Below are positions 1 through 64,000 of a stretch of DNA of 64,000 nucleotides, in pieces. Within the stretch, counting starts at the first letter, position 1; every line of letters starts with the position of its first letter. Position numbers and translations under genes: made by a program. This DNA comes from Micromonospora tarensis. GTDB taxonomy: Bacteria; Actinomycetota; Actinomycetes; Mycobacteriales; Micromonosporaceae. The notes below the pieces were generated by a model, which was given only the letters and a program-made list of their open reading frames with translations, was not told where the DNA came from and searched no databases. The stretch spans positions 1-64,000 of the forward strand of contig NZ_JAEVHL010000003.1 in NCBI RefSeq assembly GCF_016803395.1. The letters run 5' to 3'.

Positions 1-2323
1 GGCTGGCGGCCGCCGCCGCGGCGCTGGCCGCGCTGGCCGCCATCGGCGCCGGCAGCCTGCTCGACCTGCGCACCCCGGCCCCGAAGGCGGCGGACGCCCC
101 GGCGGAGGAGTTCAGTGCCGCCCGCGCGTACGAGGACGTCCAGGTGATCGCCGCCCGGACGCACGTCGCCGGCAGTTCGGCCAACGACCAGGTCCGCGGG
201 CACATCGAGCAGCAGCTGCGCGGGCTCGGCCTGGAGACCGAGGTGCAGGACACCGTGGCGCCGGAGGCCGGTCAGCTCAGCGGGGCGGCCGGCGGGGCGA
301 CAGTGGCCCGCGTCCGCAACGTGGTGGCCCGGCTGCCCGGCACCGACTCGACGGGCCGGGTCTTCCTGGTCGCCCACTACGACTCGGTGCAGACCGGGCC
401 GGGTGGTAACGACGACGCGGCCGGCACGTCGGCCATCCTGGAGGTGGCCCGCGCGCTGAGCACCGGTGCCCGCCCCCGCAACGACATCGTCTTCGTGCTG
501 ACCGACGCCGAGGAGGCGTGCCTCTGCGGGGCGTCCGCGTTCGCCGCCAGCCATCCGCTGGCCGCCGACGGCGGTGTGGTGCTCAACCTGGAGGCGCGGG
601 GGTCGACCGGGCCGGTGATCATGTTCGAGACGTCCCGGAGCAACGCGAAGCTGGTGGACATCTTCGCCCGCGCCGCCCCACACCCGGTCGGCACCTCGTT
701 CGCTGTGGAGATCTACCGCGCGCTGCCCAACGACACCGACTTCACCGCCTTTCTGGACCGGAAGTTCGTCGGGCTGAACTCGGCGTACATCGACGGTGGG
801 GCGATCTACCACACGCCGCTGGACACCCCTGCGGCGATGGACCAGGGCAGCCTCCAGCAGCACGGGGACAACGCGTTGGGCCTGGCCCGGGAGTTCGGAG
901 CGACCGACCTGACCGAGCTGCGCTCCGGGCACGACGCCACCTACTTCCCGATTCCGGGCGGGCTGGTCCGCTACCCGGGTTGGCTCACCCTGCCGCTGGC
1001 GCTGCTCGCGGTGGCCGCGGTGGCCGTCCTGGGCTGGCTGACCCGCCGCACCGGGCGGGTGAGCACCGGCCGGCTGGCCGCCGGCTTCGGGCTGGCAGTG
1101 GTGCCGATCGTGGCCGCGCCGGTCGCCGCCCAACTGCTCTGGTCGGCGATCACCACGATCCGGCCGGGGTACGCGGAGCTGCTCGACCCGTACCGGCCGA
1201 TCTGGTACCGGCTGGCCGTCCTGGCGCTCGCCGCCGCCATCCTGTTCGCCTGGTACGCGCTGACCCGCCGCCGGATCGGTCCGGCGGCACTCGCGATCGG
1301 CGGGCTGGCCTGGTTGGCAGTGCTCGGGGTGCTGCTCGCCGTGGCGGTGCCCGGCGGGGCGTACCTCACCACAGTGCCGGCGCTGGCCGGCGCCCTCGGA
1401 GGGCTCGTCGCGCTGCGGACCCGGCAGACCGGTCCGTGGCCGGTGGTGGCGGTGACGGCGGCCGCCGCCGTCGGGGTGGTCATCCTGCTGCCCACCGTGG
1501 TGCTGCTCTTCCCCGCGCTGGGGATGGCGATGGGTGGGGTGGCCGCGCTGGTCGCGGTGCTGCTCGGCCTGACCGCCCTGCCGGTGGTCGACCTGCTGCA
1601 CCCGCAGGCCGGCGGGCAGCGCGGCCTGCTGGCGTTGCGGGCCCGACGGCTCGCGGTGCTGCCCGCCGTGCCGCCGCCGTGGCGGCGGTGGTGCTCGCCG
1701 GGGTCGGGCTGGCTGCCGACCGGTTCGACGCGGCGCACCCCGCGCCCACCCACCTGATGTACGCCATGGACGCCGACACCGGCCAGGCGCGTTGGCTCAG
1801 CCACGAGAGCGACCCGCAGCCGTGGACGGACGGTTACGTGGACGGGGTGACCGACGTCGGCGACGACTTTCCCGGGCTGGGTGATGGTGAGCTGCGGGCC
1901 GGCCCGGCCCAGTCGGCGGACCTGCCCGCGCCGAAGCTGGAGGTGCTGGCCGACGCCACCGCCGGCGGCGAACGGACGGTGCGGCTGCGGCTCACCCCGC
2001 AGCGGGTGGCCCGGCTCGCCACCCTGCACGTCGACACGTCGACCGCCACCGTGCTGCGCGCCGAGGTCGCCGGGCGGTCGGTGCCGGTGGAGCCCCGCGC
2101 GGGGAAGTGGGGTTTCGGGCTGGTGTTCCACGCCCCGCCGGCGGAGGGCATCGAGGTCACAGTGACAGTGCGGCCCATCGCCGCGCGGGTGGTGCTGCGG
2201 GCGATGGACGCCAGTGACGGGTTGGACGCGCTGCCCGGCTTCCGTCCCCGGCCGCCCGCTGTCGGCGTGGTCGGCTCGCACAGCTCGGAGATGCTGGCGG
2301 TCGCCCGCACCTATCCCATCTGA
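1..2323 (+). CDS. M28-family membrane metallopeptidase, 5'-partial, frameshifted as sequenced
   Basis: This is a zinc aminopeptidase-type domain followed by a multi-pass membrane region. It is already open at the left edge (frame from base 3), so the true start lies upstream; an Ala/Leu-rich segment at bases 3-65 looks like an N-terminal membrane helix. M28 landmarks visible are VAHYDS (metal His), GGNDDAAG (bridging Asp), TDAEEACLCG (catalytic Glu pair), LEARG and YHTPLDT (last metal His). About eight hydrophobic helices follow (bases 960-1720), then a soluble domain of about 190 residues ending in TYPI. This layout resembles the ER metallopeptidase/Fxna-like branch of M28. The reading frame breaks after base 1670: restoring one G (GTG-G-CC) joins LAVLPAV to AAAVAAVVLAG and gives 774 codons from base 3 to the stop. 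Without it the first frame ends at 1757. The substrate is unknown. Confidence 0.85.
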
Positions 2324-2330
2324 CAGGACA

Positions 2331-2366
2331 CGGTGGTCCGGCGGAGCGATTTCCGCCGGACCACCG
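2331..2366. terminator. bidirectional hairpin terminator
   Basis: A perfect 15-bp stem (2331-2345 with 2352-2366) closes a 6-nt loop. It starts 7 nt after the M28 stop and lies between two convergent genes, so it can serve both. No long U tract follows, as is usual in high-GC actinobacteria. Confidence 0.75.
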
Positions 2367-2399
2367 GCCTATTTCCGGTGATCCGATATGCCGTCCTGG

Positions 2400-2888
2400 T
2401 CAGCCCACCGGTTCGGGTTGCCCGGCACCGACTCGGCACCAGCGATTTCCGTCGTGATCGGTGAAGGTGAGTTCCACCAGAACGGTGTCGGCCGGGCGCA
2501 TCCGGTGCTCGGCCGTGACGGTGACGAAGAGGTCGTGGACATCGCGGCCGGGTATCCGGCGGACCTGTTTCGCGGCGGCCAGCCCGACCGGTGGGGCGTC
2601 CGGTTCGTCGGGCGGGACGAGCCGGGCCAGCACCGCCACGTCCAGCACCGGGGCGTCACTCTCGTTGGCCACGGTGACCCGCAGCACCGAGGTGCCCCGG
2701 ATCTCGGCCACCGCCGAGACCAGCCGGGCCTGGGTGGCCCGAATCCGCAGATCGTCGGTACGCCGGGCGCGAATCTCCCGGCGCAGCCCGAGGTAGACGA
2801 AAAGCACGCTGGCGATTGAGCCGACCGCGCCGAACCAGTCCGGCACGGAACCCCAGTCGATCACGTCAGGGATTGGCGACCAGTTCAT
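2400..2888 (-). CDS. hypothetical membrane-anchored protein, 162 aa
   Basis: I do not recognise a named family. The N-terminus has one hydrophobic helix (about residues 17-34, WFGAVGSIASVLFVYLGL) followed by a basic stretch RREIRARR, which predicts a single-pass protein with the C-terminus in the cytoplasm. The remaining 120 residues look like a beta-rich domain (SVLRVTVANESDAPVLDVAV, then TVLVELTFTDHDGNRW). It starts with ATG at 2886-2888 and is divergent from the STAND ATPase at 3138, with which it shares a 249-bp intergenic region. Co-regulation with that ATPase is inference only. Confidence 0.7.
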   Translation of the reverse strand: MNWSPIPDVIDWGSVPDWFGAVGSIASVLFVYLGLRREIRARRTDDLRIRATQARLVSAVAEIRGTSVLRVTVANESDAPVLDVAVLARLVPPDEPDAPPVGLAAAKQVRRIPGRDVHDLFVTVTAEHRMRPADTVLVELTFTDHDGNRWCRVGAGQPEPVG

Positions 2889-3068
2889 GGGTCCATCGTG
2901 GAGGAACCTGTCGAGTGCGGCGTACGGCGGATCGGTCGGATTCGGCCACGAATTTGGAATGCCGACACCGATTCCGGTTACCCGGGTGGCCTAAACGGAG
3001 AGTGTGCAAGTCAGTACAGGGGTGGATACCCTTGCGGTTGACATGGTGTGGGCGGCAAATCCCTCCGA

Positions 3069-3087
3069 CTGTCCATCAGATGGACAG
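3069..3087. promoter_or_regulatory. palindromic operator candidate upstream of STAND ATPase
   Basis: CTGTCCATC-A-GATGGACAG is a perfect 9-bp inverted repeat around one base, 50 bp upstream of the TTG start of the ATPase gene. Its size and symmetry fit a dimeric repressor site, although a short RNA hairpin in the 5' leader is possible. Related half-sites (CTGTCCACC/GGTGGACAG) occur at 23091-23119. Confidence 0.5.
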
Positions 3088-3137
3088 GATCTTTCGCCGC
3101 TGGCCCATTGTGATTTCGCCACCGAAGGGGGACCGCA

Positions 3138-5321
3138 TTGACTGCGGACGTTCCACCCGAGGATGCCGGCGTGTCCCGGCCAGCCTACGACCGGCCGAGT
3201 CGCGTCTCCGTCGACCCACCATTCGGGCGGCTCGACAGCCCGCTGCACGGGCGCGACGACCTGATCGACGAGATCGTGCGAGCGGGGGAGTTCGCCGACG
3301 AGCGACCTTCGGTGCACATCCTGTGCGGCATGGGCGGCTCCGGCAAGAGCCACGTCGCCCTGGAGATCGCCCGCCGCGCCCGAGCCGACGGCCGGACGGT
3401 CTGGTGGGTGCAGGCCGGGCGGCTCAACTCCGGCATGCGTGAGGTGGTCAGTCAACTCGGTGCGTCGGAGACCCAGGTCGACCAGGCCTGGGCCGGCATG
3501 ATCAGCGCTACCGACCTGGTGTGGCGCTATCTCAACCAGGCCGCTCAGCCCTGGCTGCTGATCTTCGACAGCGCGGACGAGCCGGCCGCGCTGGGCCCCA
3601 CCGACGGGGTGCTCGCCGACGGCACCGGTTGGCTGCGCCGCCCGGAGGCCGACGACGGCATGGTCATCGTGACCAGCCGGGACGGTAACCGGGCCACCTG
3701 GGGCACCTGGTCGACACTGCACCAGGTGCGTCCACTCGACTCCGACGCCGGCGCACAGGTGTTGATCGACCGAGCCGGCACGCAGGCCGGCGACCCGGCC
3801 GACGCCCGGGAGCTCTCCCGCGAGCTGGGCGGGTTGCCCCTGGCGTTGCGCGCCGCCGGCAACTACCTGCGGTCGGTCAACGCCAGCCCGGTCTGGCGCG
3901 GGTCGTCGACAATCACCACCTTCGCCGACTACCTGGCCGCCGTGCAGCGTCGGTTCCGCGCGCCGCGCGACGCCGCCGACGTCGACCTCGACGAATCCCT
4001 GGGGTTGGAGATCGTCCGTGAGGTCGACGACATCTCACTGGACCTGCTCGCCCGCCGCCAGCTCCAGCAGAGCCGGCCACTGCTCAACGTGCTGGCCTGC
4101 CTGAGCACCTCCCCGGTGCCCTACGAGGTGGTGCTCAAGCCGGCCATCCTGGCGGAGTCGCCACTGTTCAAGGGGCTGACCGCCGCCCAGCGGGTGCGGG
4201 TGCTGGAGGGCATCGGCGACCTCGCCCTGGTCGACTTCGACGTGCAGGAGGACGTCAACGACCCGGCGTTCGCGCACGTGCTGTCGCTGCACCCGCTGGT
4301 GCACGCGATGTTCCGCGACCGCGACGAGGTCCGCGAGCAGATCGCCGACTACCACGGGGTGGTCATGAAACTGCTGCTCGCCGCCACCGAGGGGCAGAAC
4401 CCGGACTACCCCGCCGACTGGGCCAACTGGGACGTGCTGGTGCCGCACCTGGTCGAGGCCGTGCGGGAATACCTCGCGCCGCAGAAACACAAACACGACC
4501 CCGAGACGGTACGCCGGGCGCTGGAGCTGGCCCGACTCACCGCCCGCTACCTCATCGCGGTCGGCCTACCCGGCTCCGCTTACGACATCCTGGAGCCGAT
4601 CGTGCGCGGCTGCGCCGCGTACGACCACGACCTGGACCGGCCGCAGGTGCTGGCGCTGCGCCACGAGTTGGGCCGCACCTGGCTGGAGCGCAACCAGCCG
4701 GAGATGGCCGACCGGGTGCTCCGCCAGGTGATCGCGGACCGCACCAGGGTGCTGGGCAGCGACGACGCCGACACCCTCGCCAGCCGGCACAAGCTCACCA
4801 AGGCGATCATGGCGCAGCGCCAGTGGCCGGAGGCCGAGACGGAGTTGCGCCAGATCGTCGCCGCCGAGGACCAGGTCCGCGGCCCGGAGCACTGGGACAC
4901 CATGATCGTGCGGCACAGCCTGGCGCTGGCCGTGCTCGCCCAGCAACGGGCCCCCGAGGCCGAGGAGATGCTGCACGCCATCCTGGAGGTCCGCTACCGG
5001 TTGTGGCCGCTCAACCAACCGGAAACCTGGCAGGCCCGGCACACGCTGGCCCGCTGCATGCAGTCCCAGGGCCGACTCGCCGAGGCGGAGGCCGAACTGC
5101 GCGCCACCCTGGCCACAGTGGAGCCCCGGCACGCCGACCGGAGCGAGGTGCTCGCCATCCGGTACACCCTGGCGGCGGTCCTCCTGCTCGCCGAGCAGGT
5201 CGACGCGGCGATCGAGGAGTACGAGCGGTTGCTGGCCGACCGGCGACGACTACTCGGTGACACCCACCTGGACACTCTCCAGGTGGAGCACGCGCTGCGC
5301 CGGCTGCGCAACGGCGGCTGA
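3138..5321 (+). CDS. STAND-class P-loop ATPase with C-terminal TPR repeats
   Basis: This 727-residue protein has the NB-ARC/STAND layout of a ligand-triggered signalling ATPase. Visible motifs are Walker A GMGGSGKS (64-71), Walker B WLLIFDSAD (139-147), the sensor-like VTSRDGNRATW (about 178-188) and GGLPLAL (231-237). A helical middle region follows, and from about residue 475 there is a run of roughly 40-residue tetratricopeptide units (ALRHELGRTWLERNQPEMAD, DTLASRHKLTKAIMAQ, DTMIVRHSLALAVLAQ, ETWQARHTLARCMQSQ). There is no effector domain such as TIR or nuclease and no HTH. The TTG start is chosen because GAAGGGGGA (3124-3132) sits at the right distance. Relatives act in regulation, in FxSxx-COOH loci or in defence; the role here is not determined. 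Confidence 0.85.
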   Translation: MTADVPPEDAGVSRPAYDRPSRVSVDPPFGRLDSPLHGRDDLIDEIVRAGEFADERPSVHILCGMGGSGKSHVALEIARRARADGRTVWWVQAGRLNSGMREVVSQLGASETQVDQAWAGMISATDLVWRYLNQAAQPWLLIFDSADEPAALGPTDGVLADGTGWLRRPEADDGMVIVTSRDGNRATWGTWSTLHQVRPLDSDAGAQVLIDRAGTQAGDPADARELSRELGGLPLALRAAGNYLRSVNASPVWRGSSTITTFADYLAAVQRRFRAPRDAADVDLDESLGLEIVREVDDISLDLLARRQLQQSRPLLNVLACLSTSPVPYEVVLKPAILAESPLFKGLTAAQRVRVLEGIGDLALVDFDVQEDVNDPAFAHVLSLHPLVHAMFRDRDEVREQIADYHGVVMKLLLAATEGQNPDYPADWANWDVLVPHLVEAVREYLAPQKHKHDPETVRRALELARLTARYLIAVGLPGSAYDILEPIVRGCAAYDHDLDRPQVLALRHELGRTWLERNQPEMADRVLRQVIADRTRVLGSDDADTLASRHKLTKAIMAQRQWPEAETELRQIVAAEDQVRGPEHWDTMIVRHSLALAVLAQQRAPEAEEMLHAILEVRYRLWPLNQPETWQARHTLARCMQSQGRLAEAEAELRATLATVEPRHADRSEVLAIRYTLAAVLLLAEQVDAAIEEYERLLADRRRLLGDTHLDTLQVEHALRRLRNGG

Positions 5322-5325
5322 CCGG

Positions 5326-6266
5326 TCAGTGCGGCGCGGCCGGCCCCAGGTCACTGGGGTCGGTGTTACCGCCACAGACGATCACCGCCACCCGCTCCCC
5401 CGACTGCGGCAGGTACGCGCCACCGACCAACGCGGCCAGCGCGGCCGCGCCACCCAGCTCGGCGGCGACCCGCAGCTCCGACCAGAGCAGCCGGCGGGCC
5501 CGCACCAGGTCCTCGTCCCGGACCAGCACGGAGACCACTTCCGTCCGGCGGGCGGTGTCGAAGGCGATCTCGCCGATGCGTCGGGCACCCAGCGAGTCGG
5601 TGGCGATGCCGCCCACCTCGATGTCGACCGGCCGGCGGCCTTGAGCGCCGAATGCAGGGTGGGGATCTGCTCGGGCTCGACCGCGACGACGCGGACCGAC
5701 CCATTGAACCAACTGGCGATGCCGGAGACCAGCCCGCCGCCACCAACCGCCACCAGCACCGTGTCGATGCCGTCCACCTGCCGTTCCAGCTCCCGGCCCA
5801 CGGTGCCCTGACCGGCCACCACCTCCGGCTGGTCGTACGCGTGCACGACCAGCGCGCCGGTCTCCGCCGCCCGCTGGCTGCTCGCGGCCAGGGCCTCCGC
5901 GTAGTGCTGGCCCACCTGGCGCACCTGTGCGCCCAGCCCCGCCAACCGCTGCACCTTCACCGGCGAGGCGGTGACCGGCACGAAGACCTCCGCCGGAACT
6001 CCCAGCGACCGGGCCGCGTACGCGACGGCGAGGCCGTGGTTACCGCCCGAGGCGGCGATCACCCCGGCCGACGGCAACGACCCCTGGAGCATCCGGTTGA
6101 ACGCGCCTCGCGGCTTGAACGACCCGGTGTGCTGGTGCAGTTCCAGCTTGAGGCTGAGCTGACCGGGCACGCCGAGGTCGGCGCCGTCCACGGCGATCAC
6201 CGGGGTTTCCCGGACCCGCCCCTCGACACGTGCCGCGGCCGCCTCGACGTCGCTTCTGTCCACCAT
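5326..6266 (-). CDS. PLP-dependent threonine/serine dehydratase, frameshifted as sequenced
   Basis: This is a fold-type II PLP enzyme that deaminates threonine or serine to the 2-oxo acid plus ammonia. The PLP lysine lies in HTGSFKPRGAFNRM, the Asn loop is ASGGNHG, and the glycine-rich phosphate-binding loop is VAVGGGGLVSGIA. There is no ACT domain, so it is the short catabolic or specialised form. The frame breaks near 5636: one missing C on the + strand separates LHSALKA from GRPVDIEVGGIATDSLG. With one base restored the gene has 314 codons and ends in LGPAAPH at 5326. The ATG at 6266 is chosen over an upstream ATG because GAAGGG precedes it. It follows the 2OG oxygenase stop by 16 bp, so the two are likely co-transcribed. 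Confidence 0.85.
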
Positions 6267-6282
6267 GGGGAAACGCCCTTCG

Positions 6283-7082
6283 CTACGACCAGAGGGCCAG
6301 TCGACCGTCGTCGGTGAGCCCGACAAAACATCCTATGGAGATCCGTCGGCCATCCGTCGCGGGACGCACCGTGTGATAGTGCCGAGGATCGAACAGAAAG
6401 CCCTCGCCGAGGGTCGGGCGCAGCGTCAACGACTGCGCGCCGGCGGTCACCGACTCGTCGAAGCCGTACCCGTTGGGAATGCGCAGCTCCTCGTCGTTCG
6501 GCTGCCAACGCCGCCGCCACAGCACGGTCTCGCCACCGACCGGTGCACCCGGATGTAGATGTTGAACGCCAACTGCGCCACCACCTCGCCGTCGAGCAGC
6601 CGACCCGCGTACTCCCGGACCGCGTCGTCGAAGTGCACCTGAAGACCGGCGTTGATCTCGCGGACGATGCCGACGTGCATGTCCCGAGACTGTCGCCGCC
6701 CCGGTGCGACGTCCGGCCAGGCGGCCCGGAACGCGGCCAGGCACAGCTTCCGTGGCGAATCCGCCAGGCCCAGCGTGGACCAGCCCTTCTCGGCCGCGTG
6801 GGCGGCGTCCCAGTAGTCCTCGCGGAGTTCACCGGCCCCCCGGTGGTCGTTGATGGCCGGGCCGAACTTGGCGACGACCGGAAAGACCCGGCTCTCGTCG
6901 TAGCGGTCCATCGGCGCGTCGGCGAGAGCGGCGGTGATGGCCTGGCAGCGGGCCGCGGACAGCAGCCCCGGCACCCGGACGGCGGCCAGTCGCCCCGCGA
7001 TGAGCCCGGCGACATCCGCGCGGATGATCGAATCGGATTCGACGACGACGAACAACGGATCGGTCCTACTCGAATGCTGCAC
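6283..7082 (-). CDS. 2OG-Fe(II) oxygenase superfamily protein, frameshifted as sequenced
   Basis: This is a non-haem iron, 2-oxoglutarate-dependent dioxygenase-like fold of about 266 residues. The iron ligands appear as HFDD (H-x-D) and a distal His in RHYHTVRPATDGRRISIG, whose Arg would bind 2-oxoglutarate. Members hydroxylate amino acids, peptidyl residues or small molecules. The break is after base 6545: FNIYIRV continues as PVGGETVLWRRRWQPNDEEL only if one base is added, giving 267 codons. The GTG start at 7080-7082 is preceded by a strong GGGAGGA six bases upstream. It is the first gene of a two-gene unit with the PLP dehydratase, suggesting linked amino-acid chemistry. The substrate is unknown. 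Confidence 0.8.
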
Positions 7083-7339
7083 GGCGGTCCTCCCGTAACG
7101 AAGATCCCTCACCGGACATGTCGCGCCCCCCGACCCGCGCACCGTGCAATGTACCGAGCGTCGGCAAGACGGCTTTTCCTCAGTTCCGGGCGGAGTGGTG
7201 CGAGCGCCGCTACCATCGGCCCAACCGGGATAGCCGACACCGAACCGTACGGCAGGGAATTTCCACCGATCGGGGAATGGTGACGATTCCCGGCGTGACG
7301 CATGATGCGACTAGTTCGAACGCGGACGAGGAGTTCGAT

Positions 7340-7525
7340 ATGGCTGGCGCCGGCCCAACCGATCTTGACTTGCATGTCGACCGCCTGGAGATTGCGCGTC
7401 GAATCGCTCGGGAAATGATCGAGTCGGACCACGAGGCACTGGAGCTCGCCGTTCGGCAGCGCCCACAGTGCTGGTCCCGACGCCCGGCCGGCCACGGCAC
7501 CCGGGCCGACGCCACAGCCTACTGA
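7340..7525 (+). CDS. possible small protein, 61 aa
   Basis: An ATG at 7340 is preceded by GAGGAG (7329-7334) at good spacing. The first 40 residues form a charged amphipathic stretch (RLEIARRIAREMIESDHEAL) that would make one long helix; the tail is Arg/Gly/Ala-rich and less convincing. Third-codon GC is lower than in neighbouring genes. It diverges from the oxygenase gene. It may be a short regulatory protein, a precursor peptide, or the 5' remnant of a longer decayed gene. No family is recognised. Confidence 0.35.
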   Translation: MAGAGPTDLDLHVDRLEIARRIAREMIESDHEALELAVRQRPQCWSRRPAGHGTRADATAY

Positions 7526-7650
7526 CCCGAAGGCTCCGCAGCGCTGCCACGCCTCACTACCGGCCTCGTCAACCGGCCCAGATCCGCTGCACGGTCGAGC
7601 GGAGGCGGAGTCCGGGCGGCGCTCCGACAGGACTGCCCGCCATGTCGTGT

Positions 7651-7700
7651 TGAGCGGCATACCTCAGAGGCATAAATATGACTCTGAGGTATGCCGCTCA
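7651..7700. repeat. perfect 19-bp inverted repeat with AT-rich 12-nt centre
   Basis: TGAGCGGCATACCTCAGAG (7651-7669) is repeated exactly in inverted orientation at 7682-7700. The spacer GCATAAATATGA is strikingly AT-rich for this genome. The element sits 34 bp beyond the end of the truncated SRPBCC reading frame. It could be a solo MITE-type mobile remnant, a recombination or integration site, or a large operator. There is no U tract to suggest a terminator. Confidence 0.7.
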
Positions 7701-7734
7701 CGACCGCATCCACCCCGGTTGAGGTGACTCACGG

Positions 7735-7797
7735 TCACCTCGGCCGCCGGCTGCGCCGGCAACCCGAGCGGATCACCGTCGTAGCTGCTTGCGTCAT
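7735..7797 (-). pseudogene. truncated SRPBCC (AHSA1-like) gene remnant
   Basis: An ATG overlaps the ArsR stop (ATGA), the arrangement usual for ArsR/SRPBCC pairs. The first residues MTQAATTVIRS match how AHSA1-like SRPBCC proteins begin. After about 11 codons homology is lost, and the frame stops at codon 21. The rest of the 140-160-residue gene is missing, with a perfect inverted repeat just beyond. This call rests on position and a very short match. Confidence 0.45.
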
Positions 7798-8114
7798 GAA
7801 CTCTCCTCGGCCTCGTCAACGATGTCCTGATAACCGTTCAGGGCACGACGCCAGAAGGTGTCGAGCTGGTCCCGCAGGGCGCTCAACCCCACCGGACTCA
7901 GCCGGTAGACCCGGCGGGTGCCCACCGCCTGGTCGACGACCAGGCCGGCGCCCTTGAGCACCTTGAGGTGCTGCGACACGGCCGGTCGACTGATCGGCAG
8001 CTCGTCCGCCAACTCCCCCACGGCACAGGGCCGCTCGGCCAGCCGCTGAACGATGGCGAGCCGGCTGGGATCGCCGAGCGCCTCCCAGCCCGGGTGCGCT
8101 CCGTAAGTCACCAC
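7794..8114 (-). CDS. ArsR-family winged-helix repressor
   Basis: This is a 106-residue winged-helix regulator of the SdpR/YgaV-like, non-metal ArsR group. The recognition helix region is ELPISRPAVSQHLKVLKGAGLV, followed by a wing with GTRRVYRLS. No CxC metal-binding motif is present. The C-terminal LDTFWRRALNGYQDIVDEAE helix is typical of ArsR proteins paired with SRPBCC genes. The start is GTG at 8112-8114, with no Shine-Dalgarno sequence. A TAGCTT -10 box ends 6 nt upstream, so the mRNA is probably leaderless, and a GTAAG/CTTAC dyad overlaps that box, which predicts autorepression. Its expected partner gene downstream is truncated. Confidence 0.88.
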   Translation of the reverse strand: MVTYGAHPGWEALGDPSRLAIVQRLAERPCAVGELADELPISRPAVSQHLKVLKGAGLVVDQAVGTRRVYRLSPVGLSALRDQLDTFWRRALNGYQDIVDEAEESS

Positions 8115-8118
8115 GAAC

Positions 8119-8134
8119 GTAAGCTACGACTTAC
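8119..8134 (-). promoter_or_regulatory. ArsR autoregulatory operator overlapping a leaderless promoter
   Basis: GTAAG-CTACGA-CTTAC is a perfect 5-bp dyad with a 6-bp spacer. On the minus strand it contains the -10-like TAGCTT, and six bases later the GTG start of the ArsR gene. A bound dimer would block RNA polymerase directly. Confidence 0.55.
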
Positions 8135-8207
8135 CGATGGTCGTCAAGCCGCCCCCCTCGGGCGGAATGGCCTTGGTGGTGTCGATCTTGTGTGTGAGGC
8201 TTCGGCG

Positions 8208-8490
8208 GTGACTGATCTCGGCATCCGCGCAGCCACCCCGGCTGACTCCGAATTCCTTGTCGACATGCTCGTGGAGGCGGTTAACTGGCTGCCTGAGCGC
8301 GACTGGTCGCGCGCGGAGATCCTGGCGAATCGCGAGCTGGCGCACTACGTCACCGGTTGGATGCGGCCGACCGACTTCGGCTTCATAGCCGTGGACCCGG
8401 CCGATTGACCGATCGGCGCGGCCTGGTTCCGATACCTGACCATTCGAGGACGCGGACACGATGGTCGCCGACATCGGAACCTGACCTCGC
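8208..8490 (+). pseudogene. broken GNAT acetyltransferase (N-terminal part)
   Basis: A GTG at 8208 opens a reading frame that starts like a GNAT domain (GIRAATPADSEFLVDMLVEA ... FGFIAVDPAD) but stops at 8406-8408. Reading through the TGA, the same frame continues with PIGAAWFRYLT, the expected next strand, so CGA to TGA is the likely lesion. Beyond about 8445 homology fades, and the acetyl-CoA-binding R/QxxGxG/A motif is absent. The gene is dead by a nonsense change plus a 3' truncation. Confidence 0.6.
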
Positions 8491-8512
8491 CGCTGTCACG
8501 GCTCGGAGGCTC

Positions 8513-8767
8513 CTACTTCCAGCGGAAGTGGACGAAGAGGCGGCCGAAGTTCTTGGAGTCCTTTTCCACCCGGTGGTAGAGCTGCTTGACGTCCTTCTGG
8601 TCGAGGAACCGCAGCACCCGCTTCTTGAGCTGGCCGGAGCCCTTGCCGGGGATGATCTCGACGAGGGTGGCCTTCTTGGCCACCGCCTCGTCCATGATCC
8701 CGCGCAGCGCGCGGTCGATGTCCTGACCCTTGTTGAAGATTTCGTGCAGGTCCAGCTTGAGCTTCAT
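8513..8767 (-). CDS. Smr domain protein, 84 aa
   Basis: The protein is a stand-alone small MutS-related (Smr) domain. It shows the LDLH motif at its start (LKLDLHEIF) and the characteristic EIIPGKGSGQLKKRVLRFL block (HGxG-type motif, here PGKGSG). Smr domains bind nucleic acid and in several families nick DNA or cleave RNA. Here the usual HGKG His is replaced by Pro, so nuclease activity is doubtful. It is encoded on its own, followed only by the broken GNAT region. Confidence 0.85.
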   Translation of the reverse strand: MKLKLDLHEIFNKGQDIDRALRGIMDEAVAKKATLVEIIPGKGSGQLKKRVLRFLDQKDVKQLYHRVEKDSKNFGRLFVHFRWK

Positions 8768-8840
8768 GCCGCAGCCCTCGGCCGGTCGAGTCCCATGCCC
8801 GCCATCCTAGGCACGCCGGGCGGCCCGCCCGCCGGACGAC

Positions 8841-8872
8841 CGCAGGGGCGGCCCCGAAGGACCGCCCCTGCG
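8841..8872. terminator. hairpin terminator downstream of TPR gene
   Basis: CGCAGGGGCGG (8841-8851) pairs with CCGCCCCTGCG (8862-8872) as a perfect 11-bp stem with a 10-nt loop. It lies 16 bp past the stop of the minus-strand TPR gene. Confidence 0.65.
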
Positions 8873-8888
8873 TCTTGCCGGTGCACGC

Positions 8889-9257
8889 TCAGCGCCGGCC
8901 GCCCAGCCGGGTCTCCACCCGCTCCAACGCGGTCCGGTAGTCGTCGTTGGCCGCGTACATCGCGGCGGCGATCCGTAGGTGCCGCAGCGCGTCGGTGTGC
9001 CGGTTCAGCCGCTCCAGCGTCCGACCGAGCACGTGGTGCGCGTAGTGGTCGCTCGGGTCCCGGTCGACAAGCTCCCGCAGGTGCTCCTCGGCCCGGTTGA
9101 GCTGGGCCGACTGGAAGTACGCCCGGGCCAGCAGCTGCCGGACCGCGGTGTTGCCGGGTTCGGCGTCGAGGATCGGCTCCAGCAGTCGGGCCGCACCGCT
9201 GGGGTCACCGGTTTCGAAGAACATGGTCGCCCGCCGGTAGTCCGCCAGAAGATCCAT
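8889..9257 (-). CDS. tetratricopeptide repeat protein, 122 aa
   Basis: Three TPR units fill almost the whole protein: about residues 4-37 (ATMFFETGDPSGAARLLEPI), 38-71 (QLLARAYFQSAQLNRAEEHL) and 72-105 (HHVLGRTLERLNRHTDALRH). No signal peptide or membrane helix is present, so it is a soluble cytoplasmic scaffold. GGAGG lies 7 bp before the ATG. It is a short conserved actinobacterial type with no known partner that can be read from the sequence. Confidence 0.85.
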   Translation of the reverse strand: MDLLADYRRATMFFETGDPSGAARLLEPILDAEPGNTAVRQLLARAYFQSAQLNRAEEHLRELVDRDPSDHYAHHVLGRTLERLNRHTDALRHLRIAAAMYAANDDYRTALERVETRLGGRR

Positions 9258-9351
9258 CTGCCACCTCCTCGGGTCGTACCGTCACCTGTTCCGACGCTGG
9301 CACAACGCCGGGCGTTTGGCGACTGTTCCCGGGAGTGGAGTGGAGATCAGG

Positions 9352-10122
9352 TCAGGTGCGGGCGTCCCGACGGCCGGCGGCGAGTTCCCAGGCGCGGACA
9401 CCGCCGACGATCCCGGCGGTGTTCGGCACCACCACCACATCGTCACCCATCCGGGCCAGCTGCTCGGGCCGGATCAGTCGGGAGTTGCCCCCGCCCAGGT
9501 AGAGCCGGTCCCAGCGGAACACCGGGCGGAGCCCGTCCACCACCTGGCGGATGCGGCGGGACCAGAAGGCGTCACCGAGCCGGCGGCGTTCCGGCTCCCC
9601 CACGTAGGTGTCGTAGGTGGTGCCCCAGCGCACCGGCGCGTGCGACAGCTCAAGGTGCGGTGCGAGCACCCCGCCGTCGAAGAGCGCGCTGCCCAACCCC
9701 GTCCCCAGGGTGAGCACCAACTCGCAGCCGGTGCCGGCGACCACTCCGGCGCCGTGCACCTCGGCGTCGTTGAGCACCAGCGCCGGCACCCCGAAGGCGT
9801 CGGCCAGCGCGCCCCGCGCGTCCCAGCCGGACCATTCGGCGAGCAGGTCCGGGTCGACCCGGCTGCGCGGCCCGTTGCGGGTCACGTAGTGCGGCGTGGT
9901 CACCACCACGCCGTGTCGGATCATCCCGGGTACGCCGACGGTGAGCTGGTCCGCCGCCGGCAATCGCCCACCGAGGTCCAGCAGGGTGCGAACGAACAGA
10001 GCGGGCGGCAACGGGTACGGAGTCGGCACCCGTAACGGCCGGGCGCGCATCGTTCCCGCCTCGTCGAGCACGGACGCCTTGATGCCGCCGCCGCCGCAGT
10101 CGATCGCCAGTGTGGTCACCAC
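9352..10122 (-). CDS. ROK-family kinase, polyphosphate-glucokinase-like
   Basis: This sugar-kinase/Hsp70-fold protein of 256 residues has phosphate-1 loop AIDCGGGGIKASVLD, catalytic Asp in LNDAEVHGAG, phosphate-2 loop LTLGTGLGSALF, and YLGGGNSRLI near the C-terminus. The ELSH segment and the following YDTYVGEPERRRLG ... WSRRIRQVVDGL resemble the ELGH region of actinobacterial polyphosphate-dependent glucokinases rather than repressor-type ROK proteins (no HTH). A likely reaction is phosphorylation of glucose or a similar sugar, with ATP or polyphosphate as donor. The start is GTG at 10120-10122, divergent from the ABC-F gene. Confidence 0.8.
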   Translation of the reverse strand: MVTTLAIDCGGGGIKASVLDEAGTMRARPLRVPTPYPLPPALFVRTLLDLGGRLPAADQLTVGVPGMIRHGVVVTTPHYVTRNGPRSRVDPDLLAEWSGWDARGALADAFGVPALVLNDAEVHGAGVVAGTGCELVLTLGTGLGSALFDGGVLAPHLELSHAPVRWGTTYDTYVGEPERRRLGDAFWSRRIRQVVDGLRPVFRWDRLYLGGGNSRLIRPEQLARMGDDVVVVPNTAGIVGGVRAWELAAGRRDART

Positions 10123-10184
10123 GTCGTTGAGTCTGCCCGCTGCTGACCGGTGGCATGCGGGCGGCCGGATAGGCTGCCGTCCTG

Positions 10185-11822
10185 ATGAGCGCCACGATGA
10201 TCGTCAAGGACCTGGCCGCCGGACACGGCGACCGCTCACTCTTCGCCGGGTTGGACCTGGTGGTCGCCCCCGGCGACGTGGTCGGCCTGGTCGGGCCGAA
10301 CGGAGCCGGCAAGTCGACGCTGCTGCGTACCCTCGCCGGGTTGCTGCCGGTCGAGGCCGGCAGCGTCCGGCTCAGCCCGCCCACCGCGAGCGTCGGGCAC
10401 CTGCCTCAGGAGCCGGAACGGCGACCGGGCGAGACGGTACGCGACTTCCTGGCCCGCCGGACCGGGGTGACCGCCGCGCAGGCGGCGTTGGACGCGGCGA
10501 CCGAGGCGCTGACGGCTGGGGCGGCCGGCGCCGACGACGCGTACGGCGACGCGCTGGAGCGCTGGCTCGCCCTGGGCGGCGCGGACCTGGACGAACGCGC
10601 CGAGCAGGTGAGCGCCGACCTGGGGCTCGCGGTGGACCTGGACCATCCGACGACCGGGTTGTCCGGCGGCCAGGCGGCCCGGGCCGGGCTGGCGTCGCTG
10701 CTGCTCAGCCGGTATGACGTGTTCCTGCTCGACGAGCCGACCAACGACCTGGATTTGGCCGGGCTGGAGCGGCTGGAGGAGTTCGTGACCGGGTTGCGGG
10801 CCGGCACGGTGCTGGTCAGCCACGACCGGGAGTTCCTCACCCGCACGGTGACCCGGGTGCTGGAGCTGGACCTGCCGCAGCAGCAGGTCAACCACTACGG
10901 CGGCGGCTACGCGGCCTACCTGGAGGAGCGCGAGGTGGCCCGCCGGCACGCCCGCGCGGACTTCGAGGAGTACGCCGACACCAAGGCCGGGCTGGAGGCG
11001 CGGGCGCGCACCCAGCGGGGCTGGATGGAGAAGGGCGTGCGCAACGCCCGCCGCAAGGCCACCGACAACGACAAGATCGGCCGCAAGTTCCGCAGCGAGG
11101 CGAGCGAGAAGCAGGCCGCCAAGGCGAAGCAGACCGAACGGCTGATCGAGCGACTGGACGTGGTGGAGGAGCCGCGCAAGGAGTGGGAGCTGCGGATGGA
11201 GATCGCCGCCGCCCCCCGCGCCGGCGCCGTCGTGGCCACGCTGCGCAATGCGGTGGTACGTCGGGGCGACTTCACCCTCGGCCCGGTCGATCTCCAGATC
11301 GACTGGGCGGACCGGGTCGCGGTGACCGGGGCGAACGGCTCGGGCAAGTCCACCCTGCTGGCCGCGCTGCTGGGGCGACTGCCGCTGGACGCCGGCACCG
11401 CCTCGCTCGGGCCGGGTGTGGTGATCGGCGAGGTGGACCAGGCCCGCGGGCTGTTCCTCGGCGACGCGCCGCTGATCGACGCGTTCCAGGCGGCCGTACC
11501 GCAGATGTCGCCAGCGGACGCGCGGACCCTGCTGGCCAAGTTCGGCCTGCGCGCGGCGCACGTCCCGCGACCGGCGGCCACCCTCTCCCCGGGCGAGCGG
11601 ACCCGGGCGGCGCTGGCTCTGCTCCAGGGCCGTGGGGTCAACCTGCTGGTGCTCGACGAGCCCACCAACCACCTGGACCTGCCCGCCATCGAGCAGCTCG
11701 AATCGGCGCTGGCCAGCTACCCCGGCACGCTGCTGCTGGTCACCCACGACCGGCGGATGCTGGCCGCCATCGAGACGAACCGGCGGCTCCGCGTCGACGC
11801 CGGGCGGATCGCCGAGGATTGA
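10185..11822 (+). CDS. ABC-F family ATPase
   Basis: Two ABC cassettes lie on one chain with no membrane segment, which defines ABC-F ribosome-associated ATPases. Cassette 1 has GPNGAGKST (37-45), LSGGQ and LLDEPTNDLD. Cassette 2 has GANGSGKST (about 382-390), LSPGERTRAALALL (about 466) and LVLDEPTNHLD (about 488). The linker at about 255-325 is rich in Lys/Arg/Gln (KGVRNARRKATDNDKIGRKF), as expected for the P-site tRNA-interaction motif. Both catalytic Glu residues are present. It may be a translation factor or an antibiotic ribosome-protection protein; the sequence alone does not decide. A TAGGCT box 10 bp before the ATG suggests a very short leader. Confidence 0.9.
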   Translation: MSATMIVKDLAAGHGDRSLFAGLDLVVAPGDVVGLVGPNGAGKSTLLRTLAGLLPVEAGSVRLSPPTASVGHLPQEPERRPGETVRDFLARRTGVTAAQAALDAATEALTAGAAGADDAYGDALERWLALGGADLDERAEQVSADLGLAVDLDHPTTGLSGGQAARAGLASLLLSRYDVFLLDEPTNDLDLAGLERLEEFVTGLRAGTVLVSHDREFLTRTVTRVLELDLPQQQVNHYGGGYAAYLEEREVARRHARADFEEYADTKAGLEARARTQRGWMEKGVRNARRKATDNDKIGRKFRSEASEKQAAKAKQTERLIERLDVVEEPRKEWELRMEIAAAPRAGAVVATLRNAVVRRGDFTLGPVDLQIDWADRVAVTGANGSGKSTLLAALLGRLPLDAGTASLGPGVVIGEVDQARGLFLGDAPLIDAFQAAVPQMSPADARTLLAKFGLRAAHVPRPAATLSPGERTRAALALLQGRGVNLLVLDEPTNHLDLPAIEQLESALASYPGTLLLVTHDRRMLAAIETNRRLRVDAGRIAED

Positions 11823-11860
11823 TCCGTGCCAGCGGGCCGGCGGGGGGTGAGAATGACGCC

Positions 11861-12169
11861 ATGCTCAAGTGGGAGTACGCCCTGCTGGTCCGCCGTCGTC
11901 AGGCGGCGACCAACGACCTCGGCTGGGAGGTCGTCTTCGTCTGGTACGGCCCGGACGGCTCGATGGTCGACGTGACGCCCTACGGCGACACCGCGCTGGC
12001 CCACCTGAACCGGGCCGGCGACCAGGGCTGGGAGTTGGTCGCGATGAGCGAGGACCCGTCGCTGCCCGGCAACCACGAACTGCACCGCTATCACCTCAAG
12101 CGGCCGAAGCCGGCCGACCCGCCACCCCGCCAGCGGATCCGCGGCGGTCGGCGGACCATCTCGGGCTGA
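11861..12169 (+). CDS. DUF4177-like small protein, 102 aa
   Basis: The pattern WEYALLV near the N-terminus followed by LNRAGDQGWELVAMSE resembles the small DUF4177-type fold (WEYKVV ... LNxxGxEGWELV). The C-terminus is basic and proline-rich (RPKPADPPPRQRIRGGRR) and probably disordered. It starts with ATG 38 bp after the ABC-F stop, with a GGGGGG-type Shine-Dalgarno, so it may be co-transcribed. Function is unknown. Confidence 0.7.
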   Translation: MLKWEYALLVRRRQAATNDLGWEVVFVWYGPDGSMVDVTPYGDTALAHLNRAGDQGWELVAMSEDPSLPGNHELHRYHLKRPKPADPPPRQRIRGGRRTISG

Positions 12170-12315
12170 TCAACCGTGCCGCCCCGGGCTCGGCCGGGGC
12201 ACTGTCGCCGCTGAGCAGTCCTGCCTCGGAGGCTGCGACACGCCCGTCGGCCAGCTGGACGAGGCGGGCATAACGGGCGCGTCAGCGGGTATCGCCGCGG
12301 CCGGAGGTGGCCCGA

Positions 12316-13041
12316 ATGGTGGCTCTGGCACAGACTCCGCCCTCGGCCGACCGGCTGCGGGCGATCGACGAGTTCCTCGCCCAGGCATGGGCGGACCAGG
12401 TTCGGCACGACGACCGGCTGCGGGACCTGGCGGTCGAGGTGCGGTTCGACCGGGGCGTGGCCCAGCTGAGCGGGGACGTGGCCGAACCCGCCCAGCTGCG
12501 GCTGGTCCGCGACCTGGTCGGGCGGTTGGCCGGCGTCTACGGCGTCTGGTGCCGGGTCGGGGTCGGCGGCCGGGCGCCGGTGGTAGTCGACCTCGGCTGC
12601 GGGCCGACCAAGCAGTGGTCGGGCAACCTGGGGCTGGACATCTACCCGGCGCCCGGGGTGGGCGCGGTCGCGGACCTGTCCGGCTCGCTGCCACTCGCCG
12701 ACAACTCGGTGGACGTCCTCTTCGCGGTGCACATCCTGGAGCACCTGATCGATTTCCTGCCCCTGGTGGACGAGTGCCACCGGGTGCTCCGCCCGGGCGG
12801 CGTACTGCACGTGATGAGCCCCTGGTGGGGGCACGTGAACGCGGTGGCCGACCCGACCCACGTCCGGCTGATGGACGTGCAGACGTTCAAGGGGATCTGC
12901 CAGCTCCGGCCGCCCGGCGCCCCCCGGTGGTATCCACTGCACGCCGGCTGCGACGGTGCCTCGATCTTCGCCGACCTGACCCCACTCCCCCCGGAGGTCG
13001 ACCCGGCCCCGCAGTCCCACCTGGCCCGCTTCTTCGACTGA
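12316..13041 (+). CDS. BON domain - class I methyltransferase fusion
   Basis: Residues about 34-84 (LAVEVRFDRGVAQLSGDV ... YGVWCRVGV) have the alpha-beta pattern of a BON domain, normally a membrane- or phospholipid-binding module of OsmY-type proteins. A compact SAM-dependent methyltransferase follows: motif I VVVDLGCGP (89-97), acidic residue in GLDIYP (108), ADLSGSLPLADNSVD, and HILEHL plus VLRPGGVLHVMSP. The protein is 241 aa without signal peptide. ATG at 12316 is preferred to GTG at 12307 because GGAGG at 12303-12307 is correctly spaced only for the ATG. The methyl acceptor is unknown. The BON assignment is my reading of a weakly conserved domain. Confidence 0.78.
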   Translation: MVALAQTPPSADRLRAIDEFLAQAWADQVRHDDRLRDLAVEVRFDRGVAQLSGDVAEPAQLRLVRDLVGRLAGVYGVWCRVGVGGRAPVVVDLGCGPTKQWSGNLGLDIYPAPGVGAVADLSGSLPLADNSVDVLFAVHILEHLIDFLPLVDECHRVLRPGGVLHVMSPWWGHVNAVADPTHVRLMDVQTFKGICQLRPPGAPRWYPLHAGCDGASIFADLTPLPPEVDPAPQSHLARFFD

Positions 13042-13066
13042 CCTCCGGCGCCCCGACCCGCCGTGA

Positions 13067-14536
13067 TCAGACAGCGGGTTCGTGCCGGGCCAGCCGGTTG
13101 CGGCGGTAGCCGTAGCCGAAGTAGATCACCGCACCGAGCAGCATCCAGGCCAGGAACCGCAGCCAGGTCTCCACCGACAGGTTGAGCATCAGGTAGAAGC
13201 AGGCCAGCGCGGAGACGATAGGCAGCACCGGGGAGAACGGCACCCGGAACGGCCGCTCCAGGTCCGGGCGCTTGCGGCGCAGGATCGGCACCGCCACCGA
13301 CACCAGCACGAACGCGCAGAGCGCGCCGATGCTGACCAGGTCGGCCAGGGCGGACAGCGGCAGGAAGCCGGCCAGCAGCGCGACCGCCACCGTCATGATC
13401 GCCGAGATCCGGTACGGGGTGCCCCAGCGCGGGTGCACCTTGGCGATCGCGGGCGGGATCAGCCCGTCCCGGGCGATGGCGAAGCCGATCCGGCCCATCG
13501 CCACCAGGTCGACCAGGATCACGCTGGTCAGGCCGGCGACCGCCGCGATGGAGACCAGCACGGCCGCCCAGCCCGCGCCGACCGCCTCGAAGGCCGACGC
13601 GATCGGGGCACCCCTGTCGATCTCGGTGTACGGCACCATTCCGACCACCACCAGCGAGACGCCGATGTAGAGCACTGTGGAGATCAGCAGCGTGCCGAGC
13701 AGCCCGAGGGTGAGATCCCGCTTGGGCTTCTTCGTCTCCTCGCCGAGGTTGGCCACGGCCTCGAAGCCGGTGTACGCGAAGAAGACCACTGCGGCGGCGC
13801 TGAGCACCCCGACGAAGCCGAAGACCGACGGTTCCAGCCCGAAGAGCGCCTGGGTGACCGGCTGCTTGATCCCGTCGTCGCCGCCACCGGCGGGCTCGGC
13901 CGGCGGGATGAACGGGGTGAGGTTGGAGGCCTTGACGAAGAACAACCCGGCGACCACCACGAAGACGCAGATGGCCACCTTGACCAGCACCAGCAGGTTG
14001 GTGATCCGGGCCGACTCCCGGATGCCGACGATCGCGACGACGCCGAGGATCAGCACGATGGCGATGGCGCCCACGTTGACAGTGCTGCCCTCCTCACCGA
14101 ACCAGCGGGTGGGCAGGTCGAGCAGCTCCGCCAGGTAGCCGGACCAGCCCCGGGCGACCACTGCCGCGCCGAGCGCGAACTCCAGCAGCAGGTCCCAGCC
14201 GATGATCCAGGCGACGATCTCGCCCATCGTGGCGTACGCGTAGGTGTAGGCGCTGCCGGCGGTCGGCACGCTGGAGGCCAACTCGGCGTAGCAGAGAGCG
14301 GCGAGCAGGGCCACCACGCCGGCGATGGCGAAGGAGATCACCACGCCCGGCCCGGCGCTGTCCCGGGCCTCGATTCCGGTGAGCGTGAAGATGCCGGTGC
14401 CGATCACGATGCCGATGCCGAAGCCGGTGAGGTCGACAGCGCCGAGCCGTCTCTTCAGCCCCAGCCCGCCGTCGGCGCCGTCCGCCTCGCCCTGGGCCAT
14501 CACGTCCTTGATCGGTTTTGTGCGCAGCACAGACAT
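13067..14536 (-). CDS. APC-family amino acid permease
   Basis: The protein has 489 residues and about 12-13 transmembrane helices. The first helix carries the APC signature FGIGIVIGTGIFTLTG, followed by AGPGVVISF and the conserved ELASSVPTAGSAYTYAY. This is the YfnA/cationic amino acid transporter type, importing or exchanging amino acids at the cytoplasmic membrane. The start at 14536 is selected over the upstream in-frame start because of GGGAGGGG just before it. It is divergent from the secreted GHL10 gene and convergent with the BON-methyltransferase gene, 25 bp apart. Confidence 0.9.
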   Translation of the reverse strand: MSVLRTKPIKDVMAQGEADGADGGLGLKRRLGAVDLTGFGIGIVIGTGIFTLTGIEARDSAGPGVVISFAIAGVVALLAALCYAELASSVPTAGSAYTYAYATMGEIVAWIIGWDLLLEFALGAAVVARGWSGYLAELLDLPTRWFGEEGSTVNVGAIAIVLILGVVAIVGIRESARITNLLVLVKVAICVFVVVAGLFFVKASNLTPFIPPAEPAGGGDDGIKQPVTQALFGLEPSVFGFVGVLSAAAVVFFAYTGFEAVANLGEETKKPKRDLTLGLLGTLLISTVLYIGVSLVVVGMVPYTEIDRGAPIASAFEAVGAGWAAVLVSIAAVAGLTSVILVDLVAMGRIGFAIARDGLIPPAIAKVHPRWGTPYRISAIMTVAVALLAGFLPLSALADLVSIGALCAFVLVSVAVPILRRKRPDLERPFRVPFSPVLPIVSALACFYLMLNLSVETWLRFLAWMLLGAVIYFGYGYRRNRLARHEPAV

Positions 14537-14738
14537 GCGCTCACCCCTCCCACCGCGCGACCACCGCTCGTGGCGGCCGGTGACCGGCGTTGCTACCCAG
14601 CGGCGGGAACTGTCAACCACGAACCCTTGCGGTTGTGGGACGGATGTGAAAATTTCCTACCAGCGATACATATGCATCGGCAGATCTTGCCGCATGTCGC
14701 GCTGATCACACGGGAGCCCCACCGAAGGGACACACCGC

Positions 14739-16397
14739 ATGAAGGCAACTCGTCTCGGAGCCGCCGGGGTGGTCGCAGCCCTGCTCGGCACCCTGGTCAC
14801 CACCACCCCCGCGAGCGCCGCACCCGGCGCGACCGACACCACCACCGCCACCTGCGCCACCGACCCGGCCACCCCGAAGCGGCAGTTCCGGGCCATGTGG
14901 ATCTCGTCGGTGGTCAACATCGACTGGCCCAGCAAGGCGTCCCAGACCAACCCGGACCGGATCGCCGTGCAGCAGGCCGAGTACCGCGAACTGCTCGACC
15001 TCGCCGAGCGGCTGCACCACAACGCCGTCGTCGTGCAGGTCCGGCCCACCGCCGACGCGCTCTGGCCCTCGCCGCACGAGCCCTGGTCCGAATACCTGAC
15101 CGGGGTACGCGGCCAGGACCCGGGCTGGGATCCGTTGGCCTTCCTGGTCGACGAGTCGCACCGGCGCAACCTGGAGTTCCACGCCTGGTTCAACCCGTAC
15201 CGCGTCTCCATGCCGGCCCCCGGCGGCGCCGGCGCCGACCTCAGCCAGCTCGCGCCCGGCCACCCGGCCCGGCAGCACCCCGACTGGACCTTCGCCTACC
15301 CACCGGCCGGCGTCGCCGGCAGTCGGCTCTACTACAACCCCGGCATCCCGGAGGTCCGCGAGTTCGTGCAGACCGCGATGATGGACGCGGTCAAGCGGTA
15401 CGACATCGACGGCGTCCACTTCGACGACTACTTCTACCCGTACCCCAGCGGCAGTTACCAGGTGCCGGACGACGCCACCTTCGCCGCGCACAACCGGGGC
15501 TTCACCGACCGGGCGGACTGGCGGCGGGACAACATCAACCTGCTGATCCAGGAGATGAACGGCAAGATCAAGGCGGCGAAGCCGTGGGTGAAGTTCGGCG
15601 TCAGCCCGTTCGGCATCTGGCGCAACAAGACCGCCGACCCGCTCGGTTCGGACACCACCGGCAGCCAGTCGTACGACATCATCTCCGCCGACACCCGCAA
15701 GTGGGTCAAGCAGGAGTGGATCGACTACGTGGTGCCGCAGCTCTACTGGTACATCGGCCAGTACCCGGCGGCCGACTACGCGCGCCTGGTGCCGTGGTGG
15801 GCCGAGACGGTGCGCGGCACCCGGGTGCAGCTCTACATCGGCCAGGCCGACTACAAGAGCGGCGACCCGGCGTACGGGCCGTACTGGCAGAACCCGCGTG
15901 AGCTGTCCGACCACCTGACGCTCAACCGGTCGTACCCGGAGGTGCAGGGCAACGTGCACTTCTCCGCCGTGCAGGTGCGGGCCAACCGGCTCGGCGCCAC
16001 CGACATCTACGCCGCCGAGCACTACTCACGCCCGGCGCTGGTGCCCGCCATGCCGCACCTGCCGGCCAAGCCGCTGCTCTTCCCGGTGGTCACCAGGACC
16101 ACCCGCCAGGCCGACGGAGTACGCCTCAGCTGGCGTCAGCCGGCCGACGGGGCCGGCCCGCTGGGCACCGCCACCTCGTACGCGATCTACCGGTTCGACG
16201 GCATCACGCCGCCCGGCCGGTGCGGCACGGCGGACGCCGCGCACCTGGTCGACACCGTTCGGGCCACGCCCGGCGGTACGCAGTCCTGGGTGGACAGCAC
16301 GGCCGAGCCCGGTCGGCGCTACACCTACCAGCTGACCGCGCTGGACCGATCGGCCAACGAGAGCCCGGTCAGCCCGCCCGCCTTCGTCCTGCGCTGA
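14739..16397 (+). CDS. secreted GHL10 (DUF187) glycosyl hydrolase-like protein with C-terminal Fn3
   Basis: A signal peptide (residues 1 to about 28, ending PASAAP) leads a GHL10/DUF187 catalytic domain from about 48 (RQFRAMWISSVVNIDWPS) to about 370. Markers include VVVQVRPTADALWPS, NLEFHAWFNPYRVS, VKRYDIDGVHFDDYFYPYP and PQLYWYIGQYPAADYA, the barrel-strand motifs of this family. A fibronectin-III-like module (VRLSWRQPADGAG ... YTYQLTALDRSANES) occupies the last 115 residues. Family members such as YngK-like enzymes act on cell-wall or polysaccharide glycans, so an extracytoplasmic carbohydrate role is expected. An AT-rich patch with GAAAATTTC (14647-14655) upstream may hold the promoter. 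Confidence 0.88.
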   Translation: MKATRLGAAGVVAALLGTLVTTTPASAAPGATDTTTATCATDPATPKRQFRAMWISSVVNIDWPSKASQTNPDRIAVQQAEYRELLDLAERLHHNAVVVQVRPTADALWPSPHEPWSEYLTGVRGQDPGWDPLAFLVDESHRRNLEFHAWFNPYRVSMPAPGGAGADLSQLAPGHPARQHPDWTFAYPPAGVAGSRLYYNPGIPEVREFVQTAMMDAVKRYDIDGVHFDDYFYPYPSGSYQVPDDATFAAHNRGFTDRADWRRDNINLLIQEMNGKIKAAKPWVKFGVSPFGIWRNKTADPLGSDTTGSQSYDIISADTRKWVKQEWIDYVVPQLYWYIGQYPAADYARLVPWWAETVRGTRVQLYIGQADYKSGDPAYGPYWQNPRELSDHLTLNRSYPEVQGNVHFSAVQVRANRLGATDIYAAEHYSRPALVPAMPHLPAKPLLFPVVTRTTRQADGVRLSWRQPADGAGPLGTATSYAIYRFDGITPPGRCGTADAAHLVDTVRATPGGTQSWVDSTAEPGRRYTYQLTALDRSANESPVSPPAFVLR

Positions 16398-16412
16398 TCC
16401 CTCCGCTCCACC

Positions 16413-16447
16413 GAATGCCCCGGGTGCTCCGCGCACCCGGGGCATTC
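16413..16447 (+). terminator. hairpin terminator after the GHL10 gene
   Basis: GAATGCCCCGGGTG (16413-16426) pairs perfectly with CACCCGGGGCATTC (16434-16447), giving a 14-bp stem and 7-nt loop, followed by GTCTGTTTC. It starts 15 bp after the stop codon. Confidence 0.8.
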
Positions 16448-16495
16448 GTCTGTTTCGACGTATGTCACCAATAGTTGGCGACCCGCATACCACCT

Positions 16496-16511
16496 AGTTG
16501 ATCAGTTGATC
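16496..16511. promoter_or_regulatory. tandem AGTTGATC direct repeat upstream of phospholipase
   Basis: AGTTGATC occurs twice head-to-tail (16496-16503, 16504-16511), 70 bp before the phospholipase start. The local AT content is higher than the surroundings. It could be part of a promoter or a direct-repeat activator site; no regulator is identified. Confidence 0.3.
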
Positions 16512-16580
16512 GACACTCGTCTACATCCGGTGACCCGCCGGTAACTTCCGTCCCACCCGCTCACCCCGCGGAGGTAACCC

Positions 16581-17132
16581 GTGCCCCGACGTCTCGCCAC
16601 ACTGCTCGCCTCGGGCGCGCTAGCGCTGCTCGCCACCCTCACCATCGCCTCCCCCGCCGCCGCCGTCACCCCCGCCGCCGCCGTCACCCCCGCCGAACGC
16701 CTCTCCGTGCTCTCCAGTTGGACCCAGACCAGCGCGTCCAGCTACAACTCCTGGAACAGCGCCCGGGTCAACCGGGCCCCCTGGGCCGAGTACAACTTCA
16801 ACTGGTCCACCGACTACTGCTCGTCCAGCCCGGACAACCCGCTCGGCTTCACCTTCAACCTGGGCTGCTACCGGCACGACTTCGGCTACCGCAACTACAA
16901 GGCGGTCGGCCAGTTCCCCGCCAACAAGGCCCGCCTCGACAGCGCCTTCTACGAGGACCTGAAGCGCGTCTGCGTCACGTACAACACCGTCGTCCGGCCC
17001 GCCTGCTACAGCCTGGCCTGGACCTACTACCAGGCGGTCAACATCTTCGGTTCGGTAGCGGCCGTCCAGCAGGCCGACATCGACCGCGCCGCCCGGATGA
17101 AGGCCGAAGCCGAAGCCGCCGCCCGCCGCTAA
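16581..17132 (+). CDS. secreted prokaryotic phospholipase A2
   Basis: This 183-residue exported enzyme resembles the Streptomyces-type group XIV PLA2. A signal peptide (about residues 1-28, LASGALALLATLTIASPAAA) precedes a helical domain with the catalytic His-Asp pair in GCYRHDFGYRNYK. Four cysteines (DYC, LGC, RVC, PAC) fit two disulphides. It would hydrolyse sn-2 acyl chains of phospholipids outside the cell using Ca2+. The C-terminus ends in a charged helix (RAARMKAEAEAAARR). GTG is used with GGAGG six bases upstream. It converges on the cyclase-like STAND gene across a palindromic element. Confidence 0.9.
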   Translation: MPRRLATLLASGALALLATLTIASPAAAVTPAAAVTPAERLSVLSSWTQTSASSYNSWNSARVNRAPWAEYNFNWSTDYCSSSPDNPLGFTFNLGCYRHDFGYRNYKAVGQFPANKARLDSAFYEDLKRVCVTYNTVVRPACYSLAWTYYQAVNIFGSVAAVQQADIDRAARMKAEAEAAARR

Positions 17133-17190
17133 CCCCCACCCCACCCCAATCGGCTCCACCCGGCCGGTGTCGCCCCGGCCGCCTTCGCCC

Positions 17191-17253
17191 CGGTGATCAT
17201 GAAGTCATCGCCCGCGCGCCCGGCGCGCCGGGGCGATAACTTCATGATCAACC
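17191..17253. repeat. GATCATGAAGT palindrome between convergent genes
   Basis: GGTGATCATGAAGTCATCGCCC (17192-17213) faces GGGCGATAACTTCATGATCAACC (17231-17253). About 20 of 22 positions pair, with a self-complementary GC loop between. It lies between convergent stops (17132 and 17295) and can work as a bidirectional terminator. The GATCATGAAGTTAT core recurs as an intergenic palindrome in Micromonospora genomes as I recall, so it is probably a lineage-specific repeat family. Confidence 0.7.
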
Positions 17254-17294
17254 AAGCGGAGGTGGGCCGGGTCGGGCTGGGTGGGGTGCGGGGG

Positions 17295-20135
17295 TTAGGC
17301 GCGTTCGGTTCGGGAGGCTGCGTGGCGGTCGGGGTCGGCGGGGCGGCGGGGGGTTGGCTGGGACAGGTCGGTGCTGAAGCGGGTCGAATCCGCCGCCAGG
17401 TCCGGGTGTTCCACGTCGAGTGCCAGCGCGGCGGCCTCGTCCAACCCCAACTCGGCCCCCTCCCCGTACGCGTCGTCGAACGCCGCGTCACCAAGCGCCG
17501 CCCGCAACTCCGCCTGCTGTTCGGCCCAGTAGCCGCCGTAGATGCCCGGTGTCGCTCGCATGCTCGCCCGGGTGGCCTGGGCCGCCCCGAACAGCCGGGC
17601 GGCGGTCAGTCGCTGGCCGCCGATCGCGCAGCGCACCGCGATCGCGTTCAAGGTGTCACACGCCCGGCCGTGGTAGCCGTGGCCCATCCGGGAACGCAGC
17701 GCCACCAGCAGGTGCTCGTGTGCGGCGATCACGTCGCCCCGGGCCAACGCGACCATACCCAGCAGCATGTCCACCGAACGTCGACCCCGCTCCGCCGGCC
17801 GGGCCGCCTCCACCGGGCGGACCGCGCCGAGCAGGTCCGCCGCCTCCTCCAGGGCCCCGCGCCGCCAGAGCAACTCGGCCAGGCTGAACACCGCGAACAG
17901 CGCCTCGCCGACCACGTCCTGCCCGTGCGCCCAGTCGATGACCTCCCGGCACACCCGCTCGGCCTCGACGAACTGACCCATGTCCGCCAGCGGCGCGGCC
18001 CGACCGGCGAGCACCCGGGCCAGCAACCCGGCGTCACCGGCCTGCCGGGCGGCGGCCTCCGCCCGTTGGGAGTAGCGCAACTCCTCGGCGAACTCGCCGT
18101 CGGCGCTGGCGTGCAACGAGTGCATGTGGTACGCCGCCGCCAGCTCCGCCTCCGGGATCCGCTCCCCCGTCTCCGCGATCCGCCCGTACAGCCGGAACAG
18201 CCACAGCCGCCCCTCCCGCGCCAGCCCCCGCTCCAGCCACCACTGGTCCAGCCCACCGGCCAGACCGAGACCGGCCCGAGCGCTGCCGCCGGTGGCGCAC
18301 CAGCGCAACGCGGCGCGCAACTCCCCGGCCAGGGGATCCAGGGCGTACAGCGACAGCGTCACCGGCCGGCCGTCCTGGCCCAGGTGCACCCGGTCCAACG
18401 CGTGCGCCGACCAGGCCACGTGCCGGTCCCGGGCGGCCTGTTCCTCGCCCGCCTCGGCCAGCCTCCGCGCCGCGTACGCCCGGATGGGGTCGAGCATCCG
18501 GTAGGTGCTGCCGGCGGCACGCGGTTCGGCCAGCACCATCGACTTGTCCACCAGGACCGAGAGCGGGTCCAGCGGATCGTCACCCAGCAGCCACTCCACC
18601 GTCGCCAGATCCACCGGGCCGGCGAAGACCGCCAGCCACCGCAGCAGGCGGGCGGCCCGAGGCCCCAGCGTCCGGTACGACCAGGTGACGGTGGCCTGCA
18701 TGGTCAGGTGCCGCTCGGTGGCCGAGCGTTGGACCGCCCTGCTCGCCGGGGTGGGCGGCGACATCCCGGCCGCCGCCGCTACCAGGTCCACGGTGTCCTG
18801 TTGGTTGCCGGACCAGCCCCGCTCCACCGGCGGCGGGTCCGGGTCCTCCCGGCCGGCGTCCAAGGTCCCGAGGACGTCGTCCAGCCGCTCGGCCAGCTGG
18901 CCGACGGAGAGCACCCGCAGCCGGGCGGCGGCCAGCTCGATGGCGAGCGGCAAGCCGTCCAGCCGCTGCACCACGCGGCGCAGGTCGGCGGACTCCGCCG
19001 GGTCCGGCGGCCGGCCACCACGCGCCGCCGCCGTTCGGTCCAGCAGCAGCGCCACCGCGTCGCTCTCCGCACCGTCTCCGGTCGGGTCGACCGAGAGCGG
19101 CGGGATCCGCCACACCACCTCGCCGGGCAGGCCGAACGACTCCCGACTGGTCGCCAACACCCGCACGCCGCCGCCGCCGGAGAGCAGCCGGGCAATCACC
19201 TCGGCACAGGCGGCCGGTTGGGAGTCGCAGGTGTCCAGGACGACAAGCATTCGGCGACCGGCCGCGTACTCGACAAGAGTGTCCAGCATCGGTCGGCCCG
19301 GCTCGGGTCGCAGGCCGAGCACGGCGGCGATCGCGAACGCCACCAGCCCCGGGTCGGTCACCGAGGCGATGTCGACGAACCAGACCCCGTCCGGGTACGC
19401 CTCGACCATTCCGCTGGCCAGCTCCACAGCGAGGCGGGTCTTGCCCGCCCCACCGGCGCCCAGCACCGTGACCAGGCGATGTTGCCGCACCAACAGGCCC
19501 AACTCGACCCGCTCGGTCTGCCGACCGACGAACGAGGTCACCTGGGTCGGCAGGTTGTGGGCCACCGCGTCGGCGGTGCGGGGTCGGGGGAACTGCCGTT
19601 CCAGGCCCGGCGCCACCAGTTGGAACAGCCGTTCCCGATCGTCGAACCCGCGCAACCGGTGCAGGCCCAGGTCGAGCAGGGTCGCACCCAGCGGCAACGG
19701 CTCGGCCCGACGGGCGGTCGACGCCGTACAGAGCACCTGCCCCCCGTGCGCGGCGGCGGCAACCCGGGCGGCCCGGTGCACCTCGGGGCTGGCGTACTCA
19801 CCATCGCGGGGCTCGGCGTAGCCGGTGTGCAGGCCCATCCGGACCCGGGGCGCGGCTTCGGAGGTGGGCCAGTCGTGGCTGGACAGGGCCCGCTGGGCGG
19901 TCAGGCACGCGGTCAGCGCGGCGGTCGCGTCCTCGAAGGCCAGGAAGAACGAGTCGCCCTCGGTCAACAACTCCGCGCCACCCGTGCTGGCCAGCGTGTG
20001 GCGCAGCAGCCGTCGATGCTCGGCGAGCACCGGGCGGTAATCCGGGCCGAGCAGCTGAGCCAGCCGGGTCGAGCCCTCGATATCGGTGAAAACGAAGGTC
20101 ACCCAACCGCTCGGGAGCTGGATCCGTGGCGACAT
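17295..20135 (-). CDS. class III cyclase-like domain fused to STAND ATPase and TPR-like region
   Basis: This 946-residue regulator has three parts. The N-terminus (about 1-175) is a class III nucleotidyl cyclase homology domain with both metal-binding motifs (FTDIEGSTR and EGDSFFLAF). A STAND ATPase follows: Walker A GAGGAGKTRLA, Walker B RMLVVLDTCD, LATSRESFG and GLPLAIELAAARL. The last 450 residues are helical TPR-like repeats. No LuxR or other HTH is present. The transition-state Asn of the VNxAAR motif is His here (VHRAARV), so cyclase activity is questionable and the domain may only sense nucleotides. ATG at 20135 is chosen for GGAGG eight bases upstream. Confidence 0.85.
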   Translation of the reverse strand: MSPRIQLPSGWVTFVFTDIEGSTRLAQLLGPDYRPVLAEHRRLLRHTLASTGGAELLTEGDSFFLAFEDATAALTACLTAQRALSSHDWPTSEAAPRVRMGLHTGYAEPRDGEYASPEVHRAARVAAAAHGGQVLCTASTARRAEPLPLGATLLDLGLHRLRGFDDRERLFQLVAPGLERQFPRPRTADAVAHNLPTQVTSFVGRQTERVELGLLVRQHRLVTVLGAGGAGKTRLAVELASGMVEAYPDGVWFVDIASVTDPGLVAFAIAAVLGLRPEPGRPMLDTLVEYAAGRRMLVVLDTCDSQPAACAEVIARLLSGGGGVRVLATSRESFGLPGEVVWRIPPLSVDPTGDGAESDAVALLLDRTAAARGGRPPDPAESADLRRVVQRLDGLPLAIELAAARLRVLSVGQLAERLDDVLGTLDAGREDPDPPPVERGWSGNQQDTVDLVAAAAGMSPPTPASRAVQRSATERHLTMQATVTWSYRTLGPRAARLLRWLAVFAGPVDLATVEWLLGDDPLDPLSVLVDKSMVLAEPRAAGSTYRMLDPIRAYAARRLAEAGEEQAARDRHVAWSAHALDRVHLGQDGRPVTLSLYALDPLAGELRAALRWCATGGSARAGLGLAGGLDQWWLERGLAREGRLWLFRLYGRIAETGERIPEAELAAAYHMHSLHASADGEFAEELRYSQRAEAAARQAGDAGLLARVLAGRAAPLADMGQFVEAERVCREVIDWAHGQDVVGEALFAVFSLAELLWRRGALEEAADLLGAVRPVEAARPAERGRRSVDMLLGMVALARGDVIAAHEHLLVALRSRMGHGYHGRACDTLNAIAVRCAIGGQRLTAARLFGAAQATRASMRATPGIYGGYWAEQQAELRAALGDAAFDDAYGEGAELGLDEAAALALDVEHPDLAADSTRFSTDLSQPTPRRPADPDRHAASRTERA

Positions 20136-20322
20136 GCGTGGAACCTCCGCCCGTGACGTCGGGTTCATGCTGCCTGAATCCGAGCGATCACACATCGTGA
20201 GAACGGCCGGGCAGGTGCCGCCTCAACGTGCCACTCGGACCTGCTCCCGGCAAGACCAGCCCACCAGGCGGCAGCGAGTCGAACCGATCACCCGCCCACC
20301 AGGCGGCGGCGAGTCGACCCGA

Positions 20323-20535
20323 TCAGCAGCCGCAGGCACCACCACAGCAGCCACCACCGGCAGGCGCCGGGGCACCACCGGCGGCGCCCCGCCCGGTGAC
20401 CGCGACCGCCGAAAGTAGCTTCACCGTGTCGGCGTGTCCCTGCGGGCAGGTCGCCGGCTCACCGGCCGCCGACATCGGACGGTTGACCTCGAAGGTGTCG
20501 CCGCAGGCGCGGCAGCGGAACTCGTACCGGGGCAT
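20323..20535 (-). CDS. FmdB-family zinc ribbon protein, 70 aa
   Basis: The opening MPRYEFRCRACGDTFEV with CxxC, then CPQGH, forms the FmdB/CxxC-CxxC putative regulatory zinc ribbon. The C-terminal tail is Gly/Ala/Cys-rich (GGGCCGGACGC), common in actinobacterial copies, and may add metal ligands. The genuine start is ATG at 20533-20535; the much longer open frame upstream is only a GC-rich shadow of the transglycosylase gene. It is divergent from that gene. Confidence 0.88.
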   Translation of the reverse strand: MPRYEFRCRACGDTFEVNRPMSAAGEPATCPQGHADTVKLLSAVAVTGRGAAGGAPAPAGGGCCGGACGC

Positions 20536-20590
20536 GCCGTCCAGGGTACGTGGATCTGGCGGCTGGCGGCGCATGGGTGATACTCGTTGA

Positions 20591-21984
20591 GTGGTGGACG
20601 GCGAGGACGACACGCGTGTGCAACCGTTACGACCGGCCGCGCCGCTGGACGGGCCACTGGAAGGCTCGGGGGCCGCGCCCGATCCGGTGCGTGCGGTGCC
20701 CCGCCCCCGCCGCCCCTGGCTGAGCGGGCGTTCCTCGGCCGCGCCGACCCCACCACCGGCCGAGCCCACCCCGGCCGAGCCCACCCCGGCCGACCCCGCC
20801 GGGTCGAACCCGGCCCCGAGCGCCACAGCCGCCGGCACGAAGGGCACCGCCGAGCCCGGTCCGAAGGCCGAGGAGCCCAAGGCCACGGACGCCGGGACCG
20901 AAGCCGGCAAGGCCAACGCTGGCAAGGCCGACGATGGCAAGGCCGACGATGGCAAGACGGTCGTGGCGGTCGAGGCCGCGAAACCGGCCAAGACCACTGT
21001 GGATGAGATCTCCGTCGTACCCGCGGCTGACCCCGCCCGACGGCGGCGGGTGCCGTTCGCGCACGCGGTACGCCTGCCACCCCGGCAGGTGGCGGCGTCT
21101 GCCGCCCAGGCGACCCGCGAGTGGGCGCGTCGCCCGAGTGGTCGGCTGACCCTGCCCGGCGTGTTCCTGCTGGCGATGGTGGCCGCGACCGCTGCGGCGG
21201 CGCGCTGCTCGTACCCGCCACGATCCGCGCGCCACGCCCGGTCGCGGCCGACGCGTCCGCCGCGCCGACCGCGGGCGTACCGTCGGCGGTGCCGTCCGGC
21301 CTGCCCACCGGCCCGCTGCCCACCGGCCCCCTGCCGACCGTTCCACTGCCCAGCGGGGGACTGCCCACCAACGGGTTGCCGACCGGGCCCGCGATCGGGC
21401 CGGGAGTCGGTGGCCGGCCGTCGGACGCCCTGGCCAGCTGGGCACAGCAGGTGGGCGCCAAGGTCGGCGTCCCGGCCACCGCCATGCAGGCGTACGGCTA
21501 CGCCGAGCTGGTGCTCGCCCAGACCAACCGCAGCTGCGCGCTGAGCTGGACCACCCTCGCCGCGATCGGTCAGGTCGAGTCGGGGCACGGCTCGGCCAAC
21601 CGCGCGCGGCTGGGGCCGGACGGCAAGGTGCTACCGAAGATCATCGGGCTCCCGCTGGACGGGAAGGACGGTCGGATGCGGATCATCGACACCGACCGTG
21701 GGGATCTCGACGACGACAAGGTTCTCGACCGTGCGATCGGGCCGATGCAGTTCATCCCCACCACCTGGAAAGAGATCGGCGCGGACGCGGACAACGACGG
21801 GTTCAAGGATCCGCACGACCTGGACGACGCCGCGCTGGCGGCGGCGAACTACCTCTGCAAGGGTGGGCGCAACCTGAGCATTCCGGGCGACTGGTGGAAC
21901 GCGATCCTGTCCTACAACGATGTGCGACGCTACGCCCAGGACGTCTACGACACCGCGAACCGGTACGGACGGGCCAGTCGCTGA
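20591..21984 (+). CDS. membrane-anchored lytic transglycosylase (SLT_2-like), frameshifted as sequenced
   Basis: The cytoplasmic N-terminus (about 190 residues) is disordered with tandem AEPTP and GKADD repeats. A single helix follows (LTLPGVFLLAMVAATAAAG), then an extracellular Pro/Gly linker (GLPTGPLPTGPLPTVPLP) and a transglycosylase domain from about residue 290. The catalytic Glu lies in AIGQVESGHG; GPMQFIPTTWKEIG and ILSYNDVRRYAQDV are family motifs. A loop DADNDGFKDPHD matches an EF-hand calcium pattern. The frame breaks at 21200: one missing G separates TAAA from GALLVPATIRAP; with it the gene has 465 codons. It cleaves peptidoglycan glycan strands. The GTG start has no clear SD; GATACT six bases upstream suggests a leaderless mRNA. 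Confidence 0.85.
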
Positions 21985-22062
21985 TGATGTGATCGTCTCG
22001 ATACGTTGGAGAACTGGACACTTCCCCCCGGCGGCTGTTAGCGGCAAGCTAGACGGGTGATG

Positions 22063-23076
22063 GTGCGCGAGTGGGACCCCAGGACCGCGTCGTCCGCCGA
22101 GATCGCGTCGCTCCTGGCCACGCTGAACGAGGTCCTGGCGGCCGATCTACCGCAGGACCCGCCGTGGCGGGAGACCTCGCTACGGGAATACCTCGCCGAG
22201 GTGATGCCCGGTGAGCGGCGGATCTCCTGGATCGCCCAGGCCGAGTCGACCGATCCCGGCGAGCCGGGGGCGGTGCTCGGCCAGGTGCACGTGCTCCTCC
22301 TCGGTGACATCGGCGTGCTCGAGGTGCTGGTGCACCCGTCGGTGCGGCGCGGCGGCCTCGGTCGGGACCTGGTGCTGCGGGCCGCCCGCCGGGTCTACCA
22401 GGAGGGCTTCCGGTCGATCGGGGTCGAGGTGGTCGGCGACACGCCCTCGGTCGGGTTCTACGAGTCGCTCGGCTTCACCCGCGAGTACGTGGAGACCCGC
22501 AGCGTGCTCGACCTGACCACGGTCGACTGGGCCGAGCTGGCCGAGATGGCCACCGGCGTGAGCGCGGGCTACCAGCTGGAGTTCTTCCCCGGCGGGCCAC
22601 CGGACGACCTGATTGAGGCGTACGCGCGGGCCAAGGCCGAGGTGCGTGACGTGGACGACGGTGAGCTGCGGCCCAGCTCCTACGACCCGGAGCGGCTGCG
22701 CGACAGCCTCGACACCCTGCACCGCCGGGGCATGAAACCGTACATTCTGCTCGCCCGGCACGAGCAGAGCGGCGAGGTCGCCGGCCTGACCGAGGTGGTG
22801 GTGCCCGCACAGCACCCGACCCGCGCCGACCAGTACGACACCATCGTCGCGCAGGACCACCGGGGCTACGGCATCGATCGGGCGATCAAGGCCCGGATGC
22901 TGCTGGAGCTGCGCTCCGCCGAGCCGGAGCTGATCGAGGTGCAGACCTGGAACGCGCAGGCCAACGAGGCGATGCTGAAGGTCAACGCGGAGCTGGGTTA
23001 CCGCCCCGACCGGGACTGGTGCGAATACAGCGTCGATGTCGCTGAGCTGGTGCACCGCCTCGATCCGCCACGCTGA
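22063..23076 (+). CDS. double-domain GNAT acetyltransferase (MshD-like layout)
   Basis: Two GNAT folds lie in one 337-residue chain. The first carries the acetyl-CoA loop VHPSVRRGGLGRDLVLRAA and VGFYESLGF. The second is more degenerate (IVAQDHRGYGIDRAIKARML, then QTWNAQANEAMLKVNAELGY). This duplicated layout is shared with mycothiol synthase MshD, but many actinobacterial paralogues exist, so the substrate is open. Of three adjacent in-frame starts (GTG 22057, ATG 22060, GTG 22063), the last fits best: TAGACG at 22050-22055 is a -10 box 7 nt upstream, implying a leaderless transcript, and no Shine-Dalgarno is seen. Confidence 0.85.
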   Translation: MREWDPRTASSAEIASLLATLNEVLAADLPQDPPWRETSLREYLAEVMPGERRISWIAQAESTDPGEPGAVLGQVHVLLLGDIGVLEVLVHPSVRRGGLGRDLVLRAARRVYQEGFRSIGVEVVGDTPSVGFYESLGFTREYVETRSVLDLTTVDWAELAEMATGVSAGYQLEFFPGGPPDDLIEAYARAKAEVRDVDDGELRPSSYDPERLRDSLDTLHRRGMKPYILLARHEQSGEVAGLTEVVVPAQHPTRADQYDTIVAQDHRGYGIDRAIKARMLLELRSAEPELIEVQTWNAQANEAMLKVNAELGYRPDRDWCEYSVDVAELVHRLDPPR

Positions 23077-23090
23077 CCGAATTCACGAAA

Positions 23091-23119
23091 CTGTCCACCA
23101 GGGGATGGACGGTGGACAG
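23091..23119. promoter_or_regulatory. CTGTCCACC/GGTGGACAG inverted repeat upstream of nuclease gene
   Basis: A perfect 9-bp inverted repeat with an 11-nt spacer begins 14 bp after the GNAT stop and 50 bp before the nuclease ATG. It may terminate the GNAT transcript or act as an operator; the half-site closely resembles the one at 3069-3087. Confidence 0.4.
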
Positions 23120-23168
23120 TCACGCGCCTTAACGTGCGTTGACCCCGTCCACCCATCGTGGAGGCCCT

Positions 23169-26100
23169 ATGCGCCCGCGCCGCTCAATTGCCGCGCTCGC
23201 GACCGCCACCGCCGCCGTGACCGTCACGGCGCTCGGCGTCGCACCCACCGCGGCCAGCGCCGCGCCAACCGACCTGTTCATCTCGGAGTACGTCGAGGGT
23301 TCGTCGAACAACAAGGCCATCGAGCTGTTCAACGGCACCGGCGCCCCGGTCGACCTCACCGCCGGTGGCTACCAACTCCAGCTCTTCTTCAACGGCTCCA
23401 GCACGGCCACCACGATCGCGCTGACCGGCAGCGTGGCGGCCGGCGACGCGTTCGTGTTCGCCAGCGCCTCGGCCGGGGCCGCCATCCTCGCCCAGGCCGA
23501 CCAGACCACCGGGGCGAGCCTGTTCAACGGTGACGACGCGATAGTGCTGCGTCGGGGCGGCACCGTGCTCGACTCGATCGGCCAGGTCGGCGTCGACCCG
23601 GGCACCGAGTGGGGTGCCGGCGTCACCAGCACCGCTGACAACACCCTGCGCCGGCTGCCGAACGTGACCACCGGTGACACCGACCCGTCGGACGCGTTCG
23701 ACCCCGCCGCGCAGTGGGCCGGCCACCCGGTCGACACCTTCGACGGGTTGGGCACGCACACCGTGGACGGCGGTGGCCCGGTGGACGCGCCGGCCACGCT
23801 CACCTGTGGTGGGCCGCTGGTCACCGCCGCCGGCATGGCCGCGAGCCGCGAGGTCACCGGCACCGACCCCGACGACACGATCGTCGACCTGGCAATCACC
23901 GCAGTCAGCCCGACACCGGCCGCCGGTTCGATCACCCGTACCGCGTTCACCCCCGCCGACGGGGTGGGCGGCACCGCCCGCGCCACCCTCGGCGCGAGCG
24001 CCGACCTCACCGCCGGGGCGTACACCGTCACAGTGACCGCGTCCGACACGGACGGTGGCACCGCCAGCTGCGCGCTGGCCGTGCAGGTGACCCGGGAGCT
24101 GACCGTCGGCGAGGTGCAGGGTCCGACCACCGACGCCGAGCCCGGCCCGACCGACCGGTCGCCGCTCGCACCGGCGAGCGGCAACGGCACCAGCAGCACG
24201 CTGTACGACGTACGCGGCGTGATCACCCAGTTGACACTGGCCCGCACCTCGGCCGGGGCGGAGCAGCACGGGTTCTTCCTGCAGAGCCGCGTTGGTGACA
24301 CCGACGGCGACCCGACCAGTTCCGACGGGATCTTCGTGTTCATGGGCGCGTTCACCTCGCTGATCGGCGGTTACCTGCCGACCGTCGGCGACGAGGTCGT
24401 GCTGCGGGCCCGGGTGTCGGAGTACTACAACTTCACCCAGCTCTCCGGCGCGTCGCTGGTCCGCCGGATCGGCGGTGGCCTGGCCGTGGACACCGCCGTC
24501 GCGGTGACCGACGCCGTCCCGCCGGCCGAGTTGACCCACGCGCAGCGCTTCTGGGAGCGGCACGAGGGTGCCCGGATGCGGGTACGCGCCGGCAGCGGCG
24601 CGGTGAGCGGCCGGGACGTCTTCTCCGCCACCGCCGACGCGGAACTGTGGGTGGTCGACCGCGACGACCCGCTGCTGGACCGCGCCGACCCGTACTCCCG
24701 GCGGGTCTTCCGTGATTCGCACCCGCTGGACAACGACCCGACCCGTCGCTTCGACGACGGCAACGGCCAGCGGACGCTGCTCGGCAGCATGGGCGTGAAG
24801 GCCACCGCCGGCGACAGCGCGGCGCTGCTCCCGCCGGCGCACACCTTCGACACACTGCGCGCGGACGCGGTGGGCGGGGTCTACTACTCGTTCGAGAAGT
24901 ACGGCGTCCAGGTCGAGCGGGCAGAGTTCGACGCCGGGGCCGACCCGTCGCGGAACAACCCGCCCAAGCCGGCCGACCGGTCGCAGGAGTTGGCCGTCGC
25001 CACCTACAACGTGGAGAACCTGTACGACTACCGGGACGACCCGTTCGACGGCTGCGACTTCGCCGGCAACGCCGGGTGCGCGGGCGTCGACCCGCCGTTC
25101 GACTACGTACCGGCGAGCGAGTCGGAGTATCGCGAGCAGTTGGCCGCGCTCGCCGACCAGATCGTCACCGACCTGCACGCACCGGACCTGATCCTGGTGC
25201 AGGAGGCCGAGGACCAGGACATCTGCGCGGTCTCCGGGGCTGCGTTGAGCTGCGGTGACACCAACAACGCCGATGGCGCTCCGGACAGCGTCCAGGAGTT
25301 GGCGCTCACCGTCGCGGCGGCCGGCGGTCCGACGTACGCGGCCGCCTATGACCGGACCGGCGCGGACGCCCGCGGTATCACCGCGGCCTTCCTGTACCGC
25401 ACGGACCGGTTGTCACTGGCGGCCGCGACGGCGGACGATCCGCTGCTGGGCTCGGCACCGACCGTCCAGTACCGCGCGGCGGGACTGCCGGCCAACGCCG
25501 ACGTGCAGAACCCGAAGGCGCTCAACGCGGTGTTGCCGGCGGATGTGGACACCTCGACCGGTCGGGACGGGACCAACGTCTTCACCCGGGCACCGCAGTT
25601 GGGCAGGTTCAGCGTGGCCGCGGCCCCCGGGTCGACCGAACGGTTCACCCTGTACGCGCTCAGCAACCACTACTCCTCCGGCCCGGACGGCCGGGTCGGG
25701 CAGCGGCGGGAGCAGGCGCGTTACGGGGCGGCGATCGTCACCGCGATCGAGGCGGCCGACCCGACCGCCCGGGTGGTCTACGGCGGCGACCTGAACGTCT
25801 TCCCCCGCCCGGACGATCCCATCGCCACCGGCGACCAGCCCACCCCGTCGGACCAGCTCGCGCCGCTCTACGAGGCGGGCCTGCACAACCTGTGGGACAA
25901 CCTGGTCGCCGAGGTGCCGGCCGCCGCCTACTCGTACAGCTTCGAGGGGCAGGCGCAGACGCTCGACCACCTGTTCGTCAACGACGCGTTCTACGGCGAC
26001 CTGGTGCAGGTGCGGGCGGCGCACATCAACGCCGACTGGCCGGCGGAGTTCGCCGGCGACGGGTCGCGCGGCTCCAGCGACCACGACCCGCAGGTGGCCC

Positions 26101-26447
26101 GGTTCCGGTCCCGCGCGGCGCTGACCGTGGCCGACACGACTGTGGTTGAGGGCAACCAGGGCACCCGGCAGCTCACCTTCACCGCCACCGTGTCGCGGCC
26201 GTTGTCCCAGCCGGTGCTGCTCTGCGCGGCCACCGTCGGCGGCACCGCGCAGGCCGGCTCGGACTTCGACCCGTACGCGGGCTGCAAGGTGCTCGCCGCC
26301 GGGCAGACGTCGGTCACCTTCCCGGTGACCGTGCGCGGTGACCGCAGGCGGGAGTCGGACGAGAGGCTGACGCTGCTGGTGGCCGGCATACCTGGCCTGC
26401 GACTGGCCGACCCGCTGGCGACAGGCACCATCACCAACGACGACTAG
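23169..26447 (+). CDS. secreted ExeM/NucH-type endonuclease with lamin-tail and Calx-beta domains
   Basis: This exported nuclease has 1,092 residues. A signal peptide (1 to about 32, ending ASAAP) precedes a lamin-tail domain (TDLFISEYVEGSSNNKAIEL, to about 180), an Ig/OB-like middle region with an ExeM-type strand segment (TSSTLYDVRGVITQLT), and an endonuclease/exonuclease/phosphatase domain from about 610. Catalytic signatures are ATYNVENLYD, LILVQEAED, LSNHYSS, YGGDLNVFP, LDHLFVND and GSSDHDPQV. A Calx-beta-like module (ADTTVVEGNQGTRQLTFTATVSR) ends the protein. It would degrade extracellular DNA, possibly for phosphate scavenging or biofilm turnover. ATG 23169 follows GTGGAGG; the long opposite-strand frames are shadows. 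Confidence 0.9.
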   Translation: MRPRRSIAALATATAAVTVTALGVAPTAASAAPTDLFISEYVEGSSNNKAIELFNGTGAPVDLTAGGYQLQLFFNGSSTATTIALTGSVAAGDAFVFASASAGAAILAQADQTTGASLFNGDDAIVLRRGGTVLDSIGQVGVDPGTEWGAGVTSTADNTLRRLPNVTTGDTDPSDAFDPAAQWAGHPVDTFDGLGTHTVDGGGPVDAPATLTCGGPLVTAAGMAASREVTGTDPDDTIVDLAITAVSPTPAAGSITRTAFTPADGVGGTARATLGASADLTAGAYTVTVTASDTDGGTASCALAVQVTRELTVGEVQGPTTDAEPGPTDRSPLAPASGNGTSSTLYDVRGVITQLTLARTSAGAEQHGFFLQSRVGDTDGDPTSSDGIFVFMGAFTSLIGGYLPTVGDEVVLRARVSEYYNFTQLSGASLVRRIGGGLAVDTAVAVTDAVPPAELTHAQRFWERHEGARMRVRAGSGAVSGRDVFSATADAELWVVDRDDPLLDRADPYSRRVFRDSHPLDNDPTRRFDDGNGQRTLLGSMGVKATAGDSAALLPPAHTFDTLRADAVGGVYYSFEKYGVQVERAEFDAGADPSRNNPPKPADRSQELAVATYNVENLYDYRDDPFDGCDFAGNAGCAGVDPPFDYVPASESEYREQLAALADQIVTDLHAPDLILVQEAEDQDICAVSGAALSCGDTNNADGAPDSVQELALTVAAAGGPTYAAAYDRTGADARGITAAFLYRTDRLSLAAATADDPLLGSAPTVQYRAAGLPANADVQNPKALNAVLPADVDTSTGRDGTNVFTRAPQLGRFSVAAAPGSTERFTLYALSNHYSSGPDGRVGQRREQARYGAAIVTAIEAADPTARVVYGGDLNVFPRPDDPIATGDQPTPSDQLAPLYEAGLHNLWDNLVAEVPAAAYSYSFEGQAQTLDHLFVNDAFYGDLVQVRAAHINADWPAEFAGDGSRGSSDHDPQVARFRSRAALTVADTTVVEGNQGTRQLTFTATVSRPLSQPVLLCAATVGGTAQAGSDFDPYAGCKVLAAGQTSVTFPVTVRGDRRRESDERLTLLVAGIPGLRLADPLATGTITNDD

Positions 26448-26472
26448 GCACGCCTCGACCGCGCTCGTTCCG

Positions 26473-26512
26473 GGATGTAGTGGCCTCATGCGACCAGGAG
26501 GCCACTACATCC
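26473..26512. terminator. bidirectional terminator between nuclease and MerR genes
   Basis: GGATGTAGTGGCCTC (26473-26487) pairs perfectly with GAGGCCACTACATCC (26498-26512); the loop is 10 nt and TTGTTT follows on the + strand. The flanking genes converge here. Confidence 0.8.
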
Positions 26513-26550
26513 TTGTTTCAGCATGATCTTGCGCCTCGGATGGGGCGTGG

Positions 26551-26898
26551 TCAGAGTTCGCAGAGGCGGCGGCCGGAGCCGATGTCGTCGAGTGCCGCGT
26601 GCAGTTCGCGGATGCGCCGCTCGGCCTCGGCGATCAGCCGATCGTGCAGACCCTGCCAATCGGCCGGCTCGGGGTTGGCGGGCAGGGCGGCGAGCAGCTC
26701 ACGGATGTCACTGACGGTCAGGCCGACGCGCTGGGCCACTCGCGCCACCCTGATCCGGCAGGCCGCGTCGGGGTCGAAGCGCCGCTGGTTGCCGCCGGTG
26801 CGGGCCGCCGCGATCAAGCCCTGCCGTTCGTAGAAACGCACGGCGGAGCCGCTGACCCCGCTCTCCCGGGCCACCTCGCCGACCGTCAACGTGCCCAT
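26551..26898 (-). CDS. MerR-family transcriptional regulator
   Basis: This 115-residue MerR protein opens with the typical winged HTH (TLTVGEVARESGVSGSAVRFYERQGL, RTGGNQRRFD) and a dimerisation helix (LHDRLIAEAERRIRELHAALDDI). A single Cys near the C-terminus (RRLCEL) is the only thiol there, so the SoxR iron-sulphur or metal-binding cysteine cluster is absent. GGGGGAG precedes ATG 26898. It is divergent from the FMN-reductase gene, whose promoter has the stretched -35/-10 spacing and dyad that MerR regulators act on. Confidence 0.88.
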   Translation of the reverse strand: MGTLTVGEVARESGVSGSAVRFYERQGLIAAARTGGNQRRFDPDAACRIRVARVAQRVGLTVSDIRELLAALPANPEPADWQGLHDRLIAEAERRIRELHAALDDIGSGRRLCEL

Positions 26899-26917
26899 CG
26901 CCACTCCCCCGCCGCCA

Positions 26918-26948
26918 TTGACTTCACCATTAGTTCAAGTCCTAGCGT
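26918..26948 (+). promoter_or_regulatory. MerR-type promoter: TTGACT, 19-bp spacer, TAGCGT
   Basis: The -35 element TTGACT (26918-26923) and -10 element TAGCGT (26943-26948) are 19 bp apart, the over-long spacing typical of MerR-activated promoters. The spacer holds an imperfect dyad ACTTCACC-ATTA-GTTCAAGT. The ATG of the reductase gene begins 7 nt after the -10 box, so its mRNA should be leaderless. Confidence 0.65.
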
Positions 26949-26955
26949 CCACAGC

Positions 26956-27531
26956 ATGACACCTCAGGAGAACGATGTCCCACCGACCATCGCCGTGCTC
27001 GTCGGGAGCGTCCGTCAACCTCGGGTGGGCCGCTCGATCGGCAACTGGTTCGTCGCCCACGCGGCCCGGCGCGGCGGCCTCGACCTGGACCTCGTCGATC
27101 TCGCCGAGGTGGCGCTGCCATTCGCCAGCACCCCTCCCGGAGGCAATCCGGCCAGCCCGATCAGTGGTCGGTTGGCCGCCGCCGACGCGTTCGTGGTGGT
27201 GACGCCCGAGTACAACCACAGCTTCCCGGCCGCACTCAAGAACGCCATCGACTGGCACTACCGGGAGTGGGCGCGCAAGCCGGTGGCCTTCGTGTCGTAC
27301 GGTGCCAATTCCGGCGGCATCCGGGCGGTCGAGCAGCTCCGGCTGGTCTTCGCTGAGGTGCAGGCCGCCACGACCCGTTCCGGAGTGGTCCTGCGGGCAC
27401 CGTGGGAACGGCTCGACGACGCCGGTCGGCTGGTCGACGACGAGCCGCTGCGGCAGGCCGCCGACGCGACCCTGAGCGAGCTGACCTGGTGGGCCGAGGC
27501 GCTGCGCGTCGCCCGCCGGGCCCGGCCCTGA
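26956..27531 (+). CDS. NAD(P)H-dependent FMN reductase
   Basis: This is a flavodoxin-fold oxidoreductase of 191 residues. The FMN phosphate loop is LVGSVRQPRVGRSIGNW; TPEYNHSFPAALKNAIDW is the hallmark of the FMN_red family (YieF/ArsH/azoreductase-like), and FVSYGANSGGIRAVEQL binds the isoalloxazine. It reduces quinones, azo compounds or metal oxyanions with NAD(P)H. It lies under a MerR-type promoter and 9 bp ahead of a DHA2 exporter, so the three genes look like an inducible detoxification unit. Confidence 0.88.
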   Translation: MTPQENDVPPTIAVLVGSVRQPRVGRSIGNWFVAHAARRGGLDLDLVDLAEVALPFASTPPGGNPASPISGRLAAADAFVVVTPEYNHSFPAALKNAIDWHYREWARKPVAFVSYGANSGGIRAVEQLRLVFAEVQAATTRSGVVLRAPWERLDDAGRLVDDEPLRQAADATLSELTWWAEALRVARRARP

Positions 27532-27540
27532 GCCGTCGAC

Positions 27541-29106
27541 ATGGACGCCTCCGCACGGCGGCTCGGCTGGTACCTGACCCTGGGTGGCCTGCTCGCGGTG
27601 ATCGACACCACGGTCACCGTGGTGGCCCTGCCGAAGCTGGTCGACGACCTCGACACGAGTCTGGCCACGATCGGCTGGGTCACCAGCGGCTACGCGCTCG
27701 CCCTGGTCGCGGTGATGCCCACCGCCGCGTGGGCGGTCGGCCGCTTCGGGGCCCGCCGCACCTATCTGACCGCGCTGCTGCTGTTCACCGCCGGGTCCGC
27801 GCTGGCCGGGACCGCCTGGAACGTCGAGTCGTTGATCGCGTTCCGGGTGCTCCAGGGCCTGGGTGGCGGGCTGCTCAACCCGGTCGGGATGGCCGTCGCG
27901 CTGGCCGCCGTGGCGCCGGGACGGCGCGGCCGGATGATGAGCCTGCTCGGCCTGCCGGTCCTGGTCGGGCCCCTGATCGGGCCGGTGCTGGGTGGCCTGC
28001 TGCTGGACCACGCCTCCTGGCGGTGGATCTTCTGGATCAACCTGCCGGTGGGTCTGCTCGCGGTGTTGCTCGGCCGGTCGGTGTTGCCGGTCGCGGACCC
28101 ACGGGGACCGGCGGTGCGGTTGGACGTCGTGGGGCTGCTGCTGCTCTGTCCCGGCCTGGCGCTTGCGGTGTTCGGACTCAGCGTCACCGGTGAGCGCGGT
28201 GGGGTGGTCAGCACGTCAGTGCTGCTGCCGCTCGGGCTCGGCGCCACGCTGGTGACCGCCTTCGCCTGGCGGGCCGGACGGGTACGACAGCCACTGCTGC
28301 GCCTGGCCGTGCTGCGCGCGCCGGGGATGGCCGCGGGTGCCGCGACGGTGGCGTTCTTCGCCGCCGGGTACTTCGGCTCGTTCCTGATCATCCCGGCGTA
28401 CGTGCAGGCCGTGCGCGGCGACTCGGCCACCCTGGCCGGCGTGATCGGCATCCCGCAGGCACTGACCACCGGGCTGATGCTCCAGGTCGCCACCCGCCTG
28501 GTCGATCACGTCTCGGCGCGGCGAGTGGTCGGGCTCGGCATCTCGACCGCGGTGCTCGGCACGGTGGCCCGGGTGCTGGTGCTCGACGCGGACACGTCGT
28601 ACCCGTTGCTGGCCGCGCTGGGTGCGGTCATCGGCCTGGGCATGGGAGCGACGCTGATGCCGACGATGACCGCGGCCAGCCGGTCGCTGCCCCCCGGCGA
28701 CCTGCCGTCCGGTTCCACGCTGCTCACCACCGTGTCGCACAGCTCGGTCGCCGCCGGCACCGCGCTGATCGCCGCCGCCCTGTCCTGGTTGGCGGACCGG
28801 CTCGCCCCTGGCCTCGGCGGCGGAGGCATCACGGCCGCCAGCCAGCTCGACCCAGCCAGCCGGGTCAGCCTCGCGCCGGAGCTGGCGCAGGCAACCCGGC
28901 TCGCGTTGGCGGTGTCCGCGCTGTTGCTGGCGCTCGCCTGGCTGACCAGTCGGCGGCTGCCGACCGCCCCGCCCGCCGACGACGGGACGGACAGCCCGGC
29001 GCAACCCGGGGTGACGCGCTCGCGGGTGGCCGGTGCCGGACGTGGCGCGGGGCCGCTCAGTAGCGCTGGCGGAGCAACCCGGCGGCCTCGACCGCCCAGT
29101 AGGTGA
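27541..29106 (+). CDS. MFS exporter, DHA2 (EmrB/QacA) family
   Basis: A 14-helix drug:proton antiporter with 521 codons. Family motifs include [17 protein letters not shown] in helix 1, [29 protein letters not shown] (motif A) and [18 protein letters not shown] (motif C). It begins 9 bp after the reductase gene and probably exports a toxic compound in the same response. The last 50 bp run into the 3' end of convergent hemB. After the final helix ([16 protein letters not shown]) the tail is unlike a designed C-terminus, and a TGA is available in another frame at about 29012, so the true end may be there if one base is missing. Confidence 0.87.
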
Positions 29107-30040
29107 GGATGACCTGCGCGCCGGCCCGCTTGATCGAGGTGAGGGTCTCCAGCATCACCCGCTCCCGGTCGATCCAGCCGTTCGCGGCGGCCGCCTCGAC
29201 CATCGCGTACTCACCGGAGACCTGGTAGGCGGCGACCGGCACGTCCACCGCGGCCCGGACCGCCGACACCACGTCGAGGTAGGGCAGCGCCGGCTTGACC
29301 ATCACCAGATCGGCGCCCTCGGCGACGTCGAGCGCCACCTCGCGCAGCGACTCCCGCAGGTTCGCCGGGTCCTGCTGGTAGGTGCGCCGGTCGCCCTCCA
29401 GCGCCGACTCCACGGCGTCCCGGAACGGGCCGAAGAACGCCGAAGCGTACTTCACCGCGTACGCCAGCACCGCCACGTCCTGGTGCCCGGCGGCGTCGAG
29501 CGCCCGGCGCACCACGCCGACCTGGCCGTCCATCATCCCGGACGGCCCGACCATGTCGACCCCGGCGGCGGCCTGGGCCACCGCCATCTCGGCGTAGGCG
29601 GCCAGGGTGGCGTCGTTGTCGACGTCACCGTCGGGGCCGAGCAGCCCGCAGTGCCCGTGCGAGGTGAACTCGTCCAGGCACAGGTCGCTCATCACCACAG
29701 TGGCGTCGCCCACCTCGGCCACCACGTCGCGGATCGCGACGTTCAGGATGCCGTCCGGGTCGATGCCGCCGGAGCCGGTCGGGTCCCGTCGCTCCGGCAC
29801 GCCGAACAGCATGATCCCGCCGACACCGGCCTGGACCGCCTCGACCGCCGCCTTGCGCAGCGAGTCCCGGGAGTGCTGAAGCACCCCCGGGAGCGACCCG
29901 ATGGCGCTGGGCTCGGTCAGCCCTTCCTTGATGAACATCGGCACGACCAGCTCGGCCGGGTCGACCCGGGTCTCGGAGACCAGCCGGCGGACCGCCGGGG
30001 TGCGGCGCAGCCGGCGGGGCCGGATCTCGGGGTACGACAT
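29057..30040 (-). CDS. hemB: delta-aminolevulinic acid dehydratase (porphobilinogen synthase)
   Basis: HemB condenses two 5-aminolevulinate molecules to porphobilinogen in the cytoplasm. The 327-residue protein has the two Schiff-base lysines in [14 protein letters not shown] and [19 protein letters not shown], a zinc/magnesium region [18 protein letters not shown], and [13 protein letters not shown]. It is the last gene of the rex-hemA-hemC-hemD-hemB run, 20 bp after hemD. Its stop is overlapped by the 3' end of the DHA2 exporter frame from the other strand. Confidence 0.95.
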
Positions 30041-30060
30041 GGCAGGCCCTCCTCGAACGA

Positions 30061-31637
30061 CTACCGGAAGCGCAGAGCGGTCGGCCCCTGCACCTTCGAA
30101 CCGCGACGCTGCTTGGCCGGCATGGCGGCCAGCTTCTCGCGCAACTCCACGGCGTAGGCGGCCAGCGCCTCCACCAGGTCGGGCACCGAGGCGTGCGGCG
30201 GCTGGACGTCGACCCGCAGGCCGAACTCCGTCGCGGTCTCCGCCGTCTTGGGCCCGATGACGGCAACAACAGTCCGGGCGTGCGGCTTCCCGGCGATGCC
30301 GACCAGGTTGCGCACGGTGGAGGACGAGGTGAAGAGCACCGCGTCGAACCCGCCCGACTTGATCGCGTCCCGGATCTCGGCGGGCGGCGGAGCGGCCCGC
30401 ACCGTCCGGTACGCGGTCACGTCGTCGACCTCCCAGCCGCGCTCGGTGAGCCCGGCGGCCAGCGTCTCGGTGGCGATGTCGGCGCGCGGCAGCAGCACCC
30501 GACCCACCGGGTCGAGGATCTCGTCGTGCGGCGAGAACTCGGCCAGCAGCCCCTCGGAGGACTGCTCCCCGGCGGGGATCAGCTCCGGCTGGATGCCGAA
30601 CGCGCGGACCGCGTCCGCGGTGGCCTCACCGATGCAGGCGATCTTGACACCGCCGAAGTGCCGGGCGTCCAGGCCGTGCTCGGCGAACTTCTCCCAGACC
30701 GCGCGGACCGCGTTCACCGACGTGAAGATCACCCAGGCGTACCGGCCGTCGACCAGGCCCTTGACCGCCCGCTCCATCTGGGCCGGGGTACGCGGCGGCT
30801 CGACCGCGATGGTCGGCACCTCGCACGGGATCGCCCCGTACGCGCGCAGCCGGGCGCTCATCACGCCGGCCTGCTCCTTGGTGCGGGGTACCAGCACCTT
30901 CCAGCCGTACAGCGGGCGGTTCTCCCACCAGCTCAGCTTGTCGCGCTGCCCCACCCCGACACCGACGGTGAGCACCACCCGGCCGGTGAAGCCGAGCGCG
31001 GCGGCCACGAAGCTGTCCACCGTCGACGTGGTCGTGTACTGGGTCTCGCCGGTGCCGTCGCCGGTCACCCCGACGCCGGTGGTGCCGTCGACCCCGGCGG
31101 CGAGTAGCCCGTCCCGGACGGCGGCGAGGTCACCGGCGTCCACGGCGAGCGCGAGCGACCCGCGACCGACGGCCGTGGCCAGCGCCTCGAAGTCCAGCGC
31201 GCTGACGTCCTCGACGTCCGCGGCCGTACGCACGCCCGGCAGCGGAACACCCGCGTAGGTGGCCACCCCCTCGGCCTGACCGACACCGGGCACCACCTCG
31301 AAGTGGGCGGCGGTGCGGGCTACCGCCTGCACCTCCTTGACCACCGAGTCGTGCCCGAACGGGTCGCCGGCGACCAGGTGCACCGCGTTCAGCCCGGAGC
31401 GGGCCGCGGAGATCAGCACCTTCGCCACGTCCCCCGGCGCGCCCTCGGCCGGGGTGAACTCGGCATCCTCGGAGGCCTCGGCGCGCACGACGGCGAGCAG
31501 CGACTCCGGGACTCCCCGGTCGTAGATCACCTGGTCGGCGTCGACCAGGGCGTCGTGGGCCCGACGGGTCAGCAGACCTGGGTCACCGGGCGCCCGACGA
31601 ACGCGATACGGCCGACGGGCTTACGGGTGCGGGTCAT
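30061..31637 (-). CDS. hemD: uroporphyrinogen-III methyltransferase/synthase fusion, frameshifted as sequenced
   Basis: This is a two-domain protein. The N-terminal half is a SUMT/CobA-like tetrapyrrole methylase domain ([49 protein letters not shown]); the C-terminal half from about residue 260 ([20 protein letters not shown]) is HemD, which cyclises and isomerises hydroxymethylbilane to uroporphyrinogen III. The start ATG (31635-31637) overlaps the hemC stop as ATGA. Codon 16 onward is out of frame because one C is missing within CCC at 31593-31595: [15 protein letters not shown] must join [16 protein letters not shown]. Adding one base gives 526 codons. Because the enzyme is needed for haem, this break is most likely an error in the sequence. 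Confidence 0.9.
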
Positions 31638-32602
31638 TCTGTGCTCCCAAATTGCTGGGTCCCCGGGCCGGTGTGTCCTTCGTGGCCGAGGATCGAGTCG
31701 GCGCCGAGGTCGAGGAGTTCGGCGGCGAGTGCCTTACCGATCTCCGCCGCGTCGGCGGGCGTTCCGGTGCGGGACAGCCGGAGGTCACGAGTGCCGTCCG
31801 GGCTGATCACCGCCCCGCGCAGGTAGATCTCATCGCCGAACTCGCCTTCGGCGAGCTCGGCATAGGCGGCGACGGGTGCGCTGCACCCGGCCTCCAGGGT
31901 TGCCAGAAACGCGCGCTCCGCGATGACCGCGGCGTGCGACGGTGCGTGGTCGAGCACCGCGAGCAGCTCGACCAGGTCCTGGTCGTCGACCCGGCACTCC
32001 ACGGCCAGCGCACCCTGGGCGGGCGCGGGCAGCATCAGCATCGGGTCCAGCGACTCGGTGATCACGTCGAGCCGGCCGAGTCGGGCCAGCCCGGCCCGGG
32101 CCAGGACGACGGCGTCCAGGTCGGCCTCGGGGCCGAGCACCCGTGCCAGGCGGGTGTCGACGTTGCCGCGGACCGGGGTGACCTCCAGTTGCAGCCCGAG
32201 AGCGTGCAGCTGGGCGATCCGGCGCAGCGCGCCGGTGCCCACGGTGGCCCCGGGCGGCAGCTCGGCGAGCGTCCGGCCATCCCGCGCGACAAGCGCGTCG
32301 CGCGGGTCCTGCCGGGTCGGCACCGCCGCGATGTGCAGCCCGCCGGGAACGGCCGTGGGCAGGTCCTTGTACGAGTGCACAGCGAAGTCGATCGTCCTGG
32401 CGGTCAGCGCGTCGCGCAGCGCGGAGACGAACACCCCGACCCCGAGCCGGTGCACCGGCGCGGTGGACCGGTCGCCCGCGGTGATCACCTCAACCAGCTC
32501 GACCGGGCGGCCGGTGGCGGCGGTCAGCGCCTCGGCGACCTGGCCGGACTGGGCCATCGCCAGGGCGCTGCCCCGGGTGCCGAGGCGCAGGGGGGCGGTC
32601 AT
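31634..32602 (-). CDS. hemC: hydroxymethylbilane synthase (porphobilinogen deaminase)
   Basis: HemC polymerises four porphobilinogens into hydroxymethylbilane. Diagnostic segments are RLGTRGSALAMAQSGQVAEAL at the N-terminus, the active-site DFAVHSYKDLPT, GTGALRRIAQL and ARAGLARLGR, and the dipyrromethane-cofactor Cys in LEAGCSAPVAAYAE. It has 322 residues, normal length. Both ends overlap the neighbours by 4 bp (hemA stop with hemC start, hemC stop with hemD start), indicating translational coupling. Confidence 0.95.
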   Translation of the reverse strand: MTAPLRLGTRGSALAMAQSGQVAEALTAATGRPVELVEVITAGDRSTAPVHRLGVGVFVSALRDALTARTIDFAVHSYKDLPTAVPGGLHIAAVPTRQDPRDALVARDGRTLAELPPGATVGTGALRRIAQLHALGLQLEVTPVRGNVDTRLARVLGPEADLDAVVLARAGLARLGRLDVITESLDPMLMLPAPAQGALAVECRVDDQDLVELLAVLDHAPSHAAVIAERAFLATLEAGCSAPVAAYAELAEGEFGDEIYLRGAVISPDGTRDLRLSRTGTPADAAEIGKALAAELLDLGADSILGHEGHTGPGTQQFGSTE

Positions 32603-33996
32603 CGCGCACCTCCGGTGGGTGGGGTCGGTTCGGCGGCGTCGGATCCGGGCACCGGGTCGGTGCCGAAGAGCACCTGGCCGAGGTCGGGGGTGAGCACGTC
32701 CGGGACGGTGTCCACCGGCGAGGTCTGCGGCACCTCGAGGTCGAACAGCTCGCGCAGCAGTGCCGCGTACTGGTCGCCGCCGGGCTCCGCGGCGAGCTGG
32801 CGGACCTTGACGGTGGGCTGGTGCAGCAGCCGCTGCACCACCCGGTGCACCGTGCGGGCCACCTCGGCCCGCAGGTCGTCGCCGAGGTCGGGGCGACGCT
32901 GGGCCAGCCGGCGCAGCTCGGCGGTGACCACGTTGTCGGCCCGGCCGCGCAGCGCGGCCACGGTGGGTGCCACGTCCGCGCCGCGCAGCCAGGTGAGGAA
33001 GCCCTCCACCTCGGTCAGCACGATGCGTTCGACGGCGGCGGCGTCCGCGGCCGCCGGGCCGTCGGCGAGCAGCGCCGCCATCCGGTCGATGTCGATCACC
33101 TCGACGCCGGGCAGCTCGGCGACACCCTCCTCGACGTCCCGGGGAACGGCCAGGTCGAGCAGGACCAGCGGGCCTCGGCTGGAGTCGCGCTCGGCCAGCG
33201 CCGCGCCGACCACCGCCCGGGTGAGGACCGGTTCGGTGGACGCGGTGGCGGCCACTACGATGTCCACTGTGGAGAGGGTGTCGGCCAGCGCGGTCATCGG
33301 CGCGGCACTCGCCCCGTACGACTCCGCGAGCCGGACAGCCCGGTCGGCGCCCCGGTTGCTGACGATGAGCGGGCCGGCACCCAGCCGGGACAACGTGGCC
33401 ACCCCGAGCGATCCCATCGCGCCGGCGCCGACCACCAGGGCCGGGCGGCCGACGAGGTCGCCGTCGAGGTGCCCGGCGGCCAGCTCCAGCGCGGCGGTGA
33501 CGACGCTCTGGCCGGCCCGGTCGATGCCGGTCTCGGCGTGGGCGCGCTTGCCGACCCGCAGCGCCTGTTGCATCAGCTCGTGCAACAGTCGACCGGCGGA
33601 GTCGGCACCGGTGGCCCAGTGGTAGGCGTCGCGCAGCTGGCCGAGGATCTGCGCCTCGCCCACCACCATCGAGTCCAACCCGCTGGCGACCCGGAAGACG
33701 TGGTCCACGGCGGCGGTGTCGTAGTGCACGTACAGGTGGCTGGCGAGCGCCGCCGGGGAGCTGCCGGCCTGCTCGGCGAGGACGGCGCAGACGTCGCCGA
33801 GCCCGCCGTGGAAACCGGACACGGCGGCGTAGACCTCCACCCGGTTGCAGGTGGAGACGATCACCGCTTCGGTAACGTACGGCTGGGCGACCAGGCGGTC
33901 CAGGGTTCGGGTCAGGTCGGCGGGGGGAACGGCCAGCTGCTCCAGCGTGGCGACCGGGGCGGTCCGGTAGGACGCGCCGACGACGAGCAGTTTCAC
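32599..33996 (-). CDS. hemA: glutamyl-tRNA reductase
   Basis: HemA reduces glutamyl-tRNA(Glu) to glutamate-1-semialdehyde, the committed step of C5-pathway tetrapyrrole synthesis. The catalytic Cys lies in AVIVSTCNRVEVYA; VVGEAQILGQLRDAY and the Rossmann motif LVVGAGAMGSLGVATL follow, then a C-terminal dimerisation helix region. The start GTG at 33994-33996 (VKLLVVGASYRTAPV) overlaps the rex stop by 4 bp (GTGA), so the long in-frame extension upstream is not used. It has 465 residues. NADPH dependence and coupling to rex fit control by cellular redox state. Confidence 0.95.
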   Translation of the reverse strand: MKLLVVGASYRTAPVATLEQLAVPPADLTRTLDRLVAQPYVTEAVIVSTCNRVEVYAAVSGFHGGLGDVCAVLAEQAGSSPAALASHLYVHYDTAAVDHVFRVASGLDSMVVGEAQILGQLRDAYHWATGADSAGRLLHELMQQALRVGKRAHAETGIDRAGQSVVTAALELAAGHLDGDLVGRPALVVGAGAMGSLGVATLSRLGAGPLIVSNRGADRAVRLAESYGASAAPMTALADTLSTVDIVVAATASTEPVLTRAVVGAALAERDSSRGPLVLLDLAVPRDVEEGVAELPGVEVIDIDRMAALLADGPAAADAAAVERIVLTEVEGFLTWLRGADVAPTVAALRGRADNVVTAELRRLAQRRPDLGDDLRAEVARTVHRVVQRLLHQPTVKVRQLAAEPGGDQYAALLRELFDLEVPQTSPVDTVPDVLTPDLGQVLFGTDPVPGSDAAEPTPPTGGAR

Positions 33997-34763
33997 GTGC
34001 CGATCGCCTCCTGGGTGTCGGTGGTCGCGAACCCGCCGGGCAGGGCGGTGAGAGCGGACCCGCCGGTGGCGGGCAGCGCGGTCAGCGACGCCTTGCGGTG
34101 CTCGTGGAAGGACAAGATTTGCAGCTCGATGGCGAGGTCGACCTTGCGCACATCGACCCCCTCCGGAACCGAGAGTACGCACGGCGCGAAGTTGAGGATG
34201 CTCGTCACGCCGACGGCGACCAGTTGGTCGGCGACCTGCTGGGCGGCGGCGGCCGGGGTGGCGATCACGCCGATGGCGAGCGATTCTTCCGCGGCGACCG
34301 TCGGTAGGTCGTCGACATGCCGGACCACCAGGCCGTTGATCTCCTCACCGACCCGGGAGGGATCGGCGTCGAGGAGTGCGGCGATCCGGAAGCCTCGGCT
34401 GGCGAAGCCGTCGTAGCCGGCCAGAGCGTGACCGAGATTACCCACGCCGACCAGGGCGACCGCCCGTCGTTGAGTGAGCCCGAGCACAAACTCGATCTGT
34501 TCGATCAGCAGCGCGACGTCGTAGCCGACGCCCCGGGTGCCGTACGAGCCGAGGTGGGAGAGGTCCTTGCGGAGCTTGGCGGAGTTGACTCCGGCGGCGG
34601 CGGAGAGCCCTTCGCTGGAAACTGTCTCGTGCCCGCTTTCGGCGAGGTTGTGCAGCGCGCGCAGGTACTCCGGGAGCCGGGCCACGGTCGCCTCGGGCAG
34701 ATCCGGAAGCGCCGGGACGGCACCGGCGCGGCCGGACGCGCCTGGGTGACGGTGCTGACTCAT
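33993..34763 (-). CDS. rex: redox-sensing transcriptional repressor Rex
   Basis: Rex senses the NADH/NAD+ ratio and releases its operators when NADH is high. The N-terminal winged helix (RLPEYLRALHNLAESGHETV, NSAKLRKDLSHLGSYGTRGVGY) is followed by a Rossmann domain with VALVGVGNLGHALAGYDGF and GVIATPAAAAQQVADQL. ATG 34763 (MSQHRHPGAS) is chosen; the open frame upstream is not conserved in character. It has 256 residues. The gene heads the haem operon and has a good Rex operator 120 bp upstream, so it is autoregulated and probably controls the hem genes, as known for Streptomyces rex-hemACD. Confidence 0.95.
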   Translation of the reverse strand: MSQHRHPGASGRAGAVPALPDLPEATVARLPEYLRALHNLAESGHETVSSEGLSAAAGVNSAKLRKDLSHLGSYGTRGVGYDVALLIEQIEFVLGLTQRRAVALVGVGNLGHALAGYDGFASRGFRIAALLDADPSRVGEEINGLVVRHVDDLPTVAAEESLAIGVIATPAAAAQQVADQLVAVGVTSILNFAPCVLSVPEGVDVRKVDLAIELQILSFHEHRKASLTALPATGGSALTALPGGFATTDTQEAIGT

Positions 34764-34882
34764 GAGACTCCGTGCGGTGCGATCCTCGGCCAACTCCGCT
34801 GGTCGGCCGCTTGTGGACTCCCGCTGGCGACCGAGGTTGCCGGCTGTGCTAGCAGGGCGCGTAGGAGTCACAGCGTAGGCGC

Positions 34883-34900
34883 TTGTGAAGACGTGCACAA
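34883..34900. promoter_or_regulatory. Rex operator (ROP)
   Basis: TTGTGAAGACGTGCACAA matches the known Rex operator pattern TTGTGAA-N4-TTCACAA at 17 of 18 symmetric or defined positions (one half-site has TGCACAA). It lies upstream of rex, so NADH-dependent autoregulation of the rex-hem operon is predicted. Confidence 0.8.
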
Positions 34901-35180
34901 ATCGCGATCTTGCCGCTGCGTGACGCGACCTCACCAGCACCTCCATTCCGCAAGATCGATTCAGCGCACCTTTGCCGGCGCCGCCCGCGGCGATTATTGC
35001 TCAATCCCGACTTCTCTGACCAATCCCGCGCCGTCGCCATTCACCTCCGCGATCTCGCGGTTTCCGCGTCCCATTTATCGCGCGTGTCGGGGACCACACC
35101 GAACCGACCCGGCCGAGGGTAGGGACAGCACTACGCGGGAGAGGCGGGGTTTCGGGATGGGAGCGGCCGGCCCGGGTGCC

Positions 35181-35186
35181 TAGCCT
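35181..35186 (+). promoter_or_regulatory. -10 box of leaderless histidine kinase transcript
   Basis: TAGCCT is followed by six bases and then the ATG at 35193. No ribosome-binding site is present, so transcription and translation probably start at the same base. Confidence 0.5.
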
Positions 35187-35192
35187 TTGGGC

Positions 35193-36497
35193 ATGACCGC
35201 CGTTGCCGCCACCAGTGACCGACCGACGCTGGCCCCGAGCATCCCCCGCCAACTCTTCGTCGACTCCGGGTACGTGCTGCTCGGCCTGCCCCTGGGGCTG
35301 GCCAGCTTCGTCGTCCTCGTGGTCGGTCTCGCGGTGGGCGTCGGCCTGGTCGTCACGGTGATCGGCCTGCCGATCCTCAGCGGCACCCTGTACGCCGCCC
35401 GCGGCCTGGCCGACATCGAACGGCTGCGGCTGCCCGCGGTGCTCCGGCAGCCCCGGATCCGGCCGCACTACCGGCTGCCCGAGGCGGGCGCGAACGCCTG
35501 GCGACGGATCTTCGTGCCGATCCGGGACGCCCAGTCGTGGCTCGACCTGGCGCACGGGATCTTCCGGCTGATCGCGGCAGTGGGCACGTTCGTGGTCACC
35601 CTGGCCTGGTGGGCCGCCGCGATCGCCGGCTCGCTCTACTGGGCCTACGACTGGGCCCTGCCCCGCCCGTCCGGCGAGGGTGACCAGGATCTGGCGCAAC
35701 TCCTCGGCCTGGGCGACTCGACCACCGCCCGAATCGGGCTGAACACCGCGCTCGGGGTGTTCTTCCTGATCACCCTGCCGATCGTGGTGCGGGGGTGCGC
35801 ACTGCTCCAGGCCAGCTTCGCCAAGGCGATGTTGACCGGGGTGGCCGAGATGCGCGACCGGATCACCCTGCTGGAGGAGCAGAAGCGGGCCGCGGTCTCC
35901 GCCGAGGCGTCCGCGCTGCGCCGGCTGGAGCGCGACATCCACGACGGCCCGCAGCAGCGCCTGGTCCGCCTGGCGATGGACCTCAGCCGGGCCCGGATGC
36001 AGCTCTCCTCCGACCCGAACGCGGCGGGCCAGACCATCGACGAGGCGGTCGCCCAGACCCGCGACACGCTGGCCGAGCTGCGGGCGCTGTCCCGCGGCAT
36101 CGCCCCACCGATCCTGGTCGACCGGGGCCTGCCCAGCGCCCTGGCCGCGATCGCCGGCCGTGGGCTGATCCCGATCGAGCTCCAGGTGGACCCGCAGCTC
36201 GGCACCCCGGCCGGACGGCTCGACCCAGCAGTGGAGAACACCGCGTACTTCGTGGTGTCCGAGGCGTTGACCAACGTCGCCAAGCACAGCCGGGCCACCG
36301 AGGCGATGGTGACAGTCAGCCGGCAGGGCACCCACCTCCAGGTGCGGGTGGGCGACGACGGGCAGGGCGGCGCGCACCTGGCCAAGGGGCACGGGCTGGC
36401 CGGCATCGCCGACCGGGTCCGGGCCGCCGGCGGCGAACTGCTGGTGGTCAGCCCCGCCGGTGGCCCCACCGAGATCCGCGCCGAGCTGCCGCTGTGA
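35193..36497 (+). CDS. two-component sensor histidine kinase (NarL-type, HisKA_3)
   Basis: This 434-residue membrane kinase has four hydrophobic helices in its first 215 residues (YVLLGLPLGLASFVVLVVGL, TVIGLPILSGTLYAARGL, TFVVTLAWWAAAIAGSLY, VFFLITLPIVVRGCALL). A coiled segment and the HisKA_3 phosphoacceptor follow (ASALRRLERDIHDGPQQRLV, His in DIHDG), then a HATPase domain (VVSEALTNVAKHS, GDDGQGG, HGLAGIADRV). No extracellular sensor domain is obvious, so it may sense membrane state. It pairs with the LuxR-type regulator that begins 49 bp downstream. Confidence 0.9.
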   Translation: MTAVAATSDRPTLAPSIPRQLFVDSGYVLLGLPLGLASFVVLVVGLAVGVGLVVTVIGLPILSGTLYAARGLADIERLRLPAVLRQPRIRPHYRLPEAGANAWRRIFVPIRDAQSWLDLAHGIFRLIAAVGTFVVTLAWWAAAIAGSLYWAYDWALPRPSGEGDQDLAQLLGLGDSTTARIGLNTALGVFFLITLPIVVRGCALLQASFAKAMLTGVAEMRDRITLLEEQKRAAVSAEASALRRLERDIHDGPQQRLVRLAMDLSRARMQLSSDPNAAGQTIDEAVAQTRDTLAELRALSRGIAPPILVDRGLPSALAAIAGRGLIPIELQVDPQLGTPAGRLDPAVENTAYFVVSEALTNVAKHSRATEAMVTVSRQGTHLQVRVGDDGQGGAHLAKGHGLAGIADRVRAAGGELLVVSPAGGPTEIRAELPL

Positions 36498-36546
36498 CCC
36501 GGTGGCGGCCAACCGGACCCGGTGCGACGTGGTAGACAACACAGCC

Positions 36547-37200
36547 ATGCGGATCGTGATCGCCGACGACGCCGTCCTGCTCCGGGAGGGGCTGGTCCGG
36601 CTGCTGACCGAGAGCGGGCACCAGGTGGTGGCCGCCGTCGGGGACGGTGACGCCCTGGTCGCGGCGGTGGTGGAGTACCGGCCCGACGTGTCGATCGTCG
36701 ACGTCCGGATGCCGCCGTCGCACACCGACGAGGGGCTGCGGGCGGCGGTGGAGGCGCGGCGGCTGGTGCCACGTACCCCGATCCTGGTGCTCTCCCAGTA
36801 CGTCGAGGTCTCGTACGCCGATGATCTGCTCGCCACCACCGGCGGCTCCGGCGGCGGGATCGGCTACCTGCTCAAGGACCGGGTGGCCGCGATCGAGGAG
36901 TTCCTGGACGCGCTGCGCCGGGTGGCGGCCGGCGGCACGGTGCTCGACCCGGAGGTGGTCGGTCAGCTCTTCGCCCGACGCCGCCGGGACGACCCGCTGC
37001 GTGAGCTGACCCCCCGCGAACGCGAGGTGCTCGCCCTGATGGCCGAGGGACGCTCGAACACCGCCATCGCCCGCGCCCTGGTGGTGAGCGACGGCGCGGT
37101 GGAGAAGCACGTACGCAACATCTTCACCAAGCTCACCCTGCCGCCGGACACCGAGCAGCACCGGCGGGTGCTGGCCGTCCTCACCTATCTGCGGAACTGA
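36547..37200 (+). CDS. NarL/FixJ-type response regulator
   Basis: The receiver domain has the acidic pair IADDA, the phosphoacceptor in VSIVDVRMPPSHTDEG, and the conserved Lys in YLLKDRVA. The C-terminal LuxR-type HTH is ELTPREREVLALMAEGRSNTAIARAL...VEKHVRNIFTKL. It has 217 residues. ATG at 36547 begins a conserved receiver; TAGACA lies about 8 bp upstream with no Shine-Dalgarno. Its 3' end overlaps the convergent HAD gene by 20 bp. Targets are unknown. Confidence 0.92.
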   Translation: MRIVIADDAVLLREGLVRLLTESGHQVVAAVGDGDALVAAVVEYRPDVSIVDVRMPPSHTDEGLRAAVEARRLVPRTPILVLSQYVEVSYADDLLATTGGSGGGIGYLLKDRVAAIEEFLDALRRVAAGGTVLDPEVVGQLFARRRRDDPLRELTPREREVLALMAEGRSNTAIARALVVSDGAVEKHVRNIFTKLTLPPDTEQHRRVLAVLTYLRN

Positions 37201-37842
37201 CCTTCCGGGCCAGGGCCACCGCTTCGGTGAGCGTGTCGGCCACCGGGTGGCCGGAGGCGCGCAGCCGGGCCGGGTCGGTGAACCCGCCGGTGTAGAGCAC
37301 GGCACGGCCGCCCACCGCGAGCGCGGCGTCCGCGTCGTCGATGGAGTCACCGATGAGCACCACCGAGGTGCCGTCCAGGCCCAGCTCGGCCAGGTGCAGC
37401 TTGAGTGACTCGGCCTTGCGGTCGCCGCCGACAGCGGCCCGCAGCCCGTCGACCCGGGCGAAATTACCGGTCAAACCGTACGTGTGCACGGCCGGGACCA
37501 GTTCCTCGTGGAACCACATGGAGAGCAGGCTCTGGCTGCCCGGCCAGGCGGCCATCGCGGTGTGCGCGTCGGCGGCCAGCTCGCAGGTGGTCAGCCCGGT
37601 GCGGTACGCGTCGTGGAAGATCCGGTCCAGTCGACCGAACTCGTCGTCGTCCACGGCCTGCCCGAGCATCTCGGCGTAGTACTCGGCGATCGGCCGACGG
37701 AACCGCACCCGGTGCTCGTCGGCGGTGACCGTCGGCCCGCCCACGCTCGCGAAGACGACGTTGTGGCGGCCACCACCAGGCTGAGGTCGTTGAGCAGGGT
37801 GCCGTTCCAGTCCCAGACGAGGTGCGGGTGCGCGGAGGTCAT
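37181..37842 (-). CDS. HAD-superfamily phosphatase, frameshifted as sequenced
   Basis: A phosphoglycolate-phosphatase-like HAD enzyme of 220 residues. Motif I is VWDWNGTLLND (the usual DxDGT has Asn in place of the second Asp, a variant seen in this subgroup); motif II/III and IV are represented by LHLAELGLDG, VVLIGDSIDDADAALAVGG. The frame breaks at 37762: one missing base separates SLVVAAT from NVVFASVGGPTVTADEH; adding it gives 221 codons. The mRNA is probably leaderless (TAGGGT six bases before ATG 37842). It may dephosphorylate small sugar or glycolate phosphates. Confidence 0.8.
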
Positions 37843-37862
37843 CAGAGCACCCTAGGCATCGC

Positions 37863-38117
37863 TCACAGCTGCGGTGTGGTCAGGTCCCGCAGCAGCCGGT
37901 CCTCCTCGACCCGCCAGTAGCCGTGCTCCTTGCCGTCGAGCATCACCACCGGCAGCCGGTCCCCGTACTCGCGTTCCAACCCCTCGTCGCCGGTGACGTC
38001 CCACTCGACCCACTTGTCGCCGGTGACCGCGACCACCCGGTCGAGCGCCGCCTTGGCGTCGTCGCAGAGGTGGCAGCCGGGGCGGGTGATCAGGGCGAGC
38101 CGGGCGTCAGTGGCCAT
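37863..38117 (-). CDS. glutaredoxin-like thioredoxin-fold protein (DUF836)
   Basis: An 84-residue thioredoxin-fold protein with redox motif CHLC in ITRPGCHLCDDAKAAL and the cis-proline in DRLPVVMLDG. The motif follows the GCHLC form of DUF836 glutaredoxin-like proteins rather than CPYC. Its start overlaps the end of the acyl-CoA ligase gene by 11 bp, so the two are co-translated. A role as a thiol-disulphide exchange partner, perhaps with mycothiol, is inference. Confidence 0.88.
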   Translation of the reverse strand: MATDARLALITRPGCHLCDDAKAALDRVVAVTGDKWVEWDVTGDEGLEREYGDRLPVVMLDGKEHGYWRVEEDRLLRDLTTPQL

Positions 38118-39753
38118 CGGTTACCTCCGTGCGGGTGTCGGCGTCTGCGGGCGGGCCGGCTGGGGTCGCCGACCGGAGCTGGGTCTTGCGTACCTTGCCG
38201 ATCGCCGAGTGCGGCAGGGCGTCGACGAACTCGACGGCGGTCGGGCGCTTGAACCGGGCCAGGTTCCGTGCGCAGTGGGCGAGCAACTCCTCGCTGGTCA
38301 CCGGTCGCCCCGCCGCCGGCACCACGTACGCCCGGACAGTCTCGCCGGTCCGCGGGTGCGGCACACCCAGTACCGCCGACTCGGCCACCCCGGGGTGCCC
38401 GCTGAGCACCAGCTCGACCTCGTGCGGATAGACGTTGAACCCGTTGACCAGGATCAACTCGCCGAGCCGGTCGACCAGGAAGAGGTCGCCGTCGGCGTCG
38501 GCGTACGCGATGTCGCCGGTGCCCCACCAGCCGTCGGCGTCCGGGCCGCCCCGACCGTCGGGCCAGTAACCGGCGAAGAGGTTGGGCCCGCGCACGACGA
38601 TCTGCCCCGGGTCGGTGCCCGGCGCGACGTCGGAGATGTCCAGCTCGTCCGGGTCGTCGTCGGGCACCGCCAACCCGTCGCGCCACAGGTCCGCCCCGTC
38701 GGCGCCGACCAGGCGTAGCCGCACACCGGGCAGCGGCCGGCCGATCGAGCCTGGCTTGGCCACGCCGCCGACCAGTGTCGAGGTGAGCACCGGCGCGGTC
38801 TCGGTGAGGCCGTACCCGATGTGCACCCGGTGGCCGGTGGCCTCGGTGAAGCGCGCCGCGACCGCGGGTTCGAGCGGCGCAGCGCCGCAGACCGCCACCC
38901 GCACCGACCCGGTCGCCGCGCGGGCCGTGGCCGCGTCGGCCCAGGCCAGGAACATCGACGGTACGCCGACCAGCACGGTGACCCGGTGCCGGGCGATTTC
39001 GTCCAGCCCCGCCGCCTGGCCCGGCTCGTCGAGCAGCACGCCGGTCGCGCCGTGGTGCACGACCGCGCCGAGCCCCGAGTTGAGCCCGTACGCGTGGAAC
39101 AGCGGCAACGCGAGCAGCACAGTGTCCGCCGGCCCGACCACCGGCGGCGCGATCCGCTCGACCTGTTCGTGGTTGGCCAGCAGCGCCCGGTGCGACAGCA
39201 TCGCCCCCTTGGGCAGACCCTCGGTGCCCGAGGTGTAGAGCAGTACCGCGAGGTCGTCGCCGCCTCGGCCCGGACGGGGTGCCGGCCCGGGCGCCTCGGC
39301 GGTCGGCGGCGCGTCGTACCCGGCGGTGAGCGCGGGCAGCTCGGCGGCCAGGTCGGCGACCAGCCCGCGCACCCGTTCGGTGGCGACGAGCACCGACGCG
39401 CCGGAGTCGGCAAGCACGTGCCGCAGCTCCGGAGCGCTGAGGCCGGGGTTGACCGGCACGGCGACCAGCCCGGCGCGGAGGGCGCCGAGCCAGGCGATCA
39501 CGAAGTCGGGTGTGTTGGGCAGTGCGATCGCGACGCGGGGCGGGACACCGCAGGGGTCGGCGGGCGGCGCGGCGGCGGACAGACCGCGTGCGGCGGCGTC
39601 CACCGCGGCGTCCAGTTCGGACCAGCTGAGCGTCTGGTCGCGCCAGTGCAGCGCGGCCCGGTCGGCGCGCTGGAGAGCCGCCCGGCGGACCCGGTCGGCG
39701 AGGTTCGGCGCGGGGTCTGCCGAGAAGTCCTGCACGGTGATCGAGTCTGGCAC
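38107..39753 (-). CDS. long-chain acyl-CoA synthetase / AMP-dependent ligase
   Basis: An ANL-superfamily adenylating enzyme of 548 residues that activates a carboxylic acid, probably a fatty acid, to acyl-AMP and acyl-CoA. Core motifs are complete: A3 LLYTSGTEGLPKGAML, A5 GYGLTETAPVL, A7-A8 WWGTGDIAYADADGDLFLVDRLGELI with VNGFNVYPHEVE, and the catalytic Lys in SAIGKVRKTQ. The GTG start at 39751-39753 (VPDSITVQDFSADPAPNLAD) is preferred; the 78 residues further upstream are Arg/Pro/Gly-rich and look non-coding. It forms an operon with the glutaredoxin-like gene. Confidence 0.88.
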   Translation of the reverse strand: MPDSITVQDFSADPAPNLADRVRRAALQRADRAALHWRDQTLSWSELDAAVDAAARGLSAAAPPADPCGVPPRVAIALPNTPDFVIAWLGALRAGLVAVPVNPGLSAPELRHVLADSGASVLVATERVRGLVADLAAELPALTAGYDAPPTAEAPGPAPRPGRGGDDLAVLLYTSGTEGLPKGAMLSHRALLANHEQVERIAPPVVGPADTVLLALPLFHAYGLNSGLGAVVHHGATGVLLDEPGQAAGLDEIARHRVTVLVGVPSMFLAWADAATARAATGSVRVAVCGAAPLEPAVAARFTEATGHRVHIGYGLTETAPVLTSTLVGGVAKPGSIGRPLPGVRLRLVGADGADLWRDGLAVPDDDPDELDISDVAPGTDPGQIVVRGPNLFAGYWPDGRGGPDADGWWGTGDIAYADADGDLFLVDRLGELILVNGFNVYPHEVELVLSGHPGVAESAVLGVPHPRTGETVRAYVVPAAGRPVTSEELLAHCARNLARFKRPTAVEFVDALPHSAIGKVRKTQLRSATPAGPPADADTRTEVTDGH

Positions 39754-40323
39754 AGCGGACGGCGCCGGGCCACGCCCGACGGTCGTCCGGGCGGGCCGGA
39801 GGCGGGCCGCCCCGGTAGTCCCATGCACGGGACTGCCCCGTGTGCCACCGGCGATCCGATCAGGTCCTGTCGATGGGACGTGCGCCGCCTCTCCCGGGTG
39901 GTTCGGCCGGGCCCGCCGGACCACCCGACCGGGCCGGCGGTCCGAATGGGCGACCCGCCCGCGACCAGGGGATCCATCCTGGATCACCGGGTCGACGGAA
40001 AGTCAATCGCACACGACGGACAACCGGTCCGCCGCCGGTGCGGCGGAGCGGGAAATACTTCCGCCTTGTGTAACGGACTTGCCACGCGCGGGTGACGTTG
40101 GCCCTATCATCACTCGGGTCGGGTCACCCCATTTGCCGTGAGTCGACACCCCTCAGCCCGAGGAGGCCCCCGTGCCTGTGAGCGCATTGGACCAGCACCT
40201 CCAGGGGAATTGCCGTCCTTCGGCAACCCCCGCGACCGTCCTGCCCGACCGGAAGCCCGGTCGGTCCGCCCCAACAAGACACAGACCGGCCCGCCCGGCG
40301 GTCGACGGGACGGAGGCAACACG
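39754..40323. other. 570-bp divergent intergenic region upstream of the BldN-like sigma gene
   Basis: No convincing gene is present. The right half has lower GC around 39990-40090. A possible -10 TATCAT (40105-40110) precedes the sigma gene by about 215 bp, so the mRNA may have a long leader. A GAGGAGG followed by GTG at 40172 opens a short frame of unclear meaning. Confidence 0.4.
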
Positions 40324-41277
40324 GTGACCACCTTCGGTTACGCGGAACGCCCGCTCGGCCTGACCGGCCAACCGGCACGCGCCCACGTCAACGAGCGTCC
40401 AGCGGCCCGCGCCCCACTGGACGACCAGCACGGCACCGTCGTGCGGGGTGACGGCGCGGCGCATCGGATCCGCAGCCGGCCACACCACAACGAGCCGCCG
40501 CCGCGGCCCGCCCTGCCCGGCGGAAACGCCAAGCCGGGCGGCGGCCGGGTGGCCGTGCCCCGACCGGCCATGCCGGTGCAGGGTCGGCGGGTCAGCGACA
40601 CGCCGGCGGTGACCACCGACCCGGCGGCGGGTGAGACAGCGGTGATTCCGGCGGTGCCGGCAACCGCCGCCACCACCCCGACCGGCTTCCCGAGCCGCCC
40701 GGACCCGTCCGATCCGGCCACCGAGGTCTGGACGCTCATCGAGCGCGCCCAGGCCGGCGAGTCCGAGGCGTTCGGTCTGATCTACGACAGGTACGTGGAC
40801 ACCGTCTTCCGGTTCGTCTACTTCCGGGTCGGCAACCGCCAACTCGCCGAGGACCTCACCTCGGACACCTTCCTGCGCGCGCTCAAGCGGATCGGCAGCT
40901 TCACCTGGCAGGGCCGCGACCTCGGCGCCTGGCTGGTGACGATCGCCCGCAACCTGGTCGCGGACCACTTCAAGTCGGGCCGGTACCGGCTGGAGGTCAC
41001 CACCGGCGACGTGCTCGACGCCGACCGGGAGGACCGGGGCCCGGAGGGCAGCCCGGAGGCGGCGGTGGTGGAGCACATCACGAACGTCGCGCTGCTCACC
41101 GCCGTGAAGCAGCTCAACCCGGAGCAGCAGGAGTGCATAGTGCTCCGCTTCCTCCAGGGCTTCTCGGTCGCCGAGACCGCCCGCGCCATGGGCAAGAACG
41201 AGGGCGCCATCAAGGCCCTCCAGTACCGCGCCGTCCGCGCCCTGGCCCGGCTCCTGCCCGACGGCTTCCAGCCGTAG
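40324..41277 (+). CDS. bldN: ECF sigma factor, BldN-like, with long N-terminal extension
   Basis: Sigma region 2 (LIERAQAGESEAFGLIYDRY, VFRFVYFRVGNRQLAEDLTSDTFLRALKRI, FTWQGRDLGAWLVTIARNLVADHFKSGR) and region 4 (LNPEQQECIVLRFLQGFSVAETARAMGKNEGAIKALQYRAVRAL) match BldN, which controls aerial development in Streptomyces. About 135 residues of Pro/Ala/Arg-rich sequence precede region 2; S. coelicolor BldN likewise is made with an N-terminal pro-sequence that is removed. GTG 40324 follows GGAGG at suitable spacing. Linkage to rex-hem on one side and a membrane DUF5667 protein on the other matches the SCO3317-SCO3324 arrangement as I recall it. Confidence 0.85.
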   Translation: MTTFGYAERPLGLTGQPARAHVNERPAARAPLDDQHGTVVRGDGAAHRIRSRPHHNEPPPRPALPGGNAKPGGGRVAVPRPAMPVQGRRVSDTPAVTTDPAAGETAVIPAVPATAATTPTGFPSRPDPSDPATEVWTLIERAQAGESEAFGLIYDRYVDTVFRFVYFRVGNRQLAEDLTSDTFLRALKRIGSFTWQGRDLGAWLVTIARNLVADHFKSGRYRLEVTTGDVLDADREDRGPEGSPEAAVVEHITNVALLTAVKQLNPEQQECIVLRFLQGFSVAETARAMGKNEGAIKALQYRAVRALARLLPDGFQP

Positions 41278-41465
41278 CTTGTTACGGCGGGACCGACGGG
41301 CGTCCTTTGGCGTCCGGGCAGCTCAGGGCCGGTCCCGCCCGGTGACGGCGATCACTTTCCGTAATTTCGGCTCCGCCCGGCCCGTAACCCGTGCCCGGTC
41401 CGCCGCGTTTCTCCGGGTGCGACCGGTGGTTTCCCGGCCGTGACCAGCGAGAGGAGGTGCCCGCG

Positions 41466-42334
41466 GTGGACAACACCCTCTTCTCCCGCCGGCGCGCGGA
41501 GCGCTTCGCGCAGCTTCTCGACGAGGCCAACGGCGCTCGGCGACACCATGTGCGCTCCCGGGTGGACGGACAACTCGCGCCACTCGTCGCCGTGGGCCAG
41601 CGACTCAGCGTCGACCCGCCGGCCGTCGAGGTGAACCCGGACTTCCGCACCGGCCTACGGGCGATGCTGCTCGCGACGGCCGAACGGGAAGGGCTGGGCA
41701 GCGCACCGGCAGCGGCCAGCGAACCGACCACCACGACCGCCCGTGGGCGGCTGCTGCCGGCGGTCACCGCCCGACGGCCCGGGCCGGGGCGGCGATCGTG
41801 GTCGGCATCGCCGTTGGTGCCATCGCCGTCTCGGGGATCTCGGCCGCCAGCGAGAACGCGGTGCCCGGCGACGCGCTGTACGGCATGAAGCGCTCGACCG
41901 AACGGGCACAACTCGCACTGGCCAGCTCGGACATCAGCCGCGGCCAGCTCTTCCTGGACTTCGCCCGGACCAGGCTCGACGAAGCCGCCAAACTGCGCGG
42001 TGACCGGGTCGGTTACAGCGCCGTCCTCGACGACATGGACGCCGACACCCGGCAGGGTGTTCGGCTGCTCGCCTCCGCCGCGGTGCAGCAGGCCGAGCCA
42101 GGCAGCCTGGACACGTTGAACGCCTTCGTGTCGAGCCAGCGCCGGGCGGTGAGCGGTCTGCTCGACGGGAGCACCCGCGTCGAACGGGAACGGACCCAGC
42201 GGTCACTGCTGCTGCTGGAGAGCATCCGACACCGGTCGGACACCCTGCGCGCGGCGATCGCCTGCGGCCTGCCGGCACCGACCGCCAGCGACGCCCTCGG
42301 CCCGGACCCGGGCACCTGCCCCGGCGCTCGCTGA
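41466..42334 (+). CDS. DUF5667 single-pass membrane protein, candidate anti-sigma factor, frameshifted as sequenced
   Basis: The cytoplasmic N-terminus (about 105 residues, VDNTLFSRRRAERFAQLLDE) is followed by one helix (AAIVVGIAVGAIAVSGI) and an extracellular helical DUF5667 domain (SASENAVPGDALYGMKRSTE, GQLFLDFARTRLDEAAKL). The position directly after the BldN-like sigma gene corresponds to rsbN, the membrane anti-sigma of Streptomyces, so it may sequester this sigma factor, though sequence similarity to RsbN is not established here. GAGAGGAGGTG precedes GTG 41466. The frame breaks near 41780 in a GGCCCGGGCC run; one extra C restores 290 codons. Confidence 0.78.
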
Positions 42335-42462
42335 CTGCGCTACCCCTATACCGCACGACCGACCGGCTGCGGCACAGTTCACGCTGTGCCCGGCCGGTCG
42401 ACCGGATCCGGCGGCTACCCTCGCGAGGAGGCAGTCGTCGTACCGGTGAGGAAGGGAATCCC

Positions 42463-43332
42463 GTGGCGCGTAGCCGCAAGGTGACGGTCAGCACCGACGC
42501 CGAAGGGCACACCGCCGGCTGGGCGGAGACCGACCTGGCCCCGGTCAGCGCACCCGATCCGACCGCTGCGGCCTTCTTCGACGTGGACAACACGATGATG
42601 CAGGGTGCGTCGATCTACTGGTTCGCCCGAGGCCTCGCCTCCCGCAACTACTTCACCAGTGCCGACCTGGCCCGGTTCGCCTGGCAGCAGCTCCGCTTCC
42701 GGCTGCTGGCCCGGGAACACGCCGGGGACATGTCAGTGGCCAAGGAGGCCGCGCTGGCCTTCGTCAAGGGCTGGCGGGTCGACGAGGTGGAACGCCTCAC
42801 CGAAGAGATCTTCGACGAGATGATGGCCCCCCGGATCTGGGCCGGCACCCACCAGCTCGCCCAGCGTCACCTGGCCGCCGGTCAACGGGTCTGGCTGGTC
42901 AGCGCCGCCCCGGTGGAGATCGGCCGGGTGATCGCCGCCCGGCTGGGGCTGACCGGCGCGATCGGCACGGTGGCCGAGGTGTGCGACGGGGCGTACACCG
43001 GGCGGTTGGTGGGTGACCTGATGCACGGGCCGGCCAAGGCCGAGGCGGTGACCCAGCTCGCCGCCGTGGAAGGGCTGGACCTGAGCCGCTGCGCCGCCTA
43101 CAGCGACTCGGCCAACGACCTGCCGCTGCTCTCCACCGTGGGCAGGGCGGTGGCCGTCAACCCGGACGGCACGCTGCTGCGGCAGGCCCGCCAGCACCGC
43201 TGGGAGGTACGCGACTTCCGCACCGGCCGGCGGGCCGCCCGGATCGCCGTACCGTCGACGGCGGCAGCCGGCCTGGTCGTCGGCGCGGTCACCGCCGGCC
43301 TGGCGCTTCAGCGCCGCCGCCGCGCCGGCTGA
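42463..43332 (+). CDS. HAD-IB family hydrolase (SerB-like)
   Basis: A HAD-IB phosphatase of 289 residues: motif I FFDVDNTMMQG, helical cap (IYWFARGLASRNYFT), motif II LVSAAPVEIG, motif III GPAKAEAV, motif IV AYSDSANDLPLL. The C-terminus ends with a hydrophobic helix (STAAAGLVVGAVTAGLAL) and RRRRAG, suggesting membrane attachment. In the syntenic mycobacterial region the homologue is called serB1, but these proteins are not proven phosphoserine phosphatases; acyl or lipid phosphates are possible given the neighbouring acyltransferase. GAAGGG precedes GTG 42463. Confidence 0.88.
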   Translation: MARSRKVTVSTDAEGHTAGWAETDLAPVSAPDPTAAAFFDVDNTMMQGASIYWFARGLASRNYFTSADLARFAWQQLRFRLLAREHAGDMSVAKEAALAFVKGWRVDEVERLTEEIFDEMMAPRIWAGTHQLAQRHLAAGQRVWLVSAAPVEIGRVIAARLGLTGAIGTVAEVCDGAYTGRLVGDLMHGPAKAEAVTQLAAVEGLDLSRCAAYSDSANDLPLLSTVGRAVAVNPDGTLLRQARQHRWEVRDFRTGRRAARIAVPSTAAAGLVVGAVTAGLALQRRRRAG

Positions 43333-43335
43333 CGC

Positions 43336-44373
43336 TCAGGGGCCGAACGGGTCGGGCCGTCGTTCCAGCAGCGTGTGCAGGGTCTGCTGAATGGTCTCCC
43401 GGACCTGGTCGGCGAGGTTGAAGACGACCAACGGGTCGTCCGCCGAGTCGGTCAGGTGGGCGGTGGGGATCGGCGGGCAGAACTCGATGAGCCACTTGCT
43501 GGGCAGCGGCACCATGCCCAGTGGGCCGAGCCACGGGAACGTCGGCGTGACCGGGAAGTAGGGCAGCTTGAGCAGCCGGGCCAGCGGCTTGATGTCGGCG
43601 AGCATCGGGTAGATCTCCTCGCCGCCGACGATGGCGACCGGCACGATCGGGGTGCCGGTGCGCAGCGCCGCCGAGACGAACCCGCCCCGCCCGAACCGCT
43701 GGAGTTTGTACCGGTCGGCGTAGAGCTTGCCGATGCCCTTGAAGCCCTCCGGAAACACCCCGACCAGATCGCCGCCGCCGAGCAGCCGCTCGGCGTCCGG
43801 GTTGCAGGCCACCGTGCCGCCGGTCTTCCGGGCCAGCTCGGAGACCACCGGCATCCGGAAGACCAGGTCGGCGCCGAGCAGCCGTAGGTAACGGTGTGCG
43901 GGGTGCTTGTCGTGCAGCGCCGCCGAGAGAATCAAGGCGTCCAGCGCCACCGTCCCGGAGTGGTTGCCGACCACCAGGGCGGGCCCGTCGACGGGCACGT
44001 GCTCCACCCCACTGACCTCGGTGCGGAACCAGTCCCGGTAGAGCACCCGCAGCAGGGGATGGAAGACCGCGTCGGTCAGCTCCGGGTCGAAGCCGAACTC
44101 GTCGACCTCGTAGTCCCCGGAGAGCCGTCGGCGCAGGAAGGCCAGCCCGTTCGCGACCTTGCGGTCCCAGTGGTCCCCCGGCCGGTCCGGCACCGCCGGC
44201 CCGGTGCCACCCGACGTCGTCGCGTCGACCTGGTCGGCGGGCGTCGGTGCGGCCTGAGCGGCGGGTCGGTGTCCGTTGCGCCGCGCCGGCTCCGGGGCCG
44301 GCTCCGGCGACCGCCGGGGTACGTCGAAACGCCCGACCCCCTGCGGGTCGCGCCCCTGCCCCGGCCCGGTCAT
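43336..44373 (-). CDS. lysophospholipid acyltransferase-family protein
   Basis: A PlsC-like glycerolipid acyltransferase of 345 residues. After a disordered first 95 residues, the acyltransferase block shows VVGNHSGTVALDALI (the NHSG...D variant of the HX4D motif), DLVFRMPVVSELARKTGG and VGVFPEGFKGIGK (motif III). It probably acylates a lysophospholipid or related acceptor at the inner membrane face. It is convergent with the HAD-IB gene (3-bp gap) and lies downstream of the epimerase gene on the same strand, like Rv0502 next to galE2 in M. tuberculosis. Confidence 0.88.
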   Translation of the reverse strand: MTGPGQGRDPQGVGRFDVPRRSPEPAPEPARRNGHRPAAQAAPTPADQVDATTSGGTGPAVPDRPGDHWDRKVANGLAFLRRRLSGDYEVDEFGFDPELTDAVFHPLLRVLYRDWFRTEVSGVEHVPVDGPALVVGNHSGTVALDALILSAALHDKHPAHRYLRLLGADLVFRMPVVSELARKTGGTVACNPDAERLLGGGDLVGVFPEGFKGIGKLYADRYKLQRFGRGGFVSAALRTGTPIVPVAIVGGEEIYPMLADIKPLARLLKLPYFPVTPTFPWLGPLGMVPLPSKWLIEFCPPIPTAHLTDSADDPLVVFNLADQVRETIQQTLHTLLERRPDPFGP

Positions 44374-44431
44374 GACGGCGCCACCTCAGTTCCCGACCGC
44401 GGGGCTCGCATGACCGGCTCACTCCTCGTGC

Positions 44432-45505
44432 TCACGGCCGCTCCCGGACTGCGGAGCGGACCTGCCGGATGCCGTCCAGGACGAGTTGCTCGGCGGCGGC
44501 CAGCTGGTCCCGGGTGACCACCACCCCGCCGTGATGGGCGCGGATGAAGTCCTCGAACGCCTCGGCCGTGGAGCGCGGCGTGAAGCCGTACTCCTGCTCG
44601 AGCCGGCTGGTGTCGACCACCCGGCCGTGCACGAACAGATCGACCTGGTCCAGGCCGTAGCCGCCGAAGCCCATGGTGCGGGCCAGCGCGGCCGCGCCGG
44701 AGAGACCCGGCTCCAGCACCGGCACCGCCACCCGACCGGCCCGCCGGATCGCCTGGGACAGCGACAGCACCCCGGGACCGGCCACGTTGTAGGTGCCGGG
44801 ATGGTCCTCCACGATCGACCGGTGCAGCACCTCCAACGCGTCGTCGAAGTGCAGGAACTGTAGCCGGGGGTCACGGCCGAAGACGGTCGGCACGAACGGT
44901 TGCGCGAAGTAGCGGGTCAACGTGGTGTCGGCGGTCGAACCGATGAACGGGGCGAAGCGCAGCACCGTCGCGGTGACGTCGGACCGACGGCGCCGGAAGC
45001 CCCGGACGTACCCCTCAAGATCGAGGATGTCGCGGCCGAAACCGCCGCGCGGCACCTCGCGGGGCTCGGTCTCCTCGGTGAAGACCGCCGGGTCCCGAAA
45101 CGACACCCCGTACGCGGCGGTGGACGACCGGACCACGAGTTTGCGCAGCCGGGGTGCCCGCTGGCAGGCGGCGAGCAGCTGCATGGTGCCGATGACGTTC
45201 TGGTCCTTCATCGCGGACCGGCCACCGTGCTGCGCGTCGGGGGCGGTGACCAGCGCGAGGTGCACCACCGCGTCGACGTCCAGGTCGGCGAGGAGGCCAC
45301 CGAGCGAAGCGCTGTCGACGCGGATCCGTTCGACCCGGTCCAGCAGGTCGGTGAACTCGGTGCCGGCGTCCGGCGCGTCCACCCCGATGACCCGTTCGAT
45401 CCGCGGGTCGGCGGCCAGCCGGGCCGCCACGTGCGCACCCAGGTATCGACCCACCCCGGTGACGACGACAACCCCCGGGACACCTGGGGTGCCACCGGGG
45501 GTCAT
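44432..45505 (-). CDS. NAD-dependent epimerase/dehydratase family protein (GalE2-like)
   Basis: An extended SDR of 357 residues. The dinucleotide loop is VVVTGVGRYLGAHVAARLA, then VIGVDAP, VVHLALVTAPD and VVRSSTAAYGV. The classic YxxxK catalytic pair is not evident: the corresponding helix reads DILDLEGYVRGFRRRR. Activity as a true UDP-sugar epimerase is therefore doubtful, and a divergent oxidoreductase or binding role is possible. ATG 45505 is taken (GTG 45514 is an alternative). The gene is followed by the acyltransferase gene 58 bp downstream. Confidence 0.85.
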   Translation of the reverse strand: MTPGGTPGVPGVVVVTGVGRYLGAHVAARLAADPRIERVIGVDAPDAGTEFTDLLDRVERIRVDSASLGGLLADLDVDAVVHLALVTAPDAQHGGRSAMKDQNVIGTMQLLAACQRAPRLRKLVVRSSTAAYGVSFRDPAVFTEETEPREVPRGGFGRDILDLEGYVRGFRRRRSDVTATVLRFAPFIGSTADTTLTRYFAQPFVPTVFGRDPRLQFLHFDDALEVLHRSIVEDHPGTYNVAGPGVLSLSQAIRRAGRVAVPVLEPGLSGAAALARTMGFGGYGLDQVDLFVHGRVVDTSRLEQEYGFTPRSTAEAFEDFIRAHHGGVVVTRDQLAAAEQLVLDGIRQVRSAVRERP

Positions 45506-45627
45506 CTGACGCACCTACCCCGGCAGGGCGGATCGAGCCGGGACGACCACGGCCTGATCACCTGAGCCTCCGGGGGTCGACTGTTGGGCAAGTGACGCAG
45601 GATGCCGGGCACGAAGCCCGGCAGCGA

Positions 45628-45729
45628 TCACTTGCCGAGACGGCGACGCTGGACGCGGGTCTTGCGCAGCAGCTTGCGGTGCTTCTTCTTAGCCATGCGC
45701 TTACGGCGCTTCTTGACCACCGAGCCCAT
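45628..45729 (-). CDS. 33-aa basic peptide, bS22 / AURKAIP1-COX24 family
   Basis: The tiny protein [19 protein letters not shown]...RLGK is almost half Lys/Arg and matches the AURKAIP1/COX24-domain proteins of actinobacteria; in mycobacteria the homologue (Rv0500B type) is a ribosomal protein bS22. It would bind rRNA in the small subunit. It lies between the epimerase and BldC-like genes on the same strand, the conserved actinobacterial order. Confidence 0.9.
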
Positions 45730-45943
45730 ACGACAGCCTTTCGATACAACGTGCGGGGCGGACCGGATGACACCACGCTGGTGGCGACGGCGACCGCTTG
45801 CGGACAACGGACCGGACCAGTCTGGGCGGCGGGGCGCACCGGTGGGGTCTCGGTCGGGCTCCAGGGTAGCCGGACAGCGTCAGCCGGACCAACGCGCCCC
45901 CGTCGATGCCGGTTAACGGGCGGTCGGAGGGCCGGTTGGTGGC

Positions 45944-46153
45944 TCAGGCGGTCTCCTGAAAAGCACCCCGGAGATATTCGTGCACCGCATGCTCCGGCAC
46001 CCGGAATGACCGGCCGACCCGGACGGCGGTGAGCTCACCGCTGTGCACCAGGCGATAGACAGTCATCTTCGACACCCGCATGACCGTCGCCACCTCCGCG
46101 ACGGTCAGGAACTTGACCTCCGACAGCCGTCCGTCGGACTGCGACCCGGCCAT
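45944..46153 (-). CDS. BldC-like HTH DNA-binding protein, 69 aa
   Basis: A minimal MerR/excisionase-type winged HTH: VKFLTVAEVATVMRVSKMTV, YRLVHSGELTAVRVGRSFRVPEHAVHEYL. It has no effector domain. Small proteins of this type include BldC and the product linked to bldN in Streptomyces (SCO3328 region, from memory) and Rv0500A in M. tuberculosis. It probably binds direct repeats at developmental promoters. It is transcribed ahead of the bS22-like gene. Confidence 0.9.
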   Translation of the reverse strand: MAGSQSDGRLSEVKFLTVAEVATVMRVSKMTVYRLVHSGELTAVRVGRSFRVPEHAVHEYLRGAFQETA

Positions 46154-46367
46154 GGCTCACCGACCCATCCCATGCCCGGCGCGTGCCGAACCCGACGGAT
46201 GCTCCGGGCCGGGCCGGCGACGCGCGTGTTACCAGTACGGTAGCGGGGCGGTTGTGACCGGCGCGATCCCTTCGTACAACTGATCATGTTTCGGTGGTCG
46301 GTTCACCCGATCCGCGCTCCCGGTATCGGCCCGCCCGCGTCGGCCGTCCGGTTGGTCCCCACGCGGC

Positions 46368-47552
46368 TCACTCGGTGCGCAACGCCACCACCGGGTCGAG
46401 CCGACCGGCGCGCTGCGCGGGCACCACCCCGAAGACGATCCCCACCACCGCCGACACGCCGAAGGCGAGCGCCAACGACCACCAGGTGATCGCGGCCGGG
46501 ATGGGCGACAGCGCGTCGACCAGCACTGCCGTCCCCACGCCCAACGCCATCCCGGTCAGCCCACCGATCGTGGTCAGCAGCACCGCCTCCAGCAGGAACT
46601 GCACCCCGATGTCGCGGGGGCGGGCGCCGACCGCCTTGCGCAGACCGATCTCCCGGGTCCGCTCCCGGACGCTGACCAGCATGATGTTGGAGACGCCGAC
46701 CCCGCCGACGAGCAACGAGATGCCGGCGATGGCGGCCAGTACGCCGGTGAGGACGCCGAGGATGTCGCCGAGGACGCCGAGGATCTGCTGCTGGGTGACC
46801 GCGCTGAACTCGGTGTCCGGGTGGCGGCGGTTCAGCTCGGCGACGATCCGCTCGCCCAACTCGTCGATCCGCTCCCGGTCCGGGGCCTTCACCGCGATGC
46901 CGTCCACCCGCTGGGTGCCCCAGAGCCGCTGCGCGGCGGTCACCGGCACGTGCACCTCGTCGTCCCGGTCGACGCCGAGGCTCTGCCCGAGCGGCGCGAA
47001 GACGCCGATCACCCGGAACCGCACGCCGGCCAACGCCACCTGCTGGCCGAGCGGGTCCCGGTCGGGGAAGAGCGCGCGGGCCACCGAGTCGCCGAGCACC
47101 GCCACCCGCCGGCTGGTGTCCACGTCGGTGCCGGTGAGGTAACGACCACGGGCCAGCGACCGGGTGAACACCGTCGGCGTCGTCTCCAGGACGCCCTGCA
47201 CCGTGGTGAAGTCGGAGCGGGCACCGGCCCGCGCGGTCGCCCCGGAGGCGACGGTGACCGCCACCCGGTCGGGATCGCCGACCACCCGGGTGACGGCGTC
47301 CACGTCCTTCAGGGTCAGCGGTGAGACCACCGGCGCGTTGCCCACCTCGATCCGGCCGGGGACGACCAGCAGCAGATTCGACCCGAGGCCCTCGACCTGC
47401 TGCTCGACCTTCTGTTTGGTGCCGGTGCCGATGGCCACCAGCAGGACCACCGAAGCCACCCCGATGATCACCCCGAGCATGGTCAGCGCGCTGCGCAACC
47501 GATTGGCGCGGAGCGCGTCCAGCGCCACCCGCCACGCCTCGGCGATCCTCAC
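46368..47552 (-). CDS. MacB-type ABC transporter permease (FtsX family)
   Basis: A 394-residue four-helix permease: first helix RLRSALTMLGVIIGVASVVLLVAIG, a periplasmic-core (MacB_PCD-like) domain of about 215 residues, then three C-terminal helices (VLTGVLAAIAGISLLVGGVG, FLLEAVLLTTIGGLTGMALG, SLALAFGVSAVVGIVFGVVP). The EIGLRKAVGARPRDI cytoplasmic loop is the FtsX signature. The mechanotransmission-type transporter probably exports a peptide, lipid or drug. The start overlaps the ATPase stop by 4 bp. Confidence 0.92.
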   Translation of the reverse strand: MRIAEAWRVALDALRANRLRSALTMLGVIIGVASVVLLVAIGTGTKQKVEQQVEGLGSNLLLVVPGRIEVGNAPVVSPLTLKDVDAVTRVVGDPDRVAVTVASGATARAGARSDFTTVQGVLETTPTVFTRSLARGRYLTGTDVDTSRRVAVLGDSVARALFPDRDPLGQQVALAGVRFRVIGVFAPLGQSLGVDRDDEVHVPVTAAQRLWGTQRVDGIAVKAPDRERIDELGERIVAELNRRHPDTEFSAVTQQQILGVLGDILGVLTGVLAAIAGISLLVGGVGVSNIMLVSVRERTREIGLRKAVGARPRDIGVQFLLEAVLLTTIGGLTGMALGVGTAVLVDALSPIPAAITWWSLALAFGVSAVVGIVFGVVPAQRAGRLDPVVALRTE

Positions 47553-48454
47553 GCCACGCCTTCGGGCGGCTCGGCCCCGGGCTGACCCGGGTCGGCCTCG
47601 CGCGGAAGGCGCCCGGTGGCTCCGGCGGCGCCACCGGAGCCACCGGACGGGTGCCCCGGGCCGCTTCCGGACGCGGACCGGGGCTCCGCGCTGGGAGCGG
47701 GGACCAGTGTCGCAGGTCGACCGTGATCGACGGACGGCGGTCGATCATGACTGGCGGGCGGGGCGTCGCTGTCCGCCACGACCACGCCGTCGCGCATCGT
47801 GATCCGCCGCTGGGCCCGGGCCGCGACCTCCTGGTCATGGGTGACCATCACCAACGCCACCCCGGACTCGGCGTTCAACCGCTCCAGCAGTTCCAGCACC
47901 GCCGCGCCGGTGACGCTGTCCAGGTTGCCGGTGGGTTCGTCGGCCAGCAACACCGTCGGCTCGGTGACCAGCGCGCGGGCGATAGCCACCCGCTGCTGCT
48001 CGCCGCCGGACATCTGGTTGGGCCGATGGTCCAGGCGGTGACCGAGGCCGACCCGGCCGAGCATCGCCGCCGCCCGCGCCCGGCGCTGCCGGGCCGGCAC
48101 GCCCCGGTAGACCAGCGGCAGCGCCACGTTCTCCACCGCCGAGGTACGCGGCAGCAGGTGGAACGCCTGAAAGACGAAGCCGATCGTCTCGTTGCGCAGG
48201 GTGGCCAGCTCCGGTGGGGCGAGGGCGTTGACGTCCCGCCCGCCGATCACCAACCGGCCACCCGTCGGCCGGTCCAGCCCGCCGAGCAGGTGCATCAGGG
48301 TGGACTTGCCCGAGCCGGACGGGCCGACCAGGGCCACATAGTCCCCCGGTTGCACGACCAGCGTCACGCCGCGCAACGCCTCGACGGACACCCCGTCCAG
48401 CTGGTACGTCCGGGACACGTCCACCGCCTCGATCGCCGGCGGGCCACCGGTCAC
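47549..48454 (-). CDS. ABC transporter ATP-binding protein (MacB/LolD type)
   Basis: A 301-residue ATPase: Walker A GPSGSGKST, Q-loop region FVFQAFHLLPRTSAVENV, signature MSGGEQQRVAIARAL, Walker B VLLADEPTGNLDS, H-loop VTHDQEV. A 65-residue Gly/Pro/Ser/Ala-rich tail follows the domain. It energises the FtsX-family permease downstream, and overlaps the genes on either side by 4 bp. Confidence 0.93.
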   Translation of the reverse strand: MTGGPPAIEAVDVSRTYQLDGVSVEALRGVTLVVQPGDYVALVGPSGSGKSTLMHLLGGLDRPTGGRLVIGGRDVNALAPPELATLRNETIGFVFQAFHLLPRTSAVENVALPLVYRGVPARQRRARAAAMLGRVGLGHRLDHRPNQMSGGEQQRVAIARALVTEPTVLLADEPTGNLDSVTGAAVLELLERLNAESGVALVMVTHDQEVAARAQRRITMRDGVVVADSDAPPASHDRPPSVDHGRPATLVPAPSAEPRSASGSGPGHPSGGSGGAAGATGRLPREADPGQPGAEPPEGVA

Positions 48455-49836
48455 CGGACCTCCTGGCCGTCGCGGACCTGGTCGGCGCCGCGCACCACGA
48501 TCCGGTCGCCGGGCTGCACGCCGTCGAGGATCTGCACCAGGTCGGCCCCCTGCACGCCGACGGTCACCGGCGCCCGGTCGGCCCTGCCGTCGCGGACCAC
48601 CCAGACCGCGTCCCGACCGTCGGCGGAGAACACCGCCGAGGCGGGGACGGTCACCGCGTCGGCGGCCTCGCGTACCCGCAGGCGCACTATCGCGTTCATG
48701 CCCGGCCGGGGGCTCGGGGCCGGCTGGTCCTCGGCCAGCTTCCCCGCGCCGAGTGCGAGTCGTACCCGGTAGGTGACTCCGCCCTGCGCGGAGCTGGTGG
48801 GCAGCACGTCCACCGAGCGCACGGTCGCGTCGTAGCTGGCACCGGTGACGGCGTCCAGCTCGACGGTGGCGGTCACGCCGGCCTTCACCAGCAGCACGTC
48901 GGTCTCGTCCACCTCGGCGAGCAGCCCGAGCTGGCCGGTGTCCACCACGGTCAGCACCGGGGTGCCGGCGGTGACCAGGCCGCCGACCGCGACCGCGTCG
49001 TCCACCCCGGCGGGCGGCCCGCCCTGGCTGGGGGTCAGCACGGACGGGTCGAGCCCGGCCCCGCCGCCGGCCTGTTCCAGCAGCCCGGCGAGAGCGCCGG
49101 TCGAGCCGCCGCCGGCCCGGGCGCCACCCGGCTGCACCACCCCGGCGATCGGCGCGCGCAGGGTCAGCGCGTCGACTGTCGCCTTCGCCAGGTCGTACGC
49201 CTGCTGGGCCTGGAGCCGCTGCGCCGCGGAGAGCGCGCCGACGGCGGAACCGAGCCCGTTGATGCCCCGCTGCACCGCGCGGACGGCCTGGTCTGCGCTG
49301 CGCGCGGCGGCGGTGTACTGCCGCTGCGCGGAGGTCACCTGGGTCAGCAACGCGTCCCGCAGCTGCGGGTCGGCGATCTTCTCGGCGGCCTTTCGGGCGG
49401 TGTCGAACGCCTCGTCGGCAGCCTTGTCGGTGCTGCGTCGGCTGCCGGTCAGGTCACCGGTGGAGACGCCACGACCGGCGCGCTTCGCGGCGGTCAACGC
49501 CTCCCTCGCCTGCCGGAGTCGCTGCTGGGCCGTCGGCGAGGCGACCACGGCCAGCACCTGCCCCCGCCGCACCCGCTGTCCGGGTTGAACCCGCAGGCTG
49601 GCCAGGGTGCCGTCGGCGGGAGCGGTGAGGGTGGCGGCGGCCCGCGCGGTCACCGTGGCCGGCGCGTCGATCACCTCGGTCACCGGATTACGGGCGGCCG
49701 AGGCGAGCGCGAGGTCGGGGTCGTCGTCGCCGCAGGACGCGGCGGTGGTGGCGGTGAGGACGGCGACTGCGGTCAGGGCGACGAGCAGGCGGGGCCGGCT
49801 GGTGCTGCCCGGCCGAGGTGACTGAGGGCGACGCAC
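48451..49836 (-). CDS. HlyD/MacA-type membrane-fusion lipoprotein
   Basis: A 461-residue adaptor. The N-terminus has a lipobox, TTAASCGDDD, so it is probably a lipoprotein anchored outside the membrane. Lipoyl-like halves (TAPADGTLASLRVQPGQRVRRGQVLAVV and, later, TLRAPIAGVVQPGG) flank an alpha-hairpin of about 150 residues; beta-barrel segments follow (LLAEVDETDVLLVKAGVTATVEL). It forms a MacA-like component for the MacB-type transporter in a cell with no classical outer membrane. The start is GTG 49836, with TACCAT six bases upstream, so the operon mRNA is probably leaderless. Confidence 0.9.
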   Translation of the reverse strand: MRRPQSPRPGSTSRPRLLVALTAVAVLTATTAASCGDDDPDLALASAARNPVTEVIDAPATVTARAAATLTAPADGTLASLRVQPGQRVRRGQVLAVVASPTAQQRLRQAREALTAAKRAGRGVSTGDLTGSRRSTDKAADEAFDTARKAAEKIADPQLRDALLTQVTSAQRQYTAAARSADQAVRAVQRGINGLGSAVGALSAAQRLQAQQAYDLAKATVDALTLRAPIAGVVQPGGARAGGGSTGALAGLLEQAGGGAGLDPSVLTPSQGGPPAGVDDAVAVGGLVTAGTPVLTVVDTGQLGLLAEVDETDVLLVKAGVTATVELDAVTGASYDATVRSVDVLPTSSAQGGVTYRVRLALGAGKLAEDQPAPSPRPGMNAIVRLRVREAADAVTVPASAVFSADGRDAVWVVRDGRADRAPVTVGVQGADLVQILDGVQPGDRIVVRGADQVRDGQEVR

Positions 49837-49878
49837 CCATCGATGGTACGGCCCACCGTCACACCGCCCGGCGTCCCG

Positions 49879-51168
49879 TCAGGCGACGGTGGCGCGGATG
49901 TACGCGACGCACTCGTCGTGCAGCGTCGACCACTGCTCACCGAACGCCTTCTCGGCGGCCGCGTCGAGGCTCCGACGATCGTGCACCACGGTCTTGAAGA
50001 AGGTGAGCATCCGCAGCGGCCCGTACCTGTCGACGAGGTGGCGCACGGCCAGGTAGCCGACGCCGTAGCTGCCGGCGACCCGCTCGGCGGAGGCGTCGTC
50101 GGCGGGGTTCACGCCCTCCAACTTCCCGTCCCAACCGCCCCGGACCAGTTTGCGCACGTCGGCGATCCCCTCGTACCGGTCGATCGCCTGGCCGCCGGAG
50201 CCGGCGAACTCGGCCAGCCCTTCCACCAGCCACCAGTCGGCCTTGCCCGGGTAGCCGCGCTCCGGCAGGGAGGCCGCGTGGGTCAACTCGTGCCGAAGCA
50301 GGTCGTCGGTGCCGTTGCTGGTCAACCCTTCGGCGTTGAGCACCACCTCGTGGTGCCCGCCGCCCACTGTCACCGCGTAGCCGCCGGTCCACTCCGGACG
50401 TTCGCCGCCGTACCAGCGCTGCCACTCGGTGCGGCCGGCGTAGAAGATCCGGTAGCGGTCCGGCGGGGAACCGGTCACCGCGTACCCGTCGGCGACCTTG
50501 GCGGCGGCCTCGGCCTGGGTGAGCAGGCCGGGCAGCTTGCCGCGCAGCGCCGGGGTGGTGGCGACGATGGTCCGCGCGCCGACGGCGACCGCCAGTTCGC
50601 TGATCTCCCACGGTCGGGTGCCGGTCTCCACCGACTTGGATTCCTCCATGGCGAGCATCCGGGGCTGGTCGCCGTTCTCCCGCCACCGGGTGCCGATCAG
50701 CACCGGGCTGGGCCGGCAGTTCGGGGTGACGAAGCAGTACTGGAAGCGCACCAGGAGCCGCCACTCGCCGGGCTTACCGGTGATCGGCGCGGGCAGACCG
50801 CTCGGCTCGGCCCGCCAGCCGGTCACCTTCAGCTCGCGCAGCGCGGCGAACCGCCGGCGCAGGTCCTTGTGGGAGGCGGGATCGGCGATCGCGAGATATC
50901 CGGCGCGGTCGCCGGCGAGCAGCGCCGCGGACTGCCGGTGCAGCTGGGCGGTGATCCGGTCGGACAGCCCCCGGGCGACGGCGGTCGCCGGGTCGTCGGA
51001 CGCCGAGGCACCGGCCCGACTGATCGTGGTCCGGGCGTCACCCTCCCGGATCACCTGCACCACCAGCAGCGCCGGCAGGCCACAGCCCAGCAGCAGGATG
51101 ACCACCACGAACACCGTCCACAGCGGCCAGAGCCGTCGTGGTACGGGCTGCCGCACCTCGTCAGTCAC
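49879..51168 (-). CDS. membrane-anchored HExxH protein, peptidase MA-like
   Basis: A 429-residue protein with an N-terminal helix (LWPLWTVFVVVILLLGCGLPALLVVQVI) and a large outside domain. Around residue 290 the sequence DDLLRHELTHAASLPERG holds HELTH, followed by WWLVEGLAEFAGSGG, the downstream Glu and helix expected of a gluzincin (peptidase MA family). The first half resembles an NTF2-like/stress-tolerance region (SDRITAQLHRQSAALLAGDR). Predicted zinc peptidase at the cell surface; substrate unknown. The GTG start follows TACCCT by seven bases, indicating a leaderless mRNA. Confidence 0.75.
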   Translation of the reverse strand: MTDEVRQPVPRRLWPLWTVFVVVILLLGCGLPALLVVQVIREGDARTTISRAGASASDDPATAVARGLSDRITAQLHRQSAALLAGDRAGYLAIADPASHKDLRRRFAALRELKVTGWRAEPSGLPAPITGKPGEWRLLVRFQYCFVTPNCRPSPVLIGTRWRENGDQPRMLAMEESKSVETGTRPWEISELAVAVGARTIVATTPALRGKLPGLLTQAEAAAKVADGYAVTGSPPDRYRIFYAGRTEWQRWYGGERPEWTGGYAVTVGGGHHEVVLNAEGLTSNGTDDLLRHELTHAASLPERGYPGKADWWLVEGLAEFAGSGGQAIDRYEGIADVRKLVRGGWDGKLEGVNPADDASAERVAGSYGVGYLAVRHLVDRYGPLRMLTFFKTVVHDRRSLDAAAEKAFGEQWSTLHDECVAYIRATVA

Positions 51169-51282
51169 CCGCCGAAGGGTACGACCAATCGGCGGCTGCG
51201 GCGAGACCGGCCCGGGCCGCCGGCCCGGTTCGGTTCGGTTCGGTCAGCGGGTCGGCGGCGACCCGCTGGCCGAACGGAGAGG

Positions 51283-52203
51283 CTACTTCTTGGAGAGCAG
51301 GGCGCGACCGAAGAAGACGAGGTTGGCGGGGCGCTCGGCGAGCCGGCGCATCAGGTAGCCGTACCACTCGTCGCCGTACGGGACGTAGGTGCGCACGGTG
51401 TAGCCCTCACCGGCCAGCCGAGCCTGCTCCTCGGGACGGATGCCGTAGAGCATCTGGAACTCGAAACGCTCCGGCCCCCGGTCGAACCACCGGGCCCGGT
51501 CCTCACCGATGGCGATCATCCGGGGGTCGTGGGTGGCGAGCATCGGGTAGCCGTCGCCGGACATCAGGATGTTCATGCAGCGGACGTAGGACCGGTCCAC
51601 CTCGCGGGCCGACTGGTACGCCACCGACTCCGGCTCCTTGTAGGCGCCCTTGCAGAGCCGCACCCGTGACCCGGCCGAGGCCAGCTCCCGGCAGTCCGAC
51701 TCGGTCCGACGCAGGTACGACTGGAGCACCGCACCGGTCGACGGGAAGTCCTTGCGCAGCCGGCTCAGCACCTCCAGCGTCGAGTCGGTGGTGGTGTGGT
51801 CCTCCATGTCCAGGGTGACGGTGGTGCCCGCCGCGTCGGCGGCCGCGCAGATCGCCCGGGCGTTGTCGTACGCCAACTGCTCGTCGAACATCTGGCCCAG
51901 GGCGGAGAGCTTCACGCTCACCTCGGCAGCCGGGGTGAGCCCCGCGGCGGCGAGCATCTTCAGCAACGTCAGGTACTCGTCGCGGGTGGCGACGGCCTGC
52001 TCGGGGGTGACGGTGTCCTCGCCGAGGTGGTCGAGGGTGACCGCGAGACCGTCGTCGACGAGCCCGCGGGTCGCGCGCAACGCGTCGTCGGTGGCGGCGC
52101 CGGCGACGAACCGGCGGACGACGTCCCGGGTGTACGGGGCAGTCGCGACGAGCCGCTCGACCTGGGATGACCGGGAGGCGGCGAGGATGACGGAACGGAG
52201 CAT
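51283..52203 (-). CDS. proline dehydrogenase
   Basis: A monofunctional FAD-dependent proline dehydrogenase (306 residues) oxidising proline to pyrroline-5-carboxylate. Signature segments: DHLGEDTVTPEQAVATRDEY, TLDMEDHTTTDSTLEV, RVRLCKGAYKEPESVAY, EFQMLYGIRPEEQARL, and VRTYVPYGDEWYGYLMRRLAERPAN. No pyrroline-5-carboxylate dehydrogenase gene is adjacent. ATG 52203 is six bases after TACGCT, so it is probably leaderless; the in-frame extension to 52272 is not used. Confidence 0.92.
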   Translation of the reverse strand: MLRSVILAASRSSQVERLVATAPYTRDVVRRFVAGAATDDALRATRGLVDDGLAVTLDHLGEDTVTPEQAVATRDEYLTLLKMLAAAGLTPAAEVSVKLSALGQMFDEQLAYDNARAICAAADAAGTTVTLDMEDHTTTDSTLEVLSRLRKDFPSTGAVLQSYLRRTESDCRELASAGSRVRLCKGAYKEPESVAYQSAREVDRSYVRCMNILMSGDGYPMLATHDPRMIAIGEDRARWFDRGPERFEFQMLYGIRPEEQARLAGEGYTVRTYVPYGDEWYGYLMRRLAERPANLVFFGRALLSKK

Positions 52204-52288
52204 GAGCCGAGCGTAACGCCCCTGCCAGGGCCCCCGCCGAGGGGCGGCCGGGGCTGCGGTGCTGGCATCCATCAGCTACAACGATGCC

Positions 52289-52567
52289 GTGACCCAACGC
52301 CCCCGCCCCCGCCGCCGGCTCCGGTCGGCCTCCGTGCAGCTCGGCGCGCTCACCGCGCTCGCGCTCGCCCTCTCCGGCTGCAACCTGACCTCGGACGACG
52401 ACGATGACGACGACTGCGCCCTCGGGCCGGTCGGCGGCGGCGGAACCGTCGCGCTGGCGATGCGGGTCTCCGACCCGGTTGCCGGCCGCGGCGCCCCGGA
52501 GCCGACCACCGCGGCCCTGCCCGAGCGCGGTGGGTTCGGCACCCACCTCGCCTCCTGCGGCGGCTGA
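52289..52567 (+). CDS. small lipoprotein with Asp-rich stretch, 92 aa
   Basis: GTG 52289 lies seven bases after TACAAC. The protein begins with a basic N-terminus and a hydrophobic segment (LGALTALALALSGCNLTS) ending in a lipobox LSGC, then DDDDDDDC. Only a short Gly/Pro/Ala-rich tail follows. It is separated by 1 bp from the glutathionylspermidine-synthase-like gene. E. coli ygiB encodes a lipoprotein directly ahead of ygiC, so this is a possible actinobacterial analogue, by position only. Confidence 0.65.
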   Translation: MTQRPRPRRRLRSASVQLGALTALALALSGCNLTSDDDDDDDCALGPVGGGGTVALAMRVSDPVAGRGAPEPTTAALPERGGFGTHLASCGG

Positions 52568-52568
52568 G

Positions 52569-53735
52569 ATGCGCCGCGAGACGGTCACCCCCCGGGACGA
52601 CTGGGACGCCACCATCCGGGCCCAGGGGTTGATCTACGTCGACACCGAGCTGCCCGACGGCGGGATCACCTCGTACTGGGACGAGACCGGCGCGTACGCG
52701 TTCGAGCTGGATGAGGTGCTGCGGCTGGAGGAGGCCACCGAGGAGCTGCACCGGATGTCCGTGGCCGCCGCCGAGCACGTGGTGGCGCGCCGCCGGTACG
52801 CCGAGTTCGGCATTCCGGAGTGGGCGGCCGAGGCGGTGGCCCGGTCGCTGCGCGAGACGCCACCTACCCTCTACGGGCGCTTCGACCTGGCGTACGACGG
52901 CAGCTGGCCGCCGAAGATGCTGGAGTACAACGCGGACACCCCCACCGCGCTGGTCGAGGCGAGCATCATCCAGTGGTACTGGCTGGAGCAGACCCGACCG
53001 GACCTGGACCAGTGGAACAGCCTGCACGAGCGGCTGGTCGGCGCCTGGGCCAAGATCGGCACCGGGCTGCACGACCCCCGGGTGCACGTGCTCTGGTCGA
53101 ACGAGGAGGAGTCCGGCGAGGACCAGATGACCGCCGGCTACCTCGCCGAGACCGCCCGACAGGCCGGCCTGAGCGTCACCTTGCAGCCGATCCAGGAGAT
53201 CGGCTGGGACGGCCGGCGCTTCGTCGACGCCGCCGACCAGCCGGTGACCACCTGCTTCAAGCTCTATCCCTGGGAGTGGATGCTGGCCGAGCCGTACGGC
53301 CCGGCGGCGCTGGCCCCGGGCACTCCGACCACCTGGATCGAACCGGCCTGGAAGCTGCTGCTCTCCAACAAGGCGCTGCTCGCCGTCCTCTGGGAGCTGT
53401 ACCCCGGCCACGAGTACCTGCTCCCGGCATACCTCGACTCGCCGCGCGACATGCCGGAGTACGTGGCGAAGCCGCTGCTGGGGCGCGAGGGCGGTTCGGT
53501 GCGCATCGTCACCGCCGCCGAGGAGATCACCAACCCGGGGAGCTACGGCGACGAGGGCTGGTGTTACCAGGAGTTCCGGGCGTTGCCGCAGTTCGCCGGC
53601 AACCGGATGGTGCTGGGCAGCTGGATCGTCGACGGTGAGTCCGCCGGGGTGGGGGTGCGGGAGAGCGCCAGTTTGATCACCGATGGCTACGCGCGGTTCC
53701 TGCCGCACTACATCGACGCGCCACGCACCCCGTAA
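52569..53735 (+). CDS. glutathionylspermidine synthase-family ATP-grasp ligase (YgiC-like)
   Basis: A 388-residue ATP-grasp enzyme of the GspS synthetase-domain family: GRFDLAYDGSWPPKMLEYNADTPTALVEAS, LEYNAD metal/ATP loop, YVAKPLLGREGGSVRI, and QEFRALPQFAGNRMVLGSWIVDGE. The amidase domain of true Gsp synthetase is missing, as in YgiC/YjfC proteins. Actinobacteria lack glutathione as a rule, so the product is probably another peptide-like ligation. ATG 52569 is 1 bp after the lipoprotein stop, giving an operon. Confidence 0.9.
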   Translation: MRRETVTPRDDWDATIRAQGLIYVDTELPDGGITSYWDETGAYAFELDEVLRLEEATEELHRMSVAAAEHVVARRRYAEFGIPEWAAEAVARSLRETPPTLYGRFDLAYDGSWPPKMLEYNADTPTALVEASIIQWYWLEQTRPDLDQWNSLHERLVGAWAKIGTGLHDPRVHVLWSNEEESGEDQMTAGYLAETARQAGLSVTLQPIQEIGWDGRRFVDAADQPVTTCFKLYPWEWMLAEPYGPAALAPGTPTTWIEPAWKLLLSNKALLAVLWELYPGHEYLLPAYLDSPRDMPEYVAKPLLGREGGSVRIVTAAEEITNPGSYGDEGWCYQEFRALPQFAGNRMVLGSWIVDGESAGVGVRESASLITDGYARFLPHYIDAPRTP

Positions 53736-53754
53736 GTCGTCTACCGTTGGGGGC

Positions 53755-54342
53755 GTGAACTTCGACGCGTACGCCCGGACCGGTGTTGACCTGGTCAACG
53801 CCCGCCTGGACGACCTCGACGACCTGCGTGCCCTCTTCACCGAGGACCACTCCTGGATGAGCGACGAGGTCGTGGAACGGGATGTGGCGATCTTCCGGCG
53901 GGCGCAGAAGCGACTGCGGGACGTCTTCGAGTACGGCACCTCGGGGCGGGACGCCCAGGCGGTCACCGAGCTGAACGCGCTGCTGGAGGCGTTCCCGGTG
54001 CAGCCGCGCATCTCCGGGCACGACTCCAGCGACTGGCACATGCACGTGACCAGCCGGGGCGCGTCGGTCAGCGCCGAATACCTGGCCGGCGCGGCCTGGG
54101 GGCTGTCGGTGTGGCTCTGCGAGTACGGCAGCGCCCGGTTCGGGGTCTGCGCCGACGAGCGGTGCGGCAACGTCTACCTGGACACGTCGTCCAACTGCTG
54201 CCGGCGGTTCTGCTCGGAGCGGTGCGCCACCCGCTCGCACGTGGCGGCGCACCGCGCCCGCAAGCGGGCGGCGGTCGGCGAGCAGGTGACGGTCGCCCCG
54301 CAGCCGACCGCCGGCGCCGACTCGCTCTCACCGGTCAGCTGA
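53755..54342 (+). CDS. CGNR zinc finger domain protein
   Basis: A 195-residue protein with an ABATE-like helical N-terminal domain (VNFDAYARTGVDLVNARLDD) and a C-terminal CGNR zinc finger: CADERCGNVYLDTSSNCCRRFC then SERCATRSHVAAHRARKR. The family is thought to be transcriptional regulators; the C-terminus is basic. GTG 53755 follows TACCGT by seven bases, so a leaderless mRNA is likely even though the YgiC-like gene ends just 19 bp upstream. Confidence 0.9.
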   Translation: MNFDAYARTGVDLVNARLDDLDDLRALFTEDHSWMSDEVVERDVAIFRRAQKRLRDVFEYGTSGRDAQAVTELNALLEAFPVQPRISGHDSSDWHMHVTSRGASVSAEYLAGAAWGLSVWLCEYGSARFGVCADERCGNVYLDTSSNCCRRFCSERCATRSHVAAHRARKRAAVGEQVTVAPQPTAGADSLSPVS

Positions 54343-54371
54343 CCCGTCACCGTCCGGCGCGGGCGGCCGGG

Positions 54372-55178
54372 TCAGGCGTCGACCGGGGACGACGCGGTCA
54401 GGTGCTGGCGGGCGAACTCCAGCGCGGCGCGCAGGTCCGCCTCGCGCACCGCGCGGCTCTTCGCGCCCCGGGTGGCGACCTCCACCGCCACCGCCCCGGT
54501 GAAGCCCCGGCCGGCCAGCGAGGAGAGCAGCTCCGCGCAGGGCTGGGTGCCGCGCCCGGGCACCAGGTGCTCGTCGCGGCCCTCCCCGGTGCCGTCACCG
54601 AGGTGCACGTGCGCCAGCCCGGCACCCATCCGGTCGGCCATCTCCAGGGGGTCGCTGTGCGAGGCCGCGCAGTGCGACAGATCCAGGGTGTACGACGGGT
54701 AGCCGGTGTCGGTGGGATCCCAACCCGGCACGTACGGGACGAACCGCCGGCCGGCCATCCGCACCGGGTACATGTTCTCGACCGCGAAGCGCAGGCCGGT
54801 GAACCGGTCCGCGACAGTGGCCAGGCCCTCGGCGAAGTTGCGCGCGTAGTCGCGCTGCCAGCTGAACGGCGGGTGCACCACCACGGTCGGTGCCTCCAGC
54901 GTCTCGGCCAGCTCGGCGGCCCGGCGCAGGCGCTCCCACGGGTCGGGGCTCCACACCCGCTGGGTGACCAGCAGGCAGGGCGCGTGCACGGAGAGCACCG
55001 GCACGTCGTAGTGCGCGGCGAGGCCGCGCAGGGCACCCGCGTCCTGGCTGACCACGTCGGTCCAGACCATCACCTCGACGCCGTCGTAGCCGAGCGCCGC
55101 GGCCAGTTGGAACGCCGCGGCGGTCGGCTCGGGGAAGACCGACGAGCTGGACAGGAGCACGGGAACCGGGGAAGTCAC
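54372..55178 (-). CDS. sugar phosphate isomerase/epimerase-like TIM barrel protein
   Basis: An AP-endonuclease-2-like TIM barrel of 268 residues. Motifs are [80 protein letters not shown] and [10 protein letters not shown]; these carry the usual His/Glu/Asp metal ligands. The homologue Rv0498 sits near ppx1 in M. tuberculosis. The true substrate is unknown. GTG 55178 lies seven bases after TACCCT. Confidence 0.88.
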
Positions 55179-55253
55179 ACCAGCCAGGGTAGCCCGGCAG
55201 CGCGGTAGGCATCGTGACGAGCGCCGGCGAAATGCCTGAAAACGGTCACCCGG

Positions 55254-56198
55254 TCAGAGCGGTTCGAGTTGGTCGAGTCGACGGAGGATGACCCCCTCCC
55301 GCAGCGCCCACGGGCAGATGTCCAGGCAGTCCAGATCCAGGCGGCGCATCGCCGCCTCGGCGACCACGGCACCGGCCAGCAACTGGTGGGCCCGGCCCGC
55401 GCCGACTCCCTCCAACTCCATCAACTGCGCCGGTGGGATGTGCCGGATAAAGCCGATGACCTGCCGCAACCCGGCTCGGGTCAGGCTGCGCCGGGCCCAG
55501 AGACCGGCACCGGACGGCGCCGCCCCGGCCAGCCGGGCCAGGGTGCGGAACGTTTTCGAGGTGGCCACCGCCCGACCCCAACCCACCTCGGTCATCTGGT
55601 CGACGACCTTGTCCAGCCGGCCGTCCACGTACTCCCGGAGTCGCTCGACGCTCTCCGCCGACGGCGGGGCCATGCTGGCCGGGTCCACCCGCAGCCGCTC
55701 CCGGGTCAGCCGGCCAGCCCCGAGCGGCAGCGAGACCGCGACGTCCGGGTCCTCGTCGATGCCGGCGGCGATCTCCAGCGAGCCGCCACCGATGTCCAGC
55801 ACCAACAGTCGTCCCGCGGACCAGCCGAACCACCGCCGTACCGCCAGGAACGTCATCCGCGCCTCGTCCGCCCCGGAGAGCACCGCCAGGCGTACGCCGG
55901 TCTCGTCCCGGACCCGGGTCAGCACCTCGGCCGCGTTGGTGGCGTCGCGCACCGCGGAGGTGGCGAACGCGATCAGGTCGTCGGCGGCCAACCCGGCAGC
56001 CGCCGCCTTGGCCATGCCCACGGCCTTGACCAGGCCGTCCGCGCCGGCCTCGGTCAACGCGCCGTCGGGGCCGATCTGCTCGGCCAGCCGCAGCACCACC
56101 TTCTCCGAGTGCGCCGGCCACGGGTGGGCGCCGTGGTGCGCGTCCACCACCAGAAGGTGCACGGTGTTGGAACCGACGTCGAGGACACCCAGTCGCAT
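55254..56198 (-). CDS. Ppx/GppA-family exopolyphosphatase
   Basis: A 314-residue ASKHA-fold hydrolase of short actinobacterial Ppx1 type, lacking the C-terminal extensions of E. coli Ppx. [20 protein letters not shown] is the phosphate-1 loop, [16 protein letters not shown] and [15 protein letters not shown] the phosphate-2 region. It degrades polyphosphate or pppGpp. The context (phosphate regulators senX3-regX3, phoU, plus a polyphosphate-glucokinase-like gene elsewhere) supports polyphosphate metabolism. ATG 56198 follows TAGGGT by seven bases (leaderless). Confidence 0.92.
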
Positions 56199-56272
56199 GG
56201 TGAAGACCCTAGGCGCAACGCGTTTGCGCGGCTCGCCGGCCTGCGGACGACACCGCGCGTACGCTGGGCCGG

Positions 56273-57076
56273 GTGACGATGGAGCTCCGTGTGCTGGTGG
56301 ACGATCCGGGCGACCCGCGCAGTCGCGAGGTGCCCCTGGACTTCCCTCGGGAGTGGATCGAGTTCACCGACCCGGCCGACGAGACGCACCTGATCCGGGC
56401 CGACCTGACCTGGCTGCTCTCCCGCTGGACCTGCATCTTCGGCAAGGGCTGCCACGGCATCATCGCCGGCCGGGCCGCCGACGGTTGCTGCTCGCACGGG
56501 GCGTTCTTCACCGACTCCGACGACGAGAAGCGGGTCCGCGGCGCCGTCAAGCGGCTCACCCCGTCGACCTGGCAACACTTCCGGCGCGGCTTCAAGAACT
56601 GGACCGACGAGGACACCATCGACGGCAAGAACCCGGCCCGCCGCACCGCCACCCAGGGCGTCGACGGTCCGTGCGTGTTCCTCAACGACGCCGACTTCGT
56701 CGGTGGCGGCGGTTGCGCGCTGCACGCCCAGGCGCTGCGCGACGGGGTGCACCCGCTGGAATACAAGCCGGACGTCTGCTGGCAGCTGCCGATCCGCCGG
56801 GACCAGGACTGGGTCAAGCGGCCGGACAACAGCAAGGTGCTGGTCTCCACCCTGTCCGAGTTCGACCGGCGGGGTTGGGGAGCCGGCGGGCACGACCTGG
56901 ACTGGTGGTGCACCTCCTCGACGGACGCGCACGTCGGCACCGAGCCGATGTATCTGTCGTACGGGCCGGAGCTGATCGCGCTGATCGGCGTCGCCGCCTA
57001 CCAGCGGCTGGCCGAGCTGTGCGCGGCCCGGACGAAGCAGGGCCTGGTCGCTCCGCACCCCGCCGACGACAGCTGA
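56273..57076 (+). CDS. conserved actinobacterial protein, Rv0495c-like
   Basis: A 267-residue soluble protein with Cys clusters: [45 protein letters not shown]. The pattern (C...C then C/H pairs, CxxHAxAL) resembles YkgJ/DUF3109 Fe-S or zinc-binding folds. The C-terminal half contains [15 protein letters not shown] and DLDWWCTSS. It lies divergently next to ppx and upstream of regX3, as Rv0495c does. GTG 56273 follows TACGCT by seven bases; ATG 56279 is the alternative. Function is unknown. Confidence 0.85.
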
Positions 57077-57273
57077 CGGCCTCCCGGCTGCCCGCGGACG
57101 AGCAGCCCGGCACCTTGGTCGGGACTCCTTTGGAGCTGAGTCGTTGACGACATCGGGCGATGACCCGTCCGCGGCATCAGCTCCACAGCTGCCGCGCCAC
57201 ACTCCTCCAGCGCATTGCCGCGGCGGTCAGCGGTTGACGCGGGCCACGCCCGGTGGGCCCTTGACCAGTGCCG

Positions 57274-57310
57274 CCGAAGGGGGCCCGCGCCGAGCGCAGA
57301 CCCCCTTCGG
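57274..57310. terminator. hairpin between convergent Rv0495c-like gene and regX3
   Basis: CCGAAGGGGG (57274-57283) pairs with CCCCCTTCGG (57301-57310), a perfect 10-bp stem with a GC-rich 17-nt loop. It lies 10 bp past the regX3 stop. The rest of 57077-57273 shows no other feature. Confidence 0.6.
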
Positions 57311-57319
57311 GTACGCCGA

Positions 57320-58003
57320 TCACGGCTCGAACTTGTAGCCCAGACCCCGGACGGTCACGATGAAGCGTGGCGCGGACGGCTCCGGCTCGATCTTGGAACG
57401 CAGCCGCTTGACGTGCACGTCCAACGTCTTGGTGTCGCCGACGTAGTCGGCACCCCAGACCCGGTCGATGAGCTGGCCACGGGTCAGCACCCGGCCCGCG
57501 TTGCGCAGCAGCAGCTCCAGCAGCTCGAACTCCTTCAGCGGCAGCTGCACGGCCCCGCCGTCGACGGTCACCACGTGCCGCTCGATGTCCATCCGCACCG
57601 GCCCGGCGGCCAGCGTCGGAGCGCCCGCCTCCGCCACCTCCGGGCTCTGCCGGCGCAACACCGCCCGGATCCGGGCGACCAGTTCCCGCGGCGAGTACGG
57701 CTTGGTGACGTAGTCGTCGGCGCCGATCTCCAGCCCGACCACCTTGTCGATCTCGCTGTCCCGGGCGGTGACCATGATGATCGGCACAGCGGACCGCTGC
57801 CGGAGCTGCCGGCAGACCTCGGTCCCCGACATCTCGGGCAACATCAGGTCGAGCAGCACGATGTCAGCGCCGGTCCGGTCGAACTCGGTGAGGGCCTCGG
57901 TGCCGGTCGCGGCGACCGAAACCTCAAAGCCCTCCTTACGGAGCATGTACGACAAGGCGTCGGAGAACGACTCCTCGTCCTCGACCACCAGAACGCGGCT
58001 CAA
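57320..58003 (-). CDS. regX3: phosphate-response regulator RegX3 (OmpR/PhoB family)
   Basis: RegX3 activates phosphate-scavenging genes. The receiver has VVEDEESF, phosphoacceptor DIVLLDLMLPEMSG and the Lys in YVTKPYSPRELVARI; the winged helix has LPLKEFELLELLLRNAGRVL, RVWGADYVGDTKTLDVHVKRLRSK and VTVRGLGYKFEP. It has 227 residues. TTG 58001-58003 is chosen because GAAAGGAAA lies just upstream; ATG 58021 (adding MERKSP) has a weaker site. It is 24 bp downstream of senX3. Confidence 0.94.
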   Translation of the reverse strand: MSRVLVVEDEESFSDALSYMLRKEGFEVSVAATGTEALTEFDRTGADIVLLDLMLPEMSGTEVCRQLRQRSAVPIIMVTARDSEIDKVVGLEIGADDYVTKPYSPRELVARIRAVLRRQSPEVAEAGAPTLAAGPVRMDIERHVVTVDGGAVQLPLKEFELLELLLRNAGRVLTRGQLIDRVWGADYVGDTKTLDVHVKRLRSKIEPEPSAPRFIVTVRGLGYKFEP

Positions 58004-58027
58004 CGGGGATTTCCTTTCCATTTGCTG

Positions 58028-59311
58028 TCAGACCTGCCGTAGCCCAGTCGGACCGGACTCGATCCCAACCGGCGGCAGTGTCGCCAGGAGGTCATCCGGT
58101 GGACTGGCGGGCAGCCGGAGGGTGAACGTCGATCCACCACCAAGAGTGCTCGACACCTCGACCCGTCCGCCATGGTTGCTCGCGATGTGTTTCACGATCG
58201 CCAGGCCGAGCCCGGTGCCGCCGGTGGCCCGCGAGCGGGCCTGGTCGGCCCGGTAGAACCGCTCGAAGATCCGGTCGACGTCGGTGGGGGCGATGCCGAT
58301 GCCCTGGTCGGTGACGGCGATCTCGACGTGCTCGTCGTCGCCCCGCAGGGTCACCCGCACCGTGGTGTCCTCGCCCGAGTAGTTGATGGCGTTCTCCACC
58401 AGATTCGCCACCGCGGTGGCGAGTTGGGAGTCGCTGCCGTACGCGGTGAGGCCGCGCTGACCGTCCACGGTCACCTCGACCCCACGGGCCGAGGCGGTGG
58501 TCCGGGTCCGGTCGACCACCTCGGCGATCACCCAGTCCAGTGCGACCGGCTCCGGTGGCGGCTGCGGCTCGGCCCCCTGCAACCGGGTCAGCTCCAGCAA
58601 CTCCTGCACCAGCCGGCCCAGCCGGGTCGACTCGTGCTGGATCCGCTCGGCGAACCGGCGGGCGGCCACCAGGTCCTCGGAGAGGTCGGGCGCTGCCACC
58701 CCGGCCGGCTCGGTCGCGTCCAGCAACGCCTCGGCGAGCAGTTGGAGCGCCCCGATTGGGGTCTTCAGCTCGTGGCTGACGTTGGCCACGAAGTCCCGTC
58801 GCACCCGGGTCAGCCGGTGCGATTCGGTCACGTCGACCGCCTCGACAGCGATGAAGCCGTTGCCGAGGCCCATCGCCCGCAGGTGCACGCCGAGCGGGTT
58901 CTCCCCCGCGCTGTCGCGGCCTCGGGGCAGGTCCAACTCGATCTCGCGCCGCACCCCGGTACGTCGCACCTGGCCGGCGAGGGTGCGGATCAGCGGGTGC
59001 GCGGCGATCGAGCCGGGAGTGCTGCCGGTACGCAGCAGCCCCATCGCGCGGGCGGCCGGGTTGATCAGCACCGGGATGTCGTCGTTGTCCAGTACCACGA
59101 CACCGGCCCGGAGCGAGTCGATCGTCCGGCGACCGAGCCCGGCCTGCTGCTCGTCGGCTATCGCGGGCCTCCCCCTGCTCCAGCGGGAGCGCACGCTCCC
59201 CGTCGACGTGGAGCGGTCAGCCCGCCTCGGCAGAAACCGGGGCAGCAGGAGACCGGCGACCATCCCGGTCACCAACGCCACGGCCACCACGACCGCCACC
59301 GCCCACTCCAC
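58028..59311 (-). CDS. senX3: sensor histidine kinase SenX3
   Basis: A 427-residue kinase with one or two N-terminal helices (VAVVVAVALVTGMVAGLLLPRFL), a short PAS-like domain (SLRAGVVVLDNDDIPVLINPAA), HisKA (RRDFVANVSHELKTPIGALQLLAEALL), and HATPase motifs NLVENAINYS, DQGIGI and GGTGLGLAI. Having almost no extracytoplasmic domain, it is thought to sense phosphate through the Pst transporter and PhoU. It forms an operon with regX3 and is divergent from phoU. Confidence 0.95.
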   Translation of the reverse strand: MEWAVAVVVAVALVTGMVAGLLLPRFLPRRADRSTSTGSVRSRWSRGRPAIADEQQAGLGRRTIDSLRAGVVVLDNDDIPVLINPAARAMGLLRTGSTPGSIAAHPLIRTLAGQVRRTGVRREIELDLPRGRDSAGENPLGVHLRAMGLGNGFIAVEAVDVTESHRLTRVRRDFVANVSHELKTPIGALQLLAEALLDATEPAGVAAPDLSEDLVAARRFAERIQHESTRLGRLVQELLELTRLQGAEPQPPPEPVALDWVIAEVVDRTRTTASARGVEVTVDGQRGLTAYGSDSQLATAVANLVENAINYSGEDTTVRVTLRGDDEHVEIAVTDQGIGIAPTDVDRIFERFYRADQARSRATGGTGLGLAIVKHIASNHGGRVEVSSTLGGGSTFTLRLPASPPDDLLATLPPVGIESGPTGLRQV

Positions 59312-59383
59312 CCGGCGATCGTAGGGTCATTGTTAACCTGGCTACCACACAGAACGGGACGAACTACCCGCACTTCGAGAAGT

Positions 59384-59422
59384 GTTCACCCCCACGTCTG
59401 GCGTCGTTCACCGTGGTTCATC
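59384..59422. promoter_or_regulatory. PHO-box-like repeats between senX3-regX3 and phoU
   Basis: GTTCACC occurs at 59384-59390 and 59406-59412 (22 bp apart, two helical-unit repeats of 11), and GTTCATC at 59416-59422. This matches the PHO-box direct-repeat core bound by PhoP in Streptomyces. It is placed between the regulator operon and phoU, so autoregulated phosphate control of both directions is likely. Confidence 0.65.
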
Positions 59423-59515
59423 CGGGATCGGTCCGCGCCCCCCTACCGTTGGCGTCACACCTGCTCAACCCCTGCGCCGGCACCCGTCGGCGGCGACCGA
59501 CCACAGGACGTGATG

Positions 59516-60169
59516 ATGCGCGACGAGTTCCGGGCCGACCTCCAGATCGTCAGCCAACTGCTGGTGGACATGGCGGAGGGCGTCCGCGCCGCCATGCGCC
59601 AGGCCACCCGGGCCCTGCTCACCGCCGACCGGCTGGCCGCCGAGACGGTCATCGAGCGGGACGCCGAGATCGACGACCTCTACCGGCACGTCGAGGAGCG
59701 GGTCTGCGACCTGCTCGCCCGACAGGCGCCGGTCGCCTCCGACCTCCGGGCGATGATCACCGCGCTGCACGTGGCCGCTGACCTGGAACGGATGGGCGAC
59801 CTCGCCGAGCACGTGGCGAAGACCGCGCTGCGCCGGCACCCCTCGCCCGCCGTCCCGGCCGAGCTGCGGACGGTCTTCACCGAAATGTCCGAGATCGCCG
59901 ACCGGATGGCGGTGAAGATCGGATCGGTGTTGGCGAAGCCCGACGCCGACCTCGCCGGCGAGCTGGACCGCGACGACGACGCCATGGACGAGCTGCACAA
60001 GAACCTGTTCGCGGTGCTGCTCGGCGACGACTGGCCGTACGGGGTGGAGACGGCGATCGACGCCACCCTGCTGGGCCGCTTCTACGAGCGCTTCGCCGAC
60101 CACGCGGTGAACGCCGGCGAGCACGTGATCTACCTGATCACCGGGCAGAACAGCCCGACCGGCAACTGA
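59516..60169 (+). CDS. phoU: phosphate signalling protein PhoU
   Basis: A 217-residue PhoU with two three-helix repeats, each holding the metal-binding E/DxxxD-type motif (VIERDAEIDDLYRHVEER, ...DRDDDAMDELHKNLFAVLL) and ITALHVAADLERMGDLAEHVAK, GRFYERFADHAVNAGEHV. PhoU links the phosphate transporter to the sensor kinase and dampens the response. AGGA (59504-59507) is best placed for ATG 59516; ATG 59513 is also possible. It ends just before a strong bidirectional terminator. Confidence 0.93.
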   Translation: MRDEFRADLQIVSQLLVDMAEGVRAAMRQATRALLTADRLAAETVIERDAEIDDLYRHVEERVCDLLARQAPVASDLRAMITALHVAADLERMGDLAEHVAKTALRRHPSPAVPAELRTVFTEMSEIADRMAVKIGSVLAKPDADLAGELDRDDDAMDELHKNLFAVLLGDDWPYGVETAIDATLLGRFYERFADHAVNAGEHVIYLITGQNSPTGN

Positions 60170-60173
60170 CGCG

Positions 60174-60206
60174 AAGAAGGGCCCCCGCAACGCGGGGGCC
60201 CTTCTT
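60174..60206. terminator. strong bidirectional terminator, phoU / gpm
   Basis: AAGAAGGGCCCCCGC (60174-60188) pairs perfectly with GCGGGGGCCCTTCTT (60192-60206), a 15-bp stem with 3-nt loop and TTCT/AAGA tails on both strands. It separates convergent phoU and gpm. Confidence 0.9.
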
Positions 60207-60211
60207 TCTGC

Positions 60212-60979
60212 TCAGCGGCCCTGGTTCGCGACCGCGGCGGCGGCTTCCTTCGCCGCCGTCGGGTCGAGGTAGGTGCCGCCCATGCTGAGCGGACGCAGTT
60301 GCGGATCGAGGTCGTAGCGCAGCGGGATGCCGGTCGGGATGTTCAGCTTGGCGATCGCCTCGTCGGAGATCTGGTCGAGGTGCTTGACCAGTGCCCGCAG
60401 CGAGTTGCCGTGCGCGGCCACCAGCACCGTACGACCGGCCAGGATGTCCGGCACGATCGAGTCGTACCAGTAGGGCAGCATCCGCTCGACGACGTCCTTG
60501 AGGCACTCGGTACGCGGCATCAGCTCGCTCGGCAGCAGCGCGTAACGGGGGTCGCCCACCTGCGACCACTCGTCGTTGTCGTCGATCGGCGGCGGGGGCG
60601 TGTCGTACGACCGACGCCAGAGCATGAACTGCTCCTCGCCGTACTCGTCGAGGGTCTGCTTCTTGTTCTTGCCCTGCAACGCGCCGTAGTGCCGCTCGTT
60701 GAGCCGCCACGACCGACGCACGGCGATCCAGTGCCGGTCGGCGGCGTTGAGCGCCAGTTCGGCGGTGCGGATCGCCCGGCGCATCACGCTGGTGTGCACG
60801 ACGTCCGGCAGCAGGCTGTGCTCGCGCATCAGTTCGCCGCCGCGCCGCGCCTCGCCCTCGCCCTTCTCGGTCAGGTCGACGTCGACCCAGCCGGTGAAGA
60901 GGTTCTTGGCGTTCCAGTCGCTCTCACCGTGGCGCAGCAGGACCAGCGTCCCGACGGTGGGCCCTTCGCTCGCAGTCAT
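60212..60979 (-). CDS. gpmA: 2,3-bisphosphoglycerate-dependent phosphoglycerate mutase
   Basis: A glycolytic histidine-phosphatase-fold enzyme (255 residues) interconverting 3- and 2-phosphoglycerate. [20 protein letters not shown] holds the phospho-His; [32 protein letters not shown], and [13 protein letters not shown] follow. The segment [16 protein letters not shown] is typical of the dPGM family. ATG 60979 fits the AGGA eight bases upstream better than ATG 60988. As in M. tuberculosis (gpm1-senX3-regX3), it neighbours the phosphate regulators. Confidence 0.95.
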
Positions 60980-61131
60980 GCGGATCATCCTGCCTCAACC
61001 GGCTCGGGGACACGCGGGCAGCCGTCGTGACGACCACCACGTGAAAAAGCGGGTGACCAGCGGATCCGCCCGCCACTAGGGTCGTAAGGCACGGCAGTCG
61101 GGTCGGTCATTACTTGTGAGCGGGGCACCAC

Positions 61132-62415
61132 ATGCGGACGATGCGGAACTGGTTCCGGGACACCACCGGCGGCCTGCCCGCCACCTTCTGGTACCTCTGG
61201 TCCGGCACCCTGATCAACCGGCTCGGCTCGTTCGTGCTCGTCTTCCTCGCCATCTACCTGACCCAGGAACGCGGCTTCTCACCCTCGCAGGCCGGCCTGG
61301 TGATCGGCCTGTGGGGCGTCGGCGGGGCGTTCGGCACGACCGCCGGTGGCACCCTCGCGGACCGGTGGGGCCGCCGACCGACGTTGCTGACCGCACATGT
61401 GGGCGCGGCCGCCATGATGCTCGCGCTCGGGCTGGCCCGGGATCTGTGGGCGGTGGCGCTGGGCGCGCTGCTGCTCGGCATGTTCGCCGAGGCGGCCCGG
61501 CCCGCCTTCGGCGCGATGATGATCGACGTGGTGCCGGCGAAGGACCGGTTGCGGGCCTTCTCGCTCAACTACTGGGCGATCAACCTGGGTTTCGCCTGCG
61601 CCGCCGTCCTCGCCGGCCTGGCCGCCCAGGCCGACTACCTGCTGCTGTTCGTGGTCGACGCCGCCACCATGCTGATCACCGCGTTGATCATCTTCAGCAA
61701 GGTGCCGGAGACCCAGCAGGTTCGTTCCGCCAGCGCCGCCACCGTGCGGGCCCCGGTTGGTGCCCTGCGCACGATCCTCACCGACCGCGTCTACCTCGGG
61801 TTCGTGGCACTCAACCTGTTCGCCGCAGTGGTCTTCCTCCAGCACATCTCGATGCTGCCGATCGCGATGGGCGACAGCGGCCTGAGCCCGGCCACCTACG
61901 GCTCGGTGATCGCACTCAACGGCGTCCTCATCGTGGTCGGCCAACTCTTCGTCCCCCGACTGATCCGCGGGCGCAGCCGCTCCCACGTGCTCGCGCTGGC
62001 GTCCGTGGTGATGGGTCTCGGCTTCGGGTTGACCGCGTTCGCCGGCACCGCCTGGTTCTACGGGCTGACCGTGCTGATCTGGACGGTCGGCGAGATGCTG
62101 AACTCGCCGTCCAACTCGACCCTGATCGCCGAACTCTCCCCCGCCGAGCTGCGCGGTCGCTATCAGGGCGTGTTCTCCCTCTCCTGGCAGATCGCCGGGG
62201 CCAGCGCGCCCATCCTCGGCGGCCTGGTCCGCGAGCACGCCGGCAACGACGCGCTCTGGTACGGCTGCGCCGCGCTCGGCATCCTGACCGCGGTGGCCCA
62301 CCTGGTGTCGGGGCCGGCCCGGGAGCGGCGTGCCACCGCACTCCGCCGCTCCGGCGATGCGTTGGCGCCGGCCGGCACCGACCGGACGCCGCAACCCGCC
62401 GAGACGGTCGGCTGA
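61132..62415 (+). CDS. MFS transporter, tandem copy 1
   Basis: A 427-residue, 12-helix major facilitator. TTGGLPATFWYLWSGTLINRLGSF starts the protein; motif A is GGTLADRWGRRPTLL. It shares this N-terminal block and most helices with the next gene (ETAGGLPATFWYLWSGLLINRAGAF), so the two arose by tandem duplication. The subfamily is a DHA1-type exporter; substrate unknown. TTACTT upstream (61110-61115) may be the -10 box. Confidence 0.88.
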   Translation: MRTMRNWFRDTTGGLPATFWYLWSGTLINRLGSFVLVFLAIYLTQERGFSPSQAGLVIGLWGVGGAFGTTAGGTLADRWGRRPTLLTAHVGAAAMMLALGLARDLWAVALGALLLGMFAEAARPAFGAMMIDVVPAKDRLRAFSLNYWAINLGFACAAVLAGLAAQADYLLLFVVDAATMLITALIIFSKVPETQQVRSASAATVRAPVGALRTILTDRVYLGFVALNLFAAVVFLQHISMLPIAMGDSGLSPATYGSVIALNGVLIVVGQLFVPRLIRGRSRSHVLALASVVMGLGFGLTAFAGTAWFYGLTVLIWTVGEMLNSPSNSTLIAELSPAELRGRYQGVFSLSWQIAGASAPILGGLVREHAGNDALWYGCAALGILTAVAHLVSGPARERRATALRRSGDALAPAGTDRTPQPAETVG

Positions 62416-62457
62416 CCGAGTGGCGGGGCCCGGCCGTCGGGCTAGTGTGACCAAAAA

Positions 62458-62478
62458 ACAGTTAACAGTCCGAACTGT
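62458..62478. promoter_or_regulatory. ACAGTT/AACTGT dyad and TAGTGT -10 before second MFS gene
   Basis: TAGTGT (62443-62448) is followed by an A-tract and ACAGTT-AACAGTCCG-AACTGT, a perfect 6-bp dyad with 9-bp spacer. It covers the expected transcription start, fitting repression by a dimeric regulator such as MarR or TetR. The ACAGTT half is partly repeated as AACAGT in the spacer. Confidence 0.45.
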
Positions 62479-62489
62479 CGGGAGGTCGG

Positions 62490-63803
62490 GTGCACGCCCT
62501 GCGGCGTTGGTGGCAGGAGACCGCAGGCGGGCTTCCCGCCACCTTCTGGTACCTCTGGTCCGGCCTGCTGATCAACCGGGCCGGCGCGTTCGCCATGCTG
62601 TTCCTCTCGCTCTACCTCACCGACGTACGCGGCGCGAGCGAGGCTCTGGCCGGCACCGTGGTCGGCGCGTACGGAGCCGGCGGAGCGGCCGGGGTGCTGC
62701 TCGGCGGGGTGCTCGCCGACCGGTGGGGCCGCCGCGCGACACTGCTCGCCGCACACCTGGCCACTGTCGGCCTGATGGTCGCGCTCGCCTTCACCCAGCC
62801 CCTGCTCCTGATCGCGGTGCTCTCCGCGCTGATCGGGGTGGTGCACTCGATGCCCAGCCCGGCGTTTGTCGCGGCGATCGTCGACGTGGTGCCGGCCGAG
62901 CGCCGCTCACGCGCGTTCAACCTGCAGTTCTGGGCGTTCAACCTGGGCATGGCGGTCGCCTCGCTGCTCGCCGGGGTGCTGGCCGAGGCGAGCTTCACCG
63001 CGCTGTTCCTGGTCGACGCCGGAGCAACGCTGACCGCCGCCGCCGTGATCGGCTGGAAGGTGCCGGAGACCCTCCGGTTGGCCCGGCCGACGGCCGCCAC
63101 CCCACCGGCCCCGACGGCCGTCCGGACCCGCCGACCCGGACTGCACACCGCGCTCACCGACCGCACCTTCCTGGTCTTCGTCGGGCTCACCTTCGTGCTG
63201 GCTGTGCTCACCATGCAGACGTCGACGATCATGCCGCTGGCGATGCGCGCGGACGGCCTGGGCCCATCGGCGTACGGGCTGGTGATGGCGCTCGGTGGGG
63301 CACTCATCGTGGTGGGGCAGCTGTTCGTGCCCCGACTGATCGACAGACACCGCAAGGACGTCGTGCTGGCCGCCTCCACCGCGCTGCTCGCGCTCGGCTT
63401 CGGGGTGCTCACCGTCGCCGACGAGCTGGCCGTCTACCTGGCTGCCGCAGTGGTCTGGACGGTCGGCTCGATGCTCGCCGCGCCACCCAACGCGCAGATC
63501 AACGCCGACCTGGCACCGCCGCTGCTCCGGGCGCGCTACCAGTCGGTCTTCTACCTGACGTTCCCGGCCGCGGCGTTCGTCGCTCCCACCCTCGGTGGGG
63601 TGAGCCTGCAACACCTCGGCGACCGGCACTGGTTGATCGTGGCCGGGCTGGGCCTGCTGGCCGCGCTCGGGCACCTGCTCGCCGGGCCGCCCCGGGAGCG
63701 GCACGTCGCCGCGCTGCGTCGGGTCGCCGACCCGACGCCCGCTACCACCACGGACCGTGTGCCGACGGCGCAACCAACGCAAAGCGCCCACCACGTCCCC
63801 TGA
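62490..63803 (+). CDS. MFS transporter, tandem copy 2
   Basis: A 437-residue paralogue of the preceding transporter, with motif A GGVLADRWGRRATLL and the shared block VDVVPAERRSRAFNLQFWAFNLG. The GTG start at 62490 follows GGGAGG by about eight bases. It has its own promoter and candidate operator 12-47 bp upstream, so regulation may differ from copy 1. The C-terminus (ATTTDRVPTAQPTQSAHHVP) is variable between the copies. Confidence 0.88.
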   Translation: MHALRRWWQETAGGLPATFWYLWSGLLINRAGAFAMLFLSLYLTDVRGASEALAGTVVGAYGAGGAAGVLLGGVLADRWGRRATLLAAHLATVGLMVALAFTQPLLLIAVLSALIGVVHSMPSPAFVAAIVDVVPAERRSRAFNLQFWAFNLGMAVASLLAGVLAEASFTALFLVDAGATLTAAAVIGWKVPETLRLARPTAATPPAPTAVRTRRPGLHTALTDRTFLVFVGLTFVLAVLTMQTSTIMPLAMRADGLGPSAYGLVMALGGALIVVGQLFVPRLIDRHRKDVVLAASTALLALGFGVLTVADELAVYLAAAVVWTVGSMLAAPPNAQINADLAPPLLRARYQSVFYLTFPAAAFVAPTLGGVSLQHLGDRHWLIVAGLGLLAALGHLLAGPPRERHVAALRRVADPTPATTTDRVPTAQPTQSAHHVP

Positions 63804-63818
63804 GGTCGTGGTGGGCGC
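63784..63818 (+). terminator. hairpin terminator at end of second MFS gene
   Basis: GCGCCCACCACG (63784-63795) pairs perfectly with CGTGGTGGGCGC (63807-63818), with an 11-nt loop that contains the stop codon. It ends transcription of the MFS pair. Confidence 0.65.
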
Positions 63819-64000
63819 CCGCCGGTGGGGCCGGCGGCGGCGGGCAACACTCACCCCCGTAAGCATCGCCCGCTCGCGCCGCCGGTCCAAACAGGTGGGA
63901 ACCGTCCCCCAACGGTTAATCCACCCGTCCCCTCGCACCTCGCCTGGTGCGCGGATCTGATCGATCCGCCGCTCCCCCGAACGTTTCCAAGCGTGGTGCG
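63819..64000. other. right-edge intergenic sequence
   Basis: No coding region is supported in this last 180 bp. A small dyad GCGGATC-TGATC-GATCCGC (63952-63970) may be part of a regulatory region for a gene outside the window. Confidence 0.35.

Follow-up and report, generated by a model that had tools for sequence, protein, structure and literature searches.

The stretch of DNA analysed here, which we call the window, comprises 64,000 nucleotides of Micromonospora tarensis (contig NZ_JAEVHL010000003.1, positions 1 to 64,000) and carries at 7651-7700 a palindrome composed of a left arm (7651-7669, plus strand, TGAGCGGCATACCTCAGAG), an AT-rich 12-bp loop (7670-7681, no strand assigned, GCATAAATATGA) and a right arm (7682-7700, plus strand) which is the exact reverse complement of the left one. 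An earlier note, made from the letters alone, had claimed a perfect 19-bp inverted repeat with an AT-rich core, and its coordinates, arms and loop were all reproduced: the 19-bp arms are without a mismatch, and when mismatches are allowed they grow to 33 nt at 85% pairing (7642-7674 / 7677-7709). A scan of the window (13-base seed, minimum of 17 bases, up to 60 bp between the arms) gave four inverted repeats, this one being the longest. By a rough calculation by hand for 72% GC, the expected number of perfect 19-bp pairs with a short spacer is far below 0.01 per 64 kb; the recurrence of the palindrome across the genome is a stronger argument against chance than this per-window estimate. The RNA fold of 7620-7760 has -82.1 kcal/mol, shuffled sequences averaging -49.4 (z -8.7; none of 200 shuffles was as low), and both strands of the region fold far better than shuffles (z -8.7 and -6.5). 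The 13-base inner arm, at up to three mismatches, gave eight matches in the window against a shuffle mean of 10.0, and as it is no commoner than in shuffles a single copy of the palindrome is recognised here. Another strong hairpin is found at 26473-26512 (GGATGTAGTGGCCTCATG / CAGGAGGCCACTACATCC, 94% complementary over 18 bp). No Rfam family reached its gathering score at 7000-8500, where the sole matches were two sub-threshold microRNA families with 26.9 and 23.2 bits against gathering scores of 90 and 84, far enough below for a known RNA family to be rejected. Between 7400 and 8200 no terminator-like site was found and no T tract follows the palindrome stem, on which basis an intrinsic terminator with a T tract was rejected; a promoter scan of the same interval, limited to the sigma-70-like type, found none.

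Past the palindrome lie a second small hairpin (GAGGTGAC-TCACG-GTCACCTC; 7721-7741, plus strand, from sequence and RNA fold) and, on the minus strand, a gene remnant of about 10-12 codons (7762-7797, MTQAATTVIRSG) and an ArsR-family regulator gene (7794-8114), the palindrome being placed about 90 bp past the stop codon of the latter. In all six relatives examined the arsR stop overlaps the ATG of an SRPBCC-like gene, and the protein of the one relative tested (locus L463) matches Pfam AHSA1 at 2.7e-9, a family which we take to be of the SRPBCC type. The suggestion that the palindrome stands beside a truncated SRPBCC gene is borne out, since the whole gene follows arsR in the six relatives and only 10-12 codons are left in the window. 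On the other side a 38-bp stretch (7592-7629, no strand assigned) is repeated in several relatives, with 35 of its 38 bases equal in L050; judged from that locus, where it lies beside GCGCCTGTTTCATAAGGG, it probably marks one end of a different insertion sequence. Five genomes (G029, G034, G024, G002, and G004) have the left flank conserved up to about 7500-7530 with no arsR part after it, and the site is read as a patch worn by insertions plus a deletion. Further to the left, on the minus strand, are a threonine-dehydratase-like reading frame (5326-6326, named by eye) and a next gene (6283-7142) with a weak WelO5-like match below the cut-off; both continue in a second frame, representing either gene frameshifts or draft errors.

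In the host genome a 16-base arm with up to three mismatches matched 103 times, against 34 times for a reversed control pattern, and a covariance model of the palindrome built from 25 copies gave 75 matches at 38 places. The model matched in 78 of 121 genomes of the genus and gave none in the other 43 (E 0.01), and in the family it matched in 85 of 300 genomes, belonging to nine of 44 genera (E 0.001); both samples include the host genome and were run with stricter filters, and their match counts per genome are lower bounds. The exact inner palindrome pattern was also run over the genomes of named species, possibly excluding the window's own record, and returned 96 stretches, all 96 of which are in Micromonospora. 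A literature search, mostly without subscription papers and thus weak evidence of absence, gave no report on these Micromonospora repeats.

Comparison of copies at different places in M. arborensis and its relatives revealed a common stretch of about 240 bp, a mini-transposon (MITE) carrying no genes, which in its intact form reads in the order CTAG, terminal repeat ACGAGTAAGTCCTAAC, left body, palindrome of 48-50 bp, right body, inverted terminal repeat, CTAG. The terminal repeats of this MITE are CTAGACGAGTAAGTCCTAAC on the left and, inverted, GTTAGGACTTACTCGTCTAG at the right end, and in the right body is a second small hairpin, seen in the window at 7721-7741 and in many other copies as GGTGACCGACGGTCACC. 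Copies that retain terminal repeats have them outside the palindrome, with about 97 bp as the commonest distance; one was found within 260 bp of 42 out of 149 palindrome rows, which are rows not reduced to one per distinct copy, against seven out of 273 control windows, and was absent within that distance from the other 107 rows. The proposal of a MITE was broadly right as far as a dispersed family linked to mobile elements is concerned, and the genome-wide search suggested for it did yield dispersed copies in the host genome and, in relatives, CTAG at both ends of MITE copies; what did not hold is the idea of a solo pair of mobile-element ends, as the palindrome is the centre of the element and the window copy has lost both terminal repeats. 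Full copies with CTAG at both ends are those of L299, L351, and L315. In L299 the element measures 240 bp between the outer CTAGs (491-730), predicted genes end at 494 and begin at 766, and it is short and without a transposase gene, as is expected of a MITE. This copy had no match in plasmid or phage collections, and spread of the MITE by either was rejected. Two inverted end-like repeats 2.2 kb apart in L347 are explained by an internally deleted MITE with ordinary genes next to it. Several MITE copies of genome G314 show runs of N at the position of the palindrome, being either assembly gaps or stretches not displayed, and in L056 (1480-1560, genome G031) there is a different hairpin, GGTGTGGTCACTCACGGTCACCACACC, resembling the second small hairpin of the MITE body.

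The target of the MITE was addressed at 55 distinct terminal-repeat sites, a set which includes the L364 stretch that was later set aside: 39 begin with CTAG and 16 do not. At 30 of the 39 the neighbouring gene is predicted to stop at this TAG, 24 of the 55 sites coincide with no predicted stop codon, and as a background CTAG closes 43 of the 524 genes predicted in the named loci, those adjacent to a MITE being counted in. This pattern suggests CTAG as the insertion target of the MITE, in many cases with its TAG serving as the stop codon of a gene, and because target and stop codon so often coincide it would land at gene ends without breaking genes. The single comparison of filled and empty sites with a simple CTAG target is that of L316, which carries the MITE where L202 and L192 hold one CTAG stop codon; in L316 itself the CTAG on the right reads CTCAG. 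The L299 element is absent at the aligned site of three relatives; the neighbouring sequence differs too, so this is no clean empty site, and three further loci are listed with presence and absence of the same kind.

The window copy covers the palindrome and part of both body halves, from about 7633 to 7757 on the plus strand. Its MITE-body score was 129, the highest of 87 control windows being 94, and the host copies on contigs C14 and C11 match it over query positions 34-158 and 49-158. Homology to the MITE ends at about 7633 and 7757, and no CTAGACGAGTAAG-like terminal repeat was found at 7401-7950 with up to four substitutions; with both repeats missing and the homology ending where it does, this copy is classed as a relic and not as an intact MITE. 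Since the terminal repeats are lost and the right part runs directly into the first SRPBCC-like codons, cut off beside the MITE body, the insertion was followed by a deletion. We consider it probable that a non-autonomous MITE, now decayed and once moved by a transposase of the IS982 family, had the palindrome as its hairpin core.

The evidence for this mover comes from a parent-like unit of 985 bp in genome G130 (L435, 4971-5955) with the ends CTAGACGAGTGAGTCCTAAC and CTAGACGAGTAAGTCCGAAG and a single ORF of 297 aa. The ORF matches Pfam DDE_Tnp_1 and DDE_Tnp_1_3 and, with 186.8 bits against a cut-off of 130, the NCBIfam IS982 family NF033520; the MITE end CTAGACGAGTAAGTCCTAAC and the element end CTAGACGAGTGAGTCCTAAC are equal at 19 of 20 positions, and at family level the MITE has terminal inverted repeats in common with an IS982 element. 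Six IS982 elements of Streptomyces carry the CTAGACGAGT-type repeat at both ends (n = 3), at one end (n = 2) or at neither (n = 1); among these plasmid elements the CTAGACGAGTCATTCCGA ends are perfect in L436 and L440, L441 likewise shows two ends, one of them with CTGG, L438 and L437 have one end each, and L439 has neither. From the ends in common we infer that an IS982-family transposase would once have mobilised the MITE, carrying the palindrome as its core. The feature in the window differs from members of the IS982 family in being without a transposase and without terminal repeats. Other candidates for the mover were dropped. A DDE_Tnp_1 transposase fragment on host contig C380 (L363/L364) had been considered as the autonomous partner: a CTAGACGAGTAAG stretch ends beside it, but that stretch also occurs in a G143 locus without the transposase, and no such end pair was found in the scanned loci of relatives of this transposase (L365-L393 and a smaller set). 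IS701/DDE_5 elements, for which a 4-bp target is the rule, had no matching ends in the six tested; the IS982 element of G130 was found beside one element of this type. An IS982-derived MITE of about 240 bp, MITECca01, is on record from Cardinium cOegib (PMC9769881), and the Micromonospora MITE agrees with it in size, in having no transposase, in its ends common to an IS982-family element and in its lineage-specific spread. The inverted repeats at the ends of MITECca01 are palindromic, and, unlike what is seen in Micromonospora, the excerpted text of that paper mentions no central 48-bp palindrome, no CTAG or stop-codon placement and no use by a second IS (PMC9769881).

The position of the copies relative to genes was determined with a self-trained codon-usage gene finder rather than curated annotation. 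Among 36 host copies, covering all of the 38 places except the two weakest, 20 lie between convergent genes and 11 between tandem genes, none are between divergent genes or within predicted genes, and five at contig edges could not be classified. Of the 96 named loci 80 were put to the same test, of which ten were at edges and two had no flanking gene; the 68 classifiable ones comprise 37 convergent, 24 tandem, and seven divergent placements and again none within predicted genes. The corresponding numbers for control gaps of at least 100 bp in the named loci (n = 239) are 48, 113, and 78. The distance between palindrome and stop codon in the named loci is broad (16-538 bp). With no copy within a predicted gene (0/36 in the host, 0/68 in the named loci) and with arms that pair, the palindrome is an extragenic stem-loop as REP elements are.

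Many copies stand without the transposon body. In the host 16 of 36 copies, that of the window among them, exceed the 97th percentile of controls for similarity to the MITE body and 14 exceed every control (the 39 rows scored include three second matches to the pattern within loci already listed), which leaves about 20 of 36 without it. All 20 copies of genomes G035 and G020 are naked, having no MITE body and no flanks in common by eye; weak matches to a 10-base end-like motif at up to two mismatches occur near five of the 20, at no constant distance, and are taken as chance. Thirteen of these 20 could be classified, as eight convergent, four tandem, and one divergent. The many copies lacking a body indicate that the palindrome is older than the MITE or independent of it. 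The two arms change jointly: across 72 distinct 48-mers Watson-Crick pairs make up 87%, the shuffles, which leave kinship between copies in place, giving 77% and at most 79.5%, and double changes number 126; AT.CCT and the inner AT hardly vary. Palindromes at orthologous sites have a mean identity of 0.90 against 0.72 in the 40-bp flanks and 0.60 for random sequence, over 101 locus pairs which are not independent, a given copy often being represented by more than one locus; several pairs have flanks no more alike than random sequence although both palindromes pair (L110/L444, flanks 0.55 and 0.60, random 0.60). That the arms are kept paired points to selection or to a correction process which maintains the hairpin. 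The type of arm follows the genome: all 20 copies from G035 and G020 have GATACC, which occurs in the host on one arm of one of the 36 copies. The likeness of naked palindromes was 0.854 within genomes against 0.75 between them with a body filter that was too loose, and 0.65 against 0.64 with a stricter one whose pattern admitted false copies.

The loop serves as a landing site for a second, ISL3-family element. At four host contig ends the same IS end, beginning with GGGTCTT, lies within the palindrome loop, and two further host contig ends carry the same ISL3-type end. Good matches to this end numbered 37 in eight genomes, and of 24 junctions examined 19 adjoin a half-palindrome that agrees with the consensus at 21-22 of 22 positions, three match 18-19 (L251, L223, and L236), and two are near background (L241 with 12 and L246 with nine; 99% of the 22-mers in the window score 11 or less), the junctions of L242 and L251 being scored by eye. 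ISL3 elements as a rule produce an 8-bp target duplication, and of ten insertions with both ends in view eight have identical ATAWWTAT on both sides, three of the left sides being read by eye, the exceptions being L240 and L250. It is the corresponding 8-mer of the loop at 7670-7681 that is duplicated in these other copies. The transposase of the loop-inserted element of G077 (L225) matches Pfam PF01610 at 1.2e-71 and NF033550 with 284.3 bits against a cut-off of 180; the host copies are known from the IS ends at contig ends. The end was detected in 13 of the 121 genus genomes, in five of them weakly (E 6e-6 to 2e-4). Host contigs at L013, L018, L024, and L029 end inside the ISL3-type element, which makes the IS-filled palindromes break points of the draft genome. 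The palindrome had also been proposed as a recombinase site, which is correct insofar as the loop is a target for the ISL3-family transposase, and in no other sense.

Several explanations other than a MITE relic have to be weighed. The palindrome may primarily be a functional, bidirectional hairpin at gene ends, which stops transcription or protects mRNA 3' ends, is kept by selection and was picked up and copied by the MITE; we see this as a serious possibility which falls somewhat short of even chances. The placement of copies at gene ends, the joint changes of the two arms and the pairing of orthologous palindromes between intergenic flanks of near random identity (L110/L444) argue for it. 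The stem of the window copy, however, lacks a U-tract and any terminator-like site at 7400-8200, the distances to stop codons are broad, the conservation of sequence (AT.CCT...AG) exceeds what a terminator needs, and 43 of 121 genus genomes are without a match at the threshold used. The pairing test is weakened by shuffles which leave kinship in place, and template-switch correction of imperfect palindromes could also yield paired changes. The naked copies, the genome-typical arms and the patchy presence in the genus would equally suit a REP-like selfish hairpin which is moved by its own hairpin-recognising enzyme and for which the IS982-type MITE was a later vehicle, as would its use as an IS target, which REPs also are (PMC1525189). 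We regard this as rather unlikely. Y1_Tnp, the enzyme family of REPs, had no match in the host genome, which is 95.6% complete, and was present in 29 of 121 genus genomes, so mobility driven by a RAYT was rejected; no other candidate enzyme was found, and the persistence of some copies at orthologous sites looks vertical rather than mobile.

Two further explanations are far less probable. That the ISL3 element makes the palindromes, for instance as excision scars, would account for the junctions abutting half-palindromes (19/24), but two junctions have no palindrome, 8-bp duplications do not produce 19-bp arms, and palindromes occur in many more genus genomes (78/121) than the IS end does (13/121); this origin is very improbable and was rejected. 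Least probable of all, by a small step, is the large operator for a regulator such as the neighbouring arsR that the earlier note had entertained: the palindromic form, the AT-rich centre and the vicinity of arsR would fit, but in place of a single conserved upstream site there are 38 dispersed places in the host genome, mostly between convergent genes or in tandem gaps, and the window copy lies downstream of arsR and not in front of it, with no promoter at 7400-8200 in a scan limited to the sigma-70-like type. This too was rejected. The reading as the core of an IS982-moved MITE has points against it as well, namely that the window copy lacks both terminal repeats, that the parent element at hand is that of G130, that 16 of 55 end sites do not start with CTAG and 24 are off any predicted stop codon, that a simple CTAG target is seen in orthologues at one locus, with CTCAG as the right copy, that the L299 site is not clean, and that about 20 of 36 host copies and all 20 of G035 and G020 have no MITE body.

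REP elements offer the closest comparison to the palindrome itself. They are targets of IS1397, ISKpn1, IS621, ISPpu9, and ISPpu10, and are known as targets for five IS families (PMC1525189); the Micromonospora palindrome is like these REP/PU elements in being extragenic and in serving some IS as an insertion target. It differs in being a near-perfect palindrome of 48 bp whose host has no Y1_Tnp match. REP elements usually have more than 100 copies per genome (PMC2817692), whereas the palindrome is found at 38 places, and the IS in its loop belongs to ISL3, a name absent from the main text of PMC1525189. We describe the feature as an IS982-type MITE whose core is a REP-like hairpin that doubles as an ISL3 landing site. 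The most likely description overall is that of a REP-like hairpin at gene 3' ends which was spread in part by the IS982-type MITE. That it acts there, on the transcript end or on stability, is suggested tentatively by its placement and pairing. More speculative, and somewhat more doubtful than such an action, is the view that the Micromonosporaceae own a class of extragenic hairpins, 48-bp palindromes close to perfect in which symmetric bases are fixed and the arms co-vary. Such hairpins would be maintained at orthologous gene ends, with a type characteristic of the genome, would need a hairpin-recognising factor other than a RAYT and would be exploited both by the IS982-type MITE, which carries it to stop codons, and by the ISL3 element, which lands in its loop.

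This work accounts for a repeat family in an antibiotic-producing genus and offers a natural example in which one hairpin is used by two transposons unrelated to each other. A CTAG target which is often a stop codon would give the MITE a simple route to spread without gene disruption and, if the hairpins are functional, they would be ready-made 3'-end parts for Micromonospora genetics.
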